Made by a program: the position numbers and the translations under genes. A DNA stretch of 64,000 nucleotides from Erysipelotrichales bacterium (GTDB taxonomy: Bacteria; Bacillota_I; Bacilli_A; Erysipelotrichales; Erysipelotrichaceae), in NCBI GenBank assembly GCA_910576345.1, contig CAJTIT010000014.1:1-64000 (forward strand). The letters are read 5' to 3'. This document shows positions 1 through 64,000 of this stretch, piece after piece (the stretch's first letter is position 1; every line of letters starts with the position of its first letter). The notes under the pieces were generated by a model, which made no database searches, had not been told where the DNA came from, and saw only the letters and a list, made by a program, of their open reading frames with translations.

Positions 1-152
1 ATGCCGGTGAAATAAAACAATGAAAAAGCCTCTTTGAGAGGCAGTTAGAGAAAGCGTTGCGGCTGTCAGGCCTCAATGGTCGAAAAGACCTTACGCAACA
101 ATAGGCCCTTATAGGGCTGGTTCATACCACGTCTTTCAGGCGTGGTTTTGAT
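1..152 (+). other. Block of four hairpins, possible right end of an IS200/IS605 (tnpB) element
   Basis: Four stem-loops follow one another. GCCTC/GAGGC lies near 28-42. GTTGC/GCAAC near 55-100 encloses a GGTC-GAAAA-GACC hairpin. AGGCCC/GGGCT lies near 102-119, and ACCACG/CGTGGT near 126-148 is followed by a T-run. The first five codons read MPVK-stop and could be the tail of a gene lying left of the window. Dense structure just after a stop codon is what tnpB right ends with omega-RNA scaffolds look like, but no transposase is visible here. An attenuator or other structured RNA is equally possible. Confidence 0.35.
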
Positions 153-238
153 TTAGCAATCGTATTTAGTGTGTATGATTGCTTGTGGCTAATTGCAATT
201 CTTTTGCCCGATAGTTTGGGTAATGCTGTTTATTCTTT

Positions 239-859
239 TTGAGCTTTCCTGTTGTTTTTATGGAAATACTGGCTTTATCGGTACTTCTTACAAGAAAAAT
301 AACAGGTGTTAAGTCTTATATAGCAAATGATCAAAGTGTGGAAAAACAAAAAATCCGCCTTGTTTGCTATGTTTGTTACTACCATTTTAATTTTAGCAGG
401 AGCTGTTTTATTCTACTTAATATTCCCAAATGATTTAGATTATAGTGGAGACTATATAATCTGGTCTTTTGATAGTTTCGGGGTGCCATCAAAAATCAGC
501 TTTACAGTATCGTTCCTGTTAATCATGGGGATGATAGTCTGTATTGTTTCAGCATTTTGTGTTCCGTCTTGGTTTATAACACTAGGCGAGGATATAGGGT
601 GGCAGGGATATTTACTACCGCTGCTTTGCAAAAAATGGCTGCCAAACAGGCAGTGCTATTAAATGGGGCATTATGGGAAAGGCTCATGCACCGCTAATAT
701 ATTTTGGATTGAATTATGCAGAGTGGTATTGCCATGATGACATTATTCTGCATAACAATTGGCGTGTATATGTCTTTTGTAACATTGACAACGAGTAATT
801 GTATATACGCTTCCATAATTCACGGAGCAATCGTACTCTTATTTAAACTGCCCAAATAG
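239..859 (+). pseudogene. Broken CPBP-family intramembrane metalloprotease
   Basis: Pieces of a CPBP (Abi/CAAX-like) membrane protease lie in different frames. An N-terminal piece containing LSVLLTRKIT is in the frame from 239. The longest piece (327-662) has membrane segments and the motif GEDIGWQGYLLP, which matches the family's E-E-x-x-W-R-G-Y motif 1. It ends in a frameshift near 660. Downstream codons still read GKAHAPLIYFGLNYA and then YASIIHGAIVLLF, which resemble the family's second and third motifs with their histidines. The first motif glutamate is Asp-shifted and the WH of motif 2 is altered. Several frame breaks make this a non-functional remnant. Such proteases are often linked to bacteriocin or peptide immunity, but no partner gene remains. 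Confidence 0.7.
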
Positions 860-1537
860 GAATTGAAAGGATGAAAAAACTAGAGGAGAAATGATAGCAT
901 AATGGCATATCAGTAATGGAAGGATTTATGGACATCAAACAGGCGTTGATACAAGCAATCTTCTCTAAAGAAATTTCCGAGAGGGAAGTCGGTTTAAGGT
1001 TATATGCATAGCGCAGAGTGTTGTTAACAAGCGCAAAGCCAAAATACTTGCAAAATTGAAAAAGATAATAGAAAACAAAATTTAAGGTGTTCACCCCCCC
1101 CCTTGTTTTTTCCTTTGGGAAAATGAGGGGATTTTCCCTGAACCCCTCAATCAATTCTGATTGGAGGAAATAAGGATGGTATATAAACCACGGACGGGAG
1201 AGCAGGAAATGGTGCATCTGAAAAGAAACCGAGGAAAAGGTTCTGCGTGAGTGCGGCGTTGATGAAGCGGTTAATGAATACTCATAAAAACAAGCAGGCA
1301 AGAAAATTTCCTACCAGCCTGTTTTTATATAGACTTATTTACCTTTAGCAATTAATGATTTCTGTATTCACAATCAGCCTTTGGCTGTTTATCGTATCTC
1401 CTGTGCCTGTTTCATATCCTTTATGAGACGTTCAAAAGCCTATGGTAAGCAATAATCGCACTCACAAAACCGTGTGTGTCAAATTGAGATTTAAAAAAGT
1501 GATACTTTATTAAAGTACCACTTCATGATAGATTCGT
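860..1537. other. Gene-debris region without an intact gene
   Basis: This 680-base stretch has only short open pieces. A plus-strand reading near 916-1008 encodes about 30 residues (MEGFMDIKQALIQAI...) before a stop. A second starts near 1174 behind GGAGG. A minus-strand tail reading AFERLIKDMKQAQEIR ends near 1389. There is a run of nine C residues at 1094-1102 and a small palindrome (CAGCC-TTT-GGCTG) near 1375-1387. Together these look like the decayed edge of an integrated element, but I recognise no family. Confidence 0.5.
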
Positions 1538-3421
1538 TTATTCTTCAATGAATTTATTCTTTCTATGTAGACTTGCTACACCCAAAACACTAACCATTGT
1601 CAGAAACATCCAGAAAGCTATATTTGTTTCATCACCTGTTTGTGGAGTTTTATTTGTTTCGGTTTCTTTTTTGTTTGTATCTGTAGACGTTTGTGTATCA
1701 TTTTCTGTTGGTTTCTGTAACACATAATTCGGATCTTTTTCTTTACATTCGCTACATTCACCATTTACATAATGATGTGCCAGTTTTGCCGTTGCTTTAC
1801 CTTGTTTTATGACTTCTCCACAATATTTGCATACAAGATCTCCGGTATAACCTTCTTCTGTACAGGAAGCCTTTTTTACATTTACAAGTGTGAATGCCGG
1901 ATGATCTGTTTCATCTAATACCGTTTCTTCTTTCGTTAGCTTTACTTGTAATGTTTCATCAAGGAAATATTGGTCACATTCTTCACAATACCAATAAGCA
2001 ATATTCCCTTTTTCTGTACAAGTTGGTGCTTTCGCTTCGATTTTGACAGTTTTATGTGGCACGACCGCAAGAATTAAATCTTCTTTATTCACTTTTGTGG
2101 TTAATAATTCATCGCTGAAATACTCATCACATTGATCACAGTACCAATATGCTATATTACCTTCTTCAATACAAGACGGTTCTTTGGCCTCCACTTTTAC
2201 AGCGTGATGACCGCTTTTCGCAAGTATTGTATCTGCTTCAGTGATTTCCTCTGTGCGCGCTGCGTCTTTATAGTATTTGTCAACGCTCATCCAATATTCA
2301 ATATGACCGTCTTCAACGCAAGTCGGCTCTAAACGTGCATAATGTGTTGTGATGCCTTCCACATTGTCTTTCGCGTTGTTACTGCCGGTATTTGTTCCGG
2401 TAACTAGATTTTCGGTTAAATCCGGTGTTTTTCCTGATGCTCTTGATAATCCATACATATATCCTGCCGTTGCTATATCTTTTATGTTTTCCGGAATGAT
2501 CATCGTGATATCACGTACGGTTGATGATACAATATGCCCATTTGGCGTATGGTTATTAAATACACCGATGAAACCGCCAAGACCCAATGATGAAATATTG
2601 TCATTCGCATATTCTACACTGGCATTTGTTTCAATGATAACATTGTTTACCTCACAGTTTTCAAAACTGTTGCTTAAAAACGCTGCGTCGATGAAACCGC
2701 CAATTTTGCGAGTCCCGCTGATTTTGATATTGGATACACTGCTGTTTTGAATGAGATTGCTGCCCTCTCCGCGCAAACCAATTAAACCGCCAATGTTATC
2801 GCCTTCACTGTTTGCTTCGACATATCTTCCGCTAATTGTGCTTCCCTCATTGCCTTTCACGTGAGAATTCTCAATTTTAGAATAATGGTCGCCTGCAAGA
2901 CCACCCACCATAAATGTTCCGCTGATATGAATGTCACCAATCACTTGACAGTTAACAGTACGGGTAACCATGTAACCACCCAATGCGCCAACCGTTTGAT
3001 TGGCATCGATATGCACATTTTCCAATGTTAAATCTGCGATCACACCATTGGATCCACCTCCAGTAATTCCAAAAAATCCTGCACTGTTCAAATCTCTGTT
3101 TGTAATCGTTAGATTCTTGATTTTTTTGTTATTGCCTTGAAATGATCCACCAAATGGTTTGGATTCCCTTCCGATCGGGATCCATTCTTCAGAAGCTAAA
3201 TCAATATCTGCTTGTAATGTGACCGTTTTTCCTGAAAAATTTTTTCCGCTGTTGACCATATCACGAAATGCCAACAATTCTTCTTTATCTGCGATGGTAA
3301 ACGTATTTACTGTATCATAATCTTGACCCCAGTTTTCTGCGCTTGCCTTTACAGAAATCGATGATGGCGTCATCACAATCAGCATCGCAAAAGCTATTAA
3401 AGCTGATAATACTTTCCTCAC
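1538..3421 (-). CDS. Sortase-anchored surface protein with beta-helix (GLUG-like) region
   Basis: A 627-residue exported wall protein. Residues 1-28 form a signal peptide. Residues 40-320 contain glycine-rich repeats of the type GGFIGV.., GGLAGD.. and GGLIGL.., typical of right-handed beta-helix GLUG-like stalks. Residues 360-560 hold four copies of a ~55-residue cysteine-containing module (PTC..G.I.YWYC..C..YF), with two CxxC pairs in the later copies, possibly metal binding. The C terminus is a Thr/Glu linker, then TPQTGDE, a hydrophobic helix and a basic tail, i.e. an LPXTG-type signal with T in place of L. The start is GTG at 3421 because AAGGAGGAT sits six bases upstream. The ligand is unknown. 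No sortase gene lies in the window. Confidence 0.85.
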   Translation of the reverse strand: MRKVLSALIAFAMLIVMTPSSISVKASAENWGQDYDTVNTFTIADKEELLAFRDMVNSGKNFSGKTVTLQADIDLASEEWIPIGRESKPFGGSFQGNNKKIKNLTITNRDLNSAGFFGITGGGSNGVIADLTLENVHIDANQTVGALGGYMVTRTVNCQVIGDIHISGTFMVGGLAGDHYSKIENSHVKGNEGSTISGRYVEANSEGDNIGGLIGLRGEGSNLIQNSSVSNIKISGTRKIGGFIDAAFLSNSFENCEVNNVIIETNASVEYANDNISSLGLGGFIGVFNNHTPNGHIVSSTVRDITMIIPENIKDIATAGYMYGLSRASGKTPDLTENLVTGTNTGSNNAKDNVEGITTHYARLEPTCVEDGHIEYWMSVDKYYKDAARTEEITEADTILAKSGHHAVKVEAKEPSCIEEGNIAYWYCDQCDEYFSDELLTTKVNKEDLILAVVPHKTVKIEAKAPTCTEKGNIAYWYCEECDQYFLDETLQVKLTKEETVLDETDHPAFTLVNVKKASCTEEGYTGDLVCKYCGEVIKQGKATAKLAHHYVNGECSECKEKDPNYVLQKPTENDTQTSTDTNKKETETNKTPQTGDETNIAFWMFLTMVSVLGVASLHRKNKFIEE

Positions 3422-4091
3422 TCTTTTATCCTCCTTTTCTTATAATGAGCTTGGTTATCCGATACGCACTTTGTGAAAAAACGCATATCTAAACATAAAT
3501 GTAGAAAAATCAAGCTCTGGTTTTGATGATTTGTTCATCTTATCCATCCTTTTTGAATAAGTATAATTTTCCTTCACTCCATTTTGTTATTTTCAAAAAC
3601 TAAACATTGATTAAGGGAAAAAGTTACAAAAAAACGGTTTTGACCAAAAAATCAACTATTTACGAATTAAAACATTTGCAAATAATAGTCTATATTTTGA
3701 TACAAAACTTATTCTAATGCATGAACATTCTTATTTTACTGCTTATCTTCCTTTATTGTCAATAAAAACACGTATCTTTTGATTCACAATTCAACATTTG
3801 ATGATGCGAGTAAAAGGAATCTAAAGATACATCCACAAACAACCATACCAAGGAAATAAAGAGATGAAACATAAAGATGTGCTTTTTATAATTTGCATAG
3901 GGCATCTTTTTGTTTTGATATGCTCGATTGTTAAATGTTGAATATTTGCCTTACAAAGCAAATCAATGCTGTCTTTATGAGTTAGAAATATAACATTTGA
4001 TACAAGGAGTAAGTGTCTGTGTCAGGCGATAAGAAAAGAAAACGCTGTACATTACAATGGATAATGATATAATAATGCCAGAGGTGACGAT
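3422..4091. other. Divergent intergenic region, AT-rich
   Basis: This 670-base gap separates two divergent exported-protein genes and has no convincing gene. A weak hairpin (AAAGATGTGC / GCATCTTT, 3872-3908) followed by T-rich sequence could be a plus-strand terminator of a lost transcript. A TATAAT lies near 4069 upstream of the lipoprotein gene. The rest is AT-rich with no repeat that I could see. Confidence 0.4.
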
Positions 4092-4631
4092 ATGAAAAAA
4101 GTATGGGGAACGATCATGACAATGTGCTGTTTATGCATCAGCGGATGCACAGAAGAAAGTGTCTATTCGCTTTCACAGGAAACAGTAATCATACCGGTTT
4201 ATGATCAAGAATTTGATCCTTTGGAATATTTAAGAAAAGATGGAGAACCATTAAGCGATGCAGAAAAAGACAATGTCAAATTAGGAAAAAAAGTGGACAC
4301 ATCTAAATTAGGCATAACAGAATTTCTGTTTCCTGATTATCAATTGAAATTGCAGGTAGAGATTGTGGATGCGGAAGCACCGGATATGTCGATTCTAGGT
4401 TTTGAAGTTGAAAAAGATGTTGTATTTACATGGACAACAGAAACATATGCTTTGTTAAAACCGCATTTGAAAGACAATTACGATAATGCGGAATTGTTAA
4501 AAAAATCACTTCGTTGTGATAGTGTGGATACAAGTAAAGTAGGAGAACAGCGTATTACCTGCTATATTGAGGATTCCAGTGGCAACACAGCCAGTCAAGA
4601 TGTGGTTATTAAAGTTGTCGATAAAAAATAA
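4092..4631 (+). CDS. Ig-like-domain lipoprotein
   Basis: A 179-residue protein with a lipoprotein signal peptide. The lipobox is LCISGC, so Cys19 would be lipidated and the protein anchored on the outer face of the membrane. Residues 95-179 form a DUF5011/bacterial Ig-like module with the features DAEAPDMSI, VDTSKVGEQ and YIEDSSGN, ending in DVVIKVVDKK. Residues 35-90 look like a partial second copy of the same fold (the DTSKLG segment). A second lipoprotein with the same kind of module lies at 11394. GAGGTGA precedes the ATG. The function is unknown; such domains usually act as spacers or adhesion modules. Confidence 0.8.
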   Translation: MKKVWGTIMTMCCLCISGCTEESVYSLSQETVIIPVYDQEFDPLEYLRKDGEPLSDAEKDNVKLGKKVDTSKLGITEFLFPDYQLKLQVEIVDAEAPDMSILGFEVEKDVVFTWTTETYALLKPHLKDNYDNAELLKKSLRCDSVDTSKVGEQRITCYIEDSSGNTASQDVVIKVVDKK

Positions 4632-4712
4632 AGCTAATGAGAGCCATCATCGATTTGTGTGTGAATAAAAGATGGTTCTGTTATATGATATCGTAAGATA
4701 AGAAAGGTTGGC

Positions 4713-5291
4713 ATGCATATGTATGAGCCGGCAGATATTGTGATTTATATGCAAGATAAAGGAATTGTGGCCAAAGAGAAATCGTTGTTGGCAGTGGATA
4801 CAAATACAAATAAAGTCATTGCTTATGGAAGTCAAGCAGAATCCTATGCCACATTTCCAAAACCAAATGTGCACGTTCTTTCTCTGATGCATCGTGGCGC
4901 CATCATTGACTATATGGCCGCTGTGGAATTGTTTTCTTATATGATAAAAACGGTAGGGGAAAAGAAGTCGTTGTTTCACAGAAAATCGGTCGTTGTATGC
5001 ATTCCCAAAGAATACAGTCTTGTGGATAAAAGAGCAATGGAAGATATACTGCATCAATGTGGCATAAAGGAAATTGGTTTTACAAAGACAACATTGGCTT
5101 CCTATAGAAATGAATTGGACATGAGACAAAACACCCATACACCATCTATGGTGATTGCCATTACAAAAGATGAGCCTAAACAATATCTAAAAGAATATGT
5201 TGCGGAACTCATTGAATATGCGAAACAAGAATGTATTTCTTTAGAAACAATCAAAGTTATATTACAAGAGAAATTAGAAGAAAACAGCTAG
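4713..5291 (+). CDS. Half-length MreB/actin-like protein
   Basis: A 192-residue protein that aligns by eye with the first half of MreB. DIVIYMQDKGIVAKEKSLLAVD matches the MreB pattern (LVYVKGKGIVLNEPSVVA.D). Further matches are VIAYGSQA, HRGAIIDYMAAVEL (MreB DGVIADYDVTE), KSVVVCIPKEYSLVDKRAMED (VVICVPSGIT..E.RAV) and a degenerate helix. It lacks the N-terminal DLGT phosphate-1 loop and everything after subdomain IIA, including the phosphate-2 and adenosine motifs, so it should not bind ATP like MreB. The family is usually about 330-345 residues. There are two possible starts, ATG 4713 and 4719, behind AGAAAGG. A strong terminator follows directly, so it is a self-contained gene and not a broken reading frame. 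A role as a modulator of cell-shape filaments is only inference. Confidence 0.7.
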   Translation: MHMYEPADIVIYMQDKGIVAKEKSLLAVDTNTNKVIAYGSQAESYATFPKPNVHVLSLMHRGAIIDYMAAVELFSYMIKTVGEKKSLFHRKSVVVCIPKEYSLVDKRAMEDILHQCGIKEIGFTKTTLASYRNELDMRQNTHTPSMVIAITKDEPKQYLKEYVAELIEYAKQECISLETIKVILQEKLEENS

Positions 5292-5301
5292 GAAATCAAT
5301 G

Positions 5302-5335
5302 AAATCTGTAGAACGCAAAGTACAGATTTTTTCTT
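5302..5335 (+). terminator. Intrinsic terminator after the MreB-like gene
   Basis: AAATCTGTA and TACAGATTT form a nine-pair stem with a ten-base loop, followed by a T-rich run, 11 bases after the stop codon. Confidence 0.85.
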
Positions 5336-5368
5336 TCTTCTTCATAAAACAAGACATTATGCTTACGC

Positions 5369-5926
5369 TTAGAAAAATAAATGCTCGATCAATATTTTCA
5401 AACCGATCACCAGTAGAATGACACCGCCAAACAGTTCCGCATAGTTACCAAGTTTGCCACCAATTTTATGACCAAGAATAACCGCAAAAAAACTGATAAT
5501 CCATGTAATACTGCCAATGATCAACACAGAAATCCAAATATCAACCTGTAAAAATGCAAATGTAATGCCAACCGCCAATGCATCAATGCTGGTCGCTATC
5601 GCAAGAATGACGACATCCACAAAAGAAAGTTGTTTTGTATCGGAGGTTTTCGTTTGAAACGACTCCTTGATCATATTGATTCCAATGAAGCCAAGCATAA
5701 AAAAAGCCAGCCAATGGTCAATCGATGTAATGAAAGATTCAAAATAGGTACCCATCCACCATCCGATGATTGGCATGAGCGCTTGAAACAATCCAAACGC
5801 GAAACCCAAGACAAGTGCTTTTGGATAAACCTTCGATGAGAAACTCATTCCTTTCGCAAATGAAACAGCGCATGCATCCATGGCCAAACCAATCCCAATC
5901 ATGAAAATCGTTAGTAAATGCATTGT
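5369..5926 (-). CDS. mntP: Manganese efflux pump MntP
   Basis: A 185-residue integral membrane protein that exports Mn2+ and protects against manganese excess. It has about six membrane helices and the two MntP half-repeat signatures: GIGLAMDACAVSFAKG near residues 8-23, and AIATSIDALAVGITFAF in the second half. The two conserved membrane Asp residues are both present. The start is placed at the ATG before HLLTIF, with GGAGGAT upstream. A longer in-frame reading would begin inside the riboswitch terminator and is unlikely. The upstream leader is a yybP-ykoY element, which independently supports a manganese role. Length matches the family. Confidence 0.95.
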   Translation of the reverse strand, partial: TMHLLTIFMIGIGLAMDACAVSFAKGMSFSSKVYPKALVLGFAFGLFQALMPIIGWWMGTYFESFITSIDHWLAFFMLGFIGINMIKESFQTKTSDTKQLSFVDVVILAIATSIDALAVGITFAFLQVDIWISVLIIGSITWIISFFAVILGHKIGGKLGNYAELFGGVILLVIGLKILIEHLFF

Positions 5927-5952
5927 ATATCCTCCTTTGTTCCTTAGGGAAT

Positions 5953-5996
5953 AAAAAAGAGACTTCTTGTGCAATGCAATCGCACAAATAAGTCTC
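5953..5996 (-). terminator. Riboswitch-controlled terminator before mntP
   Basis: The GAGACTT/AAGTCTC stem encloses an inner GTGCGAT/ATTGCAC stem and is followed by a T-run on the minus strand. Its 5' half overlaps the end of the aptamer, so ligand binding can compete with it. Confidence 0.8.
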
Positions 5997-6095
5997 GTTG
6001 TGAAACGCTAAGCCAGATGACGTATTTTGAAAAGCGTCATCATGATGTTGACAAAGCGACTCTATATATCAAGAGCCAACTACTCCCTTATTTCA
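5953..6095 (-). ncRNA. yybP-ykoY manganese riboswitch
   Basis: Read on the minus strand, the leader begins with AAGGGAGTAG at about 6090, then has paired arms with GTCAACATCATGATGACGC and a GGCTTAGCG segment, and closes with CAACGAGACT near 5990-6000. This is the arrangement of the yybP-ykoY class, which senses Mn2+. Directly after it, GAGACTT...AAGTCTC (5959-5996) forms a stem followed by six T residues, the expected terminator expression platform. The element ends about 25 bases before mntP. Mn2+ binding would be expected to switch mntP on. Confidence 0.88.
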
Positions 6096-6103
6096 ATGAC
6101 ATA

Positions 6104-6132
6104 ATCATATCATGGAAAGAGTGAAAAAGCAA
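6104..6132 (-). promoter_or_regulatory. Sigma-A-type promoter of the mntP transcript
   Basis: TTGCTT and TATGAT are separated by exactly 17 bases on the minus strand, just upstream of the riboswitch 5' end. Confidence 0.65.
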
Positions 6133-6143
6133 CTCGTTATTTT

Positions 6144-6929
6144 TTATAAATAAGAATCTAAATCATTACCCAATAAAGAATCGGAATTACTTTCTTTGAA
6201 TTCTTTAAAGTCCGGGAATTCGATTTTTTTGATTTGATCAAATTTATCGAATGCGAATGCGATTTCCATTTCAAGTGCTTCCCCTTCCGTCAATAAGTCC
6301 AAGTTCATTTTTATTTCGGAAAGCCGATTGTTTTTAACTGTCATTGTTAATGTATAATCTTTTAAATCCATTTCATTAGCGCTGCTTTTCATACCTGTCA
6401 TAAATGAATCATGTATCGTATCATTCATTTCCAGTTTGATAACACCGTTTTCTTTATCTTCGTATTTAATCGTGTCAAAGCTGTTTTTTAACTGATCCGC
6501 ATCCATATGAATGCTGAAATCTGGCAGATCTTCTAATTGTGACAATTCTTCCGGAAAAGCTTGTTTTTGCTTTTCATTCATGAAGTCCATATACATCGTA
6601 TTGTCTTTGATATAGATCTTTGCAAGATCATTCATGGATAGACCGTTGGCGTTCATGCCCATTGTGAATTTCATCTGTAAATCTTCTGCTTTTTCATAAT
6701 TGGCTTCACCATCCAGAGAAATTTTCACTTTTATAGGTGTTCCATCTTTTTCGCCATTGGCTGTAATGTCGCCGGTAAGCGCCATACTGTTGGCTTCGGC
6801 CATGCCGTTGATCGCCGTGACCAATGCTTCTACTGCTTCATCATCATATCCGGATGAAGAACATCCAAAACATGTAAATAATAACCCGGCCGCACATAAT
6901 CCTTTCGCTAAACGTAATCTCATTTTCAT
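6144..6929 (-). CDS. Lipoprotein of unknown function (LolA/DUF6612-like fold suspected)
   Basis: A 261-residue protein with a type II signal peptide; the lipobox FTCFGC puts the lipidated cysteine near residue 23. After the membrane anchor come alternating polar beta-strand segments such as MALTGDITANGEKDG, KVKISLDGEANYEKA, LQMKFTMGMNANG and IYIKDNTMYMDFMNEKQK. This pattern is typical of Firmicute lipoproteins with an LppX/LolA-like half-barrel, which bind a hydrophobic ligand or a partner protein. No catalytic motif is visible. It ends just before the mntP promoter and is divergent from ispF. The fold assignment is by pattern only. Confidence 0.75.
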   Translation of the reverse strand: MKMRLRLAKGLCAAGLLFTCFGCSSSGYDDEAVEALVTAINGMAEANSMALTGDITANGEKDGTPIKVKISLDGEANYEKAEDLQMKFTMGMNANGLSMNDLAKIYIKDNTMYMDFMNEKQKQAFPEELSQLEDLPDFSIHMDADQLKNSFDTIKYEDKENGVIKLEMNDTIHDSFMTGMKSSANEMDLKDYTLTMTVKNNRLSEIKMNLDLLTEGEALEMEIAFAFDKFDQIKKIEFPDFKEFKESNSDSLLGNDLDSYL

Positions 6930-7107
6930 CTCTCCTTATCCATATATCTTTGAGATCCCATGGAATATGTTCAAAATCATATCCATTATCATAATCATAA
7001 CATATTCAACCTCATAATAGTATATGTTAAACGAAGAAAATGAAAATGTTTCGTATTCTTTCATGTATCTAATTTATATGGTAGAATAACCACGTGAGGT
7101 GATTGAT

Positions 7108-7593
7108 ATGTTTCGTATTGGACAATCTACAGATATCCATCAATTAAAGGAAGGTAGAAATTTAGTCTTGGGTGGTGTGATGATTCCACATGACAAAGGC
7201 TGTTTGGGTCACAGTGATGGTGATGCTTTGTATCATGCGGTCGCTGAAAGCATTTTAGGCGCATTTGCGTTAGGGGATTTGGGTAAGCATTTTCCGGATA
7301 CAGATGAAAAAAACAGAAATATGGATTCTTCTAAAATCATGGAATATGTCTATGATATTATGAATGAGCGAGATTATGAAATTCAAAATCTGGATGCATT
7401 GATTTTAATTGAAAAACCGAAAATGGCGCCATGGATTAATCAAATGCGAGAAAACATCGCTCAGTATTTACATTGTGATAAAGATCATATCAGTGTGAAA
7501 GCGACAAGAGGGGAAACACTGGGCTTTGTCGGCAGAGAAGAAGGCGTTATGGTTCAGGCCATTGTTTTGTTAAAAAAAATTATGGATCGTTAA
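7108..7593 (+). CDS. ispF: 2-C-methyl-D-erythritol 2,4-cyclodiphosphate synthase
   Basis: This enzyme of the MEP isoprenoid pathway cyclises CDP-methylerythritol 2-phosphate to methylerythritol cyclodiphosphate with release of CMP. The 161-residue protein shows the family signature IPHDKGCLGHSDGDALYHA, the metal ligands of the DIH segment near residue 8 and the downstream His, GALGDLGKHFPDTD (here AFALGDLGKHFPDTD), and the C-terminal VKATRGETLGFVGREEG loop that binds the cytidine. The start is the ATG with GAGGTGA seven bases upstream; an in-frame GTG nine bases earlier lies inside that site. Length is normal. The gene stands alone, with no ispD next to it. Confidence 0.95.
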   Translation: MFRIGQSTDIHQLKEGRNLVLGGVMIPHDKGCLGHSDGDALYHAVAESILGAFALGDLGKHFPDTDEKNRNMDSSKIMEYVYDIMNERDYEIQNLDALILIEKPKMAPWINQMRENIAQYLHCDKDHISVKATRGETLGFVGREEGVMVQAIVLLKKIMDR

Positions 7594-7605
7594 ATGGAGG
7601 ATGAT

Positions 7606-7838
7606 TATGAACTTCCTAGAAGTGGAAAAAAGATCAATCTTTCCAATAAAGTTTTGAATCATTGCATGGGATAATCCTGTAAAAGTAACACAGCGATTCT
7701 TATCCGCTTGTTCCACAAGTATAACAAAAAATCGTATAGAAAACATAAAAGGCAAATGTTTTTTATACGATGTATGAGCCTTTATCGGAACTATTGTATC
7801 ATTCATCTGTTCATGCTCCGTTTACATATAATCAACAA
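7606..7838 (+). pseudogene. Unidentified reading frame broken by two stops
   Basis: A good ribosome binding site (TGGAGGATGATT) precedes ATG 7606. The frame runs for 17 codons to a TGA, continues for about 40 codons (WDNPVKVTQRFLSAC...) to another TGA, then stays open toward 7830. This looks like a decayed small gene rather than plain spacer, but I do not recognise the family. It overlaps the end of the convergent glucosaminidase gene region. Confidence 0.3.
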
Positions 7839-9482
7839 TTATTTGACATCGTTATTTTCAAAATAAGCTGCAGGGATATAAACGACATCTGTTTTATAAG
7901 CATATATCTGCGGTTCTTGATTCAACGCATTTGCGGATGGATTCAACATGCCATCGCTTTGTACTTTATACCATTTTGTATTGCCATTCACTTCTCCCCC
8001 TTCCAGTTCATCCAAAATAACAAGGGCGTAAGATTCCACATCCGGTGTGTAAAAAATGACTTTGCCACTTGTATCCGGCATACCATATACAGGCGTTTTT
8101 GCTTGATTGTTCAACACTTTGATTGTGTATCTTGTCTTGTCTTTTTCACCTAAAAGCGCATCAATGTCCTGATAATACTTGGCAGCTTTTTCACCCCAAT
8201 AAGGATCGGATGCATAGAATACATTCATTCCGGAATCTTTATCACCAAAATAGCCGCCTTTATAACGATTGTTCTCGCTATTGTAACATGTGGACGGTGA
8301 AAAGCTGTCTGCTTGATCGCATGGATTTAAATAGCCGTTATTTAAAAAAATCTGGGCATGTGTCTGAATGCTGGATGCAACGTCTTTGTATCCGTTGGCG
8401 CTTTCATTTGGCGCATTGTCATAAGCCGCATGACCAAACAAATTGTTTTTCTCAATGGAGATTTGACTTCTTCCAAAACCGCTTTCGTTGATCGCTAATG
8501 ACAACATCATGATTGCATTGATGCCATATTTATTCTGTGTTTCAATAAATGTGTAGCCTTCATCATATAACTGGCTTTCACTTGGATTGGGTGGAAACGA
8601 AGACGGTTTGGAAGAATAGCCAAGATAAGTAGAAATGTACCAGTTAAGATCTTTGGATACATAGGATGTTTTGGCACGATGTGTCAGATATTGATAGTAA
8701 TTGTAATGCGGTGCGTCTTTATTTATACTGTTTTCATAGGTTTGGTTTCGATAATCATCAATCATGCTTTGAAACGTTGTGTAAAAATAATGTGCATCAT
8801 AACTATAATAGGTAGTTTCAGCTTTCAATGATGCATCATTATCGCCAATGTTGATCATCAACGCATACTCGGCTTCTTTTGGATTTGTGGTTCCATGATG
8901 CAGGATCGCATTGTCTTTCACCGTATAGTGATTGATGGACGCTGTTTCAGGAGCGAATGCATTTTGTATTTCGATATCTGCAATATCTGCCCAGCCAATA
9001 ACACCGCTTTGTTTAAATTTCACTTTTTTTGCATCGTTGTCTGTTTCCAAAAATGCGCCATCACCACCGTAACATCCATTCGTATATCCACTGTACCCGT
9101 TACGCTCAATTTCATAAGATGTGTTTTCTGTACAGGTCTTGGTGCGAAAATTGACAATGCCATAGCGAATGGCAAGGATTTTTCCATCTTCATTTAAAAC
9201 TGCAGGATTATAGGCGCCGTTTTCTATTTGTTTCTGCATTTGTTTTTTCGCAGTCTTGAAATTATTATAGTATTGAATTTCTTTTATTTCATTGTTTTGT
9301 TCAAATACAACGACGCGATAGATATTGGGTGATGATTGAAATTTCACACAAATGAGCAGCGTAAGAAAAATCAAAGCGATGGAAAGCATCAGTTCTTTCT
9401 GAAGTCGTTTTGCCCGCTTTGTATAGTTTGGCTTTCTTCTTTTTTTTGTGTTTTTTTTCTGTATTTGTGTCATGGTTTTCAT
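7839..9482 (-). CDS. Membrane-anchored beta-N-acetylglucosaminidase (peptidoglycan hydrolase, GH73 type)
   Basis: A 547-residue cell-wall hydrolase. The very basic N terminus (KKNTKKRRKPNYTKRAKR) is followed by one membrane helix (about residues 30-47) without a cleavage site, so the enzyme should stay anchored with its body outside. The region around residues 310-390 carries the glucosaminidase motif NAIMMLSLAINESGFGRS, with the likely catalytic Glu in NESG, followed by NNLFGHAAYD and SIQTHAQIFLNNGYLNP. The last ~80 residues look like an SH3-type wall-binding module (YTIKVLNNQAKTPVYG). Residues 50-300 are an unassigned N-terminal region with Cys pairs. It would cleave GlcNAc-MurNAc bonds during growth or separation. 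No good ribosome binding site precedes the ATG. Confidence 0.87.
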   Translation of the reverse strand: MKTMTQIQKKNTKKRRKPNYTKRAKRLQKELMLSIALIFLTLLICVKFQSSPNIYRVVVFEQNNEIKEIQYYNNFKTAKKQMQKQIENGAYNPAVLNEDGKILAIRYGIVNFRTKTCTENTSYEIERNGYSGYTNGCYGGDGAFLETDNDAKKVKFKQSGVIGWADIADIEIQNAFAPETASINHYTVKDNAILHHGTTNPKEAEYALMINIGDNDASLKAETTYYSYDAHYFYTTFQSMIDDYRNQTYENSINKDAPHYNYYQYLTHRAKTSYVSKDLNWYISTYLGYSSKPSSFPPNPSESQLYDEGYTFIETQNKYGINAIMMLSLAINESGFGRSQISIEKNNLFGHAAYDNAPNESANGYKDVASSIQTHAQIFLNNGYLNPCDQADSFSPSTCYNSENNRYKGGYFGDKDSGMNVFYASDPYWGEKAAKYYQDIDALLGEKDKTRYTIKVLNNQAKTPVYGMPDTSGKVIFYTPDVESYALVILDELEGGEVNGNTKWYKVQSDGMLNPSANALNQEPQIYAYKTDVVYIPAAYFENNDVK

Positions 9483-9671
9483 CTATGTATTATTTTACAT
9501 GAAATTGATTGGAAAATAAATATCCGGTGCAAAGTTTCTTGGCTTTTTTATGGAAGAAATACCTTTTGGTGATATAGGAAACAGTCGTTTTTTACGGTTT
9601 TTGGGTCTTGCAAAAACATTGTAGGTATAGTATTCTATTGTTCGAATATTGTAAAAGGAGAGATTGTGGTT

Positions 9672-10229
9672 ATGCCATTAAAGCACGCAATATTGGGTTT
9701 GTTGAATTATCAGGAAATGACAGGATATGATATCGATCGTTGGCTTCAGAAACCGGTTTCGTTCTTCTGGCATGCGCAGACGTCGCAGGTCTATAAGGAA
9801 TTGAATGTCTTATTGAAAAACAACTGGGTGGCACATCATGTGGTTTTGCAGGAAGGAAAGCCAAATAAAAAAGTATTTTCTATCACAGAAGAAGGTCAGA
9901 TTGAATTAAATCGCTGGTTGGGCGATGCGAATTTAAGTGAGATTATGAAGTATAAGAATCCATTGCTAATCAAAATATTCTTTTCAGGAAATATTGATTT
10001 GGGTGCGACCATCCGTTTGTTGGAGAAATACATAGCAGAATGCAATGAAATTATTGCGGGAATGAATGAGGATACAAAGAATATACCCGGTTATGAAGAA
10101 GCATTTGGATTGGAGGATGAGTCGTTTTATTGGGGGATGACGATGACGTATGGATTTATGTACTATCAAAATGAAATCAAATGGGCGAACTGGTGTATTG
10201 ATAAGTTAAAGAATCGCATCGATGATTGA
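9672..10229 (+). CDS. PadR-family transcriptional regulator
   Basis: A 185-residue winged-helix repressor. Residues 1-85 are a PadR domain: PLKHAILGLLNYQEMTGYDI, then a recognition helix around SQVYKELNVLLKNNW, and the wing KPNKKVFSITEEGQIELNRWL. Residues 100-180 form the PadR C-terminal helical dimerisation domain (Vir_act_alpha_C type). The conventional N terminus starts at MPLKHA; a GTG two codons upstream is also possible with the AAAGGAG site at 9654-9660. It is divergent from the glucosaminidase gene, and the intergenic region has an imperfect palindrome (ATTGTTCGAATATT) near 9640 that could be an operator. The target genes are unknown. Confidence 0.87.
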   Translation: MPLKHAILGLLNYQEMTGYDIDRWLQKPVSFFWHAQTSQVYKELNVLLKNNWVAHHVVLQEGKPNKKVFSITEEGQIELNRWLGDANLSEIMKYKNPLLIKIFFSGNIDLGATIRLLEKYIAECNEIIAGMNEDTKNIPGYEEAFGLEDESFYWGMTMTYGFMYYQNEIKWANWCIDKLKNRIDD

Positions 10230-10252
10230 AAGCTCTCTTTGAGCTTTTTTTA
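10229..10252 (+). terminator. Intrinsic terminator after padR
   Basis: AAGCTC-TCTTT-GAGCTT is followed by seven T residues and starts at the stop codon. Confidence 0.88.
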
Positions 10253-10422
10253 ACATGACAGCATGCGTAATGTATGTACAAGCGTAAAAGTGAGTGCCGA
10301 TTTGGCGGCACAAGTATCGTTTGGTTATATGTTTTAGTATATGAAAATGGATGTTGAAGAAGACATCATAGTATATAGGGGGTAATTGGAAGCCAGATTA
10401 TAAGAAGGAGGGGTTTGGTTGT

Positions 10423-11106
10423 ATGGAACAAATAGGTATTGTTTGCGCAAGTGATTTGGAATTGGCGCCGTTTTTAAAGAATATGGAGATTACACGTAAT
10501 TGGAAGAAAGCCATGTTGACGTTTTATGAAGGACGCTTAGAAGGAACAAGTGTAGTCGCCGTGAGTAGCGGCGTATGCAAAGTAAATGCGGCGATTGCGG
10601 CACAGATATTGATCGATGAACAGCATGTGTACGGCATTATCAGCGCAGGAACCGCTGGCGGCATGTCGTCACAAGTGCGCTTGTTTGATACGGTTGTTGG
10701 TGAATATACGGCATATCATGATGTTGACAGTGATATTCTAACTAAGGATCATCCCCATCTTCCTTCTCTGTATTTTAGCGCAGACGATTGGTTTTTGCGT
10801 ATAATGAAGGTATTAAGCCAAACATTGTCTTTTCCAATTCTGTTTGGAAGAATTGTGACGGGTGAGCAGTTTATTAAATATGATCGAAGGGAAGAAATCT
10901 ACAATCGTTTTTCACCTTTGGCGGTGGATATGGAATCTGCCGGTATCGCACATGTCTGTTATGTTAATCAGATTTCTTTTATTTCCGTTAAAACAATTAC
11001 GGATTCCTTTGAACACAGAGGATTGGATGTGTTTGATCAAAATTGTGAGCAGGCTTCTGTGATCTGTGCAGGAATTGTCAGTCAGCTTGTCGCAAGACTT
11101 GGCTGA
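10423..11106 (+). CDS. mtnN: 5'-methylthioadenosine/S-adenosylhomocysteine nucleosidase
   Basis: This enzyme hydrolyses MTA and SAH to adenine plus the thioribose sugar, recycling products of polyamine synthesis, methylation and radical-SAM reactions. The 227-residue protein has the purine nucleoside phosphorylase fold motifs. IGIVCASDLELAPF carries the proton-donor Glu near residue 14, ISAGTAGGMSS is the glycine-rich loop, GRIVTGEQF follows, and VDMESAGIAHVC matches the ribose-binding Met-Glu pair. KTITDSFEH holds the catalytic Asp. Length is normal. A strong AAGGAGGG site lies upstream. It stands alone, with no luxS nearby. Confidence 0.93.
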   Translation: MEQIGIVCASDLELAPFLKNMEITRNWKKAMLTFYEGRLEGTSVVAVSSGVCKVNAAIAAQILIDEQHVYGIISAGTAGGMSSQVRLFDTVVGEYTAYHDVDSDILTKDHPHLPSLYFSADDWFLRIMKVLSQTLSFPILFGRIVTGEQFIKYDRREEIYNRFSPLAVDMESAGIAHVCYVNQISFISVKTITDSFEHRGLDVFDQNCEQASVICAGIVSQLVARLG

Positions 11107-11256
11107 TGAAGGTTTGCTTTGAAACAGGATTGATATAAAATTGGATGGTATTTGGTTGTGCATTGATTGTTTGTATGTGTTACAATTCTAGTATCAAAAA
11201 ATATCTTAAGCGCAGCAGTCGTTGTCGATTGTTGTTTTCTTTTGGAGGTTATTACT

Positions 11257-11304
11257 ATGAAACGTATTAGAAGCCCGGATGTGGATGGTACAAGATGTGT
11301 ATAA
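11257..11304 (+). other. Possible 15-residue leader ORF
   Basis: MKRIRSPDVDGTRCV-stop follows an excellent ribosome binding site (TTTTGGAGGTT, spacing eight). A promoter-like pair (TTGTTT, then TAGTAT 16 bases later) lies upstream near 11167-11194. It could be a leader peptide for the lipoprotein gene or the start of a deleted gene. No attenuator hairpin was seen between it and 11394. Confidence 0.3.
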
Positions 11305-11393
11305 GTTTCTCTTGTTTTATTTGATTCCATTGGTAAAAGCTGTTAAAATCTTTATGAAGAAGACAGCGTTTGTTTGAAAGAGGAGAGACTAGG

Positions 11394-12260
11394 ATGAAGA
11401 AGTTTATCGTATGTTTATTGGTGCTGGCAGGTTGTTCAGCGGCTTTGCATGTAGATGTGAAAGAAAAGATTGTGTTGGAATATGGCGATGTCACTAAGCT
11501 TGAAAATTTTACCGATCAAAAGGGTGTTTCTGTGAAAGAAGTGAAGAATTTTGATGGTAAAAAATTGGGTGAACAAAATATTACAGTTGTTTTTGTGAAT
11601 GATGATGGCAAGGAGTCTAGTGAAGAAATCACAGTGACGGTAAAGGATACAAAATTGCCTGAAATAGTTTTGCATAAGGAGACGGTAGAAATTACAGAGG
11701 GAGATGCGTTTGATGGGAAAGCGAATGTGTCGTCAGTAAAGGATCCTGTGGATGGAGATCTGCCGTTTAGCGATAAAAAAGATTTAAATAAGAATGGTTA
11801 TGTATTAAATGGAAACGTTGATGTCCATAAACCAGGTGAATATAAAGTAAGCGTAATTGCATTTGATAAGAATGGCAATAAAGCAATGAAAGAATTCCGG
11901 GTAAAGGTGAAGGAAAACAAGAAGGAATTGCCTGTCCAAACGCAAAACAATGCTACACAATCAAAAAATGGCGGTGCAAGTGGATACAAAGCAGTTGAAA
12001 ATACAACGAATACCAATGGTTCTCAAAATACTGCTCCAAATCCATCACAAGAACAAACATGTGTTGTGCCTGAAGGACAAATTGGAAATTCGGGTATGAT
12101 ATTTAAGACGGAAGAAGAAGCGAAGCAATGGGGGGCAAAATATATTGAAGATTGTGATAGTAAAGGGAATTGTCCAATAGCAACTTATACTTATGGACCA
12201 TCCTTTAATTCTTGTTCTGAGCAAATCGGATGGACAGTCGAATTTAACTATGTAAAATAA
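11394..12260 (+). CDS. Ig-like-domain lipoprotein with cysteine-rich tail
   Basis: A 288-residue lipoprotein; the lipobox LLVLAGC places Cys15 as the lipidated residue. Residues 20-85 and 90-175 are two bacterial Ig-like/DUF5011 modules (VTVKDTKLPEIVLHKE, then PGEYKVSVIAFDKNGNK). A Gln/Asn/Ser-rich linker (about 180-225) leads to a C-terminal ~60-residue module with four cysteines (TCVVPEG, EDCDSKGNCP, FNSCSEQIG) likely to form disulfides outside the cell. The start is the ATG after GAGGAGAGACTAG; an upstream TTG in the same frame would spoil the signal peptide. It is followed by a terminator and then the giant adhesin, so a role in surface display or adhesion is plausible but unproven. Confidence 0.82.
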   Translation: MKKFIVCLLVLAGCSAALHVDVKEKIVLEYGDVTKLENFTDQKGVSVKEVKNFDGKKLGEQNITVVFVNDDGKESSEEITVTVKDTKLPEIVLHKETVEITEGDAFDGKANVSSVKDPVDGDLPFSDKKDLNKNGYVLNGNVDVHKPGEYKVSVIAFDKNGNKAMKEFRVKVKENKKELPVQTQNNATQSKNGGASGYKAVENTTNTNGSQNTAPNPSQEQTCVVPEGQIGNSGMIFKTEEEAKQWGAKYIEDCDSKGNCPIATYTYGPSFNSCSEQIGWTVEFNYVK

Positions 12261-12287
12261 TGGCAGATTTTTCTGTCTTTTTTTATA
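12261..12287 (+). terminator. Intrinsic terminator after the lipoprotein gene
   Basis: GGCAG and CTGTC pair (one G-T) around a TATTTTT-type loop and are followed by seven T residues. Confidence 0.75.
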
Positions 12288-12385
12288 TATGTAATAAGTC
12301 TTTTTGTGTACAAAGATTATAAAGGATCATTACAGAAAGAATAGATAATTAAATGTTTCGCGTTAATTAGAAAGGAAATGGATTA

Positions 12386-15300
12386 ATGAAAAATTTAAAA
12401 AAGATAATTCGTAATATATTTACGATTATGATTATTATATTTGTTGTTTTAAATAATATAACGATTACAAGAGCATCAAATCGAGTAACAACAGGAGAAA
12501 CAATTCCATATAGTTATTACGTTACAGATGCGAATGGTAAATGGGTAACTGTGAATTATACGGCATTTATTTATGCAGATGGTGAAATTGCATTTTGTGT
12601 ACAACCTGGAAATCTTGTACAGGCAGGTGCTGAATACTCTGTTCAAAACTATTCAATCTCACAAAGATCAGAATTAGAACATATAGCGTATGCAGGTTGG
12701 CATATGTCAAATAAAACCAAAGAGGATTATTTAGCTACGCAATTTATGATTTGGGAAGCGTTAGGTGCGACAATAAATAGCACATCATTTGCTGGTTATG
12801 CCGCAAAAAAGGCTGAAATCGAAGAACGTAAAAGTTTGATTTTTCATCGATATCCTTCTTTTGCAAATCAAGAATATGAAATTAGAGTAGGAGAGAGTAT
12901 TACATTAACGGATTCTCAAGGTGTATTTTCTTATTATTATCTGACTTCAAAAAGTAATGGAATTGAAGTGAAAAAAGAAGCTGGTTTAGGTAATCATCTA
13001 ACGATAACTGCTACAAATGATGCGCCAGATAATGCGATAATTACATATCAAGCGGTGAAGCAGGATTGTGTGGGGACATCGATCTTATATTCATCATCTA
13101 ATTCACAAGATGTGGTACCGTTTAAAGTGATCGATCCTCGTCAAATAAAGATTAGAATTCATGTTGAAAAACGTGGTCATGTGGAAATCGCAAAACAAGA
13201 TGAAGATGGCACCTATGTCCCAAATACTACATTCAAACTATCTTATAATAATGATATGACCAATCCAATCGGAACCTATACCACTAAAGAAAATGGAAAA
13301 GTGTTGATTGAAAATTTGTTGGCGCAAAATGTGTATATTCAAGAAATAGCAGTTCCGTCACATTTAATATTGGATTCAACAATTCGTTCTATAGAAATAA
13401 AACCAAATAAAACCGTTACATATAATGCGAATAATAATTGGAAACAAGGTAAAGTGCGTATCGTAAAAAAAGATAAAAAAAGTGGAAAAATTGTAAAGGT
13501 GGAAGGCACTAAGTACGATATTTATAAAGAAGATGGGACAAAAATATCCACGATTACATCGAATAAAGATGGATATGCAACTTCAGAATTGTTGCGATAT
13601 GGAAAGTATTATTATGTAGAGCGATTGGCACCACAGAATTATCAGATCAATACAAATCAACATCCATTTGTGATTGATAAAGATCACACCGAACAAGAAT
13701 TTGTGAACTCTGAAATTTATGATGACCGCGTTACGGCAAAAACAACCATCACAAAAGTATTTAAGGAACATGACAATGTTGGGAACGGTGATGCCAAAAT
13801 TGATGGTGCAGTTTATGGATTATACGCATGGAATCATATAGTAGATCCTGCAGATGGCAGGGTTGTTTATCCTATGTATACATTGGTCTCAACACATACA
13901 ATTAAAGATGGAAAAGCAACTGCAGAAGTGGATTACTTAGGTGAATACTATTGGAAAGAAATAACTGATCAAGCAAGTGAGGGATGTATGGTGGATACAG
14001 AAATGCACAGAGTAAGTTTAAACTATCAAGGACAAAATGTACCTGTCGTTGTGGAAAACACTATTTCAAAAGAACCTATTAAATCACAGGCGTTTCAAAT
14101 ACAGAAGCTGGAAGATCCAAATCAGAATGGTGAAAGCATGCCTTTAGGCAATGCGGAATTCACTGTGAAATTGAAATCAGATGTGGATGATGTTGGTTGG
14201 GATAAAGCTATCGTTTATGATAAATTGACTACGGATGAACAGGGAAGTGCAACGTCAAAGCCGCTGCCATATGGTGAATATATAGTGAAAGAAACCAAAA
14301 CGCCAAGCGATCAGTATGATCCGGTCGCCGATTTTAAAATCCAAATCACAGAGAACTCTACAACACCCCAAACCTATCGTTATTTTATCGACACTGCATT
14401 TAAAACAAAACTGGCGGTTTATAAAAAAGATAAGGAAACGGATAAAATCATTCCACTTTCAGGTATGAAGTTTAAAATTAAAGCATTGAGCAAGACTGCG
14501 GATTATGAGGCTGGTGAATACGTCAGCTATTGGCAGTGGTTTCCAATTCCCAAACGCGTAGATACATGGGAAACGACAGAGGAAGGATTTGTGTTTTTGG
14601 AAGAAAAATTGCGTGCCGGTGAATATCAGATTGAAGAAGTAGAAAGTCCTTATGGATATTTGTTAAATCAAGAACCGCTTAAATTTACTGTAGAAAGAGG
14701 CTGGCATGAACAAATGGGTCCAGACAATGATACGATTGTTACGACGATCAGTTTTAAAGATCAGCCGGCAAAAGGTCAAGTGAAACTAGATAAATTGGCA
14801 GACATTATGCAAGGATATTCTCAAATCGAAAGTGCATATGGAACATTGTTTACACCAATATACACAGAGGGAAGGCTTTCTAATGTAACATTTGAAATCA
14901 AGGCAAAAACAGATATTGTTGGCGTAGACGGCACTGTATGGTATCGTGCGGGACAACAGGTTGCGACAATGACTTCTGATGGTGAACATATCACAAAATC
15001 ACCGCTACTGCCTTTGGGAAGTGAAGGATATAATTTATATACGCTACAAGAGATAAACACAAAAGACGGTTATGTGCTGGACAATAAGGTTCGCACTTTT
15101 TATTTTGCATATATGGATCAAAATACGCCAGTCGTGGGTGCTACTTATATAGATGAAAACGGAAATGAACTTCCCTATAATGACGTGCTTGATTTAAAGA
15201 ATGAAAAACAGACCGCATTGATTTTAGCCACAAAGCATATGGAAGAATCGATATTTGAAACAAGTGGCAATCCTTATCAAGATGTTGTGTTTGGTGCCTT

Positions 15301-17416
15301 TGCGAAAGAGGTCGCAGGATTAGAAGAGGGTAGTTTAGTTGGTATCAGTGATGTAAATATAGCTGGCGAATTTCATTTTCAGTTTTCACAGAATGGCGTT
15401 TATTATGTAAAAGAAATCAGCACAAGCCCAAATTATCAGTTGGATGAAACACAGTATCCTTTTATCTTTGCGTATGATAAAGATTTGACACAAACGATTG
15501 TTCTAAATCAGAAAGAATCCATTGAAAATAAAATAAAACGAGGTGTTTTGGAAATCTATAAGCAAGACGAAGAAACAAAACGCCCTTTAAAACATGTATT
15601 TTTTGAACTTGCGATAGATAAAGATTTCAAACACATTGTACAGACATCGAGTACGGATGAAACCGGAACGGCCACATTTGAACAAATGGAAATCAATCAT
15701 ACGTATTATGTGCGAGAGCGTTATGATGGGAATCATGATATGATAAACAATGGATATATATATGATCCCACCGTACATGAAATTCACATGCATGATGTTG
15801 AAATTATCAAGCTGAACCTCACCAACAAACAGGTAAAGGGAAAGGTACAATTTACCAAGACGGGAGAGTCCTTTCAGAAAGTTGAAGTTGTGAAAGGCGC
15901 CTATGGTATGGAATACCATCCTATATGGTCGCAAAGCAATTTGTTAGGTGCTGTTCTAACGGTTGAAGCGGATGAAGATATTACTACATGGGATGGCGTG
16001 GAACACTATAAAAAAGGTGATAAAGTGGTGGAAATGCCATCAAATTGGGACATGAATGATTCATTAACATTGCCCGTAGGAAAATATAGGGCATATGAAA
16101 GTGTGACACCCGATGGATATATCCATGATCATACGGTATATACATTTGAAATCGTCGCAAATGGCAATGAAGAAATACAACTTCATCCAATCTCTATTCA
16201 CAATGAACGCAAAAAAGCGAAACTAAAGCTTCATAAAATTTTGGAAAAGCAGACAATATTTAAAAATGAACACGCATATGAAGATGTAGTTTTTGGCGTC
16301 TATGCAAGGAAAGATATATATAATTATCTTGGAGAACCGACAATCAAAGAAGGTTCTTTGATTGCAGTTTCACATATTGACGCTGATGGTCAGATGATAC
16401 AAACGATGGATCTACCGGTGGGTAGCTACTATTTAAAAGAATTGAAGACAAATTCACAGTATGTACTAGATTCCAAGGAGTATGATTTTGTAATATCACT
16501 GTCAAATGCAGATCAAGAAATCGTTGTGAACATCAACGAAGGAAAACCAATTGTAAATGAATTAGCCAAAGGAAAAATCGAACTTTATAAATATACTAAA
16601 GATCAAGTATATTTAAGTTATCAGGAACGAATCGATCGTAACGATCAACATCATGGTGACATGGATATGTTTGGCAAACTGCCTGATCAAGAAAAGCATG
16701 GATTGTCTGGCGTTGTGTTTGAACTTGCGACAGATAAATCGTTTAAACAGATCATTCAAACGAAAAAAACCAATGTTGCTGGTTATTTATCCTTTGATGA
16801 TTTGGAGATCGGCACATATTATATAAGAGAACAGAAGTCATTGGATTTCTATGAATGTAGTAACGAGATTTTTGAATCGGTAATCAAAACCAATAAACAG
16901 GTAGAGAATATAGAAGTAGAAAACGTATTAAAAAAATATGATATTGAAATAAAAAAAGTGGATGCGAATCAACCAGAAATTGTGCTGGAGAATGCGGTGT
17001 TTGCCATGTATCGTGATGAAAATTGTACACAAAAGATTGCACAGGTAAAAACTGATGCGCAAGGAATTGCGCGTTTTAAAGATATTCCATATGGTATGCA
17101 TGTTTATATAAAGGAAATACAAGCACCATCCGGTTATCGGTTATCGAAAGAAATCATTGATGTGCAGATAAATGAAGAATGGATCAATCAAACTGCGGAA
17201 TCCAAAAAGATTATATTTGAAAATGAAAAGATAAAACCGCTAGTGGAAACAGGAGATACAACCAATATATGTCTCTGTTTATCATTTTTATTGATTGGCT
17301 TTTTAATTATGATCATGACAAAACAACAATTATTTAGTGGTACATTTGGAAATGAGATAAGTAGAAAGAGAGGTATATATGGAAGAATGTCCAAAAACAG
17401 TAGAAGATGTCTATGA
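12386..17416 (+). CDS. Thioester-domain, Cna-B/SpaA-repeat surface adhesin
   Basis: A 1676-residue wall protein. Residues 1-31 form a signal peptide. Residues 35-170 look like a thioester adhesion domain: AFCVQPG (Cys71) and ATQFMIWEA (Gln119) are the pair that forms the internal Cys-Gln thioester, able to bind host proteins covalently. About a dozen SpaA/Cna-B (prealbumin-like) modules follow, recognisable by repeats of GKVRIVKKD.., LxxGxYYVxE..AP.GY and ..VxNxxxKG. These normally contain Lys-Asn isopeptide bonds that stiffen the stalk. Two longer modules (14780-15110 and 15830-16180) share a K-G-x-V-x-x-x-K...AYG layout. The tail has PLVETGD, a membrane helix and a basic end, an LPXTG variant. 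Strong AGAAAGGAAA site. Sortase and pilus partners are absent from the window. Confidence 0.9.
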   Translation: MKNLKKIIRNIFTIMIIIFVVLNNITITRASNRVTTGETIPYSYYVTDANGKWVTVNYTAFIYADGEIAFCVQPGNLVQAGAEYSVQNYSISQRSELEHIAYAGWHMSNKTKEDYLATQFMIWEALGATINSTSFAGYAAKKAEIEERKSLIFHRYPSFANQEYEIRVGESITLTDSQGVFSYYYLTSKSNGIEVKKEAGLGNHLTITATNDAPDNAIITYQAVKQDCVGTSILYSSSNSQDVVPFKVIDPRQIKIRIHVEKRGHVEIAKQDEDGTYVPNTTFKLSYNNDMTNPIGTYTTKENGKVLIENLLAQNVYIQEIAVPSHLILDSTIRSIEIKPNKTVTYNANNNWKQGKVRIVKKDKKSGKIVKVEGTKYDIYKEDGTKISTITSNKDGYATSELLRYGKYYYVERLAPQNYQINTNQHPFVIDKDHTEQEFVNSEIYDDRVTAKTTITKVFKEHDNVGNGDAKIDGAVYGLYAWNHIVDPADGRVVYPMYTLVSTHTIKDGKATAEVDYLGEYYWKEITDQASEGCMVDTEMHRVSLNYQGQNVPVVVENTISKEPIKSQAFQIQKLEDPNQNGESMPLGNAEFTVKLKSDVDDVGWDKAIVYDKLTTDEQGSATSKPLPYGEYIVKETKTPSDQYDPVADFKIQITENSTTPQTYRYFIDTAFKTKLAVYKKDKETDKIIPLSGMKFKIKALSKTADYEAGEYVSYWQWFPIPKRVDTWETTEEGFVFLEEKLRAGEYQIEEVESPYGYLLNQEPLKFTVERGWHEQMGPDNDTIVTTISFKDQPAKGQVKLDKLADIMQGYSQIESAYGTLFTPIYTEGRLSNVTFEIKAKTDIVGVDGTVWYRAGQQVATMTSDGEHITKSPLLPLGSEGYNLYTLQEINTKDGYVLDNKVRTFYFAYMDQNTPVVGATYIDENGNELPYNDVLDLKNEKQTALILATKHMEESIFETSGNPYQDVVFGAFAKEVAGLEEGSLVGISDVNIAGEFHFQFSQNGVYYVKEISTSPNYQLDETQYPFIFAYDKDLTQTIVLNQKESIENKIKRGVLEIYKQDEETKRPLKHVFFELAIDKDFKHIVQTSSTDETGTATFEQMEINHTYYVRERYDGNHDMINNGYIYDPTVHEIHMHDVEIIKLNLTNKQVKGKVQFTKTGESFQKVEVVKGAYGMEYHPIWSQSNLLGAVLTVEADEDITTWDGVEHYKKGDKVVEMPSNWDMNDSLTLPVGKYRAYESVTPDGYIHDHTVYTFEIVANGNEEIQLHPISIHNERKKAKLKLHKILEKQTIFKNEHAYEDVVFGVYARKDIYNYLGEPTIKEGSLIAVSHIDADGQMIQTMDLPVGSYYLKELKTNSQYVLDSKEYDFVISLSNADQEIVVNINEGKPIVNELAKGKIELYKYTKDQVYLSYQERIDRNDQHHGDMDMFGKLPDQEKHGLSGVVFELATDKSFKQIIQTKKTNVAGYLSFDDLEIGTYYIREQKSLDFYECSNEIFESVIKTNKQVENIEVENVLKKYDIEIKKVDANQPEIVLENAVFAMYRDENCTQKIAQVKTDAQGIARFKDIPYGMHVYIKEIQAPSGYRLSKEIIDVQINEEWINQTAESKKIIFENEKIKPLVETGDTTNICLCLSFLLIGFLIMIMTKQQLFSGTFGNEISRKRGIYGRMSKNSRRCL

Positions 17417-17570
17417 TTTTCTGATACAAAATGGCTTTGTGAGTGAAGAAGCATTATGCTTATTTACAAATGTCCATGGATGGAATATGGAAACAATGAA
17501 TGATGTTATTGAAGCAACGACGGGATATCGTAGTATGGAACAGTTGTGGGAAGAATGGATCGCAGAGTAG
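17379..17570 (+). CDS. Small acidic protein overlapping the adhesin 3' end
   Basis: A 63-residue soluble, acidic protein (PKTVEDVYDFLIQNGFVSE... TGYRSMEQLWEEWIAE). Its ATG lies 38 bases inside the adhesin gene in another frame and is preceded by AGAGAGGT at good spacing, so translation is likely coupled to the adhesin. Predicted mostly helical. No signal peptide and no known family. It could be a cytoplasmic partner in secretion or regulation of the adhesin, which is inference from the coupling only. Confidence 0.6.
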   Translation: MEECPKTVEDVYDFLIQNGFVSEEALCLFTNVHGWNMETMNDVIEATTGYRSMEQLWEEWIAE

Positions 17571-17572
17571 AA

Positions 17573-17606
17573 AAACAGATAGCGATCAATATCACTATCC
17601 GTTTTC
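17573..17606. terminator. Bidirectional terminator between convergent genes
   Basis: GATAGCGAT and ATCACTATC pair around a short loop. The stem has T-rich sequence on the plus side and AAAAAC (a T-run on the minus strand) on the other, so it serves both the adhesin operon and the collagen-like gene. Confidence 0.72.
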
Positions 17607-17620
17607 GTATAAGACAGAAA

Positions 17621-18997
17621 TTAATTCAGTTTTTTCACACTTAATGTCGCATTGGTTCCGCCGCCAAGGGTTACGGACAATGCCAATAAAGCGCTGATTG
17701 CCAAATCAATAACATCTCCCGCTGTCAAAGTCACAATTGTATTGCCTTGATAGATTGTTTCTGTACCGATCGCAAGTGTTCTTGTGAGAACAGTTGATGG
17801 GATATTGGTGCCGTTACGTCTGACAGCGACAGTTACTGCGGCGCCTAAAGATGCACTCGCATTCAGTTTGAATTCAATTTCATAATCACCGGCCTGTGCA
17901 ACTGTCAATGCGTTTGCAGCATTTGTGACATTGAGTGCTGGCATTGCGTTTGGCATTGGTACAACGGTAGTTCCACCGATGGAAAGGCCAAGTGTCTGTG
18001 GAGTGTTGCTATAAATACCACCGTATGCGTTTAATCCATTAGCAGGTCCTGTAGCACCCGTCACACCAGTGGCTCCTGTAGCGCCTGTTACGCCTGTTAC
18101 ACCAGTGGCACCGGTTACTCCTGCAATACCCGGTAATCCTTGTGGACCGGTAGGACCAGTGGCGCCCGTAGGACCAACAGGACCTTGGATGCCTTGAATA
18201 CCCTGTGGACCAGTCGCACCTGTAGCCCCGATCGTTCCAGGTAAACCTTGTGGACCAGTCGCACCGGTTACACCAGTGGCTCCTGTAGGACCAATAGGGC
18301 CTTGAATACCTTGTGGACCGATAGCCCCAGTCGCACCTGTTGCCCCTGGTAGACCTTGTTCACCTGCAGGTCCCGTTGCACCAATAGGACCTTGGATACC
18401 TTGAATACCTTGTGGCCCGGTTGCTCCGGTTGCTCCGTTTTCTCCAGGCAGACCTTGTGGACCGGTCGCACCTGCAGGCCCTTGTAAACCTTGCGGACCG
18501 ATTGGTCCAGTTGCACCAGTTGGTCCTGTAGCTCCGGTTACGCCGTTGAGACCATCCATACCAGGCTGCCCTTGAGGACCCGTAGGACCGACAGGCCCTT
18601 GAATACCTTGTGGTCCTTGAGGACCCGTTGCACCTGTCGGACCATCTACGCCTGCTGCACCCGTAGCGCCTGTAGGTCCAGTCACACCAACGGATCCGGT
18701 AACGCCTTGTGGTCCCATGACGCCTTGTGGTCCTGTAATACCTTGCGGTCCTCTAGGACCGGTAGCCCCTTCTGGACCCTGCATGCCTTGCAAACCACGT
18801 GGTCCTTGTGGCCCTACTGGACCTCTTTCACCTCTAGGTCCTGTTGGTCCGACTTTGCAGTGACAAGGACTTGGGCATGATTCGGACGCGTCATCATCAC
18901 AGTCACATCTGCAGTTATGATTACAACTGCATTCATTGTAATCATCATCGTAATAATCATCGTTGTAATAACAGCTATTACAAGTATTGCGATACAT
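17621..18997 (-). CDS. Collagen-like (Gly-X-Y) protein with BclA-type C-terminal domain
   Basis: A 458-residue protein. Residues 1-50 are rich in Cys, Asp, Asn and Tyr ([18 protein letters not shown]), without a signal peptide. Residues 50-320 are an uninterrupted collagen-like tract dominated by [10 protein letters not shown] and [13 protein letters not shown] triplets. Residues 325-458 resemble the BclA/C1q-like trimerisation head ([23 protein letters not shown]..., with [13 protein letters not shown]). This is the architecture of exosporium filament glycoproteins and related collagen-like proteins of Firmicutes; threonines in GPT/GAT triplets would be glycosylation sites. The absence of a signal peptide and the Cys-rich head suggest assembly from inside a mother cell or crosslinking to a coat, but sporulation of this organism is not shown by this window. 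Confidence 0.88.
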
Positions 18998-19190
18998 ATG
19001 GAATCTCCTTTCTCTTTAGAAACATTAGCGTTCTGTTTCAACACTACTATATGATATGCAAAAGAAATGGTCCGGGCATACTCCTATATAAATAAAATTC
19101 TTAGATAAATTCAAAAAAAGATGTTAAAAATTAGGAGATTTACAAATACTAATGTATAATATATAGGAAATGTTACGAGGTGATATGTGA

Positions 19191-22013
19191 ATGAATAACG
19201 AATACATTGATATTAAAGGGGCACGCGAAAATAATTTAAAAGATATTGATATTCGTGTGCCGAGAAATAAATTTGTGATTATGACTGGCGTTTCCGGATC
19301 CGGAAAAACATCCTTGGCGTTTGATACAATTTATGCGGAAGGACAACGTCGTTATGTGGAAAGCCTTTCTGCATATGCAAGACAGTTTTTGGGGAATAGC
19401 GAAAAACCGGATGTAGATTCCATCGAAGGCCTTTCACCGGCAATTTCCATCGACCAAAAAACTACAAGCAATAATCCGCGTTCTACGGTTGGTACCGTTA
19501 CAGAAATCTATGATTATTTGCGACTGCTTTATGCAAGGGTCGGCGTACCGTATTGTCCAACCCATAATGAGCCGATTACTTCTCAAACAATCAAACAGAT
19601 GGTTGATCGTATTATGGATTATCCGGATAAAACAAGACTAACAATTATGGCTCCGGTTGTGCATGGAGAAAAAGGCACACAAAAAGATTTATTCGACAAA
19701 CTGCGCAGAGAAGGCTATATCCGTGTAAGAGTCGACGGAGATTTGAAAATGTTGGAAGATGTGGAATCACTTGAAAAAAATAAAAAGCACAATGTGGATG
19801 TCGTTGTGGATCGCATTGTAAAAAGTAATGATCGCTCACGTCTTCATGATTCTTTGGAAACAGCGTTAAAATTAAGTGATGGTCTTGCCGTTGTTGCTTA
19901 TGATGATAAAGAAGATTTGTTTTCCAGCAATTATTCTTGTAAATACTGTGGTTTCACCATACCAAGGCTGGAAACGCGTCTATTTTCATTTAATGCGCCG
20001 TTTGGCGCTTGTGACCACTGTAAAGGGCTTGGAATTACCCAAAAGGTGAATATTGATTATTTGATACCGGATAAAGAGAAAAGTATTCGCCAAGGCGGTA
20101 TTATATATTATAAAAATATCATTGCGAAAGAAAATTTAGAATGGCAGCGATTTAAGGCGTTGTGCGATTATTATGAAATCGATATCGATAAGCCAATCAA
20201 GCAGATGACCAAAAAGGAAATGGATTATTTACTGAACGGCTCCAAAGATTTGATAACCTATCAAATATATTCAAAATCGGGCAATGTATCCAAAAGGACC
20301 GAGTTCATTGAAGGCATCTGTACGCTGATTGAGCGTAGATATATGGAAACCTCTTCGCAGATGTCAAGAGAATGGTACGCAACTTTTTTATCAGAAGCGC
20401 CATGTCCAACTTGTGGAGGAAAACGTTTGAATCCACAAGCTTTATCCGTACGTGTTGGTGGAAAGAATATATTTGAATGGACACAAATGTCGGTGAAACA
20501 GGCGATTGCGTTCATGGATCAGCTGACCTTATCACCACAACAAATGGAAATCGCAAAGTTAATTCTAAAAGAAATCAAAGATCGTTTGATGTTTTTGAAA
20601 AATGTTGGCTTAACGTATTTAACATTGGATCGTCTTGCGGGAACACTATCTGGCGGGGAAGCACAACGCATACGATTGGCAACACAGATCGGTTCACATT
20701 TAAGCGGTGTGTTGTATGTGTTGGATGAGCCAAGCATTGGGCTGCATCAACGTGATAATGATAAACTCATCGCAACTTTAAAAAATATGCGTGATTTGGG
20801 TAATTCCTTGATCGTCGTAGAACATGATGAGGATACGATGCGCGCAAGTGATTACATTATTGATATAGGACCGGGCGCCGGAATTCATGGCGGCAATGTT
20901 GTCGCAGCCGGTATACCAAGTGATGTGATGAACAATGAAAATTCTATAACCGGACAATATCTTTCCGGCAAAATGAAAATTGAAATTCCAAAACAGCGTA
21001 GAAAAGGCAATGGAAAGAAATTGCAGGTGATAGATGCACATGAAAATAATCTAAAACATATCAATGTTACATTCCCTTTGGGAAAATTGATTGTCGTTAC
21101 AGGTGTATCCGGTAGTGGAAAATCCACACTGGTAAATGAGATATTGTCAAAAGGTGTGATGCATGAACTGGGTAGAACGCGAATACTGCCTGGGAAGCAT
21201 AAAAGCATCAAAGGATTAAAATATATTGATAAGATTATCGATATTTCACAAGATCCGATCGGCAGAACACCGCGATCCAATCCTGCCACTTACACAGGTG
21301 TATTTGACGATATACGCGATTTGTTTGCGCAGACACCGGATGCAAAAATGCGCGGTTATGAAAAAGGCAGATTCTCTTTTAACGTTCGTGGAGGACGCTG
21401 TGAAGCATGTCAAGGCGATGGCATCCTGCGAATTTCGATGCATTTCTTACCGGATGTCTATGTGCCTTGTGAGGAATGCGGTGGAAAACGTTATAATGAA
21501 GAAACGCTTCAAGTGACCTATAAAGGAAAGAATATTTATGATGTATTGGATATGAGTGTGGAAGAATCCATTGAATTTTTCTCCAATGTCTCTAAGATCA
21601 AACATAAGTTACAAACATTGAAAGATGTTGGATTGGGATATATCAAATTGGGACAAAGTGCGACAACTTTATCAGGCGGTGAGGCGCAGCGTGTGAAACT
21701 CGCAAGTGAATTACAACGAAAAGCAACCGGAAAAACATTATTTGTACTGGATGAACCAACCACCGGTCTTCACTCCCATGATGTGAAAAAACTGCTGGAA
21801 GTGCTTCAGCGCATTGTAGATAATGGCGATACGGTGTTGGTGATTGAACATAATTTGGACGTTATCAAATGTGCAGATCATATTATTGATTTGGGTCCGG
21901 AAGGCGGCGATGAAGGCGGAACGCTGATGGCACAGGGTACACCAGAGGAAATCTGTGAAGTGGAAACAAGCTATACCGGACAGTATTTGAAAAAACTCAT
22001 GGTAAGAAGGTAA
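19191..22013 (+). CDS. uvrA: Excinuclease ABC subunit A
   Basis: The damage-recognition ATPase of nucleotide excision repair, which forms UvrA2B and loads UvrB onto lesions. The 940-residue protein has both ABC modules: Walker A GVSGSGKTS near residue 33 and GVSGSGKST near 640, signatures LSGGEAQRIRLATQIG and LSGGEAQRVKLASEL, and Walker B LYVLDEPSIGLH and LFVLDEPTTGLH. The zinc motifs CKYCG...CDHCKGLG and CEACQGDG...CEECGGKRY are intact. Length is normal. A TATAAT lies at 19155-19160 and GAGGTGAT before the ATG. It is the first gene of a tight operon, with hprK four bases downstream. uvrB is not in the window. Confidence 0.97.
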   Translation: MNNEYIDIKGARENNLKDIDIRVPRNKFVIMTGVSGSGKTSLAFDTIYAEGQRRYVESLSAYARQFLGNSEKPDVDSIEGLSPAISIDQKTTSNNPRSTVGTVTEIYDYLRLLYARVGVPYCPTHNEPITSQTIKQMVDRIMDYPDKTRLTIMAPVVHGEKGTQKDLFDKLRREGYIRVRVDGDLKMLEDVESLEKNKKHNVDVVVDRIVKSNDRSRLHDSLETALKLSDGLAVVAYDDKEDLFSSNYSCKYCGFTIPRLETRLFSFNAPFGACDHCKGLGITQKVNIDYLIPDKEKSIRQGGIIYYKNIIAKENLEWQRFKALCDYYEIDIDKPIKQMTKKEMDYLLNGSKDLITYQIYSKSGNVSKRTEFIEGICTLIERRYMETSSQMSREWYATFLSEAPCPTCGGKRLNPQALSVRVGGKNIFEWTQMSVKQAIAFMDQLTLSPQQMEIAKLILKEIKDRLMFLKNVGLTYLTLDRLAGTLSGGEAQRIRLATQIGSHLSGVLYVLDEPSIGLHQRDNDKLIATLKNMRDLGNSLIVVEHDEDTMRASDYIIDIGPGAGIHGGNVVAAGIPSDVMNNENSITGQYLSGKMKIEIPKQRRKGNGKKLQVIDAHENNLKHINVTFPLGKLIVVTGVSGSGKSTLVNEILSKGVMHELGRTRILPGKHKSIKGLKYIDKIIDISQDPIGRTPRSNPATYTGVFDDIRDLFAQTPDAKMRGYEKGRFSFNVRGGRCEACQGDGILRISMHFLPDVYVPCEECGGKRYNEETLQVTYKGKNIYDVLDMSVEESIEFFSNVSKIKHKLQTLKDVGLGYIKLGQSATTLSGGEAQRVKLASELQRKATGKTLFVLDEPTTGLHSHDVKKLLEVLQRIVDNGDTVLVIEHNLDVIKCADHIIDLGPEGGDEGGTLMAQGTPEEICEVETSYTGQYLKKLMVRR

Positions 22014-22017
22014 GCTT

Positions 22018-22956
22018 ATGCAAGAAAAGACATCGATCACTGTTCGCTGTTTAAGCGAATACTTCAATTTTGAACAAATTACCGGTAATGATTTAAGTTT
22101 GAATCGACCCATTGAAATTGCGGATACCAATCGCCCCGGTTTGGAATTGGCAGGTTATTTTGATCATTCACAAGCCAAACGGCTGGTCATCTTGGGTGAT
22201 AAGGAAATGGCATATATTCAGACAATGAGTGACTATAAGCAGCGAAAATCGTTTCATTTCATTACAGATTCAAAAACACCCGCTATCATTATATCTAAAA
22301 ATCATGAATGTCCGATCATATTAAAGCGAATCGCAAAACGAAAAAACTTTCCGATTTTTTTGCATTCTTCACAAACATCACGATTGATTGTTGATGTCGT
22401 AGCGTTTTTGGATGAAAAACTAGCAGATAGCGATTGTATCCATGGAGGTCTGTTAAGCATTTATGGAAAAGGCGTATTGATTCGCGGAGAAAGTGGAATG
22501 GGAAAATCAGAAATTGCACTGGAATTGATCAAACGTGGACATATGCTTGTAGCAGATGATCGCGTGGATTGTTTTCGCATCCACAATAAGATAATAGGCA
22601 AGGCGCCGGAGCTATTAAGAGGAATGTTGGAACTACGCGGTGTTGGTATCATAAATGTGCAACGCATGTTTGGTATATCTTCTGTAATTCCCAAGGTGGA
22701 AGTTTCATTAGAAATTTGTTTAGAAAAATGGCAGGATAATGCGGATTACGATCGAGTAGGCATTGAAGAAAAAAAATATGAAAGCATATTGGGTGTCGAT
22801 ATTCCAAAAATCATTATCCCCGTTCGTGAAGGACGTTCCATGGCTGTCATCATTGAATCTGCGGTGAATAATTATGTGCAAAGTGAAATGGGATTGGACA
22901 GTGCCAAAGAGTTTGAACAAAGAGTTTTGGATTATATCGAACAGAATAAAGAATAA
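22018..22956 (+). CDS. hprK: HPr kinase/phosphorylase
   Basis: This bifunctional enzyme phosphorylates Ser46 of HPr and removes the phosphate again, so controlling carbon catabolite repression through CcpA and the PTS. The 312-residue protein has an N-terminal domain (1-130) and a C-terminal kinase domain with Walker A GESGMGKSEIALELIKRGH, VADDRVD, and the family signature LELRGVGIINVQRMFG, followed by the catalytic loop. Length matches the family. The ribosome binding site AGAAGG lies inside the uvrA end, so the two are co-transcribed. The next gene starts 21 bases on. The order uvrA-hprK-lgt-ppaX is like that in Bacillus. Confidence 0.96.
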   Translation: MQEKTSITVRCLSEYFNFEQITGNDLSLNRPIEIADTNRPGLELAGYFDHSQAKRLVILGDKEMAYIQTMSDYKQRKSFHFITDSKTPAIIISKNHECPIILKRIAKRKNFPIFLHSSQTSRLIVDVVAFLDEKLADSDCIHGGLLSIYGKGVLIRGESGMGKSEIALELIKRGHMLVADDRVDCFRIHNKIIGKAPELLRGMLELRGVGIINVQRMFGISSVIPKVEVSLEICLEKWQDNADYDRVGIEEKKYESILGVDIPKIIIPVREGRSMAVIIESAVNNYVQSEMGLDSAKEFEQRVLDYIEQNKE

Positions 22957-22977
22957 GAAGGGCAAGGGAGAGAGCGT

Positions 22978-24447
22978 ATGAAATTGTTTCCTGATTTTAA
23001 AACGGTATTGTCATTTGGATCGATATCTGTGACATGGTATGCGGTGTTTATATTAAGTGGTGCTGTTCTGGCATATGTTTGCAGTATCAAAACTTTAAAG
23101 AAATGGGGATATCAGACAAAACTGTTTGAGGATTTCTTTTTCTATATGTTGCCAATTGGCATTGTTGGTGCAAGAATATATTATTGTCTGTTTGAATGGG
23201 AATTCTATGTGTCAGATCCGATTCGTGTGTTTTATATATGGGAAGGCGGACTGGCGATTCACGGTGGTTTGATTGCGTCGATACTCTTTGGACTTTGGTA
23301 TTTCAGCAAACATGCCGTAGACGGATTACGTATTATGGATGCAATTTTTCCCAATATATTGTTGGCACAGGCAATTGGCAGATGGGGAAATTTTATGAAT
23401 CAGGAAGCATTTGGCGGTGTTGTCAGCGAGGCATATTATGAGCATTTTCCAACATTTATCAAAGATCAAATGTATATATCCGGAGAATATCGTGAACCGA
23501 CATTTCTATATGAAAGTATGGCTAATTTAGTCGGATGGGTTCTGATTCGTTTTGTTTATAAACGTTACGGCAGGAAAAAACGCGGCGATTTGGCTTTTGC
23601 GTATCTTTGTTGGTACGGTGTTGTCCGCATTTGGATTGAATCCATGAGAACGGATGCGCTGATGTTGGGATCATTAAAAATGGCACAGGTTATATCATTA
23701 ATTGGTATTGTGATTGGTGTTTTGGGTATTCTAGGTGTTTGGAACAAAGTATTCAAAAACAAATGGCCATTTCAACGGCAAAAACCGGTTGTGTTATTTG
23801 ATTTGGATGGCACGCTTGTAGATACAAAGGATTTGATTTATGCATCGTTTCGTCATGTATTCAAAAAATACAAGCCTGAGCATAATTTAAGTGAGGATGA
23901 ACTGGCGTCATTTTTAGGACCAACGCTGAAAGATAGTTTTTTACGATATTTCAAAGCAGATCAAGTTGAGGAAATTATTGCATATTATCGTGCGCACAAT
24001 CATAAGTATCATAATGATTATGTGAAAGAGATTGACGGCGTAAAAGAAACGCTTCAATATTTGAAAGATGAGGGCTTTCCGATTGCGGTTGTATCCAATA
24101 AAGTAAAGCATACAATTGAGATGGGGTTGGATAAGTGTGGTCTAACATCTTATTTTGATGTTATCATTGGTGCGGATGATTTTGAAAAGCCCAAGCCAAA
24201 TCCGGAAGGTTTGCTTATGGCATGTCAAAAGCTGTATCATAATCATGATGATGTTGTATATGTTGGAGATAGCGCAAGTGATATCGTTGCTTGTAAGCGT
24301 ATGGGCGCATATTCCGTCGCAGCTGCCTTTGATCCAAAAAGAGAAAAGAAGCTTGCGGCAGAAAAACCATGCAAAATCATTCACAATATGCGCGAGTTAA
24401 TGGATTTGATGAAGGAGGATCGCGAATGGAGCGACAATATGATTTAA
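22978..24447 (+). CDS. lgt: Fusion of prolipoprotein diacylglyceryl transferase (Lgt) and a PpaX-like HAD phosphatase
   Basis: A single 489-residue frame with two domains. Residues 1-262 are Lgt, the membrane enzyme that adds diacylglycerol from phosphatidylglycerol to the lipobox cysteine of prolipoproteins. The signature GRWGNFMNQEAFG, the AIHGGLI segment and about seven membrane helices are present. Residues 268-484 are a HAD hydrolase with VLFDLDGTLVDT (motif I), VSNK (II), KPKPNP (III Lys) and YVGDSASDIVACK (IV), most like PpaX, which hydrolyses pyrophosphate formed by HprK. In Bacillus these are separate neighbouring genes (hprK-lgt-..-ppaX). The HAD part would face the cytoplasm after the last helix. 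There is no internal stop and no internal ribosome site worth trusting near the junction. Confidence 0.93.
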   Translation: MKLFPDFKTVLSFGSISVTWYAVFILSGAVLAYVCSIKTLKKWGYQTKLFEDFFFYMLPIGIVGARIYYCLFEWEFYVSDPIRVFYIWEGGLAIHGGLIASILFGLWYFSKHAVDGLRIMDAIFPNILLAQAIGRWGNFMNQEAFGGVVSEAYYEHFPTFIKDQMYISGEYREPTFLYESMANLVGWVLIRFVYKRYGRKKRGDLAFAYLCWYGVVRIWIESMRTDALMLGSLKMAQVISLIGIVIGVLGILGVWNKVFKNKWPFQRQKPVVLFDLDGTLVDTKDLIYASFRHVFKKYKPEHNLSEDELASFLGPTLKDSFLRYFKADQVEEIIAYYRAHNHKYHNDYVKEIDGVKETLQYLKDEGFPIAVVSNKVKHTIEMGLDKCGLTSYFDVIIGADDFEKPKPNPEGLLMACQKLYHNHDDVVYVGDSASDIVACKRMGAYSVAAAFDPKREKKLAAEKPCKIIHNMRELMDLMKEDREWSDNMI

Positions 24448-25349
24448 TCATTGTAGGCGCCGGTCCTGCCGGGATGAGTGCGTCGATATATGCAAGTCGT
24501 GCAGGTTTGAAAACGGCGATGTTGGAAATGGGGGCACCTGGCGGCAAATTGATCAAGACAGCGGAAATATCGAACTGGCCTGGCATCAAAAGCACCAAAG
24601 GCATGCAACTGGCAAGTGAAATGTTTGAACATTCCACAGCGTTTGGAAGCGAGTATGTATATGGTAACGTTACAGAAATCAAAGACAAAGAGCCATATAA
24701 ACAGATCGTTCTGGAAGATGGGACTCTCTATGAAGCACGCGCAGTGATAGTGGCTAGCGGAACGCAAGAGCGTATGTTGAAAATTCCGGGTGAGATCGAA
24801 AATGTTGGACGTGGTGTTTCGTATTGCGCAGTTTGTGATGGTGCGTTTTTCAAAGAGAAAGAAATCGTTGTAATCGGCGGCGGAAATTCTGCATTGGAAG
24901 AAGCAGAATACTTAACACAGTTTGCGAAAAAAGTTTCCATCGTCATACGGCGTGATCAATTTCGTGCTGATATGATTTTGCAACAGCGTATCAAGGAAAA
25001 CGATAAAATTGAAGTCATTGCTCATCATGTGCCAATTCAAATATTCGATAGCGAGGGAAAGGTTTCGGGTATTGAACTTCAAAACGTCCTGACAAAAGAA
25101 ACAATGAAAAAAGAATGTGCAGGCATCTTTCCATATATTGGGTTGGATCCTTGTACACAGTTTCTAACAAATCTTCCGGTATTGGATACGCATGGTTATA
25201 TGATTGTCGATGAAAACTGTGAAACAGCTTGTAAAGGAATTTATGGCGCCGGAGATGTTAGAGTCAAGCCACTTCGACAAGTGGTCACTGCGGTAAGTGA
25301 TGGGGCGATTGCAGCGCAACATGCGTTCCATCAAATCAAAGGCATATAA
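24426..25349 (+). CDS. trxB: Thioredoxin-disulfide reductase
   Basis: An NADPH- and FAD-dependent enzyme that keeps thioredoxin reduced. The 307-residue protein has the FAD loop IIVGAGPAGMSASIYASRAG at the N terminus, the redox pair CAVCDG near residue 132, the NADPH loop VIGGGNSALEEAEY and the C-terminal FAD motif GIYGAGDVRVKPLRQV. Length is normal. The start is the ATG at 24426 with AAGGAGGAT seven bases upstream; it overlaps the end of the lgt fusion by 22 bases, so translation is coupled. The frame extends upstream but lacks a signal there. It closes the uvrA-hprK-lgt-trxB operon. Confidence 0.95.
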   Translation: MERQYDLIIVGAGPAGMSASIYASRAGLKTAMLEMGAPGGKLIKTAEISNWPGIKSTKGMQLASEMFEHSTAFGSEYVYGNVTEIKDKEPYKQIVLEDGTLYEARAVIVASGTQERMLKIPGEIENVGRGVSYCAVCDGAFFKEKEIVVIGGGNSALEEAEYLTQFAKKVSIVIRRDQFRADMILQQRIKENDKIEVIAHHVPIQIFDSEGKVSGIELQNVLTKETMKKECAGIFPYIGLDPCTQFLTNLPVLDTHGYMIVDENCETACKGIYGAGDVRVKPLRQVVTAVSDGAIAAQHAFHQIKGI

Positions 25350-25362
25350 TATTTCAATTATC

Positions 25363-25396
25363 AAAGATATTTCTGATAAAAAGGAGTATCTTTTTT
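25363..25396 (+). terminator. Terminator after trxB
   Basis: AAAGATAT and GTATCTTT pair around a loop of about 14 bases, followed by T residues, 14 bases after the trxB stop. Confidence 0.65.
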
Positions 25397-25589
25397 TCTG
25401 AAATCCACCGCTTATATATACTTCATGCAAAAATAAATCATAACTTTTTATATGAAAACATTACTAAAAAAGATTAACAAACAGAATACAAAAATCACAA
25501 TTCACAAAATTTGTAAAAATTCTGCATTCTTTGTTTACATATTTTAAAATCTTTGGTAGTATCAACATATAGAAAGGGAGGAATGATTT

Positions 25590-25952
25590 ATGGAGCATCT
25601 ATGGCTAATCAAAGTTAAAAAGGCGATGGAGAAGAAAGGTGTAACAAGTGAGGAACTGGCAGCGGCATTACAGATGGAGGTCGAATTATTGAACAGAATC
25701 ATGAATGAAGAAATTCGTTTAAGTTTTAATGAATTGTATGCGATGATGAAATATCTTGATATGGATATTCATAGTGGCTATTCTTCAGAAAAATCTAACA
25801 GATCAATGGTTGAAACATCTGACATGGAAAAAGAGTTGTTATTGATCGCAAATCTTGTTCCAACAGATCGGCAGTCGCAGTTTATTCAAGCGGTACGCAT
25901 TTTGGCAGACGCAATGAATAAAGAGGAAGAACCCACTCTTTTGGGACTCTAA
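25590..25952 (+). CDS. Small XRE-type helix-turn-helix protein
   Basis: A 120-residue cytoplasmic protein. Residues 5-60 look like a divergent XRE helix-turn-helix domain: VKKAMEKKGVTSEELAAALQMEVELLNRIMNEE, then LSFNELYAMMKYLDMD. The C-terminal half is helical (MEKELLLIANLVPTDRQ...), probably for oligomerisation. The strong site AGAAAGGGAGGAA precedes the ATG. It has its own promoter region (AT-rich, TTGTTTACA near 25530 and a TAGTAT about 18 bases on) after the trxB terminator. The target is unknown; glgB follows 170 bases downstream, so control of glgB is possible but untested. Confidence 0.7.
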   Translation: MEHLWLIKVKKAMEKKGVTSEELAAALQMEVELLNRIMNEEIRLSFNELYAMMKYLDMDIHSGYSSEKSNRSMVETSDMEKELLLIANLVPTDRQSQFIQAVRILADAMNKEEEPTLLGL

Positions 25953-26120
25953 ATATTTGTGTTTCAAACCATAACGATGGGTGAATCGAACATTTCATGT
26001 AAATGCTCGAAAAAAAATTGTAAGCTATTACAAAATCTTTATAAATATATAAAATACTATAGGAATTTAAATGAAAATAGGGTAAAATAGAGAGTGGAAA
26101 GAGAAGGAGGTTTCACTCTT

Positions 26121-27989
26121 ATGTTGAAAAACACAGAAAATTATTATCAGGGACATTGCTTAAATGCATATGAAATCTTTGGTGCACATATTGGTAAAGA
26201 GAGAGGAAAACAAGGGGTGCGTTTCACTACATATGCGCCACATGCATTACAGATACAAGTCATTGGTTCTTTTAATGATTGGTCTTGTATCGGATGCGAA
26301 ATGAAACGTATGGATGAAAAAGGCATATGGTCTGTTTTTGTGCCAAATGCAAAGGCAGGTGACATGTATAAGTATCGTGTGACACAGGCAACCGGGCGTG
26401 TAGTGGATAAAATGGATCCTTATGCATTTCACAGTGAACTGCGTCCAAATACGGCATCAATAGTGACAGATGTAGATTTTACACTTTGGAGTGATCAGAA
26501 ATGGATGGAAACAAGAACCAAGAATTTTGATCGTCCGGTAAATATTTATGAAATGCATTTGGGCTCTTGGCGCAAAGATAGTGATGTCGAATGGGTTAAT
26601 TATCGACAAATTGCCAAAGAACTCATAAAATATTTAAAGGATATGAAATTTACGCATGTGGAATTTATGCCATTGTGCGAATATCCTTTCGATGGTTCAT
26701 GGGGATATCAGTGTTCTGGTTATTTTTCTGTAACTTCCAGATACGGAAGCTGTGAAGATCTTGCTTATTTAATCAATGAACTACACAAGGCAGGCTTTGG
26801 CGTGATCATGGATTTTGTACCCGTGCATTTTGTACGTGATGACTTCTCTTTATCTTATTTTGATGGTACGCCTTTGTATGAGTATGAGAAAGCACATGAT
26901 GCGGATTCACAATGGGGTACTGCCAATTTTAATTTATGGAAGGAAGAAGTTCGCTCATTCTTAATGTCCGCTGCGGCATTCTGGCTGGATAAATATCATA
27001 TTGATGGACTGCGTATGGATGCCATAAGTAATATCATTCATTGGCATGGAAACAAAGATTTGGGCGAGAATCAGGGAGCTTTGGATTTCATTCGTCGTTT
27101 GAATTACAATTTGTCACATGATTTTCAAGGCGTTATGTTGATCGCTGAGGACTCTTCAGATTTTCCTAATGTCACAAAATCTACATTGGATAATGGACTT
27201 GGATTTGATTATAAATGGGATTTGGGCTGGATGAATGATACGCTGAAGTATTTAGAAAAAGATCCAATTTATCGTAAATGGCATCACAACCAGATAACGT
27301 TTTCCATGGCCTATTTCTATTCGGAACGCTTTATGACAGAGTTCTCTCATGATGAAGTCGTACATGGAAAAAAGACGATCATCGATAAAATATGGGGGAC
27401 TTATGAACAGAAATTTATGCAGCTACGTACTTTGTATTTATACATGTTCACCCATCCAGGTAAAAAGCTGAATTTTATGGGAAATGAACTTGCACATTTT
27501 AGAGAATGGGATGAAACAAAAGAAAATGATTGGTTCTTGTTAAGCTATCCGATTCATGATGCATTCCATCATTTTTTCGCAAAACTGGGAGAACTGTATA
27601 AGAAAGAGCCGGCTTTATATGAGAATGATTATGACTGGAATAGTTTTCGCTGGATTGATGCGGATAATGCGGATGAAAATTTATTCAGCTATATTAGAAA
27701 GTGCGAAAATAAAGAATTTGTTGTGATTTTAAACTTTTCACCAAATACATATGAACATCATCGTTTTGGTGTTGAAACCGCAGGGACGTATACAGAAATC
27801 ATCAATACGCAACAAGATACTTGGGGCGGAAATCTTACAGAAACAAAGAAAAAGATTAAATCTGAAAAGGTTGTTTCAAACTGTATGGATCAAAGTATTT
27901 GTGTGGATGTGCCATCCTTTGGAGGTTTGATGTTGGAAGTGAAGAAGCGCAAACCAAAGGCGGCTGCAAAAACAATTACGAAAAAGTAA
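26121..27989 (+). CDS. glgB: 1,4-alpha-glucan branching enzyme
   Basis: A glycogen branching enzyme, GH13 family, that forms alpha-1,6 branches. The 622-residue protein has an N-terminal CBM48 domain (GVRFTTYAPHALQIQVIGSF) and a barrel with the four conserved regions. These are MDFVPVHF, then DGLRMDAISNIIHW (nucleophile Asp), LIAEDSSDFPNV (acid Glu), and EFSHDEVVHGKKT (transition-state Asp). The C-terminal beta domain ends in a Lys-rich tail. Length is in the usual 610-730 range. The start is the ATG with AAGGAGGT upstream; the frame extends to a GTG nine codons before. It is isolated from other glycogen genes and is followed by a terminator. Confidence 0.95.
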   Translation: MLKNTENYYQGHCLNAYEIFGAHIGKERGKQGVRFTTYAPHALQIQVIGSFNDWSCIGCEMKRMDEKGIWSVFVPNAKAGDMYKYRVTQATGRVVDKMDPYAFHSELRPNTASIVTDVDFTLWSDQKWMETRTKNFDRPVNIYEMHLGSWRKDSDVEWVNYRQIAKELIKYLKDMKFTHVEFMPLCEYPFDGSWGYQCSGYFSVTSRYGSCEDLAYLINELHKAGFGVIMDFVPVHFVRDDFSLSYFDGTPLYEYEKAHDADSQWGTANFNLWKEEVRSFLMSAAAFWLDKYHIDGLRMDAISNIIHWHGNKDLGENQGALDFIRRLNYNLSHDFQGVMLIAEDSSDFPNVTKSTLDNGLGFDYKWDLGWMNDTLKYLEKDPIYRKWHHNQITFSMAYFYSERFMTEFSHDEVVHGKKTIIDKIWGTYEQKFMQLRTLYLYMFTHPGKKLNFMGNELAHFREWDETKENDWFLLSYPIHDAFHHFFAKLGELYKKEPALYENDYDWNSFRWIDADNADENLFSYIRKCENKEFVVILNFSPNTYEHHRFGVETAGTYTEIINTQQDTWGGNLTETKKKIKSEKVVSNCMDQSICVDVPSFGGLMLEVKKRKPKAAAKTITKK

Positions 27990-27999
27990 AGAGCATTAG

Positions 28000-28038
28000 G
28001 ATATTGAAAATTACCGTTCGTAATTTTTGATATCTTTT
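28000..28038 (+). terminator. Terminator after glgB
   Basis: GATATTGAAAATTAC and GTAATTTTTGATATC form a long stem with a CGTTC loop, followed by TTTTC, 11 bases after the stop. Confidence 0.85.
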
Positions 28039-28120
28039 CTTATATGCTGTTAGTACTTTTAAATTATAACAGAGGGTATCCGTATCGTATTGATATAATA
28101 TCTATAAAAGGTGATTGAAT

Positions 28121-28733
28121 ATGAAATATGATTGGAAGAAACAAGAGAAAGAATGGTATGGTACAAATCAAAAGCCAAGGATGATACATATGCGCAAATG
28201 CTGTGTTCTCACGTTAAAAGGCAAAGGAAATTCAAATGATGATGCTATCTTCATAAAAGTCAACGCATTGTTTTCGGTTGCTTATGCGATATAAATGAAG
28301 TTTAAGTCAGAGCATATACAGAATTCAGATCATGAAATCAATGATTACAGCGTGTATCGGTTAGAAGGTATTTGGGGTTAGTATGACGCAACATTTTACA
28401 AAGAAAAGCTGTAATTTACAATTATGATTGCACAGCTACATTCGATTACAAAAGCAATGGTGAAAGAAGCGATAGAAAAAGTGAAAAACAAGAAATTGAA
28501 CCCATATGTTTCATCAATCCTTTTTCAAGAAATGGAGGAAGGGGATTGTCTTGAAATGTTACATGTTGGTGCTTATGATGATGAAAAAAACGTTTGAGGT
28601 TATGGATGCATATAAGGAAGAAAATGGATGGAAACGAAAACCAAACACGCATAAATAAATTTATCTGAATAATGTGATGCGTGCTTCTTTCGATAAATTA
28701 AAAACAATTTTACTCTATCAAATAGAGAAATAA
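28121..28733 (+). pseudogene. Broken GyrI-like small-molecule-binding protein
   Basis: The remnant starts at an ATG behind AAAGGTGATT. The reading MKYDWKKQEKEWYGTNQKP is the typical start of GyrI-like domain proteins of about 210 residues. It is interrupted by a stop at 28292, resumes with YSVYRLEGIWG, and later reads MIAQLHSITKAMVKEAIEKV and LFQEMEEGDCLEMLHVGAYDDE, all conserved family segments. The last part, in another frame, reads ASFDKLKTILLYQIEK. At least three stops or shifts make it non-functional. Relatives usually accompany AraC or MerR regulators or bind small drugs; none is left here. Confidence 0.85.
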
Positions 28734-28756
28734 AAAATCCTGAAAAACAGAATTTT

Positions 28757-30610
28757 TTAACATTTGCCTTCTTTTTGATAATAGTTCTTTAGAAATTCTT
28801 TTTTATAGGAATCAAACGATCCATTGATGATTGCTTCTCTTGCTTCTTCGGTTAAACGAATGATGAAACGAAGATTATGCATAGAAGCCAATGTATAATA
28901 TGTTTGTTTTTGATTATTGTCCTGTGATTTCATCATGGCACGTAATTGACCGCGTGTCCATCCGCCTCTACATGTTGGACAGTCGCAATTTTCGTCTAAT
29001 AGATCAGAACTGTCTGTGAATTTAGAATTTGATAAATTAAACGTTCCGTATTTTGTATATAGTTTGCCATGTCGTGCTTCTCTTGTTGGCGCCACACAGT
29101 CAAAGGTATCCGCTCCGGTTTCTACACCGATCAAAATATCATCCGGATGTGATAAGCCAAGCAAATGCCGTGGTTTATGCTCTGGCAGTTCTTCACAGCA
29201 CCAGCGTAGAATTTCACCTAAATTCTCTTTTAAAAATGCGCCGCCAAGACCATATCCGTCAAAATCCATTTTCGCAAATTTTTTCGCAGTGGAACGACGT
29301 AAATCCTCCCATCTGCCGCCTTGTAAAACACCGTACAGCGACTGATGATAACCTAACTTGTCACAATGTTTTTTATGTTCGTTCAAACTACGCAGCGCCC
29401 ATCGCTCTGTTCTTTTCAGCGCTTCCACATTGTATTCATAACTATCTGCCAGCGATGTCAATTCATCATAAGCCATATGTATATCTGCGCCTATTCGACA
29501 TTGTATCTGCATACTTTCTTCGGGACCGATAAAATCATCTTGATCAGTGAACGGATCATGAAAATGTACACCTTCCTCACTTACATGAGCCAGTCGATCT
29601 TTAGGATCGGTATTCATAATCTCTTTTTCACGATCCATACTGACAACTTTTCCCAATCCGGAACCAAGAGACATGACCTGAAAGCCGCCGGAATCGGTCA
29701 CGGTCGGCCCATCCCATCCGGACCAGGCCGCAAGTCCGCCTTGTTTTGCGATTTCTTTGGAAAGATTACGCAGGTGATAGCCGTTGCTCAACATTGCCTG
29801 TGCGGAAATATCTTTTAGTTCCTGCATGGAAACAAAACGAACTTCTCCTTTTGTGCCAACGCTGAGAAAAGCAGGCGTTTTAATATCGCCATGTGGAGTA
29901 TGAATGATTCCGGCACGCCCTAGTTTGCCTGGAATTTTTTTGTTGATTTCAAAATAAAACCGGTTGTTGTTTTTGTAATCAATACATTTTCTTTTCAGTT
30001 TTTTTGCGATCATTGCTTCCAAAGGAGAAAATAAGATTTCAAATCCCAGACCAAGAAGATACGCAAATAATGCTTGCACTATAAATTCATGAAAAGAAAG
30101 AACGCCAAGGAATGCGATTGTTTCAAAGATAGCGGAATCAATGATATGCGCAAATGCAGAAGATCCAATTGCGCGCGCGATAAAACTTTCTTGAAAAACA
30201 CCACTTTTGTTTTTTAATTTGGTAAACATGAAATTATTGAATAGATTGGAACATACAAAGGCAATCAAGGAACCAAAAATAATACGTGGTGTAAATCCGA
30301 GGACAGTCGCATATGCATTTTGCAGGATCCAGCCGTTATAGACAGGAAATGCAATGACAATGTAAAAGACCAAAACAGCGATAACATTAATAAGAAATCC
30401 TGCATAGATTATCGTTTTGGCGATACGCTTTCCATAAAATTCAATAATCAAATCACCAACGATATAGGTGATTGGAAATAATACCACGCCGCCGTCAACG
30501 GCGATGCCAAAAAAATCCCAAAGCTTTACCGCAGCTAAGTTGGATATAAGTAATGATCCCGCAGATATGACAGCGAAGTATATAAGTAAATTTAGCTTAA
30601 ATTTTGTCAT
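28757..30610 (-). CDS. tgt: Fusion of queuosine-precursor transporter (YhhQ/COG1738) with tRNA-guanine transglycosylase
   Basis: A 617-residue two-domain protein. Residues 1-210 are a membrane transporter of the YhhQ family (LISNLAAVKLW, VVLFPITYIVGDLIIEFYG, about six helices). Residues 215-617 are TGT, which exchanges guanine-34 of GUN tRNAs for a queuosine precursor. TDSGGFQVMS holds the general-base Asp, DTFDCVAPTREARHG holds the nucleophile Asp, and CDCPTC plus the later His hold zinc. The substrate pocket is unusual: MAYDELTSL where bacterial enzymes have DEC, and GLGGAFLKE where they have GGLAVGE. This suggests a substrate other than preQ1, perhaps queuine, imported by the fused transporter. 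Genes for preQ1 synthesis are not in the window. The start at ATG 30610 has no ribosome site and sits directly after a TATAAT. Confidence 0.93.
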   Translation of the reverse strand: MTKFKLNLLIYFAVISAGSLLISNLAAVKLWDFFGIAVDGGVVLFPITYIVGDLIIEFYGKRIAKTIIYAGFLINVIAVLVFYIVIAFPVYNGWILQNAYATVLGFTPRIIFGSLIAFVCSNLFNNFMFTKLKNKSGVFQESFIARAIGSSAFAHIIDSAIFETIAFLGVLSFHEFIVQALFAYLLGLGFEILFSPLEAMIAKKLKRKCIDYKNNNRFYFEINKKIPGKLGRAGIIHTPHGDIKTPAFLSVGTKGEVRFVSMQELKDISAQAMLSNGYHLRNLSKEIAKQGGLAAWSGWDGPTVTDSGGFQVMSLGSGLGKVVSMDREKEIMNTDPKDRLAHVSEEGVHFHDPFTDQDDFIGPEESMQIQCRIGADIHMAYDELTSLADSYEYNVEALKRTERWALRSLNEHKKHCDKLGYHQSLYGVLQGGRWEDLRRSTAKKFAKMDFDGYGLGGAFLKENLGEILRWCCEELPEHKPRHLLGLSHPDDILIGVETGADTFDCVAPTREARHGKLYTKYGTFNLSNSKFTDSSDLLDENCDCPTCRGGWTRGQLRAMMKSQDNNQKQTYYTLASMHNLRFIIRLTEEAREAIINGSFDSYKKEFLKNYYQKEGKC

Positions 30611-30616
30611 GCGGAT

Positions 30617-30622
30617 ATTATA
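30617..30622 (-). promoter_or_regulatory. -10 box next to the tgt start codon
   Basis: On the minus strand TATAAT ends six bases before the ATG (TATAATATCCGCATG), so transcription would begin at or next to the start codon. No Shine-Dalgarno sequence precedes the ATG. The upstream -35 is weak. Confidence 0.5.
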
Positions 30623-30655
30623 ACATAAATGAAAAAAAATTGAAGTTTTTTTCAT

Positions 30656-30891
30656 TTGTAATAAGTAAGGTGATGGAACTAAATTTGCGTGGATCTCGAT
30701 TCAGGATGCAAGCAGATATTTATCAGTTTCTCATCATGCAGCACGGTTAGATTGTGTTGTATTTGTGGTTGGGAATCGTGTTATTGATTTGCAAATACAA
30801 CAGGCGGCCGCAGGGACAAACATCAAATGTCCAAAGCATACGCTAGTTTTATCAATGTTGTAGAACAAGAAAGGGGAATGGATGATGGAAC
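30656..30891 (+). other. Spacer with possible gene debris
   Basis: The plus strand holds an open frame without a start, reading TKFAWISIQDASRYLSVSH..., which runs about 60 codons to a TAG near 30862. It has no ribosome site and I recognise no family. It may be the remnant of a lost gene between two minus-strand genes. Confidence 0.3.
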
Positions 30892-31500
30892 TTAAATTTC
30901 AGAATCAATGATGATTTCTTCCATGAACTCCGGAAGATAGCTGCCAGAACTGATTTTTGACAATGCTTGAAACGGAATATCTTTACAAACAAACACGTAG
31001 GTGACCATGTCTTCATATGATTTATCCAAGATTTCCATGTGTTCACTGCGAAAGAAATGATCCATTTTTCCAATCAAATCGTAAGAAAAAGAGAGTGAGC
31101 ATTTCTTCATGTGCACTTTTTTTGTCAACACTGCTTGGCTAAGCGCTTGCGAAACACTGTGAGCGTATGCGCGAATCAATCCGCCTGCGCCTAGTTTGAT
31201 TCCTCCAAAATATCGAACAGTCACGGCGGCAATATCCTGCATTTCTTTACGAAGCAAGCACTCCATCATTGGCATGCCGGCAGTACCGCCCGGTTCGCCG
31301 TCGTCATTGTTTCTTTGCATTTCATTATGTTCGCCAATTACATATGCATAACAGTGATGTGTCGCATTAGGATGTTGCTTCTTTATCGCTTGAATAAAGG
31401 TGCGTGCGTCTGCTTCACTTGTAGTTTTATGAAGATAAGTAATAAATCTGCTTTTTTTTATTTCAATTTCTGATACACAGTCTGCTTGGATTCTATACAT
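30892..31500 (-). CDS. yigZ: YigZ/IMPACT-family protein
   Basis: A 202-residue cytoplasmic protein of the UPF0029/Impact family. The N-terminal domain carries KKSRFITYLHKTTSEADA, THHCYAYVIG, and the signature NDDGEPGGTAGMPMMECLL. The motif VTVRYFGGIKLGAGGLIRAYAHS completes the family signature. A C-terminal DUF1949 ferredoxin-like domain covers the last ~65 residues. The exact role is unsettled: the bacterial family is linked to translation and stress. The start is the ATG with AGGTGATC upstream; an in-frame GTG lies inside the ribosome site. It is divergent from comFA, an arrangement seen in other Firmicutes, where yigZ often neighbours comF. Confidence 0.9.
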   Translation of the reverse strand: MYRIQADCVSEIEIKKSRFITYLHKTTSEADARTFIQAIKKQHPNATHHCYAYVIGEHNEMQRNNDDGEPGGTAGMPMMECLLRKEMQDIAAVTVRYFGGIKLGAGGLIRAYAHSVSQALSQAVLTKKVHMKKCSLSFSYDLIGKMDHFFRSEHMEILDKSYEDMVTYVFVCKDIPFQALSKISSGSYLPEFMEEIIIDSEI

Positions 31501-31662
31501 GATGATCACCTGTTCTTCATACTATCTTATCATGATTTTCTAAAGAAATCATTTGTTTTCTGTTTGATTAGAAGATTTATTAGTGGATATGTATAGTAAA
31601 AAACAAGTGCATTATCGTCAAAAAGACGTAAGCGCATATAAATCCAAAAGGAGTGATAATAT

Positions 31663-32847
31663 ATGGAATGTAAACGATGTGGTAATCAAGATACAAAATA
31701 TTTTGCCTATGATCCTTTTCATGAAAACTGGTATTGTCGCAAATGTATTGCTTTTGGCAGAATCAATGTAAACGAACCGATACAAAGCAAGCGATATCAA
31801 ACATGCAATATACAGTGTCACTATGAACTGGAATATCCATTAACCAATGCGCAGCTTCGAGCGATGCGTGAAATTCGCCTCTATTTGGATCAAGGCAAGG
31901 ATGTATTGGTTTATGCGGCATGTGGTGCCGGAAAAACTGAATTGGTTATGGAAAGCATTATGCGCTTTATCAACCAAGGAAAGAAAGTTGGTTTTGCGAT
32001 TTCAAGAAGACAGGTGGTATTGGAAATCAAGGAACGCATGGCCAAGGCATTTCCAATGTTGCATGTGATTGCGGTCTGTGAAGGATATACGAAAGAGACT
32101 GACGGAGATTTGATTGTATGCACGATGCATCAGTTGTATCGTTATCCTAATGCCTTTGACTTATTGATTATGGATGAGGTAGACGCATTTCCATATCGTG
32201 GAAATCCAATGTTGGAACAGATAGCGATGCATGCATGTCAAGGACAAAAGCTGTTTCTGACAGCAACGCCAGATGATGCGATGAAGGAACACATACAAAA
32301 AGGTGATTTGGCTTTGGTGGAACTGTTTCAGCGTCCCCATGGATTTCCTTTGATCGTTCCCCAAGTGATACATACATTACCGTTATTTCAATATCTTTAT
32401 ATTGTTCACAGTCTGCATTGGCATAAGCGAGAAGGTATTCAAGTCTTATTGTTTGTGCCGACGATAGAAAGTGCTCATCGAATGCGTAATGTTTTGCGTT
32501 GTTTTTTTCAATGCGCCGTTTTTACTTCCAAAACAGTAGACAAGGAAGCTGTGATTGCGGATTTTCATCAGAAATTGTATGATGTGCTGATTTGCACAAC
32601 GATTTTAGAGCGGGGCATTACGATACGAGGTGTGCACATTATCATTTATCAGGCAGATCATCGTGTATTTCAAGAAGCAAGTCTAATACAAATCATTGGC
32701 AGAGTAGGCAGAAATATACAAATGCCAAGTGGCAAGGGAATATTTTTATGCACAAGAGTGACAAAAGATATTCAAGATTGTATTTCTTCTTTACAAAAAA
32801 TGAATGAATCTGTTGAAAATCATGATACGAAGGAGTTGATTGTATGA
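31663..32847 (+). CDS. comFA: ComFA-like DEAD/DEAH helicase
   Basis: The ATP-driven motor that helps pull transforming DNA across the membrane in natural competence. The 394-residue protein has an N-terminal four-cysteine zinc site (CKRCG...CRKC), Walker A CGAGKTE near residue 89, the DEVD box in MDEVDAFPYRG, motif III TATP, and a C-terminal helicase domain with QIIGRVGRN (motif VI). A little shorter than Bacillus ComFA (about 460). AAAAGGAGTGAT lies before the ATG. It overlaps comFC by four bases. The other late competence genes are not in the window, so competence itself is not shown. Confidence 0.93.
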   Translation: MECKRCGNQDTKYFAYDPFHENWYCRKCIAFGRINVNEPIQSKRYQTCNIQCHYELEYPLTNAQLRAMREIRLYLDQGKDVLVYAACGAGKTELVMESIMRFINQGKKVGFAISRRQVVLEIKERMAKAFPMLHVIAVCEGYTKETDGDLIVCTMHQLYRYPNAFDLLIMDEVDAFPYRGNPMLEQIAMHACQGQKLFLTATPDDAMKEHIQKGDLALVELFQRPHGFPLIVPQVIHTLPLFQYLYIVHSLHWHKREGIQVLLFVPTIESAHRMRNVLRCFFQCAVFTSKTVDKEAVIADFHQKLYDVLICTTILERGITIRGVHIIIYQADHRVFQEASLIQIIGRVGRNIQMPSGKGIFLCTRVTKDIQDCISSLQKMNESVENHDTKELIV

Positions 32848-33428
32848 AATCATATTGTCCCATATGTTTTCGTGACATAACACATCATCAAAACTTGTTT
32901 GATTGGTTAAAAAAAGATGCATGGATTTGTGGAGATTGTCGTTTGATTTTTAAGGATGTGAATCAAGTTTTTCACTTCCATGGATGTTTGATCGAAGTGT
33001 TATACGAACAAAGCGAGGAACTGGACAGTTTGATCATGCAGTATCAGGAAGTTGGTGATATCGCATTGCGATCACTTTTTTTTCACGATTATGTTTCTTA
33101 TATGCAAAAACATTATAAAGGCTATACTTTGGTATGGATGCCTTCCGGCAAAGTAAAAGAACGAGGATTGGAAACAGTGAAGGAAATGTTGGATGAATTT
33201 TCTATGAAAAAACAAGAATTGTTGGAATGCATAAGTGATGATCCGTTATATATGCGATTACGTAATGATTGCGGTTTAAAAAAACAAAAAGTGTTGTTGG
33301 TAGATGTGTATTTCCATAAAGCGAAACTACAAATGGCCTTTGATTTGTTAAAACCGCATGTGCAATGTATACATGTGGTGGTATTATGTGGAGATATGAA
33401 AGTTTTGCATACCATGCGATTAGATTGA
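32844..33428 (+). CDS. comFC: ComFC-like protein with degenerate phosphoribosyltransferase site
   Basis: A 194-residue protein whose ATG overlaps the comFA stop by four bases. The N-terminal zinc-finger cysteines CPICF...CGDC are present. In the middle, LIMQYQEVGDIALRSLFFHDY matches the ComF family's L..lKy.gd..la. The PRPP-binding motif, normally VLLVDDVYTTGAT, is here VLLVDVYFHKAKLQ: one Asp and the TTG loop are missing. It should not be an active transferase. The family is usually about 220-240 residues. It may still act as a ComFA partner, since ComFC contacts ComFA. It is the last plus-strand gene before a convergent operon. Confidence 0.82.
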   Translation: MKSYCPICFRDITHHQNLFDWLKKDAWICGDCRLIFKDVNQVFHFHGCLIEVLYEQSEELDSLIMQYQEVGDIALRSLFFHDYVSYMQKHYKGYTLVWMPSGKVKERGLETVKEMLDEFSMKKQELLECISDDPLYMRLRNDCGLKKQKVLLVDVYFHKAKLQMAFDLLKPHVQCIHVVVLCGDMKVLHTMRLD

Positions 33429-33564
33429 AATAGGTAAGACACCATTTTCAAAATCGGCCAATCGTTCTGTAATCATAAGAAATAAGATGGTACGCTTCTT
33501 TTTTTTACTTTACAAAAACATGGCTTCTTTTCTTGGTAGTAGCGTTACTATGACTTCATACATA

Positions 33565-33590
33565 AGAAAAAGCAACCAAAAAGATTGCTT
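33565..33590 (-). terminator. Terminator of the Wadjet operon
   Basis: On the minus strand AAGCAA-TCTTTTTGG-TTGCTT is followed by TTTTC, 17 bases after the jetD stop. Confidence 0.72.
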
Positions 33591-33606
33591 TACATTTCCA
33601 TGGTTT

Positions 33607-34935
33607 TTACATATGAGTGCTTGTAGATGCCTGTATCGATTTGTGAAAATTAATGAGATCCTCTTGATATAGATGCAGGATATTTTCTTGATAGCCCAGC
33701 AATAGAGATTCTTTCATCAATGTACCGATGTGTTCTAACTGACGATTTTGAAGACTGTTCAACATGGAAATACGCTTCTTGCTTGGATGATTGGATGATT
33801 GCGCAGCGAAGAAACTTGGTTCATCATAACGCCATAAACGTAAGTTTTTAGGAAAACGTTTTATTAATCTTTCAGCGATCAACAAGCCTTCCGGGTCAAA
33901 ATCACCACTGTAATACATTTGAATTTGTGCTTTTTGAATAAGATCTAACAATAGATAACCACAGCTGTTTACCACGCCAGTCGTACATACAAAACCGAAT
34001 GACGATAAGTCGTTTTCGATTGAAAATTGCACCAGCGATTGAAATACCGATGGATTCTCAATGATAAATACACTGTGACAAGAATGTGGATCAATGGATG
34101 TGATATTTGCTAGATTTAGCATATTCACATTCCAGATTTCAAATTGTTCATAGAATGCGTTCCACGCAGGATGTTTTTGATTGTTTTTCAATGCATCGAT
34201 ATGTGCAATCATACAGTAATTGTTGATATCACCCAAATACAAACCAACAGATGCCAATAATAGATTTCGCTCAATCAAAGAAGATGGACGAGAGGGTAGG
34301 GATTGGAAGAAACAGATACCATATTCCAACAATAAACGTTCCATGCTTGTCGCATCAAATCCATGCGGTTCTCCCATTATTTGACTGGCAAATAAAGCAA
34401 GCAGCTGTTTTTTGCCGTTCCACATTGGCAATTGATTGAGTGCCTGCATGACACACGTACAAGTAGTAAGAAACTTGGTTGGATGTTGTTTGATTTCTTT
34501 ACACATCATCAAATACGCTTGATCTTTTTCTTTTATACAGTGAGATAACCATGATTCCGCTTTAGTATTTTTGAATGAATCCAAAAGTTTGGAAAGATTT
34601 TCATCCACTTGATCTTGCAGTAACTGCTTTCGATCGTTTTTGGTTAGAATTTCTTCCTTGAAATAGCGACGGACGACAATGTTCATATCCGCATCTTTAA
34701 ACTTACTTTCTCTGATGACTTTTTTTAATTGACTCGCACGAATTACCGCATGGGATTGACGATGATAGTTTTTACCCATAAAGGAAGAAATGCATTCTCT
34801 GTTTTCATCGCTTAAAGGAACATGAATCGCACCCATAATTTCACCATATCGCTCCATTTGTTCCTTCCATAATTTCATGAATTCTTGAAAGTGATCATCT
34901 TGAAAATATGACAATAAGGCTTCATGATCATTCAT
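33607..34935 (-). CDS. jetD: Wadjet JetD-like nuclease subunit (TIGR02679/DUF2399)
   Basis: A 442-residue protein. The C-terminal part is a Toprim-like nuclease domain: YYSGDFDPEGLLIAERLIKRFP near residue 345 carries the DxD pair, with GYLLLDLI ahead of it and helical residues 370-442 after. In Wadjet, JetD cuts circular plasmid DNA once the SMC motor has extruded it. The N-terminal half (arm/DUF3322-like helices) is divergent and rich in lysine. The start overlaps the last base of jetC, so the genes are translationally coupled. It is the fourth gene of the operon, and its identity rests on both the Toprim motif and the neighbours. Confidence 0.9.
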   Translation of the reverse strand: MNDHEALLSYFQDDHFQEFMKLWKEQMERYGEIMGAIHVPLSDENRECISSFMGKNYHRQSHAVIRASQLKKVIRESKFKDADMNIVVRRYFKEEILTKNDRKQLLQDQVDENLSKLLDSFKNTKAESWLSHCIKEKDQAYLMMCKEIKQHPTKFLTTCTCVMQALNQLPMWNGKKQLLALFASQIMGEPHGFDATSMERLLLEYGICFFQSLPSRPSSLIERNLLLASVGLYLGDINNYCMIAHIDALKNNQKHPAWNAFYEQFEIWNVNMLNLANITSIDPHSCHSVFIIENPSVFQSLVQFSIENDLSSFGFVCTTGVVNSCGYLLLDLIQKAQIQMYYSGDFDPEGLLIAERLIKRFPKNLRLWRYDEPSFFAAQSSNHPSKKRISMLNSLQNRQLEHIGTLMKESLLLGYQENILHLYQEDLINFHKSIQASTSTHM

Positions 34936-37900
34936 TATTGATTCACGATCCTTTTCTTATGACCGTCCCATTCATAGGAAATGACGGTGACATATTTTGC
35001 GTTTTCTGGGCGGAACAATTCATAGATGGCTAAAGATGGTACCGTTGGATAATCTCCCCACAGAACTTGTGAATTCATGATATAGTCAAAATGGAAATTG
35101 CGGATCAATGCGAACATATTCTGAATGTTTTTTTCATCAACACCGGCAAATGCTTCATCCAGCGCTATAATCAGCGGTGCTTTAGGATCGGCGCTTTCAA
35201 ATTTTGCGGCAACTGCGGAGAATAATGGAATATACATAGACATTGCTTTCTCACCGCCACTGAATGCATAGAAAGCGTTATTGGTCATTTCTTTGCGCTT
35301 TTCTCCTGGTTTTTCATACAAGATTTTAAAATCAAACCAGTTTCGATAATCCATGACTTCTTTCATTGCAGTGTGGAAAGAAAGAAAGCTGTCTTCTTTT
35401 TGTGCTTTTTCTCTTGCACTTTGTATCTTACTGCGGAAATGCGTTGACAATCGCTTTTTATCCGCATCGTTTAATAATCGCAGATCCTTCATAAGCAATG
35501 CGACAAGTTTTTCAGAATTGAGTTCTTCTTCGTTTTCTGCTTTGCGGCTTTTCCATTGAAGTTTCAGTTTTAAACCACTGCTTGTATCCATAGAACTCAT
35601 GAATTTATTCATATCATTCACCCATTGTTGGCTACTTTGAATATGATTTCTTATTTTTTTACTGATGGTATTCACAAGAATGTCTTCAATTAAAATACGA
35701 TCGCTTTCTTCTAACAATAGTTTTTGTTGGTCAATATCTTCTTGTAAATGCTGAACCAGTTCAGAGAATTTTACTTTTTTTCCTTTGTAGCGGGCATTGA
35801 TGTCTAATCTTGCTTGTTCCGCTTCTTCTTGGAATAACGATAAAATAGTGATATTGTATTCCTGTAAATTACCGCGATGACTGTGGAAAGATGTATGTAG
35901 ATCACTTTCTAAAAGATCCTTTCGCTTTTTAATCCGATTTTCGTTTTGGATAAATTGCAGAACTTCTTTCACTTGATCTTTTGCGATTGTTTCCGGTATC
36001 ACATAAGATAAATGAATTTCCTGTAGATAATGATTCCAATGTTTTGTCTTTTCTGTATCCAGTATTTCAATAGCAGCGGTTATTTCTACTAAATTCCCTT
36101 TGTAATGTTGAATGGCATCTTCCATTGCGCCAATCTTACGGATATTGTTTGAAACTTCATCATCAATATCTGTTAATCTTTGCTGGATTTCATCCAATCG
36201 TTTCATGACATCCTCATATCCGAATTCTTTTAATTGCTTTTCTTTACTTGAAATGAGCGCCTTGTCTTTTTCACAATCCGTTTGTAGGTGTTGTAGATCA
36301 TAACGTATCGTATCCAAGTCTTGTTGGATGGTTTCTTGGTGGTACTTTGTGGAGGTAATGAGACGATGCATGGATGCATAGTCACGTTGGGCTTGTATGA
36401 ACTGTGTGAGGGTGTTTTTGTAGTCTTCAAAATTGTCATATTGCGTTGTGAATGCTTGTTGCGTACTTTGAATGTGCAGCGTCTGAGCAAGGGCATGAAT
36501 CAAAGTCAAGGTTTCTGCCATAGCGGATGAAACCGTTTGGATGCTTGTTTCCACAGTTGTGAAACGCTTCCGTATTTCTGTCAGTTTGAGTTCTGTTTGA
36601 CGCAGTGTATCTTTGATGCAAGCCATCGCATCTTGTTTCGGACATTGCTCCATTTCTTGTTGGAGCAATTTTTTCTCCTGTTCCAACCGCATGTTTTCTT
36701 CCGTCAATACTTGATATTCTTTTTGAATTTGCATCAATGCGTTTTGATACTCACTGATCTTTAGTTTGCGAAAAGCTTCTCTTGTTTTTTTGCCGATAAA
36801 TCTTGCAGGTTCCCTATGAGATATGGTACCTGTCAAGATACCGTTTTGATAATATTTGTCCTTGATATAAGCATTCTGATTTTTGATTTGGAAAAACTGT
36901 AGCATTTGTGTAAATTGAAATTGATCGGCTTCCTTCCATCGTATTTCAAATGATGTTAAGGCATTCAGCGGTTTGCTTGTGAACAAATACGTATCATAAC
37001 CTGCATTGTTTTCTTGATGCAATATCTGATTTTTATAACGTTCTTCTACTACCAATGCATTGAGCAGACCCATGCGTAACAGTAATTCTTCAATTTGATC
37101 TTTGATTGTGGATGAAATTGTTTCATGGAACTCTAGCAGTGTGTAGAAGGGAATATATGGAATATTCGATGTTGTTAAAAATATGCGATTGTTTTCTACT
37201 TTTTCATCGATGTTTGGTTTCGGGTCTTCCATTGTTTCCCATTTGTGAAGTTCGCTTGTCAATTCTTGTTCTTTTGTTTTCATATTTTGCATTGCGATTT
37301 TACATTGTTCCGCTTCCTGAACGTTTCGTTCTAGTACGGTTTGATACTGTTTTTGTATGCGATTCGTAATGGAAACAAAGGAGTCTTTTTGCGCATATGC
37401 TTGTAAATCGTCTGTGATTTCATACATTTGTGCATTGGATAATTTTAACATGCGATTGTTTTGATTCCATGCATAGAAGGCTTCTTTTGTTTGATCAATT
37501 GCTTTGTAAAGATGGTTTGTTTCTGTGTCCCATAAGGTTTCTTGTTGTTCCTGTTCCATCAGGATGCGTTCTTTTTCTTCTTTATAGTGTTCCAAGCGTA
37601 TTTGATGTTCGTGAATGGTTTCAAAATAATGATGTCCTTGTTTTAATTGTTCCATTTCTTTTTTTATTTGTGTTTGGATATAGGTATAACCGTATTCTTG
37701 ATGAAGTTGTGCCATGATTTCTTCCTTGAATGCATCATGCTCTATGAATTCCAGCATATGTTGAAGATCATCCAATTCTTGCATCGCTTCCTTAACTTCC
37801 GTAAGATGCAGATCCATTTGATTGGTTTGTTGTTTTATTTGATGTTCTGTTTCTATCCAAGCATCATTTTTTTCTTCCATTTGTTTTTGTTTGTTTTGTA

Positions 37901-38939
37901 AAGAATGTTCTTTGTTTATCAGATTTTGCTTGATTTGATCGACCTCTTCTTTGAGTTGAATCAAATCGGCATTGGCAATCGATCGTTTTTCTTCGTTGAG
38001 TACGTCTTTTTCTGTGTTTAATCGTTGATTGGTTTCTTGTAAAGAAATCATAGTTGCTTCTGTTTGCTTTTGTTTGTTTTGGATATTTTTTTCTTTTGTG
38101 TGCTCTGCTTGTACTTTAGATTGTGCTTCCAAATAGCGCATTGCTTTTTGTTGGAGTACGGCATGATTGTATTGCGTATACACTTGTTCAATTGCCTTTG
38201 CGGATGTAAGACTCTGTTTGAGTGCAGCAAGTTGATCTTCAATATCGTCCATACTGGAAATTGCTTCACTCATTGGACGTAGATCATCTTCACTGAGCGG
38301 TTGTAAGGAATTGCTTAAAATGTCATTGATCATCGTAGGTTTCAATGAATTGCTTAATTTGGGAGAGCGCAGTTGCATGAGTAATTGCAAAGCTTCTTTG
38401 TATTCTTCATTGTTCGAAAAGCCAAAAAGCGATTGATTGACTTTTTCCATATAAGCTTTCTGGCTTGTTATCAGCTGATCATGAATGATGTTTTTTAACA
38501 TGGTTTTGGTAATCGCAAGATTTTGGTCCATCAGTTGAATGTCATGGTTGATACGGCGATTGTCTTCGATAACAAAGTACCAAACATCCATGGGTTTATT
38601 TTTTCTGGCATGTAGTCCCATACCGATAGTTTTATAGCGATTGATTTCAGCCTGTTTGAATTCTAAATATAAATATCCAATGCGATCTTCGCGTTCACCG
38701 TCTTCTTCCAATAAATAGTTCTCCAATTTTCGAGAACGTGTGCCAAATGCATCCAGTCGTTCACTGCTTCTATTTCCGTCTAATAAAAGCGGAATAAAAC
38801 TTTGCATGGTTACGGATTTACCACTGCCGTTGGATCCTCGTAGTAACATGTGACCGTCTTTGAATAAAAATTCTTCATTGACATAATACCAGAAATCAAT
38901 GAGTCCCAATCGATGCATATGCCATTTGTTTGTATTCAT
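34935..38939 (-). CDS. jetC: Wadjet JetC SMC-like ATPase (TIGR02680 family)
   Basis: A 1334-residue SMC/MukB-type motor. Residues 33-44 are Walker A (RGSNGSGKSVTM), followed by LLLDGNRSSERLDAFGTRSRK, typical of TIGR02680. Long coiled coils rich in Glu, Lys and Gln cover about residues 260-560 and 740-1090, with a hinge-like region (HQENNAGYDTYLF) between. The C-terminal head has the signature FSGGEKAMSMYIPLF and Walker B LIIALDEAFAGVDE. It would extrude DNA loops in an ATP-dependent way to detect small circular DNA. Size and motifs are intact. It overlaps jetB and jetD by one base each. Confidence 0.95.
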   Translation of the reverse strand: MNTNKWHMHRLGLIDFWYYVNEEFLFKDGHMLLRGSNGSGKSVTMQSFIPLLLDGNRSSERLDAFGTRSRKLENYLLEEDGEREDRIGYLYLEFKQAEINRYKTIGMGLHARKNKPMDVWYFVIEDNRRINHDIQLMDQNLAITKTMLKNIIHDQLITSQKAYMEKVNQSLFGFSNNEEYKEALQLLMQLRSPKLSNSLKPTMINDILSNSLQPLSEDDLRPMSEAISSMDDIEDQLAALKQSLTSAKAIEQVYTQYNHAVLQQKAMRYLEAQSKVQAEHTKEKNIQNKQKQTEATMISLQETNQRLNTEKDVLNEEKRSIANADLIQLKEEVDQIKQNLINKEHSLQNKQKQMEEKNDAWIETEHQIKQQTNQMDLHLTEVKEAMQELDDLQHMLEFIEHDAFKEEIMAQLHQEYGYTYIQTQIKKEMEQLKQGHHYFETIHEHQIRLEHYKEEKERILMEQEQQETLWDTETNHLYKAIDQTKEAFYAWNQNNRMLKLSNAQMYEITDDLQAYAQKDSFVSITNRIQKQYQTVLERNVQEAEQCKIAMQNMKTKEQELTSELHKWETMEDPKPNIDEKVENNRIFLTTSNIPYIPFYTLLEFHETISSTIKDQIEELLLRMGLLNALVVEERYKNQILHQENNAGYDTYLFTSKPLNALTSFEIRWKEADQFQFTQMLQFFQIKNQNAYIKDKYYQNGILTGTISHREPARFIGKKTREAFRKLKISEYQNALMQIQKEYQVLTEENMRLEQEKKLLQQEMEQCPKQDAMACIKDTLRQTELKLTEIRKRFTTVETSIQTVSSAMAETLTLIHALAQTLHIQSTQQAFTTQYDNFEDYKNTLTQFIQAQRDYASMHRLITSTKYHQETIQQDLDTIRYDLQHLQTDCEKDKALISSKEKQLKEFGYEDVMKRLDEIQQRLTDIDDEVSNNIRKIGAMEDAIQHYKGNLVEITAAIEILDTEKTKHWNHYLQEIHLSYVIPETIAKDQVKEVLQFIQNENRIKKRKDLLESDLHTSFHSHRGNLQEYNITILSLFQEEAEQARLDINARYKGKKVKFSELVQHLQEDIDQQKLLLEESDRILIEDILVNTISKKIRNHIQSSQQWVNDMNKFMSSMDTSSGLKLKLQWKSRKAENEEELNSEKLVALLMKDLRLLNDADKKRLSTHFRSKIQSAREKAQKEDSFLSFHTAMKEVMDYRNWFDFKILYEKPGEKRKEMTNNAFYAFSGGEKAMSMYIPLFSAVAAKFESADPKAPLIIALDEAFAGVDEKNIQNMFALIRNFHFDYIMNSQVLWGDYPTVPSLAIYELFRPENAKYVTVISYEWDGHKKRIVNQ

Positions 38940-40063
38940 TATAAACCACCGCTTTCTTTTAAATCACCCATTACTTTACCAATTATCGGATAAAGTTTGA
39001 CGATCTCATCTCGTATAGTTAAAAAACCAAGCATTTCCATTTGATCAATGACCAATGTACTCAGATGTTTGATATCCATTTCCTGATATTTTTTAGGAAG
39101 ATACATCAAATGCTTTTTTATGACAGTTTGACATAAATTTAAGAAGGAATCATAGGGCATCTGTATTTGTTCATATGATTCTACTTGTATGGATTTATTT
39201 TTAATTTGTTTATTGATTTTATGATGAATGAATAAGATTAAATCGGATAAGGTGTTATGAAATGGAAAGGTTTTTCCCATCGCACATTCGTCCGATAGAT
39301 TGAGATAGGCACCGGAACTGTGCAGATGCAGATCACAAGGAAAATATGAGGAAAAGTCAGATTCGATTTGATGATAGTAATGTCGTATGTAGGCAAAATC
39401 TTCATTGTTGTTTTCTTCTCGGTAAACACCAGGAGATAACAGAAGTTTTCGATAGACGCGCTGTCTTCGCATCAAACCACGATTTTCATCCATATGGAGC
39501 CATTCGCTATCTTGAAATTCTTCAGGTGTGTGTAATTGCATGATGTCAATCATGAAGTTACGCATGAAATAATGGGAAGTTCCGGTGTTTTCATACAGGA
39601 TCTCCGTTTCCATGTTTTTTGCATATGTATCTTCATCACCTTCTGTAGTAACAATCATGTTTTGTTTGATGCAGTATTTGATAACGCGCACCAGCTGTCT
39701 TCGGGTGGTGAATACAGTCCAGTCAAATGGATCTTCTTCTCTTTGTGCTTTCAAAAAATCGGTTAAGGAGGATAGGAGAAATTGTTCTTCACGCTCTTTA
39801 TCTTCCAGAAACATAAGGATGTAACATAACATTTGATATTCATGAATGCTCAGGAATTCGGTTATGCCCATCCATGGTTCTGCGAAACCTGGAATCTTTT
39901 CTAGTTTGATAAGATGCGGATTGATTGTAATGATATAACCGAATTTTTCTTGCATGATTTTTTTGATTTCTTTTAGATTGTCTTTGATTGTATAATAAAG
40001 AGAGGGGTCATCTTCTTTGATGATCCAACGTTTGCTTAACAATACTTCTAATGCATTCATCAT
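38939..40063 (-). CDS. jetB: Wadjet JetB-like kite subunit (TIGR02678/DUF2398)
   Basis: A 374-residue acidic protein corresponding to the MukE-like/kite subunit of Wadjet. The N-terminal helices (LEVLLSKRWIIKEDDPSLYYTIKDNL) and winged-helix-like segments (EYQMLCYILMFLEDK, RRQLVRVIKYCIKQ) match the TIGR02678 pattern, including the DPFDWT segment and the central RQRVYRKLLLSPGVYRE. It has no catalytic motif; it would link the JetC heads to JetA. The ATG overlaps the jetA stop by four bases. I rank it by gene order plus pattern. Confidence 0.88.
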   Translation of the reverse strand: MMNALEVLLSKRWIIKEDDPSLYYTIKDNLKEIKKIMQEKFGYIITINPHLIKLEKIPGFAEPWMGITEFLSIHEYQMLCYILMFLEDKEREEQFLLSSLTDFLKAQREEDPFDWTVFTTRRQLVRVIKYCIKQNMIVTTEGDEDTYAKNMETEILYENTGTSHYFMRNFMIDIMQLHTPEEFQDSEWLHMDENRGLMRRQRVYRKLLLSPGVYREENNNEDFAYIRHYYHQIESDFSSYFPCDLHLHSSGAYLNLSDECAMGKTFPFHNTLSDLILFIHHKINKQIKNKSIQVESYEQIQMPYDSFLNLCQTVIKKHLMYLPKKYQEMDIKHLSTLVIDQMEMLGFLTIRDEIVKLYPIIGKVMGDLKESGGL

Positions 40064-41538
40064 ATGTCCTCCTCAAATTGGATTTTGAAGGAAGGCATAT
40101 AGAAATCTCCGTCTTCGCATTCCAGTTTGCATATGTTTTTGTTTTCTTTGTTTACATGATAGTATCTGCCCCATTCACAGCGTGCACGTAAGTCTTTGTT
40201 TGCGAGTGCTCTGCTTAGCCACGTTAACAGTATTTTTCTTGCATAGGCACTGATTTTAGGCAGATGTGCAAAATCAATGGTATTGTCGACAATATGGCTT
40301 TCCAAAAGCTTTCGATCGCGTGCAATTTTGTTTAACTGTTCCATTTTTTGTGTCTGTATTTCAAGGTTGTAGTCGACAGCAGGTTTTCTTGTGCTTTTTA
40401 CACGTGCAATGCGGGTTCTTGGTTCTAGATCATAATAGGTTACGTTTTCTTGATATACACCACTGTCAATACTGTCGGTGTCTCTTGTACGAAGATTCTT
40501 TAAATGAAGTGGAGAGTCCACACCGAACACCATGGCACTGAAAATGTGTGCTTCGTTGATGGATTCACACATGGAGAAAATATGCGCAAGATGGCGGTAT
40601 TCTTCTTTACGGTTGGCACCCAAATTGTGCATTTCTCCGATTTGTTGGGCATAGCGCGTAATGCGTCGTATGATGTCATTGGTAATGTCTGACATGCGGT
40701 TGACTTCGCTTTCACGCTCACCACCTACAAACCAGTTGAAGATGCTGTTCCATCTTCCGACACAATTTTCATAAACTTCATGCTTGTTAAGTGTGCGATC
40801 AATTCTTGGAACGGAACATTCATATTCCGTGACGATTTCAAAAATGTCTTGCAGAAGTTGTTGGTCGATGTTTTTGATGTATTGTTCCAAAACAAGTGCT
40901 TGTTCTTGAAGTCCTTTGACGAAGTTTCTTAAATATTGAATGATTTTGTCTTTGAATATCAAGAATTCACTTGTTTTCATCATTTCTTCTGCTTTTGCGC
41001 TGTTAAGTGTACGAATATAGTCTTGATAGTTACGGTTGAGACGAATAAAGTCATTGTTCAAATCATTCCACCAACTACTGACGTAGTCACTTTCTTGATG
41101 GACGATTTCTTCGATTTTCAATATATTTGCGTGAATGCGCTCCAATAAGGTTGGCTCCAATGAAGCGCCTTCAATTTCTAAGTTTTCCAAGCGCAGCGTC
41201 ATTCGTTCTATTTCAACGGTGTAATCGCCTAACTGATAACGATATTTACGATTTTTGAATTCTTCCAAACTGTTTACTTTTGTGGTATCCTGCATAGCTG
41301 TCAGATTTTTCCATGCGCTGAGTTGGTCAAGGTCACTTTGACATGATTCCGGTGTATAGTCCGGGAATAAACCGGTTTCAATGAGTTTTGCATATACATC
41401 TTCTTTGTGCAGCCAGTAATTGATTTTTTCATGTTCTTCATAAAAATAACGGATGATAACACGGTAGCGTTGTACGTTTTCTGCACGCAAGTAATTGACT
41501 TCTGTGATAGGCCTTGTTAATTTTTCATGAATGATCAA
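40060..41538 (-). CDS. jetA: Wadjet JetA-like kleisin subunit (TIGR02677/DUF2397)
   Basis: A 492-residue MukF-like kleisin. The N-terminal YLRAENVQRYRVIIRYFYEEHEKINYWLHKEDVYAKL is typical of TIGR02677. Helical dimerisation and linker regions follow. The segment around residue 340 (HIFSMCESINEAHIFSAMVFGVDSPLHLK) is well conserved in the family. The true start is most likely TTG 41538, with GAGGTGAG four bases upstream. A longer ATG frame to 41592 is possible, but the promoter -10 (TATAAT, 41573-41578) lies inside it, so the longer form would not be transcribed from that promoter. First gene of jetABCD. Confidence 0.9.
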   Translation of the reverse strand: MIIHEKLTRPITEVNYLRAENVQRYRVIIRYFYEEHEKINYWLHKEDVYAKLIETGLFPDYTPESCQSDLDQLSAWKNLTAMQDTTKVNSLEEFKNRKYRYQLGDYTVEIERMTLRLENLEIEGASLEPTLLERIHANILKIEEIVHQESDYVSSWWNDLNNDFIRLNRNYQDYIRTLNSAKAEEMMKTSEFLIFKDKIIQYLRNFVKGLQEQALVLEQYIKNIDQQLLQDIFEIVTEYECSVPRIDRTLNKHEVYENCVGRWNSIFNWFVGGERESEVNRMSDITNDIIRRITRYAQQIGEMHNLGANRKEEYRHLAHIFSMCESINEAHIFSAMVFGVDSPLHLKNLRTRDTDSIDSGVYQENVTYYDLEPRTRIARVKSTRKPAVDYNLEIQTQKMEQLNKIARDRKLLESHIVDNTIDFAHLPKISAYARKILLTWLSRALANKDLRARCEWGRYYHVNKENKNICKLECEDGDFYMPSFKIQFEEDI

Positions 41539-41572
41539 GTATCTCACCTCATGGTTTCTGTTTTGCCATTGT

Positions 41573-41578
41573 ATTATA
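41573..41578 (-). promoter_or_regulatory. -10 box of the jetABCD operon
   Basis: On the minus strand the sequence GATATAATACA contains TATAAT, 34 bases upstream of the TTG start. It would leave a short leader containing GAGGTGAG. The -35 is not clear. Confidence 0.55.
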
Positions 41579-41592
41579 TCATACTGTGGCAT

Positions 41593-41946
41593 AAGGAAAC
41601 ATAAAAGTTTGGAAAAATAAACAAAGAATATACAACAAAAATTTTTAAAATTTAATCTGGCAGAAAAAACATGTCATACAAAATCAAAAGGTTTGAAACC
41701 GGCGAAGTTTGTATTCATTACGCAGGAATAAATCTATGCAAGAAGGATTTAAGATATATGAGCGTAAAAGTAGGGAAGTGGTTCCTATAAGAGAAAATTG
41801 CGAGAATAAGCAGATGATCGTGTATTAAGTTTTGATATCGTTATCATGTCAAATCCATGAATGCATCCGTTCTGTAATGACAACAGTGATTTGTTCTTTG
41901 ATCTGATGAAAAACAGCTATAAAAACAACACAATCTCTATGCTTTG
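41593..41946. other. Divergent intergenic region between jetA and pheA
   Basis: No gene is visible. A plus-strand frame from ATG 41736 gives about 30 residues (QEGFKIYERKSREVVPIREN) without a convincing ribosome site. No T-box motif or tryptophan/phenylalanine attenuator was found, although pheA follows. Confidence 0.4.
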
Positions 41947-41955
41947 TGATATAAT
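41947..41955 (+). promoter_or_regulatory. Extended -10 promoter of the pheA operon
   Basis: TGATATAAT is an extended -10 element with no good -35. Transcription would start about 20 bases before ATG 41982, which has AAAGCAGG as ribosome site. Confidence 0.6.
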
Positions 41956-41981
41956 GTTACACAAAGAAAGCAGGTTGTCAA

Positions 41982-43073
41982 ATGGACGAATTAAGCAAAG
42001 CAAGACAGGCCATCAATGCGATAGATGAAGAAATGGCCAGACTGTTTGAACAGCGAATGTGTGCCGTTGAAAATGTGATCGCATATAAGCTGGAACATCA
42101 AATGGATGTGCTGGATCGCTCCAGAGAAGATGAAGTCATCAAGCGGAATATGGCATATATTCAACAGGAATCCTACCGTCCATATTATCAAATGTTCATA
42201 GAGGACGTGATGAAAAATTCAAGAGCTTATCAGAAATCAAGGATACATCAGGACAAAATTGCGTATGCAGGAAATCTGGGGGCATTCTCTCATATAGCGG
42301 CGATGAAACTGTTTCCGGATAAAGAACATGTGCATGTGCCGACATTTGAAGATGTCGTTGCGATGGTGGAAAATCAAGAAGCTGCTTATGGTGTTTTACC
42401 TTTTGAAAACTCTTATACCGGTGAAGTCGGAGAGAATATGGATATGATATTGTCGCATGATATCTATATTCATCAGATGTATGATTTGAAAATTGAACAA
42501 AATTTGCTTGGTGTAAAAGGCGCATCGCTTTCCGATATCAAACAGATATATTCAAAGGATCAAGCAATTTCACAGTCGCGGACATTCCTACACGGAAGAG
42601 GATGGGAATTGATTCCATATCCCAATACTGCATTGGCCGCTGAATATATAGCCAAGGAAAACGATCCCTCAAAAGCTGCGATCGCTTCCAGAGAAACAGC
42701 GAAATTATACGGATTGGATATTTTGGCATCGCATATCAATACATCGTTAGAAAATACAACGCGTTTCATCGTTATTGGCAAACAGCCTTCTCTTAAAGGA
42801 GACCGCGTTTCACTTGTGTTTACTCTGCATCATGAAACAGGTGCTCTTGCCAAAGTGATGTCATTGATTAGCGAGCGTGGTTTTAATATGGAAAGTATCC
42901 ATTCTCGCTCTTTAAAAGATGAACCATTTGCGTATTATTTCTATGTAGAAATTGTCGCAGATGTGAAGGATACGGCGACAAAACAGCTGTGTGCGGATAT
43001 GGCGCCGTTATGTGAACGATTAAAAATTGCAGGAAGCTATCAGAAAGAAGGAATACATCATGCGTTTCGTTAA
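41982..43073 (+). CDS. pheA: Bifunctional chorismate mutase/prephenate dehydratase (P-protein)
   Basis: Converts chorismate to prephenate and then to phenylpyruvate in phenylalanine synthesis. The 363-residue protein has an AroQ-type mutase (1-90; LSKARQAINAIDEEMARLFEQRM), a dehydratase domain (95-275) with VLPFENSYTGEVGENMD and ENTTRFIVIGKQP (the Thr-Arg-Phe signature), and a C-terminal ACT domain (285-355) with HHETGALAKVM and GFNMESIHSRSLKD, the phenylalanine-binding feedback site. All three domains look intact. First gene of a four-gene operon; it overlaps the next by 14 bases. Confidence 0.95.
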   Translation: MDELSKARQAINAIDEEMARLFEQRMCAVENVIAYKLEHQMDVLDRSREDEVIKRNMAYIQQESYRPYYQMFIEDVMKNSRAYQKSRIHQDKIAYAGNLGAFSHIAAMKLFPDKEHVHVPTFEDVVAMVENQEAAYGVLPFENSYTGEVGENMDMILSHDIYIHQMYDLKIEQNLLGVKGASLSDIKQIYSKDQAISQSRTFLHGRGWELIPYPNTALAAEYIAKENDPSKAAIASRETAKLYGLDILASHINTSLENTTRFIVIGKQPSLKGDRVSLVFTLHHETGALAKVMSLISERGFNMESIHSRSLKDEPFAYYFYVEIVADVKDTATKQLCADMAPLCERLKIAGSYQKEGIHHAFR

Positions 43074-44295
43074 AAAAGAAGTCAATACAACACCAATCGA
43101 AGATACGGTATTCGTTATAGTCGAACGTGCACAAAGAGCCAAACAGGAAATCGGCGAAGAAAATGTTGTGGATGCGACGATTGGATCACTATACGACGAA
43201 GAAGGGAAACTGGTTGCGCTTGATTCCGTGTTTGAACCTTATGATGCTTTGCCAAAAGAACAGAAGGCAAAATATGCCGGATCGTTTACCGGAAACATCG
43301 GATATCGAAAACAAGTGTATGAATGGCTGCTTGGAAATGTTTCATCAACATTGGCACATAGCGTCATTGCGACTCCGGGTGGCACAGGCGCAGTCAATAT
43401 CACAATCGAGGAATGTCTTGATAAAGGTGAAACGCTAGTGCTTCCGGAAATTGCTTGGGGCTCCTATCGTTTAATGGCCACGATGCATAATTTAAATACC
43501 AAAACATATTCATTGTTTGACGGCGATCATTTTGATATTGAAAATTTTAGAAGTGTTTGTAAGGAAGTCAGTGAAACACAGGATAAATTGGTGGTGATTA
43601 TCAATGATCCATGTCATAATCCAACAGGTTATTCTCTAACAAAAGAAGAATGGAAAAACGTTATTGAAATACTGAATGCATGCGCAAAAAAGGTGCCGGT
43701 TGTTTTGTTGAATGATATCGCATATATTGATTATTCTTATGCTCTGGCACATTCCAGAGATTATATGGAGCAGTTCAATGCGATTTCTGATCATGTAATG
43801 GTGGTGATTGCGTTCAGCATCAGTAAGTCTTTGACCTCTTACGGTCTAAGATGCGGTGCGGCTGTGATATTAGGGCAAGAGCAAGAAGATGTACGAAATG
43901 TGGAAATCGTGTTTGAGAAAGCTGCCAGAGCTACATGGTCCAATATTGCGAATGCGGCAATGGATAATTTTACGTTTGTGACCACAGAAAACAAAGAAGC
44001 GTTCGAAAAGGAAAAGGCTTATTATATTGATTTGTTGGAAAAGCGCAGTTCCATATTTACGAAAGAAGCGGATGCGGTGGGATTATCTTATTATCCTTAT
44101 AAAGAAGGCTTTTTCGTAACGTTGAGAATAGAAGATAATACGATGAGGGATCATTTTCATGAAGCGCTGATGCAGGAACATATTTATACGGTAAAAGTGA
44201 ATAAAGGTATTCGTGTTGCTGTTTGTTCACTCAAAACGGAAAAATGCAAAGGATTGGCAAAGCGAATGAAAGCGATTTTGGATCAGGTGCGTTAA
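43060..44295 (+). CDS. Class I aminotransferase, probably aromatic amino acid
   Basis: A 411-residue PLP enzyme. TPGGTGAVNITIEECL is the substrate/PLP phosphate region, INDPCHNPTGYSLTKEEW carries the Asn that contacts the cofactor, and AFSISKSLTSYGLRCGA holds the Schiff-base lysine. The arrangement (N-terminal arm, class I/Asp-aromatic type) and its position after pheA suggest it aminates phenylpyruvate (and 4-hydroxyphenylpyruvate) to complete phenylalanine synthesis. The specificity cannot be proven from sequence. The ATG lies 14 bases inside pheA, with GAAGGA upstream, so expression is coupled. Confidence 0.88.
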   Translation: MRFVKKEVNTTPIEDTVFVIVERAQRAKQEIGEENVVDATIGSLYDEEGKLVALDSVFEPYDALPKEQKAKYAGSFTGNIGYRKQVYEWLLGNVSSTLAHSVIATPGGTGAVNITIEECLDKGETLVLPEIAWGSYRLMATMHNLNTKTYSLFDGDHFDIENFRSVCKEVSETQDKLVVIINDPCHNPTGYSLTKEEWKNVIEILNACAKKVPVVLLNDIAYIDYSYALAHSRDYMEQFNAISDHVMVVIAFSISKSLTSYGLRCGAAVILGQEQEDVRNVEIVFEKAARATWSNIANAAMDNFTFVTTENKEAFEKEKAYYIDLLEKRSSIFTKEADAVGLSYYPYKEGFFVTLRIEDNTMRDHFHEALMQEHIYTVKVNKGIRVAVCSLKTEKCKGLAKRMKAILDQVR

Positions 44296-44301
44296 GTTCT
44301 T

Positions 44302-45174
44302 ATGTTCACCAATATCCAGTATGGTTCTTCCACCAATACAAGTGCAATGGATGTATGCAGCGTCAAGGAAGACTGCGCATGGGTGATTGACGGCGCCGAT
44401 CCTTTATTTCCTGCGCATATCAGTGATTGTGCAAGTGATGGTGAATGGTTTGTAAAAGAGTTTAATTCGTTTTTAAAAAAACATATGGCTTTGTCTTATC
44501 GTTCTATGGAAGATTTAATCAAACGCGGTGTGCAGATGATTCATCAAAAGTATTTGAAATTTCCGGATGCTGAAAAGCTGTTTGATTTGGAAATGCCATG
44601 TGCCAGCTGTGCTATTGTGCAGATTCAACAAGATCAGCTGGTGTATTTTGTAATAGGAAATTGTGAAGTTTTGGTGAGTTTTACATCAAAACAGACAAAG
44701 TCATTCAGTGATTTGCGTTTACAAATGTTGGATGCGAAGCTTTTGCAGGTTTGTCAGGAGTTGAAAGTGAAACAGCGTATGCCGATGTTTCAGGTACGGC
44801 ATTTTCTCAATCATATGTTGGTGGAAAATCGGTTAAGAAGAAATATAGCGGAAGGATATTATGTGTTGGGGGAGGATTGTGAAGCAGTATCACATGCTTT
44901 ATGCGGTTCTATTCCTTTAAAAGATATTGCGAGTGTTTCTTTGGTGTGCAACGGGTTTCATCAATATGTGAATTGTTCGCGTGTACGGAAGCATTTGGAT
45001 GAATATTTAAAAGTGAAGCGGTCAATGGAGTTTGTAGAGATATATGATCAGATGCTTGTTGAAAAAAACGGAAATGAACAGATGGCACGATATTTACAGA
45101 AAGAATTGTCGGGTCAATCAACAGTGGTTTGTTTTGATGTGCTGGATTCTAAGCAGATTGGAGTTCATAAATGA
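44302..45174 (+). CDS. PP2C-like protein with missing metal ligands
   Basis: A 290-residue cytoplasmic protein of the PP2C-like Ser/Thr phosphatase fold. CAWVIDGADP matches the first metal motif (xVxDGA). The second, normally GDS/GDC, reads IGNCEVLV. The third, normally SDGF, reads VCNGFHQY. The late Asp (usually DDxT) is replaced by GQST. Three of four metal-binding acids are lost, two by Asp-to-Asn changes, so catalysis is unlikely unless another metal site exists. It might act as a phospho-binding pseudophosphatase. Start ATG six bases after the aminotransferase stop; overlaps DUF1848 by four bases. The family assignment is from motif pattern, not alignment. Confidence 0.7.
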   Translation: MFTNIQYGSSTNTSAMDVCSVKEDCAWVIDGADPLFPAHISDCASDGEWFVKEFNSFLKKHMALSYRSMEDLIKRGVQMIHQKYLKFPDAEKLFDLEMPCASCAIVQIQQDQLVYFVIGNCEVLVSFTSKQTKSFSDLRLQMLDAKLLQVCQELKVKQRMPMFQVRHFLNHMLVENRLRRNIAEGYYVLGEDCEAVSHALCGSIPLKDIASVSLVCNGFHQYVNCSRVRKHLDEYLKVKRSMEFVEIYDQMLVEKNGNEQMARYLQKELSGQSTVVCFDVLDSKQIGVHK

Positions 45175-46091
45175 TTTTATTCGTCAGTGGACGTTGTGAT
45201 ATTCCGGCGCATTATTCATCGTGGTTGTTTCATCGTTTTGAAGCGGGTTTTGTAGATGTCCGCAATCCGTTTGATGCACATCAGATTAGTCGTATTTTTT
45301 TGAATGAACAAAATATTGACGCATTGTTGTTTTGTACGAAAAATCCACTGCCTATGATGCCGCGATTGAAGGAGCTTGCGTTTCCGTTTTTGTTTCATGT
45401 GACGATTACACCTTATCATGCAGATGTGGAACCATTCAGGGTGGATAAGCAGATGATCATTGAAGCAGTGAAGGAATTGAGCGATCAAATTGGAAGAGAA
45501 AATGTGGTCGTACGTTATGACCCGATTTTATTTACCAATCGATATACGCCTGAGTATCATGTGCATGCGTTTCATGCTTTGGCTAAACAATTGGAAGGTG
45601 TGGTATCTACCATTGTGATTTCATTTGTGGATTTATATAAGAACACAAAAGCAAATGCGAAATCCATCGGTCTTCATCCATGTACGGATGCCCTTATCTA
45701 CAAAACCGCACAAGGAATTGGCGCAGTCGGAAAACAGTATGGTATATCTGTACAGACGTGTCATGAGCCTTATGATCTGCGTGCTTATGGAATTGAAAAA
45801 GGTGCTTGTGTTTCTGTGGAAATTATGGAGCGTCTTTTACAGCGACCTTATGTTGCGAGTAAAGGAAAGCCGATTCGAAACTGCGGATGTATTCCGACAG
45901 TTGATATCGGAGATTACAATGCTTGTCCGCATTTATGTAAATATTGTTATGCGAATTATGATGAGCGTAAAGTGAGGACAAATGTTTTGCGTCATGATCC
46001 TACATCTTCGATATTGCTTGGTCATGTATCAGAGGATGATCACATCATTGTGCGTAAAGAAAAGGGTCATCGACAGATGTCGTTGTTTTAA
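45171..46091 (+). CDS. DUF1848-family protein with C-terminal cysteine cluster
   Basis: A 306-residue protein of the DUF1848 family. The N-terminal segment LFVSGRCDIPAHYSSWLFHRFEAGFVDVRNPF and FCTKNPLPMMPRL are typical, as are RYDPILF and the C-terminal CGCIPTVDIGDYNACPHLCKYCYANYD. The CxxxCxxC arrangement resembles a radical-SAM iron-sulfur site placed at the C terminus. The chemistry is unknown. The ATG overlaps the PP2C-like stop by four bases, so it belongs to the pheA operon by transcription, though a shared function is not evident. Confidence 0.9.
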   Translation: MILFVSGRCDIPAHYSSWLFHRFEAGFVDVRNPFDAHQISRIFLNEQNIDALLFCTKNPLPMMPRLKELAFPFLFHVTITPYHADVEPFRVDKQMIIEAVKELSDQIGRENVVVRYDPILFTNRYTPEYHVHAFHALAKQLEGVVSTIVISFVDLYKNTKANAKSIGLHPCTDALIYKTAQGIGAVGKQYGISVQTCHEPYDLRAYGIEKGACVSVEIMERLLQRPYVASKGKPIRNCGCIPTVDIGDYNACPHLCKYCYANYDERKVRTNVLRHDPTSSILLGHVSEDDHIIVRKEKGHRQMSLF

Positions 46092-46123
46092 TCATTATGA
46101 GGAATTGTGAATGAGTTTAATTA

Positions 46124-46152
46124 CAGGAACAATGAAATTTTCCTGTTTTTTT
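46124..46152 (+). terminator. Terminator of the pheA operon
   Basis: ACAGGAA and TTCCTGT pair around CAATGAAAT, followed by seven T residues. Confidence 0.85.
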
Positions 46153-46396
46153 ATAATTGGGTATGTGTATTTTTTATGAATACAGATGTTTTGATTCCGT
46201 GAAATGATGTGAAATACAAAAAATTGTAATTTTACCAAAAAAAACAAATAAAGAAACAATCAGTAATTGGGAAATGAAAAAAATAGTAAGCAAAAAGAAG
46301 AAATGTTGTTCTACATGCTGTTGAAAAGGGGCGAAGCTTATCATATTATGTAGTCAAGGTTATTGATTGTTTCTTCGTTAAAGAAAGGATGTGATT
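46153..46396. other. Spacer without gene
   Basis: AT-rich; no open frame worth naming. The start of the Rpn-type gene that continues at 46397 must have been lost before or within this stretch. Confidence 0.4.
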
Positions 46397-46744
46397 ATGT
46401 TTGTAAACGGATCCTGTCAAGAAATGGATGCAATCGGCATGTTAATGAAAGATATGAATAAACGAGATTGGTATACCATGTATAACAAAAAACGGGTAGA
46501 ACTTATGCGATGTTTTAAAGAAGCACAAGAAGAAAGAGAAGTGTGCAGAGTTATGGAAGAATTAAGAAAAGAAGAACGTGCAAAAGCTTTTTAAGAAGGA
46601 CGTAATGAAGACAGAATCAAACAACAAATGGAAATAACGAAGAATTTGATACAAGAAGGCGATTTATCATTAGAAAGCATATCAGAAGTATCCGGATTAT
46701 CACCCGATAAAGTAAAGAAATTAAAACAAGCAGTCGCAGTTTAA
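46397..46744 (+). pseudogene. Rpn/PD-(D/E)XK nuclease-family transposase remnant
   Basis: Only the C-terminal end of an Rpn-type (recombination-promoting nuclease, 'transposase_31') protein is left. IGMLMKDMNKRDWYTMYNKKRVELMRCFKE matches the conserved stretch before the charged helix, then VMEELRKEERAKAF stops at TAA 46592, and the same frame continues EGRNEDRIKQQMEITKNLIQEGDLSLESISEVSGLSPDKVKKLKQ to 46742. The N-terminal nuclease core is missing. Hence a decayed copy with a deletion and one in-frame stop. AAGAAAGGATG lies before ATG 46397, so a short peptide could still be made. Confidence 0.8.
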
Positions 46745-46822
46745 ATCATGAAAATTTCATTGAAATGAAAATGTTTTGACACTAATAGATTGTGATGATT
46801 CATGTACGGAATACAATGAAAT

Positions 46823-46849
46823 TGGCGCTCATATGTGAGTCGCCTTTTT
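46823..46849 (+). terminator. Terminator behind the Rpn remnant
   Basis: GGCG-CTCA pairs with TGAG-TCGCC around a four-base loop, followed by five T residues. Confidence 0.85.
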
Positions 46850-46985
46850 CTTGTACCGAAACAATCGTTAAACTATAAATCATTCAGGTGATTCATTGAT
46901 CAAATAGTATATAAATGCAATTATTTTTTAGTTATTTTACTTTAAATGGTAAAATTTAGAAAGCAAAGATTATAAAACATTATGA

Positions 46986-47015
46986 TTGACAAAAATATAT
47001 CAATTATTTTATTAT
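46986..47015 (+). promoter_or_regulatory. Promoter of the sigma factor gene
   Basis: A perfect TTGACA is followed 18 bases later by TATTAT, inside very AT-rich DNA, 32 bases before the ATG. The ribosome site is GAGAAGGGG. Confidence 0.65.
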
Positions 47016-47046
47016 AAAAAAAGAACAAATTGAGAAGGGGATACGT

Positions 47047-48078
47047 ATGAAAAATCTAGCACTGACAGAATTGGTAAAAAAAGTTGCCGATCAAGATGAA
47101 GAAGCTTTTAATGAGTTGTATCGACGATATTATAAATTGGTCCGCTATATTGCATATGGACTTACCAAAAGCGATGCAGATACAGATGAAATTGTACAGG
47201 AAGTCTTCATACAAGTGCAGAAGTCTATTCATGACCTGAACGATCCAAAATTGTTCAAAGCATGGCTGAGCCGTATTACTTATTCAAAAGCAAAAATGTT
47301 GTTTCGCAAACATCGCGATCATGCGATGGATGAACAATGTTTGGAAGCGTTGAATGCGCAAGAAGAAGAACGTATAGATTTTGTGCCAAGAAGAAATCAA
47401 AGGCGTAATCATGATTTGGAAGTTTTGTTTTCGTGCATGCAGAAACTGAAACCGGATTTTATTGAAGTGTTGATGTTTTATTATTTTTCACAAATGAGCA
47501 TTAAAGAAATCGCAGAATTGTTAGATACACCGGAGGGTACTATCAAAAGTCGTATGTTGTACGCAAAGAAATATTTAAAACATGAAATATTGGCATATGA
47601 AGAAAAAACACAGGAAACAATTACATTCCAGGGAAAAACATTGGAAGCTGCTTTGGTTGCATTTGGTGTACAAATGGTGAGAGAACCCAAAATTCCATCA
47701 TGGAATGTTTTTCGCAATTCTTCTTCTACAGTGACAAAAGCGGCACTTGTAGGGGCTGTATGTGTTTCTGCGATGATTGGGGTCCATGCAGTATTGAATG
47801 ATCAAAATAATGATACTAGCGCAGATGTGCAGGAAACCAAGAAGCAGTTTCAACCTGTTCATTATCGAGGAGAATGGATTGATACCCCCAAAAAGGCCTA
47901 CATTGTTTTGATTCGATGGGCAGATTGTGAAGTTGAAATGCGACAAAAAACAAAAGCGGAGTTTGATGAAGTTATGCCAGTGTATCATGCATTGACAGCT
48001 TTTGGAGAAGGGTATGAAGATTTATTGAAGAAATATGGTTGGGATGATCAATTTGAATATTATTACGCTCAAATTTAG
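47047..48078 (+). CDS. ECF-type sigma factor with its own C-terminal membrane segment
   Basis: A 343-residue protein. Residues 15-85 are sigma region 2 (DEEAFNELYRRYYKLVRYIA, DEIVQEVFIQV, FKAWLSRITYSKA). Residues 125-180 are region 4 with the helix-turn-helix MSIKEIAELLDTPEGTIKSRM. A linker (190-225) is followed by a hydrophobic helix at 231-250 (KAALVGAVCVSAMIGVHAVL) and an extracytoplasmic tail of about 90 residues ending in DQFEYYYAQI. Normal ECF factors stop near residue 190; here a sensor or anti-sigma-like half appears fused on, so the factor may be held at the membrane until a signal releases it. It lies 150 bases upstream of the giant surface protein genes and is the best candidate for their regulator. 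Confidence 0.85.
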   Translation: MKNLALTELVKKVADQDEEAFNELYRRYYKLVRYIAYGLTKSDADTDEIVQEVFIQVQKSIHDLNDPKLFKAWLSRITYSKAKMLFRKHRDHAMDEQCLEALNAQEEERIDFVPRRNQRRNHDLEVLFSCMQKLKPDFIEVLMFYYFSQMSIKEIAELLDTPEGTIKSRMLYAKKYLKHEILAYEEKTQETITFQGKTLEAALVAFGVQMVREPKIPSWNVFRNSSSTVTKAALVGAVCVSAMIGVHAVLNDQNNDTSADVQETKKQFQPVHYRGEWIDTPKKAYIVLIRWADCEVEMRQKTKAEFDEVMPVYHALTAFGEGYEDLLKKYGWDDQFEYYYAQI

Positions 48079-48227
48079 TTTTTTTTAAAAAAATTGATAT
48101 TTTTTAAACTTTATTGAATTTCACCGCATCCAGTGTGCGAAATAACAGTATCTTTTAGAATTCTGAATCGATTAAGCATATTGTTTTTTGATTTCGTATA
48201 GGGAAAGAAAGGATGAGGTGGCAGTAG

Positions 48228-51200
48228 ATGTTAAAGAAAATATTGATATTGTTTATTGCGTTTATCGGTACTTTTTCTGTAGGTTATGCTTATTATAATT
48301 TGAGTTTAAATGCGGCTGAAACCATGTATCAAAGTGGCGGTTTCGTAACAGGTAGGATTGGACCGGCGGGTGGTAATAATTTTATAAAGGGAGATCGTGT
48401 GATTACCGATGTTTCCTTTAGAGGAACGAAAATAGATTGGCTTATTATGAGCAACTCTTCACAATGGGGTTCTGATGCGGTAAGTGACAATATAGGTTTA
48501 GGAAATAACGGTGTATTTGCTATGTCATATAATCAAATTACGAATGTGCGATTTAGAGATGATATTTCTTCCGGAGAATTTCATGCACAATTAAGTACTA
48601 GCAATTTGCCATCGATTTATACTGAATTTAATCAGGCAATTGAAGATAATGAACGTCAAAAACAATACGTTTTGGAACATACGATTAGTCAATTTTTCGT
48701 TGCCAGTACAAATCAGCCAGTTAATGGAGATTATGTGGCTGTAGGGGAACAAAATAATCATATGGCGATTAAATATGCATTTCCAATGGCACATCATGAA
48801 ATTGATACGAAAGATCATGGTGTTGCAGGAAGGTATGGCTCATTAGAAAATTATGACAGGGCTTATACCATGCCATATATGGTTGGATCAGTAAATACAA
48901 ACGGTTATATGACCTCGCTTGGTAATTATATTACGGAAAGCGGAGCTTTTGCGCAGTTTAGTACTGATCCGTCAGGTGATAATATATCATGGTTTACAGA
49001 AATGCCATTACGTATTCCAATCGCATTTAATTTTAGCAATGTTGTATTTGCTGTTTCTGATCCATATGGCAGTGATACCGGTGGATTGTCCGAGGTAGAG
49101 AACGTAGATCAAATAGGAGCTTGTGGTACTCTTTATGAAAGAGCAAGTAATTATCAACCTATGAAATTTAGATTGCGTGATGATACGAATTTGGGAGTTT
49201 CATTTGATAAAATTACACTGGAAACTGATGCAAATAAAGAAATTTCAACCGTAAAGGCAGGGAAGAATATAAAATTGTTTTGGAGTAACAAACGTAGTCC
49301 AACCAATAATGATTATGTTTCAGTTTTAATAGAAAAGAAAAATTCTTCTGCTAAATATGATTTTGTGTATTATGGAAACTTAAGTAAGGATACTTCAGGT
49401 TCTTTTGTGATAAATACATCAATGCTTACGTTGGGCGAATATCGTATTTCGATTGTTGACGAAACGATATCCGAAACTCAGGCAGTTACGTATTCATCCT
49501 CAATGAAGAGTAAAAACATAACAATTATAGAGCCCTTATTGCATTCGATAAATTATCGGAAAGAAACAACAACAGAATCTAAATATGATTATGAATTTGG
49601 TAAAAATGTGAATGCTAATGATATCATAGGCAAAATTACTTTAACACCTACCGCTACAACTATATTTCCTGTAACTTATGAGTTATTGAGCGATGGAGAC
49701 GATAGTTATAAAAATTTTAACATCAGTGGTTTGGATAGTATAAATTCATCTTCATCTACCACTTTAAATGTGATGATAAAAGCGGATGCACCTGATTTGA
49801 CCAGGGATGGATTGAAAGCAGGAACCTATAAATTTTGTATAACATCACAAGATGCAGATGGAATACCGGCAGAACCTATATTAAACAAAACTAAAGTATG
49901 CACTGCGCTTTCAGTAGAAAAAGCAGATTTAAGTGTCGCCTTCGATGCGCCTAATCAAACAAAGAAAACAATTGACGAAGCAGGAACCAATTGGAGTGAA
50001 CCTGCGACAGTGACACCAAGGGATGGAACTAAGATAACATATACGATTGTGGGTGGAGATATTGGATTAATTGATATCGATGAAGATACAGGTGAGGTCA
50101 CATATAAAGGAAATGGTGACTTTGGTAAAGTAAAAATAAGGGCAACAGTTGATGATGATCCAAACACCGGTAATGATAACTATAACCCAGCTTATACAGA
50201 AAAAGAAATCGTCATCGTTCGTGAAGTCGATGCGGCGATCACTCCAGATCCTGCATCAAGTAATACTTCAATTCCTTCCTTCTCAATGGATCAAATTAAT
50301 ATTAAAGCTGGTGGAACCATTGGAAAGATACAAGGAATATTAGGAACACCGGATACCATTGGCGAAAGTACAACCACATACAGTTATCAAATCAAAGCCG
50401 GAGGAAATGCGAGTTTCTTCAAAGTGAATTCCGGTACAGGTGTGATTCAAACAAATGCAAATCTAGCAGTAGGAACCTATACATTTGAAATTACTGTTTC
50501 AGATAAATGGAGCAGTAAGGATATCACAGTAAAAGTGAATGTAGGAATGTCTCCAGCAGAAGAATTGAAGTTTTATGAGAATTCCTCAAGCGATATAATT
50601 ATCACCAAAAAGAACGCAAAAGTGACAGATACAGGTATTACAGTATTTGCGACAGTGAAAGGAAGTTCCAATCATAATCCTGTTACTTACAAACTAAAAG
50701 ACGGAGAGCCAGCCAATGTGATTGATGTAAATCCAAACAGTGGCGCAGTCACGATAAAGAATGTAGGCAAAGTGATTGTTGTCGCAGAGAAACAAGGGGC
50801 AACCGGACAAGCAAATGCGTATGCAGAATTGGAGTTTACAGTTATTGCAGGATCACAGGAATTCATCTATGTGGATGAAAGTGGAAATGAGTTACCAAAA
50901 ACATTGGATAAGTATCAAACCTATGAAGAAGTGTATGGAAAAGATAAGAAATTCAAAGTTCATACAGACGGCAATCCGGCAGGTACTAACGTCACATATG
51001 AATTAAAGAACACAAGTCCAACCGATGTGATCACAGTGGATGAAGATGGAACGATTCATATACTGAATGCAAGTCTGAACAAACAAAAAGGACAAGTGAT
51101 TGTAGTAGCGACAAGTCATGATCCGAATGGAAACTATGAAGATAAGACGATTGAATTACCAATCGATATTACCAAAGCAGATCAAAAGATATCCTTCGCA

Positions 51201-53342
51201 GATGTGACGCATGCGCCAAACGGAAGTGGTCGTGTAACTCCTCTGATTACAGAACAAGATCTATCCGGTAATGCAGGAGGAGCCAATGTAGAAGATCCGG
51301 ATTACTATATATCCGTAGGACAAGCAGGAAATGGCATCGCATGGACAAACAATGGTGTCGATATAGAGTACAATTATGACGAAGAAGAAGGAATCATTAT
51401 ACCTCTCCATGTAGAAAAAGAAGGCAATCGAAATTATAACAAAGCAGAAGCAGATGGGACATTGAAAATCTTAGGACAAGAGGAAAGTACATTGGCGATC
51501 AATCAACCGGGAAAAGTGGTATATGGAGATCACTTTACGATACGCTCCTTACAAGATGACAGTTCAAGTACGAATGTGAAGTATACATTTGAAGTAGACA
51601 ATACGATCTATATATCACAACCGAATATAAATGGAAACAAGGCAGAATTTGACGCATTAAAAAACAGTGGCAATACAGAAATAGAGATTAAGGTCACAAG
51701 AACGGCAGATGGAGAAGTAGCGTTAAGCAAGACGATTAAGATCAAAGTACTACCAAAAGATATTGAAATCATCATTGATGATAAACAGAAGAAACAAGGG
51801 GAAGAAAATCCGGAACTCACATTCCAAGATTTCCAAGATCAATTAGTCAGCTGGAATGGAGTGAAAGATCAAGTAGATTCCAATGATGTAAAACTAACCA
51901 CAACAGCGACAACGACAAGTAAAGGAGGAAGTTATCCAATCACAGGAAATCCAAAGACGATGAATGGAAAATATCCAAATTACAATTTCATTTTCACAGA
52001 TGGAAAACTGATGATTGAAGGACTGATCGATAAAGATGTGGATGATGATGGAGAACCGGATTTCAATGATCCCGATGGCGATGGATGTCCTGATCTCAAT
52101 ATCAAATGGAAAGATGATGATGAAAACTGGGTAATCATCAATGGCGATCGAGATTATGATGGGATACCTGACCTCAATATCGACAGTGATGGTGATGGAA
52201 TACCAAACTTAAACATCGATACAGACAAAGATGGTAAACCAGACATCAATTTGGTAATCTTAACGAAAGCACAATGGAAACCAAGCAAATGTGTAGTAGT
52301 GAGTGATATTGTCAAAGTAGAGTATTGTACAGGCACAAATGTAAAACCACAAATCAATGTGGATACAGATAACGATGGTATTCCAAACATCAATATAGAC
52401 AATGAAGGTGATTTCAAGCGACATCTGAATATATCCAAAGATGGAAAAACACCAACTGTAAATATTACGAATGTTCATGAATGGAATCCATCAAAAGATT
52501 ATAAAAGTGGAAAATTCACTTATGATTCCATAGGAAAAGAAATAGAACCACAGATCAACATTGACACCAATGGAGATGATTGTCCGGATATCAACTTAGA
52601 TATGGACAATGATGGTATTCCGGATTTGAATATTGATACGGATGGAGATAAGATACCGGATCTTAATATCGATACAGTTGGTGATGGAAAAGCAGATGCC
52701 AATGTGGATATCGATGATGATGGTATGCCTGATGAAAATATCATAGAAATTACAGAATGGAAACCAGACAAGAAAGTAGGAAACATCTGTACCATGATCA
52801 TTAAGCAAAACACAGAATTAGAGGATAACGGAGTCAAAGTAGAGAAACCGGATGGAACACCATTCTTACCAAATTACGCATTAAAAGTAAACGATGTCAC
52901 AAATATGAAACATTCAGAAATTACAGATGAAGCGAAAGAATTCATTGAAGAAATACAGGAAGTAAAAAAAGTATATGAAGTGAAATTGTTGAAAGATGAT
53001 GTAGAAGTACAACCTGATGGCATATTAAAAGTGAAAATTCCTTATGAAGGAGTTAAAAATCCAATCTTGATAAAACGATTGAAAGATGGCAGTTATGAAA
53101 AAATTGAATATAAAATTGAGAAAGGCTATCTAGTGTATGAAACAGAAGAATTAGGTATCGTATCCATCATTGGAGATAAAGAATTTGATACAAGCGTTCA
53201 AGGAACCTATACTCCAAACATTGGTGGTGCAATTACAGGAGATGAAACAAATATTTATTACTATATAGGAATGATGTTTATCACCTTAGGATTCATTAGT
53301 TATTTATTATTTAAAAGGAATAAGCAGAAAGATACATTTTAA
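48228..53342 (+). CDS. Giant calcium-repeat surface protein, paralogue 1
   Basis: A 1704-residue exported protein. Residues 1-30 form a signal/anchor (KKILILFIAFIGTFSVGYAYY). The head (about 30-290) is unique; its end (RAYTMPYM..., IPIAFNFSNVVFAVSDP) resembles the DUF6273-type fold. Residues 400-1000 are Ig/cadherin-like modules. Residues about 1150-1260 end in an MBG-like module (GSYPITGN..., NYNFIFTDGKL). Three clusters of Asp-rich repeats (DxDxDGxPDLNID, residues 1267-1341, 1371-1398 and 1442-1504) resemble thrombospondin type 3 calcium loops, with conserved Cys (DGCPDLN, NGDDCPD). The tail reads TPNIGGAITGDETN, a membrane helix and RNKQKDTF: a sortase-like signal without Leu-Pro. Ribosome site AAAGGATGAGG. 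Confidence 0.88.
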   Translation: MLKKILILFIAFIGTFSVGYAYYNLSLNAAETMYQSGGFVTGRIGPAGGNNFIKGDRVITDVSFRGTKIDWLIMSNSSQWGSDAVSDNIGLGNNGVFAMSYNQITNVRFRDDISSGEFHAQLSTSNLPSIYTEFNQAIEDNERQKQYVLEHTISQFFVASTNQPVNGDYVAVGEQNNHMAIKYAFPMAHHEIDTKDHGVAGRYGSLENYDRAYTMPYMVGSVNTNGYMTSLGNYITESGAFAQFSTDPSGDNISWFTEMPLRIPIAFNFSNVVFAVSDPYGSDTGGLSEVENVDQIGACGTLYERASNYQPMKFRLRDDTNLGVSFDKITLETDANKEISTVKAGKNIKLFWSNKRSPTNNDYVSVLIEKKNSSAKYDFVYYGNLSKDTSGSFVINTSMLTLGEYRISIVDETISETQAVTYSSSMKSKNITIIEPLLHSINYRKETTTESKYDYEFGKNVNANDIIGKITLTPTATTIFPVTYELLSDGDDSYKNFNISGLDSINSSSSTTLNVMIKADAPDLTRDGLKAGTYKFCITSQDADGIPAEPILNKTKVCTALSVEKADLSVAFDAPNQTKKTIDEAGTNWSEPATVTPRDGTKITYTIVGGDIGLIDIDEDTGEVTYKGNGDFGKVKIRATVDDDPNTGNDNYNPAYTEKEIVIVREVDAAITPDPASSNTSIPSFSMDQINIKAGGTIGKIQGILGTPDTIGESTTTYSYQIKAGGNASFFKVNSGTGVIQTNANLAVGTYTFEITVSDKWSSKDITVKVNVGMSPAEELKFYENSSSDIIITKKNAKVTDTGITVFATVKGSSNHNPVTYKLKDGEPANVIDVNPNSGAVTIKNVGKVIVVAEKQGATGQANAYAELEFTVIAGSQEFIYVDESGNELPKTLDKYQTYEEVYGKDKKFKVHTDGNPAGTNVTYELKNTSPTDVITVDEDGTIHILNASLNKQKGQVIVVATSHDPNGNYEDKTIELPIDITKADQKISFADVTHAPNGSGRVTPLITEQDLSGNAGGANVEDPDYYISVGQAGNGIAWTNNGVDIEYNYDEEEGIIIPLHVEKEGNRNYNKAEADGTLKILGQEESTLAINQPGKVVYGDHFTIRSLQDDSSSTNVKYTFEVDNTIYISQPNINGNKAEFDALKNSGNTEIEIKVTRTADGEVALSKTIKIKVLPKDIEIIIDDKQKKQGEENPELTFQDFQDQLVSWNGVKDQVDSNDVKLTTTATTTSKGGSYPITGNPKTMNGKYPNYNFIFTDGKLMIEGLIDKDVDDDGEPDFNDPDGDGCPDLNIKWKDDDENWVIINGDRDYDGIPDLNIDSDGDGIPNLNIDTDKDGKPDINLVILTKAQWKPSKCVVVSDIVKVEYCTGTNVKPQINVDTDNDGIPNINIDNEGDFKRHLNISKDGKTPTVNITNVHEWNPSKDYKSGKFTYDSIGKEIEPQINIDTNGDDCPDINLDMDNDGIPDLNIDTDGDKIPDLNIDTVGDGKADANVDIDDDGMPDENIIEITEWKPDKKVGNICTMIIKQNTELEDNGVKVEKPDGTPFLPNYALKVNDVTNMKHSEITDEAKEFIEEIQEVKKVYEVKLLKDDVEVQPDGILKVKIPYEGVKNPILIKRLKDGSYEKIEYKIEKGYLVYETEELGIVSIIGDKEFDTSVQGTYTPNIGGAITGDETNIYYYIGMMFITLGFISYLLFKRNKQKDTF

Positions 53343-53361
53343 TAAGGAAAAGTCTGTAATG

Positions 53362-53461
53362 GTAGACATTTTTGAACAGGTGTTTTTTAATAAAAAATGC
53401 CTGTTTTTTTATTCAGAAACATATATTTCAATAAGCTTTTCCTATTTCTATTTAAGTCTAC
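53362..53461. repeat. Switch element copy A (inverted relative to copy B)
   Basis: Bounded by GTAGAC (53362-53367) and GTCTAC (53456-53461). The interior, read on the opposite strand, matches copy B (58418-58516) over about 95 bases with a perfect 35-base core (53400-53434). In this orientation the sequence TTTCAA, 17 bases, TATTTA points toward the gene at 53495 and could be its promoter. Confidence 0.75.
53375..53410. terminator. Symmetrical terminator hairpin inside element A
   Basis: AACAGG-TG-TTTTTT pairs with AAAAAA-TG-CCTGTT around AAT, followed by T residues. The stem works in both directions, so it should terminate paralogue 1. Confidence 0.85.
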
Positions 53462-53494
53462 GTTTGTGGATAGAAATAGAAAGGAAAGAGTTTT

Positions 53495-56400
53495 ATGTGG
53501 AAGAAAATTGTAATTGTATGCATAGTTTTGTTTGGTGGTTTATCTGTTGGATATGCTTATTATAATAGTAATTTGGAAGCATCCACAAATTATTCTTCAG
53601 GAGGTAATATATCGGGCTCGCTAGGTCCTTTAAAGCGAGGAAATCATTTTTATATTCATACAAATCATTATTCATTTGTTGCCGTGGGCAATGATCAAGG
53701 AAATTCTAGTATAGGAACTTTTGCGATTAGTGATAAAGCGATTGGAAGTTTTAAAGAGAGCGGTATTAATTATTATTCTGCTTCAAATTATAGAAAGCTT
53801 ATTCAAAATATGAATGATGGCATTGATTTAGAAGATGTTGATAAAATTATTAAAAAATTTGAAAGACCCAATCTTCCAGGAACTGGTGATTATTGGATAA
53901 GTGATTTCAATTCTTTATCAAGTGATGAAATGCCATATTTTATAGGTGCTTCCTATATGCTTGTTTCCTTTGGCCATTTTGGTAATTTAACTGAATCAGA
54001 TTATAAAAAGTTTTTAATTGATAATACTTGGACGGGAACTTGTGCAACAATCTATTACTATTCTCCTATGTATTGGTTGAATGGTACTTATCAAATTGAT
54101 GGAACAGATACAGTAGCTAGAGGAGCCCAGCCAGGTATTCTATTAAACAATCAGGAAGTGGTGTTTGCGGCATCCAAACCAAACGATACAAGCGATATCA
54201 GCACTGTGGATGAAAGTGGTACAGACCGCATGCAATTAAGAATGAAAGATAATAATTTGTCAGTCAATCTTGATAGTGTGAAAATCAATAAAAATGGTAC
54301 AGAAATAGAGGGAGAAAAAATTATAGCAGGTACCAATTTGGTTGTGCATTATAGTAATGCGACTATAGGTACAGGCAATACGGTTTCATTGATTGTTAAA
54401 AAAGATGGAAGTTGGGTGTACTATAAGCGATTGGGAACAGGGAATGCAAGTGGAAGTTCAGAAATAGATACAAGCGATTGGGATGAAGGAAGTTATGAAT
54501 TTGCGCTTGTCAATGAAGTACTCACCAATGATATGGATCCAACCGTATCATCTGAATTGTCTTCATCAATATCAATAGATGTCGTACCATGTCATGAAAT
54601 CACATATACCAAAACACCACAAAGTGGAGCGACATCCGGCAATGATTATGAATACAGTAAGAATGTGAATGGAGGAAGTGTGGTCGGTAAAATTACATTG
54701 AATCCAACAGGTATAACGCCAATTACGTATTCTATTGAATCGAATGGAGACAATACGTATCAGAACTTTGAAATCGATGGTTTGGACAGTAATGGTGCGT
54801 CTAGTGCGACAACGCTGAATGTGAAAATCAAAAATAATGCGTCAGATTTGGACAATAATTCATTAAAGGCAGGAACTTATAACTTCTGTATTGTTTCCAC
54901 AGATGCGAATGGGTATCCGGATACACAAATCGATGGAAAAACAAAAGTATGTACTTCTTTTGATGTAAAGAAGACAAACTTAGGTGTATCCTTTGATGAT
55001 CCCAATCAAACAAAGAAAACAATCGCAGAAGCAGGGAATACATGGAATGAAACAGCGACTGCGACTCTGGATCATGGAACAAAGGTAACGTATACCAAAG
55101 TTGGAGGAGATATCGGTATGATTGATATTGACTCAAATACAGGAGCTATTACTTATAAAGGAAACAATGCATTTGGAAAGGTAAAGATAAAGGCAACAGT
55201 TGATGATGATCCAAATACCGGCAATGATAATTACAATCCTGCATATGCAGAGAAAGAAATCGTTATCGTTCGTGAAGTCGATGCGACAATAACGCCGGAT
55301 CCTGCATCCAGTGATATAACAATACCTACTTTCTCAATGGAACAGGCAAATATTAAAACTGGTGGAATCATTGGAAAGATACAAGGAATATTAGGAACAC
55401 CGGATACCATTGGTGGAAGTACAACCACTTATTCTTATGCAATAAAACAAGACCCAAACAGTAATGGAAGTTTATTCCAAGTAAATGCAAGTACCGGAGT
55501 CATCAAGGCAAATGCCAATCTAGGTGTAGACACCTATAATTTCAATATCATTGTTTCAGATAAATGGAGTTCAAAAGAAATACTGGTCACAGTGAATGTA
55601 GGAATGGCACCAGCCGAAGTATTGAAATTCTATGAGAATGCAAGTTCAAATACAATCATCACAAAGAAAAGCGCAAAAGTTACAGATACAGGTATTACAG
55701 TATTTGCGACAGTGAAAGGAAGTTCCAATCATAATCCTGTTACTTACAAACTAAAAGATGGAGAGCCAACGAATGTGATTGATGTGAATCCAAACAGTGG
55801 TGCAGTCACGATTAAAAATGTAGGAAAAGTTATCGTACTTGCAGAGAAGAAAGGGGCAACCGGTCAAGCAGATGCAGTAACAGAATTAGAATTCACAGTT
55901 ACTGCAGGAGCGCAAGAATTCATCTATGTGGATGAAAGTGGAAATGAGTTGCCAAAAACATTGGATAAATATCAAACCTATGAGGAAGTGTACGGAAAAG
56001 ATAAGACTTTCAATGTTCATACAGATGGCAATCCGGCAGGGACTAACGTCACATATGAATTAAAGAACACAAGTCCAACCGATGTGATCACAGTGGATGA
56101 AGATGGAACGATTCATATATTGAATGCAAGTCTGAACAAGCAAAAAGGACAAGTGATTGTAGTAGCGACGAGTCATGATCCGAATGGAAACTATGAAGAT
56201 AAGACGATTGAATTACCAATCGATATTACCAAAGCAGATCAAAAGATATCCTTCGCAGATGTGACACATGCGCCAAACGGAAGTGGTCGTGTAACTCCTC
56301 TGATTACAGAACAAGATCTATCCGGTAATGCAGGAGGAGCCAATGTAGAAGATCCAGATTACTATATATCCGTAGGACAAGCAGGAAATGGCATCGCATG

Positions 56401-58402
56401 GACAAACAATGGTGTCGATATAGAGTACAATTATGACGAAGAAGAAGGAATCATTATACCTCTCCATGTAGAAAAAGAAGGTAATCGAAATTACAACAAA
56501 GCAGAAGCAGATGGGACATTAAAAATCTTAGGACAAGAGGAAAGTACGTTGGCAATCAATCAACCGGGAAAAGTCGTATATGGAGATCACTTTACAATAC
56601 GCTCCTTACAAGATGACAGTTCAAGTACGAATGTGAAGTATACGTTTGAAGTAGACAATACGATCTATATATCACAACCGAATATAAATGGAAACAAGGC
56701 AGAATTTGATGCATTAAAGAACAGTGGCAACACAGAAATCAGTATCAAAGTGACAAGAACGGCGGATGGAGAAGTAGCGTTAAGCAAGACGATTAAGATC
56801 AAAGTACTACCAAAAGATATTGAAATCATCATTGATGATAAACAGAAGAAACAAGGGGAAGAAAATCCGGAACTCACATTCCAAGATTTTCAAGATCAAT
56901 TAGTCAGTTGGAATGGAGTGAAAGATCAAGTAGATTCCAATGATGTAAAACTAACCACAACAGCGACAACGACAAGCAAAGGCGGAAGTTATCCGATCAC
57001 AGGAAATCCAAAGGAATTGAATGGAAAATATTCAAACTATAATTTCATCTTCAAAGAAGGCAAGTTGATGGTAGAAGGCATGATTGATAAAGATGTGGAT
57101 GATGATGGAAAACCTGACTTCAATGATTCCGATGGAGATGGATGTCCTGATCTCAATATCAAATGGAAAGATGATGATGAAAACTGGGTAATCATCAATG
57201 GCGATCGAGATTATGATGGGATACCTGACCTCAATATCGACAGTGATGGAGATGGAATAGCAGACTTAAACATCGATACAGACAATGATGGTAAACCAGA
57301 CATCAATTTGGTAATCTTAACGAAAGCACAATGGAAACCAAGCAAATGTGTAGTAGTGAGTGATATTGTCAAAGTAGAGTATTGTACAGATACGAGGGTT
57401 AAACCACAAATCAATGTGGATACAGATAACGATGGTATTCCAAATATCAATATAGACAATGAAGGTGATTTCAAGCCACATCTGAATATATCCAAAGATG
57501 GAAAAACACCAACTGTAAATATTACGAATGTTCATGAATGGAATCCATCAAAAGACTATAAAAGTGGAAAATTCACTTATGATTCCATAGGAAAAGAAAT
57601 AGAACCACAGATCAACATTGACACCAATGGAGATGATTGTCCGGATATCAACTTAGATATGGACAATGATGGTATTCCGGATTTGAATATTGATACGGAT
57701 GGAGATAAGATACCGGATCTTAATATAGATACAACAGGTAATGGAAAAGCAGATGTTAATGTGGATAAGGATGATGATGGAGTCGCAGACGAAAACATTA
57801 TAGAAATCACAGAATGGAAACCTGATAAAAAAGTAGGAAACATCTGCACGATGGTAATCAAGCAAAATACGGAATTAGAGGATAATGGAGTTAAAGTAGA
57901 GAAACCAGATGGAAAACCATTTCCACCAGATTATGAATTAAAGGTTGAAGATGTCACAGAAGAATACTTAGATGAAATCAAAGAAGAAATGAAGGAAACG
58001 ATAAAAGAAACAAATGAGATTAAGAAAGTATTCGATGTAAAACTACTAAAAGATGGAGTAGAAATTCAACCAGATGGAGTATTGAAAGTAAAGATACCGT
58101 ATGAAGGAATTACAAATCCAATCTTGGTCAGAAGATTATCGGACGGAACCTATGAAAAGATAGAATACAAAATCGAAGGCGGATATCTTGTATATGAAAC
58201 AGATGAATTGGGAATTGTATCCATCATTGGAGATAAAGAATTCAATTCAAGTGTGCAAGGGACTTATACGCCAAACATTGGTGGTGCGATTACAGGAGAT
58301 GAAACAAACATTCATTTCTATATCGGAATTGGCTTTATTGCATTAGGATTGATCAGTTATTTAGGATTTAAAAGAAACAAACAGAAAGATACGTTTCAAT
58401 AA
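53495..58402 (+). CDS. Giant calcium-repeat surface protein, paralogue 2
   Basis: A 1635-residue exported protein of the same build as its neighbours. Signal/anchor KKIVIVCIVLFGGLSVGYAYY. The head (about 30-240) is short and different from the others (NHFYIHTNHYSFVAVGND..., then GILLNNQEVVFAASKP at its end). Ig/cadherin-like stalk, MBG-like module (NYNFIFKEGKLMVEG), Asp-rich calcium repeats at residues about 1197-1270 and 1371-1435, and the tail GAITGDETNIHFYIG with a basic end. From about 55670 to 57720 the DNA is nearly identical to paralogue 1. The last 160 residues (EEYLDEIKEEMKETIKETNE) follow paralogue 3 instead. The start ATG has GAAAGGAAAGAG. Its leader can form a 10-pair hairpin. Confidence 0.87.
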   Translation: MWKKIVIVCIVLFGGLSVGYAYYNSNLEASTNYSSGGNISGSLGPLKRGNHFYIHTNHYSFVAVGNDQGNSSIGTFAISDKAIGSFKESGINYYSASNYRKLIQNMNDGIDLEDVDKIIKKFERPNLPGTGDYWISDFNSLSSDEMPYFIGASYMLVSFGHFGNLTESDYKKFLIDNTWTGTCATIYYYSPMYWLNGTYQIDGTDTVARGAQPGILLNNQEVVFAASKPNDTSDISTVDESGTDRMQLRMKDNNLSVNLDSVKINKNGTEIEGEKIIAGTNLVVHYSNATIGTGNTVSLIVKKDGSWVYYKRLGTGNASGSSEIDTSDWDEGSYEFALVNEVLTNDMDPTVSSELSSSISIDVVPCHEITYTKTPQSGATSGNDYEYSKNVNGGSVVGKITLNPTGITPITYSIESNGDNTYQNFEIDGLDSNGASSATTLNVKIKNNASDLDNNSLKAGTYNFCIVSTDANGYPDTQIDGKTKVCTSFDVKKTNLGVSFDDPNQTKKTIAEAGNTWNETATATLDHGTKVTYTKVGGDIGMIDIDSNTGAITYKGNNAFGKVKIKATVDDDPNTGNDNYNPAYAEKEIVIVREVDATITPDPASSDITIPTFSMEQANIKTGGIIGKIQGILGTPDTIGGSTTTYSYAIKQDPNSNGSLFQVNASTGVIKANANLGVDTYNFNIIVSDKWSSKEILVTVNVGMAPAEVLKFYENASSNTIITKKSAKVTDTGITVFATVKGSSNHNPVTYKLKDGEPTNVIDVNPNSGAVTIKNVGKVIVLAEKKGATGQADAVTELEFTVTAGAQEFIYVDESGNELPKTLDKYQTYEEVYGKDKTFNVHTDGNPAGTNVTYELKNTSPTDVITVDEDGTIHILNASLNKQKGQVIVVATSHDPNGNYEDKTIELPIDITKADQKISFADVTHAPNGSGRVTPLITEQDLSGNAGGANVEDPDYYISVGQAGNGIAWTNNGVDIEYNYDEEEGIIIPLHVEKEGNRNYNKAEADGTLKILGQEESTLAINQPGKVVYGDHFTIRSLQDDSSSTNVKYTFEVDNTIYISQPNINGNKAEFDALKNSGNTEISIKVTRTADGEVALSKTIKIKVLPKDIEIIIDDKQKKQGEENPELTFQDFQDQLVSWNGVKDQVDSNDVKLTTTATTTSKGGSYPITGNPKELNGKYSNYNFIFKEGKLMVEGMIDKDVDDDGKPDFNDSDGDGCPDLNIKWKDDDENWVIINGDRDYDGIPDLNIDSDGDGIADLNIDTDNDGKPDINLVILTKAQWKPSKCVVVSDIVKVEYCTDTRVKPQINVDTDNDGIPNINIDNEGDFKPHLNISKDGKTPTVNITNVHEWNPSKDYKSGKFTYDSIGKEIEPQINIDTNGDDCPDINLDMDNDGIPDLNIDTDGDKIPDLNIDTTGNGKADVNVDKDDDGVADENIIEITEWKPDKKVGNICTMVIKQNTELEDNGVKVEKPDGKPFPPDYELKVEDVTEEYLDEIKEEMKETIKETNEIKKVFDVKLLKDGVEIQPDGVLKVKIPYEGITNPILVRRLSDGTYEKIEYKIEGGYLVYETDELGIVSIIGDKEFNSSVQGTYTPNIGGAITGDETNIHFYIGIGFIALGLISYLGFKRNKQKDTFQ

Positions 58403-58417
58403 AAAAATGTCTAGCTA

Positions 58418-58516
58418 AGTAGACAAAAATAGATAAAGGAAAATGTTATTGAAATATATGTTTCTGAATAAAAAAACAGGTATTTTTGATTAAAAACACC
58501 TGTTCAGAAACGTCTA
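58418..58516. repeat. Switch element copy B (inverted relative to copy A)
   Basis: Bounded by GTAGAC (58418-58423) and GTCTAC (58511-58516). The interior matches copy A read on the other strand, with a perfect core at 58445-58479. In this orientation the TTTCAA-17-TATTTT pair points away from the downstream gene, toward the end of paralogue 2. After GTCTAC both copies continue with the same direct sequence (GTTTGTGGA.AGAAATAGAAAGG). Confidence 0.75.
58474..58503. terminator. Symmetrical terminator hairpin inside element B
   Basis: AACAGGT-ATTTTT pairs with AAAAAC-ACCTGTT around GATT. It has fewer flanking T residues on the plus side than copy A, because the element is inverted. Confidence 0.6.
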
Positions 58517-58550
58517 CGTTTGTGGACAGAAATAGAAAGGAACGAGTGCA

Positions 58551-61500
58551 ATGCTAAAAAAAATACTGATGATATTGACATGTTTATTTAGTAGTTTCCT
58601 AATTGTATATATGTATGTGAGCAAAGATTTTCAAGTTATGAAGGCACAGGCAGCACCAATTTTTGAACTTCCAAAAGGTGCAAAAGTATTTTTAGGTACT
58701 TATAACAATAAAGAAATTGTATGGGATATAGGGAACAACGATAATAATGGAAAATATGTATTAATGAGTAGTAAGCCAATAGAAGATAATGTTACTATTT
58801 ATGACAGTAGTTTACCGACAATATCGACAGCAGCAGCGTTAAACAATCGAGAAAATGCAATGCTAATCTCACCATATGCGAATCTTAGTATAGCATACTG
58901 TCCGGTTACTCCTTTAAAAAATAAAATCAATACCATTGTTTTGAACGCAAATGAAAATGGGATTTTACAACAATCGCCTTTTTTACCCTCATCAAATGAT
59001 ATTAAAACAGGTGGATCATTAGGTCTTACATTTAGTGATCGAGCCTATAAAGCTACGAAATACTGGCTTGATGGATATCTAACAGGTACTTATTTAGGAG
59101 GAAATAGATATAACTATTATTTTAATAGTTGGCAGATGGAGCAAGGAGTAGGTTCCATTATGACTATTGTTGATTTTGATACAAGAAGTGCAATTCCAAA
59201 TAGCGAGGGTATAATTTGGGATCATTGTAAGATGGGTGCAAGTAATATGGCGTTTGCCGGGATTCGCCCTTTCGCAACTGTAGATAAATCAAAAATCATG
59301 TTTGCAGCAAATATTTCTTATACTGACGACAATTGGCACAACTATACGATTGACACAATAAATTTGAATGAAAATAATGAACTAAATCCAAATAAACTAA
59401 GGATTCAATCTTCTTTGATTGCATCACTGCAAGATATTAAAAGAAATAACCGAAGTACACAAAAAGTTATTAAAAATAGTAGTGTTGATTTACTGGTAAA
59501 TGCGAATACAGGTAATAATACGAGAATGTCTATTATCTTATATGATGATGCAGGCACAAAGATTCTATATTATAAATTAGGAAGTGCAACACAAAATGGT
59601 ACAAATGATTATGCATTGGATTTAAATGGAATACCTGTAGGAAAATATCAATTAGCAGTTATTAATGAGGAATATGATTCCTCCTCAGAATTGCCGGTAG
59701 AAAGCTCTCCTATATCAAATTTAATGCCGTTAGAAATTGTAGAACCTCATAAATTAACTTATACAAAAACACCGCAAAGTGGGGCGAGTATAGGGGTTGA
59801 TTATGAATTTAGTAGGAATGTAAATGCAGGTCAACAAGTAGGACAAATAACAGTAAATCCACAAGGTGTTATGTCACTTACTTATACAATAGAATCAAAT
59901 GGAGATAACACTTATCAAAACTTTGAAATTAATGGATTGAATGGTAATGGTGCTTCCAATAGTAGCTCATTGAAAGTGGTGATTAAAAGTGGTGCCCTTG
60001 ATTTAGAGAATGGTGGATTAAAGGCAGGTATGTATAAATTCTGTGTAAGCGCGGTAGATGCGAATGGTGATCCTAGTACTCCCATATCTGATACAAAGGT
60101 ATGTACAACATTCAATGTCGCAAAAACCAGTACCGCAATTGCATTCAACGATCCCAATATGACTACCAAATCCATCAGTGATGCAAGTATGTCATGGAAT
60201 GAAATAGCCAGTGCAACACTTACACATGGTACAAAAGTCACTTATTCAAAAACTGGTGGAGACATTAGTATGATTGATATTGATTCGGATACAGGAGAAA
60301 TCACATATAAAGGAAATAATATGTTTGGTATGGTGAAAATCAGAGCAACTGTGGATGATGATCCAAATACCAATCAAGATAATTTCAACCCATCTTTTGT
60401 AGAAAAAGAAATTGTGATTTATCGAGAAGTCGACGGCAATATTACGCCGGATACTGCATCTAGTGATATCAATGTCCCAACATTTTCCATGGATAAGCCC
60501 AATATCAAAACAGGCGGCACAATAGGTAAAATACAAGGGATGTTAGGTACACCTGATACAATCGGTGGAACCACAACAACGTATTCTTATGCGATAAAAT
60601 CAGATCCAAACAGTGATGGCAGTTTATTTCAAGTGAATGCAAGTAGTGGAGTTATCAAGGCGAATGCCAATCTTGGAGTAGACACTTATAACTTTGTAAT
60701 CATTGTTAGTGATAAATGGAGTTCAAAAGAAATACCGGTCACTGTGAATGTAGGAATGGCACCAGCGGAGAATTTAAAGTTTTATGAGAATGCCACATCC
60801 AATACAATGATCACTTCAAAGTCCGCAAGTTTAACCGATACAGGCGTAAGCGTATATGCGACGGTAAAGGGTAGTTCCAATAATAACCCTGTGACTTATC
60901 GATTGAAAGACGGAGAACCAACAAATGTGATTGATGTAAATCCAAACAGTGGCGCAGTAACGATCAAAAATGTAGGAACAGTTGTGATCGTCGCAGAAAA
61001 ACAAGGATCCGGTGGACAAGCTGACGCAATCACAGAATTAACATTCACTGTAACAGCCGGTTCTCAAGAATTCATCTATACGGATGTAAGCGGAAATGAA
61101 CTGCCAAAGAGTGGAAACAGTTATGATGATTACAGTGAAGTATATGGAAAAGGAAAGACATTTCAATTATATACCTCCGGTAATCCATCAGGTTCTACAG
61201 TAACGTATGCATTACAAGCAGGCAGTCCTACAGATGTGATCAGTGTTGATCCAAGTGGATTGGTTTCGATCTATAATGCAAGTATGAATACACAAATTGG
61301 AAAAGTGATTGTGGAAGCGACAAGTCATGATCCAACCGGTAACTACAGCGATAAAACAATTGAACTTCCAATCACAATCACAAAGGCAAATCAAACGATA
61401 TCATTCAAAGATGTCACACCTGCACAAAACGGAAAAGGCAAAGTAACACCGGTCATACTAACACAAGACATATCCAGTAACGAAGGTGGCGTAATCGTCA

Positions 61501-63554
61501 ATGATACAAGTTACTATATTACAATCGATCCAAGTATACCTACATCTCTTGCATGGACAAGTAACGGTATCGATATAGAATACAATTATGACAAAGAAGA
61601 AGGAATGGAAATACCGTTACATGTAGAGAAAGCAGGAAATCGAAACTATAACAAAGCAGAAGCGAATGGAAAGATGAGGATCTTAGGACCGGATGAAAGT
61701 ACATTAACGATCAACCGACCAGGAAAGATCGTATATGGAGATCACTTTACATTACGATCCTTACAAGACGACAGTTCAAGTTCCAATGTCAACTATACAT
61801 TTGAAGTAGACAATACAATCTTTGTATCAAGTCCAACTGTGAAAGGAAATCTAGCAGAGTTTGATGCGTTGAAATGCAGTGATGGGTCAAAAATCAATAT
61901 CACAGTGACAAGAACGGCAGACAGTGAAGTGACATTAAGCAAGGTAGTAACGATAGAAGTACTTCCAAAAGACATCAATATCACAATCGATGATAAAACG
62001 AAACAAAAGGGAGAAGAAAATCCACCATTAACGTTCCAAGATTTCACAAGTCAGTTGGTCAGCTGGAATGGAGTACAAGATGTGGTAGACAGCGGTATTG
62101 TAAAACTAAGTACCACAGCGACAACGACAAGCAAAGCAGGAAGTTATCCGATCACAGGCAATACAAAAGAAATGAACACAACGTATCCAAATTACAATTT
62201 CATCTTCAAAGAAGGCAAGTTGATGGTGGACAGTAACATTGATAAAGATGTGGATGATGATGGGAAACCAGATTTCAATGATCCAGATGGAGATGGATGT
62301 CCGGACCTCAATATCAAATGGAAAGATGATGATGGAAACTGGGTAATCATCAACGGTGATCGAGATTATGATGGCATTCCTGACCTCAATATCGATAGTG
62401 ATGGAGATGGAACACCAGACTTAAACATCGATACCGATCATGATGGAAAACCTGATATCAACCTTGTGATTCTAAAGAAAACAGATTGGAAACCTACAAA
62501 GTGTGTAGTACAAAGTGCTACGGTAAAAGAAGAATATTGTACAGGAACAAGCGCAAAACCACAAATCAATGTGGATACAGACAATGACAACATTCCAAAT
62601 ATCAATATAGACAATGAAGGTGATTTCAAGCCACATCTGAATATATCCAAAGATGGAAAAACACCAACTGTAAATATTACGAATGTTCATGAATGGAATC
62701 CATCAAAAGACTATAAAAGTGGAAAATTCACTTATGATTCCATAGGAAAAGAAATAGAACCACAGATCAACATTGACACCAATGGAGATGATTGTCCGGA
62801 TATCAACTTAGATATGGACAATGATGGTATTCCAGATTTGAATATTGATACGGATGGAGATAAGATACCGGATCTTAATATCGATACTGTTGGTGATGGA
62901 AAAGCAGATGCCAATGTGGATATCGATGATGATGGTATGCCTGATGAAAATATCATAGAAATCACAGAATGGAAACCGGATAAGAAAGTAGGAAACATCT
63001 GTACGATGGTAATCAAGCAGAATATAGAATTAGAGGATAACGGAGTCAAAGTAGAGAAACCGGATGGAAAACCATTTCCACCAAACTATGCATTAAAGGT
63101 AGAAGATGTTACAGAAGAATACTTAGATGAAATCAAAGAAGAAATGAAAGAAATCATCAAAGAAACAAATGAGATTAAGAAAGTATTCGATGTAAAACTA
63201 CTAAAAGATGGAGTAGAAATTCAACCAGATGGAGTATTGAAAGTAAAGATACCGTATGAAGGAATTACAAATCCAATCTTGATTAGAAGATTATTGGATG
63301 GAACCTATGAAAAGATAGAATACAAAATCGAAGGCGGATATCTTGTATATGAAACAGATGAATTGGGCATTGTATCTCTGATAGGGGATAAAGAATTCAA
63401 TTCAAGTGTGCAAGGGACTTATACGCCAAACATTGGTGGTGCGATTACAGGAGATGAAACAGACATGTATGCGTATGCAGGACTTGTTTGTATCATGTTA
63501 GGTTTCATTTGTTATTTGATCAATAAGAAATATAACGTGAGAAGCAATCCATAG
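58551..63554 (+). CDS. Giant calcium-repeat surface protein, paralogue 3
   Basis: A 1667-residue exported protein with the same plan. The signal/anchor (KKILMILTCLFSSFLIVYMYV) is followed by a unique head (about 35-290) whose end, MAFAGIRPFATVDKSKIMFAA, fits a DUF6273-like module. The stalk, MBG-like module (NYNFIFKEGKLMVD) and Asp-rich calcium repeats (residues about 1228-1303 and 1404-1466) follow. The stalk is the most diverged of the three, but the repeat region from about 62590 is almost identical to the others. The tail reads GAITGDETDMYAYAG, a membrane helix and KKYNVRSNP. Ribosome site AAAGGAACGAG. A terminator overlaps the last codons. Confidence 0.87.
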   Translation: MLKKILMILTCLFSSFLIVYMYVSKDFQVMKAQAAPIFELPKGAKVFLGTYNNKEIVWDIGNNDNNGKYVLMSSKPIEDNVTIYDSSLPTISTAAALNNRENAMLISPYANLSIAYCPVTPLKNKINTIVLNANENGILQQSPFLPSSNDIKTGGSLGLTFSDRAYKATKYWLDGYLTGTYLGGNRYNYYFNSWQMEQGVGSIMTIVDFDTRSAIPNSEGIIWDHCKMGASNMAFAGIRPFATVDKSKIMFAANISYTDDNWHNYTIDTINLNENNELNPNKLRIQSSLIASLQDIKRNNRSTQKVIKNSSVDLLVNANTGNNTRMSIILYDDAGTKILYYKLGSATQNGTNDYALDLNGIPVGKYQLAVINEEYDSSSELPVESSPISNLMPLEIVEPHKLTYTKTPQSGASIGVDYEFSRNVNAGQQVGQITVNPQGVMSLTYTIESNGDNTYQNFEINGLNGNGASNSSSLKVVIKSGALDLENGGLKAGMYKFCVSAVDANGDPSTPISDTKVCTTFNVAKTSTAIAFNDPNMTTKSISDASMSWNEIASATLTHGTKVTYSKTGGDISMIDIDSDTGEITYKGNNMFGMVKIRATVDDDPNTNQDNFNPSFVEKEIVIYREVDGNITPDTASSDINVPTFSMDKPNIKTGGTIGKIQGMLGTPDTIGGTTTTYSYAIKSDPNSDGSLFQVNASSGVIKANANLGVDTYNFVIIVSDKWSSKEIPVTVNVGMAPAENLKFYENATSNTMITSKSASLTDTGVSVYATVKGSSNNNPVTYRLKDGEPTNVIDVNPNSGAVTIKNVGTVVIVAEKQGSGGQADAITELTFTVTAGSQEFIYTDVSGNELPKSGNSYDDYSEVYGKGKTFQLYTSGNPSGSTVTYALQAGSPTDVISVDPSGLVSIYNASMNTQIGKVIVEATSHDPTGNYSDKTIELPITITKANQTISFKDVTPAQNGKGKVTPVILTQDISSNEGGVIVNDTSYYITIDPSIPTSLAWTSNGIDIEYNYDKEEGMEIPLHVEKAGNRNYNKAEANGKMRILGPDESTLTINRPGKIVYGDHFTLRSLQDDSSSSNVNYTFEVDNTIFVSSPTVKGNLAEFDALKCSDGSKINITVTRTADSEVTLSKVVTIEVLPKDINITIDDKTKQKGEENPPLTFQDFTSQLVSWNGVQDVVDSGIVKLSTTATTTSKAGSYPITGNTKEMNTTYPNYNFIFKEGKLMVDSNIDKDVDDDGKPDFNDPDGDGCPDLNIKWKDDDGNWVIINGDRDYDGIPDLNIDSDGDGTPDLNIDTDHDGKPDINLVILKKTDWKPTKCVVQSATVKEEYCTGTSAKPQINVDTDNDNIPNINIDNEGDFKPHLNISKDGKTPTVNITNVHEWNPSKDYKSGKFTYDSIGKEIEPQINIDTNGDDCPDINLDMDNDGIPDLNIDTDGDKIPDLNIDTVGDGKADANVDIDDDGMPDENIIEITEWKPDKKVGNICTMVIKQNIELEDNGVKVEKPDGKPFPPNYALKVEDVTEEYLDEIKEEMKEIIKETNEIKKVFDVKLLKDGVEIQPDGVLKVKIPYEGITNPILIRRLLDGTYEKIEYKIEGGYLVYETDELGIVSLIGDKEFNSSVQGTYTPNIGGAITGDETDMYAYAGLVCIMLGFICYLINKKYNVRSNP

Positions 63555-63569
63555 CTTCTCACTTTTTTG
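63537..63569 (+). terminator. Terminator overlapping the end of paralogue 3
   Basis: GTGAGAAGC pairs perfectly with GCTTCTCAC around AATCCATA, followed by six T residues. The left arm and the stop codon are inside the gene. Confidence 0.88.
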
Positions 63570-63661
63570 GTCGAATACACAGAATTTCTCTATTTTTTTA
63601 ATGCGTTGTTTCATGAAATAGTTTATAATATAACAGTGTATAAAAAAGCGAGGTTTTAACC

Positions 63662-64000
63662 ATGAGAGTGGTATTACAAAGAGTAAAATCAGCTTCTGTA
63701 ACGATCAATGGAGAAATAAAAGGTACTATTGAACAAGGCTTTTTGGCGCTTGTCGGTATCACACAAACAGATACAAAAGAAATTGTAACAAAAATGGCGA
63801 AAAAATGTGCGGAGCTGCGCGTATTTGAAGATAAACAAGGTAAAATGAATCTTGGTTTAAAAGATATTCAAGGAAAAATTCTATCCATTTCACAATTTAC
63901 TTTATATGCGGATTGTAAAAGAGGAAGGCGGCCAGGCTTTGAAAAAGCGGCCAAGCCAGAATTAGCGCAGCCTTTATATGTGTATTTTAATGAACAGCTT
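63662..64000 (+). CDS. dtd: D-aminoacyl-tRNA deacylase, partial at window edge
   Basis: The first 113 of about 150 residues of Dtd, which removes D-amino acids wrongly attached to tRNA. RVVLQRVKSASVTINGEI is the classical N terminus. The motif ISQFTLYADCKRGRRPGF contains the SQxTL active-site segment; the usual RPSF is here RPGF. The gly/pro part GxP near the C terminus is beyond the window. A TATAAT lies at 63624-63629 and AGCGAGG before the ATG. Convergence with the giant genes is absent; it is a separate transcript after the terminator. Confidence 0.93.
   Translation, partial: MRVVLQRVKSASVTINGEIKGTIEQGFLALVGITQTDTKEIVTKMAKKCAELRVFEDKQGKMNLGLKDIQGKILSISQFTLYADCKRGRRPGFEKAAKPELAQPLYVYFNEQL

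Follow-up and report, generated by a model that had tools for sequence, protein, structure and literature searches.

Among described systems, the cwpV switch (Cdi1) of Clostridioides difficile comes closest to the elements analyzed here; in it, a single 195-bp invertible segment with 21-bp inverted repeats lies in the 5′ leader of one gene (PMC2784873; PMC8844915). This segment contains neither a promoter nor a coding sequence; the promoter is located upstream, an intrinsic terminator has been proposed to form in the OFF transcript, and the segment is flipped by RecV (PMC2784873; PMC8844915). Two further switches of C. difficile are likewise single loci: inversion in the transcribed leader of the flg switch alters read-through and uses Rho, and the cmr switch carries a promoter in its ON orientation (PMC7446863, PMC8844915). 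Many invertible promoters for surface components are found in Bacteroides, with Mpi as the serine invertase (PMC4747536). The vpma locus of Mycoplasma agalactiae comprises tandem surface-protein genes with terminators between the genes and is subject to inversions (PMC2268961). Finally, a survey of invertons in defined gut communities described invertible elements near surface genes throughout genomes and left the role of motifs downstream of genes, e.g., terminators, to future work (PMC11892184). Our literature search retrieved no paper using the phrase "invertible terminator" and none joining DNA inversion with a relevant Erysipelotrichaceae system.

The window analyzed here is the whole stretch of 64,000 nt. 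On its plus strand, three giant paralogous surface-protein genes are arranged in tandem behind an ECF-type sigma factor gene (Table 1). Each of the two spacers between the paralogues contains one element of about 100 bp bordered by GTAGAC and GTCTAC, and the two elements, A and B, have opposite orientations. This arrangement had been described in an earlier note on the same DNA and was confirmed, except that copy B (58419-58517) starts one base later than given there. As also stated there, the interiors match only when one of them is reverse-complemented (89% over 99-100 bp), and the sequence from GTCTAC onward runs in the same direction in both copies (94% over 36 bases). Paralogue 3 lacks the QKDTFQ/motif-M tail, and no element is located 3′ of it. 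No Rfam family matched in the window. Upstream of the sigma factor gene, a reading frame at 46398-46744 is broken by an in-frame TAA and appears to be a decayed gene.

Table 1. Coordinates, strand and supporting basis of the array features in the 64,000-nt window.
Feature	Position	Strand	Basis
ECF-type sigma factor gene with C-terminal extension, array head	47047..48078	+	Pfam Sigma70_r2 4e-14, Sigma70_r4_2 8e-10
Paralogue 1, giant surface protein, 1704 aa	48228..53342	+	ORF; MBG_2 domain
Gene-end motif M (CAGAAAGATACATTTTAATAA), in overlap with the final codons of paralogue 1	53325..53345	+	Direct repeat D11; last seven codons near-free of synonymous variation (38 genes)
Element A, putative left crossover site, 26 bp, centre AG of GT-AG-AC	53352..53377	.	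Half-site pattern in arms; exact crossover point putative
Element A, forward orientation, terminator facing paralogue 2	53362..53461	+	Repeat and family comparison
Element A, predicted intrinsic terminator (hairpin of 15 pairs at 53374-53406, then T-rich tail)	53374..53416	+	1 found vs 0.0 expected in shuffles; compensatory changes
Motif M inside element A (CAGAAACATATATTTCAATAA)	53414..53434	+	Near-invariant columns; fixed distance to core
Element A, putative right crossover site, 26 bp, centre CT of GT-CT-AC	53446..53471	.	Arm pattern
Ribosome-binding site of paralogue 2, predicted to pair with the right end of element A	53480..53488	+	Sequence; family-wide unpaired probability
Paralogue 2, 1635 aa	53495..58402	+	ORF, domain search
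Motif M at end of paralogue 2	58382..58402	+	Repeat; codon conservation
Element B, putative left crossover site, 26 bp	58409..58434	.	TCTAN5GTAGACN5TAGA matched in full (58410-58433)
Element B, inverted orientation, terminator pointing away from paralogue 3	58419..58517	-	Repeat and family comparison
Inverted motif M of element B, predicted to form a hairpin with the complementary end motif of paralogue 2	58446..58466	-	Inverted repeat I5, 86%; about -21 kcal/mol
Terminator hairpin of element B, predicted not to terminate transcription toward paralogue 3	58474..58505	-	Consensus scan, minus strand
Element B, putative right crossover site, 26 bp	58502..58527	.	Arm pattern
Paralogue 3, final array gene, 1667 aa	58551..63554	+	ORF

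In the forward layout, the element consists from left to right of GTAGAC, a hairpin, a T-run, motif M, a pyrimidine-rich stretch and GTCTAC. It is preceded by a flank U, formed by the end of the upstream gene, which carries a further copy of motif M, and followed by a flank D, which comprises the leader and the ribosome-binding site of the next gene. Because the U-tract overlaps the stem, terminators were scored by direct stem and tail counts; on this basis, the hairpin has 14 columns whose pairing is conserved in no fewer than 51 of 53 copies, compensatory changes on both sides included, and the T-tract following the hairpin comprises 6-7 of 8 bases in all 60 forward readings and mostly 2-5 in the inverted ones. 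A consensus scan of the window placed a terminator at A on the plus strand and at B on the minus strand, where 0.0 were expected. Judged by stem and tail, each element carries a conserved, predicted one-way intrinsic terminator, present in one orientation only, which would presumably also act in vivo.

The element is also predicted to act on the ribosome-binding site of the next gene, whose family-wide mean unpaired probability was computed as 0.19 in the forward and 0.69 in the inverted state. Shuffling of the right half of the element gave 0.29, which shows that part of this effect is due to its pyrimidine-rich composition. According to these folding predictions, the forward orientation tends to hide the next ribosome-binding site by pairing of the right element end with the leader. 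Since what flips seems to be a one-way terminator together with a stretch able to pair with the next ribosome-binding site, the assignment made previously, paralogue 2 on and paralogue 3 off, is probably reversed: A, in forward orientation, should block paralogue 2, and B, in inverted orientation, should let transcription pass from paralogue 2 to paralogue 3.

The orientation of the elements was compared across 67 intact copies, a count that covers the retrieved copies of an incomplete list. The arrangement is U-element-D in 39 of them and U-inverted element-D in 27, and one has U on both sides. Counted by distinct flank pair, 34 are forward, 22 are inverted and 4 are found in both states. At four loci of the window's own genome (L011, L013, L019, and L025), U, element and D are identical but the element is flipped, and the two versions are joined across a short run of N. 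The duplicated flanks stop exactly at the N run in L011 and L025, whereas those of L019 show a few mismatches ahead of it. The simplest interpretation is that both states of a single locus were assembled and then placed in series during scaffolding. Because both orientations occur with identical flanks at these four loci, both states were probably present in the sequenced DNA. This evidence comes from one draft assembly, which could represent a strain mixture; a mixture would look alike, yet it would still mean two states with otherwise identical flanks.

Of 26 element pairs with at most four differences, 14 are in opposite states, and several of these represent one locus present twice in the assembly. 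Neighboring spacers of genome G002 contain elements that are one or two bases different and flipped. An orthologous stand-alone element of G002, G004, G005, and G006 (L226, L227, L228, and L229) is forward in all four and is uninformative as a cross-species flip test. Uniformly forward orthologs would also be expected of a MITE-like or BOX-like dispersed repeat that carries a terminator, was inserted both ways and does not flip, and the multi-copy occurrence, the short length and the terminal inverted hexamers are in line with such a repeat as well. This explanation is nevertheless highly improbable, given pairs with identical flanks on both sides in which the interior alone is flipped, and borders at which element and flank together match a recombination site on either side, the half-sites beyond the element being conserved as well. 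Moreover, no target-site duplication was seen, and an unsystematic inspection revealed no empty site. Inversion of the elements between GTAGAC and GTCTAC, as had been proposed for this locus, is well supported by comparison, through the two states between equivalent flanks and the four opposite-state pairs with identical flanks, and flipping is presumably ongoing in the cells.

Element A with short flanks, used as query, matched 40 places in the window's own genome (best 1e-79 to 1e-20), and each of six genomes of the same genus gave between 1 and 21 scored places. In contrast, 34 genomes from outside the genus but within its family and order gave two short, weak matches (E 2e-4 and 8e-4), both in one genome, so that chance is excluded. 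In a wider sample of the family, matches at 1e-6 were obtained in 5 of 146 genomes, and all five belong to the same genus. The element family is therefore confined, in these searches, to one Erysipelotrichaceae genus. The two richest genomes hold about 20 or more copies each. Relatives with named records are assigned to Erysipelotrichales or Erysipelotrichaceae (isolate A81, strain c-19, and metagenome bins), and diverged copies with the same layout were recovered by a search with the borders only.

The pattern gTCTAnWWAnGT was found, in approximate form, in all four arms on both sides of the AG/CT dinucleotide and is weakest in the arm inside the left end of the element. With at most one mismatch, TCTAN5GTAGACN5TAGA occurs at 33 places in the window's own genome, compared with 2 for the reversed control. 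Sites of serine invertases of the Hin/Gin type have a length of 26 bp and consist of 12-bp half-sites around a non-palindromic 2-bp overlap. The arms of the elements seem to fit this layout, the left arm least well.

Related structures were observed elsewhere. Single near-perfect palindromes with the same half-sites (TCTAnAAA..GTNNAC..TTTnTAGA) and other center dinucleotides are located at L209:1049, L210:1042, L211:1036, L212:1008, and L213:1059; several of them adjoin a hairpin and a T-run, and no inverted partner was seen. Half elements were found at array ends (L017:144, L026:2262, and L025:8534), the left half with the terminator after the last gene and the right half before the first gene. 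On two contigs (L017:6896-7804 and L189:220-1010), the same surface-gene fragment (MKIYNLILLMVDIDGDG...) comes directly after an integrase C-terminus, which looks like the insertion of a mobile element into the repeats of surface genes.

No recombinase is encoded in the window, in agreement with the earlier note, as none of the PF00589 or PF00239 matches is located on its contig (C14). The search of the genome for such an enzyme, which had been suggested as well, yielded a candidate whose role as the acting enzyme is putative. It is a small serine recombinase of about 210 aa with a resolvase N-terminal domain, which is encoded outside the window, is 90-93% identical in five further genomes of the genus, and is close in sequence to Sin and gamma-delta resolvase, for which structures have been solved. 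In G003, a genome of 86% completeness, no counterpart was found. The NCBIfam model of Mpi is among the weak matches of the candidate, with a score of 39.6 bits, far below the cut-off of 272. This serine recombinase is the best candidate for flipping the elements, as their borders are compatible with a pair of 12-bp half-sites separated by a 2-bp overlap. Relatives with 64-82% identity are present in five genera without detectable elements, and an element search in other genera carrying the candidate gave nothing above the control; the co-occurrence is therefore suggestive and no proof. A 376-aa tyrosine recombinase common to four species was rejected as the common enzyme, as it is absent from the window's own genome.

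A promoter-like pair TTTCAA-17-TATTTA had been proposed within the element, and it is not above chance. A scan of the element with a sigma-70 weight matrix gave a best score of 5.67 compared to 5.67 for shuffled sequences in forward and 5.07 compared to 5.63 in inverted direction. The consensus promoter scan found none at A; its one weak match near B is on the minus strand, lies outside the element and is within chance. The situation at the array heads is different: the motif GAAC-15..19-[GTC]TC, which resembles known ECF promoters, occurs in 11 of the 18 leaders between a sigma factor gene and the next gene in the window's own genome, compared with 0.5 in shuffles, and in 0 of 60 forward and 1 of 60 inverted element spacers. 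The other seven leaders lack the motif; that of the window itself has GAAT (GAATTTC...) instead of GAAC, which is only a weak variant of an ECF promoter. Since this ECF-like motif is located in the array-head leaders, the transcription start is placed there, and the downstream genes should consequently depend on read-through. The sigma gene of the window has 22 relatives in the same genome. Together they make up a large set of paralogous ECF sigma factors that have C-terminal extensions, and many of their genes are located directly 5′ of giant surface-protein genes with an ECF-type promoter in between.

Based on these scans, a sigma-70 or ECF promoter in the element, in either direction, is not supported above chance; a promoter of an unknown class is possible, with motif M being almost invariant. 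Of the invertible promoter switch that had been proposed originally, invertibility holds and the promoter does not. We regard it as unlikely that the element contains a promoter which drives the downstream gene in just one of the two orientations, even though most known small invertible elements act in this way, motif M contains TATATT, which is similar to a -10 box, and the first-in-array copy at L025:8534 retains only the right half. In addition to the negative scans, no -35-like hexamer is found at a fixed distance from TATATT, the elements carry a conserved terminator of strict polarity instead, and several stand-alone elements have a promoter-like TATACT upstream of the element and not inside it.

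In 38 genes preceding an element, the last seven codons show almost no synonymous variation, whereas the codons further upstream vary. In the diverged subfamilies L189, L191, L025, and L133, changes in the gene-end copy of motif M tend to be accompanied by changes in the element copy, but the cross-comparison is not clean, as some non-cognate pairs score equally high. In the inverted state both copies are complementary, and for the window loci a hairpin of about -21 kcal/mol is predicted. Motif M could be an accessory recombination site or an RNA structure of the inverted state.

One copy (L024:2351-2450) has a gene-end flank on both sides (U-element-U inverted) and is located next to an N gap; it is possibly the junction of a gene-scale inversion or may be an assembly artifact. 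It is the sole hint of an inversion of the whole 5-kb gene, which had also been considered for the window and is possible in principle, since the cores at 53456 and 58419 are mutually inverted. The same copy could be taken to indicate that the elements mainly serve the recombination of whole genes, which would be shuffled or exchanged as in a shufflon or a cassette system, with the terminator as mere punctuation. Inverted cores do flank whole genes, and an element with its upstream end recurs with different downstream genes, or the reverse (L019/L024, the L082 pair, and L101/L102). However, identity in these recurring pairs decays gradually over hundreds of bases and does not stop at the core, which fits homologous exchange among paralogues, and copies differ far more often by small inversions than in any other way, so that gene shuffling as the main function is very doubtful.

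We therefore consider it likely that the elements are invertible terminators inside ECF-driven operons, which stop transcription in the forward and allow read-through in the inverted orientation. Transcription would start at the array head, usually from an ECF-type promoter just behind the ECF sigma factor gene. In the forward state, as in element A, the hairpin and the T-run would stop RNA polymerase after the upstream gene, and any RNA leaking through would tend to mask the next ribosome-binding site by its folding. In the inverted state, as in element B, the T-run would lie on the wrong side, so that the polymerase enters the next gene and its ribosome-binding site is free. A site-specific recombinase would flip each element at the GT-AG-AC/GT-CT-AC borders. 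For the window as sequenced, it is predicted that only paralogue 1 is made and that paralogues 2 and 3 form one read-through unit, which would be switched on if A flips. A broader version, in which one core serine recombinase flips the terminators genome-wide, the flip states determine how far each operon is read out, each cell expresses a different array prefix, and the paired motif M provides the inverted state with an RNA structure or a protein-binding structure of its own, is proposed tentatively, as plausible but somewhat short of probable.

Like the cwpV switch, the system described here combines a small invertible segment without coding sequence, a terminator in one orientation only, a large surface protein and a candidate recombinase gene located elsewhere, although here the terminator and the recombinase are predicted from sequence. 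The promoter of cwpV lies upstream; here, the ECF-type motif was found at 11 of 18 array heads and the starts are predicted from sequence as well. Unlike cwpV, the elements are about 100 bp long with identical borders of only 6 bp, are present in dozens of copies, and are mostly located between the genes of tandem arrays. They further differ by the separate effect on the ribosome-binding site and by a site geometry that suggests a serine recombinase, whereas RecV is a tyrosine recombinase. The flg switch shares with them an inversion in a transcribed leader that alters read-through, but in contrast to flg and cmr the present elements occupy many loci. In Bacteroides many invertible elements serve surface components as well, but those carry promoters, and none above chance was detected in the elements described here. 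The vpma sites in 5′ regions rearrange genes beside a promoter, and the vpma terminators do not flip as units, unlike what is proposed for the present elements. If the proposed mechanism is true, phase variation would set the length of transcription along an operon and not the firing of a promoter, and dozens of switches in one gut bacterium would lead to very many possible surface states. The mechanism of cwpV, known from single loci, would thereby be extended to a multi-copy intercistronic system, and the question of invertible elements acting as terminators, left by the gut inverton survey (PMC11892184), would be addressed.
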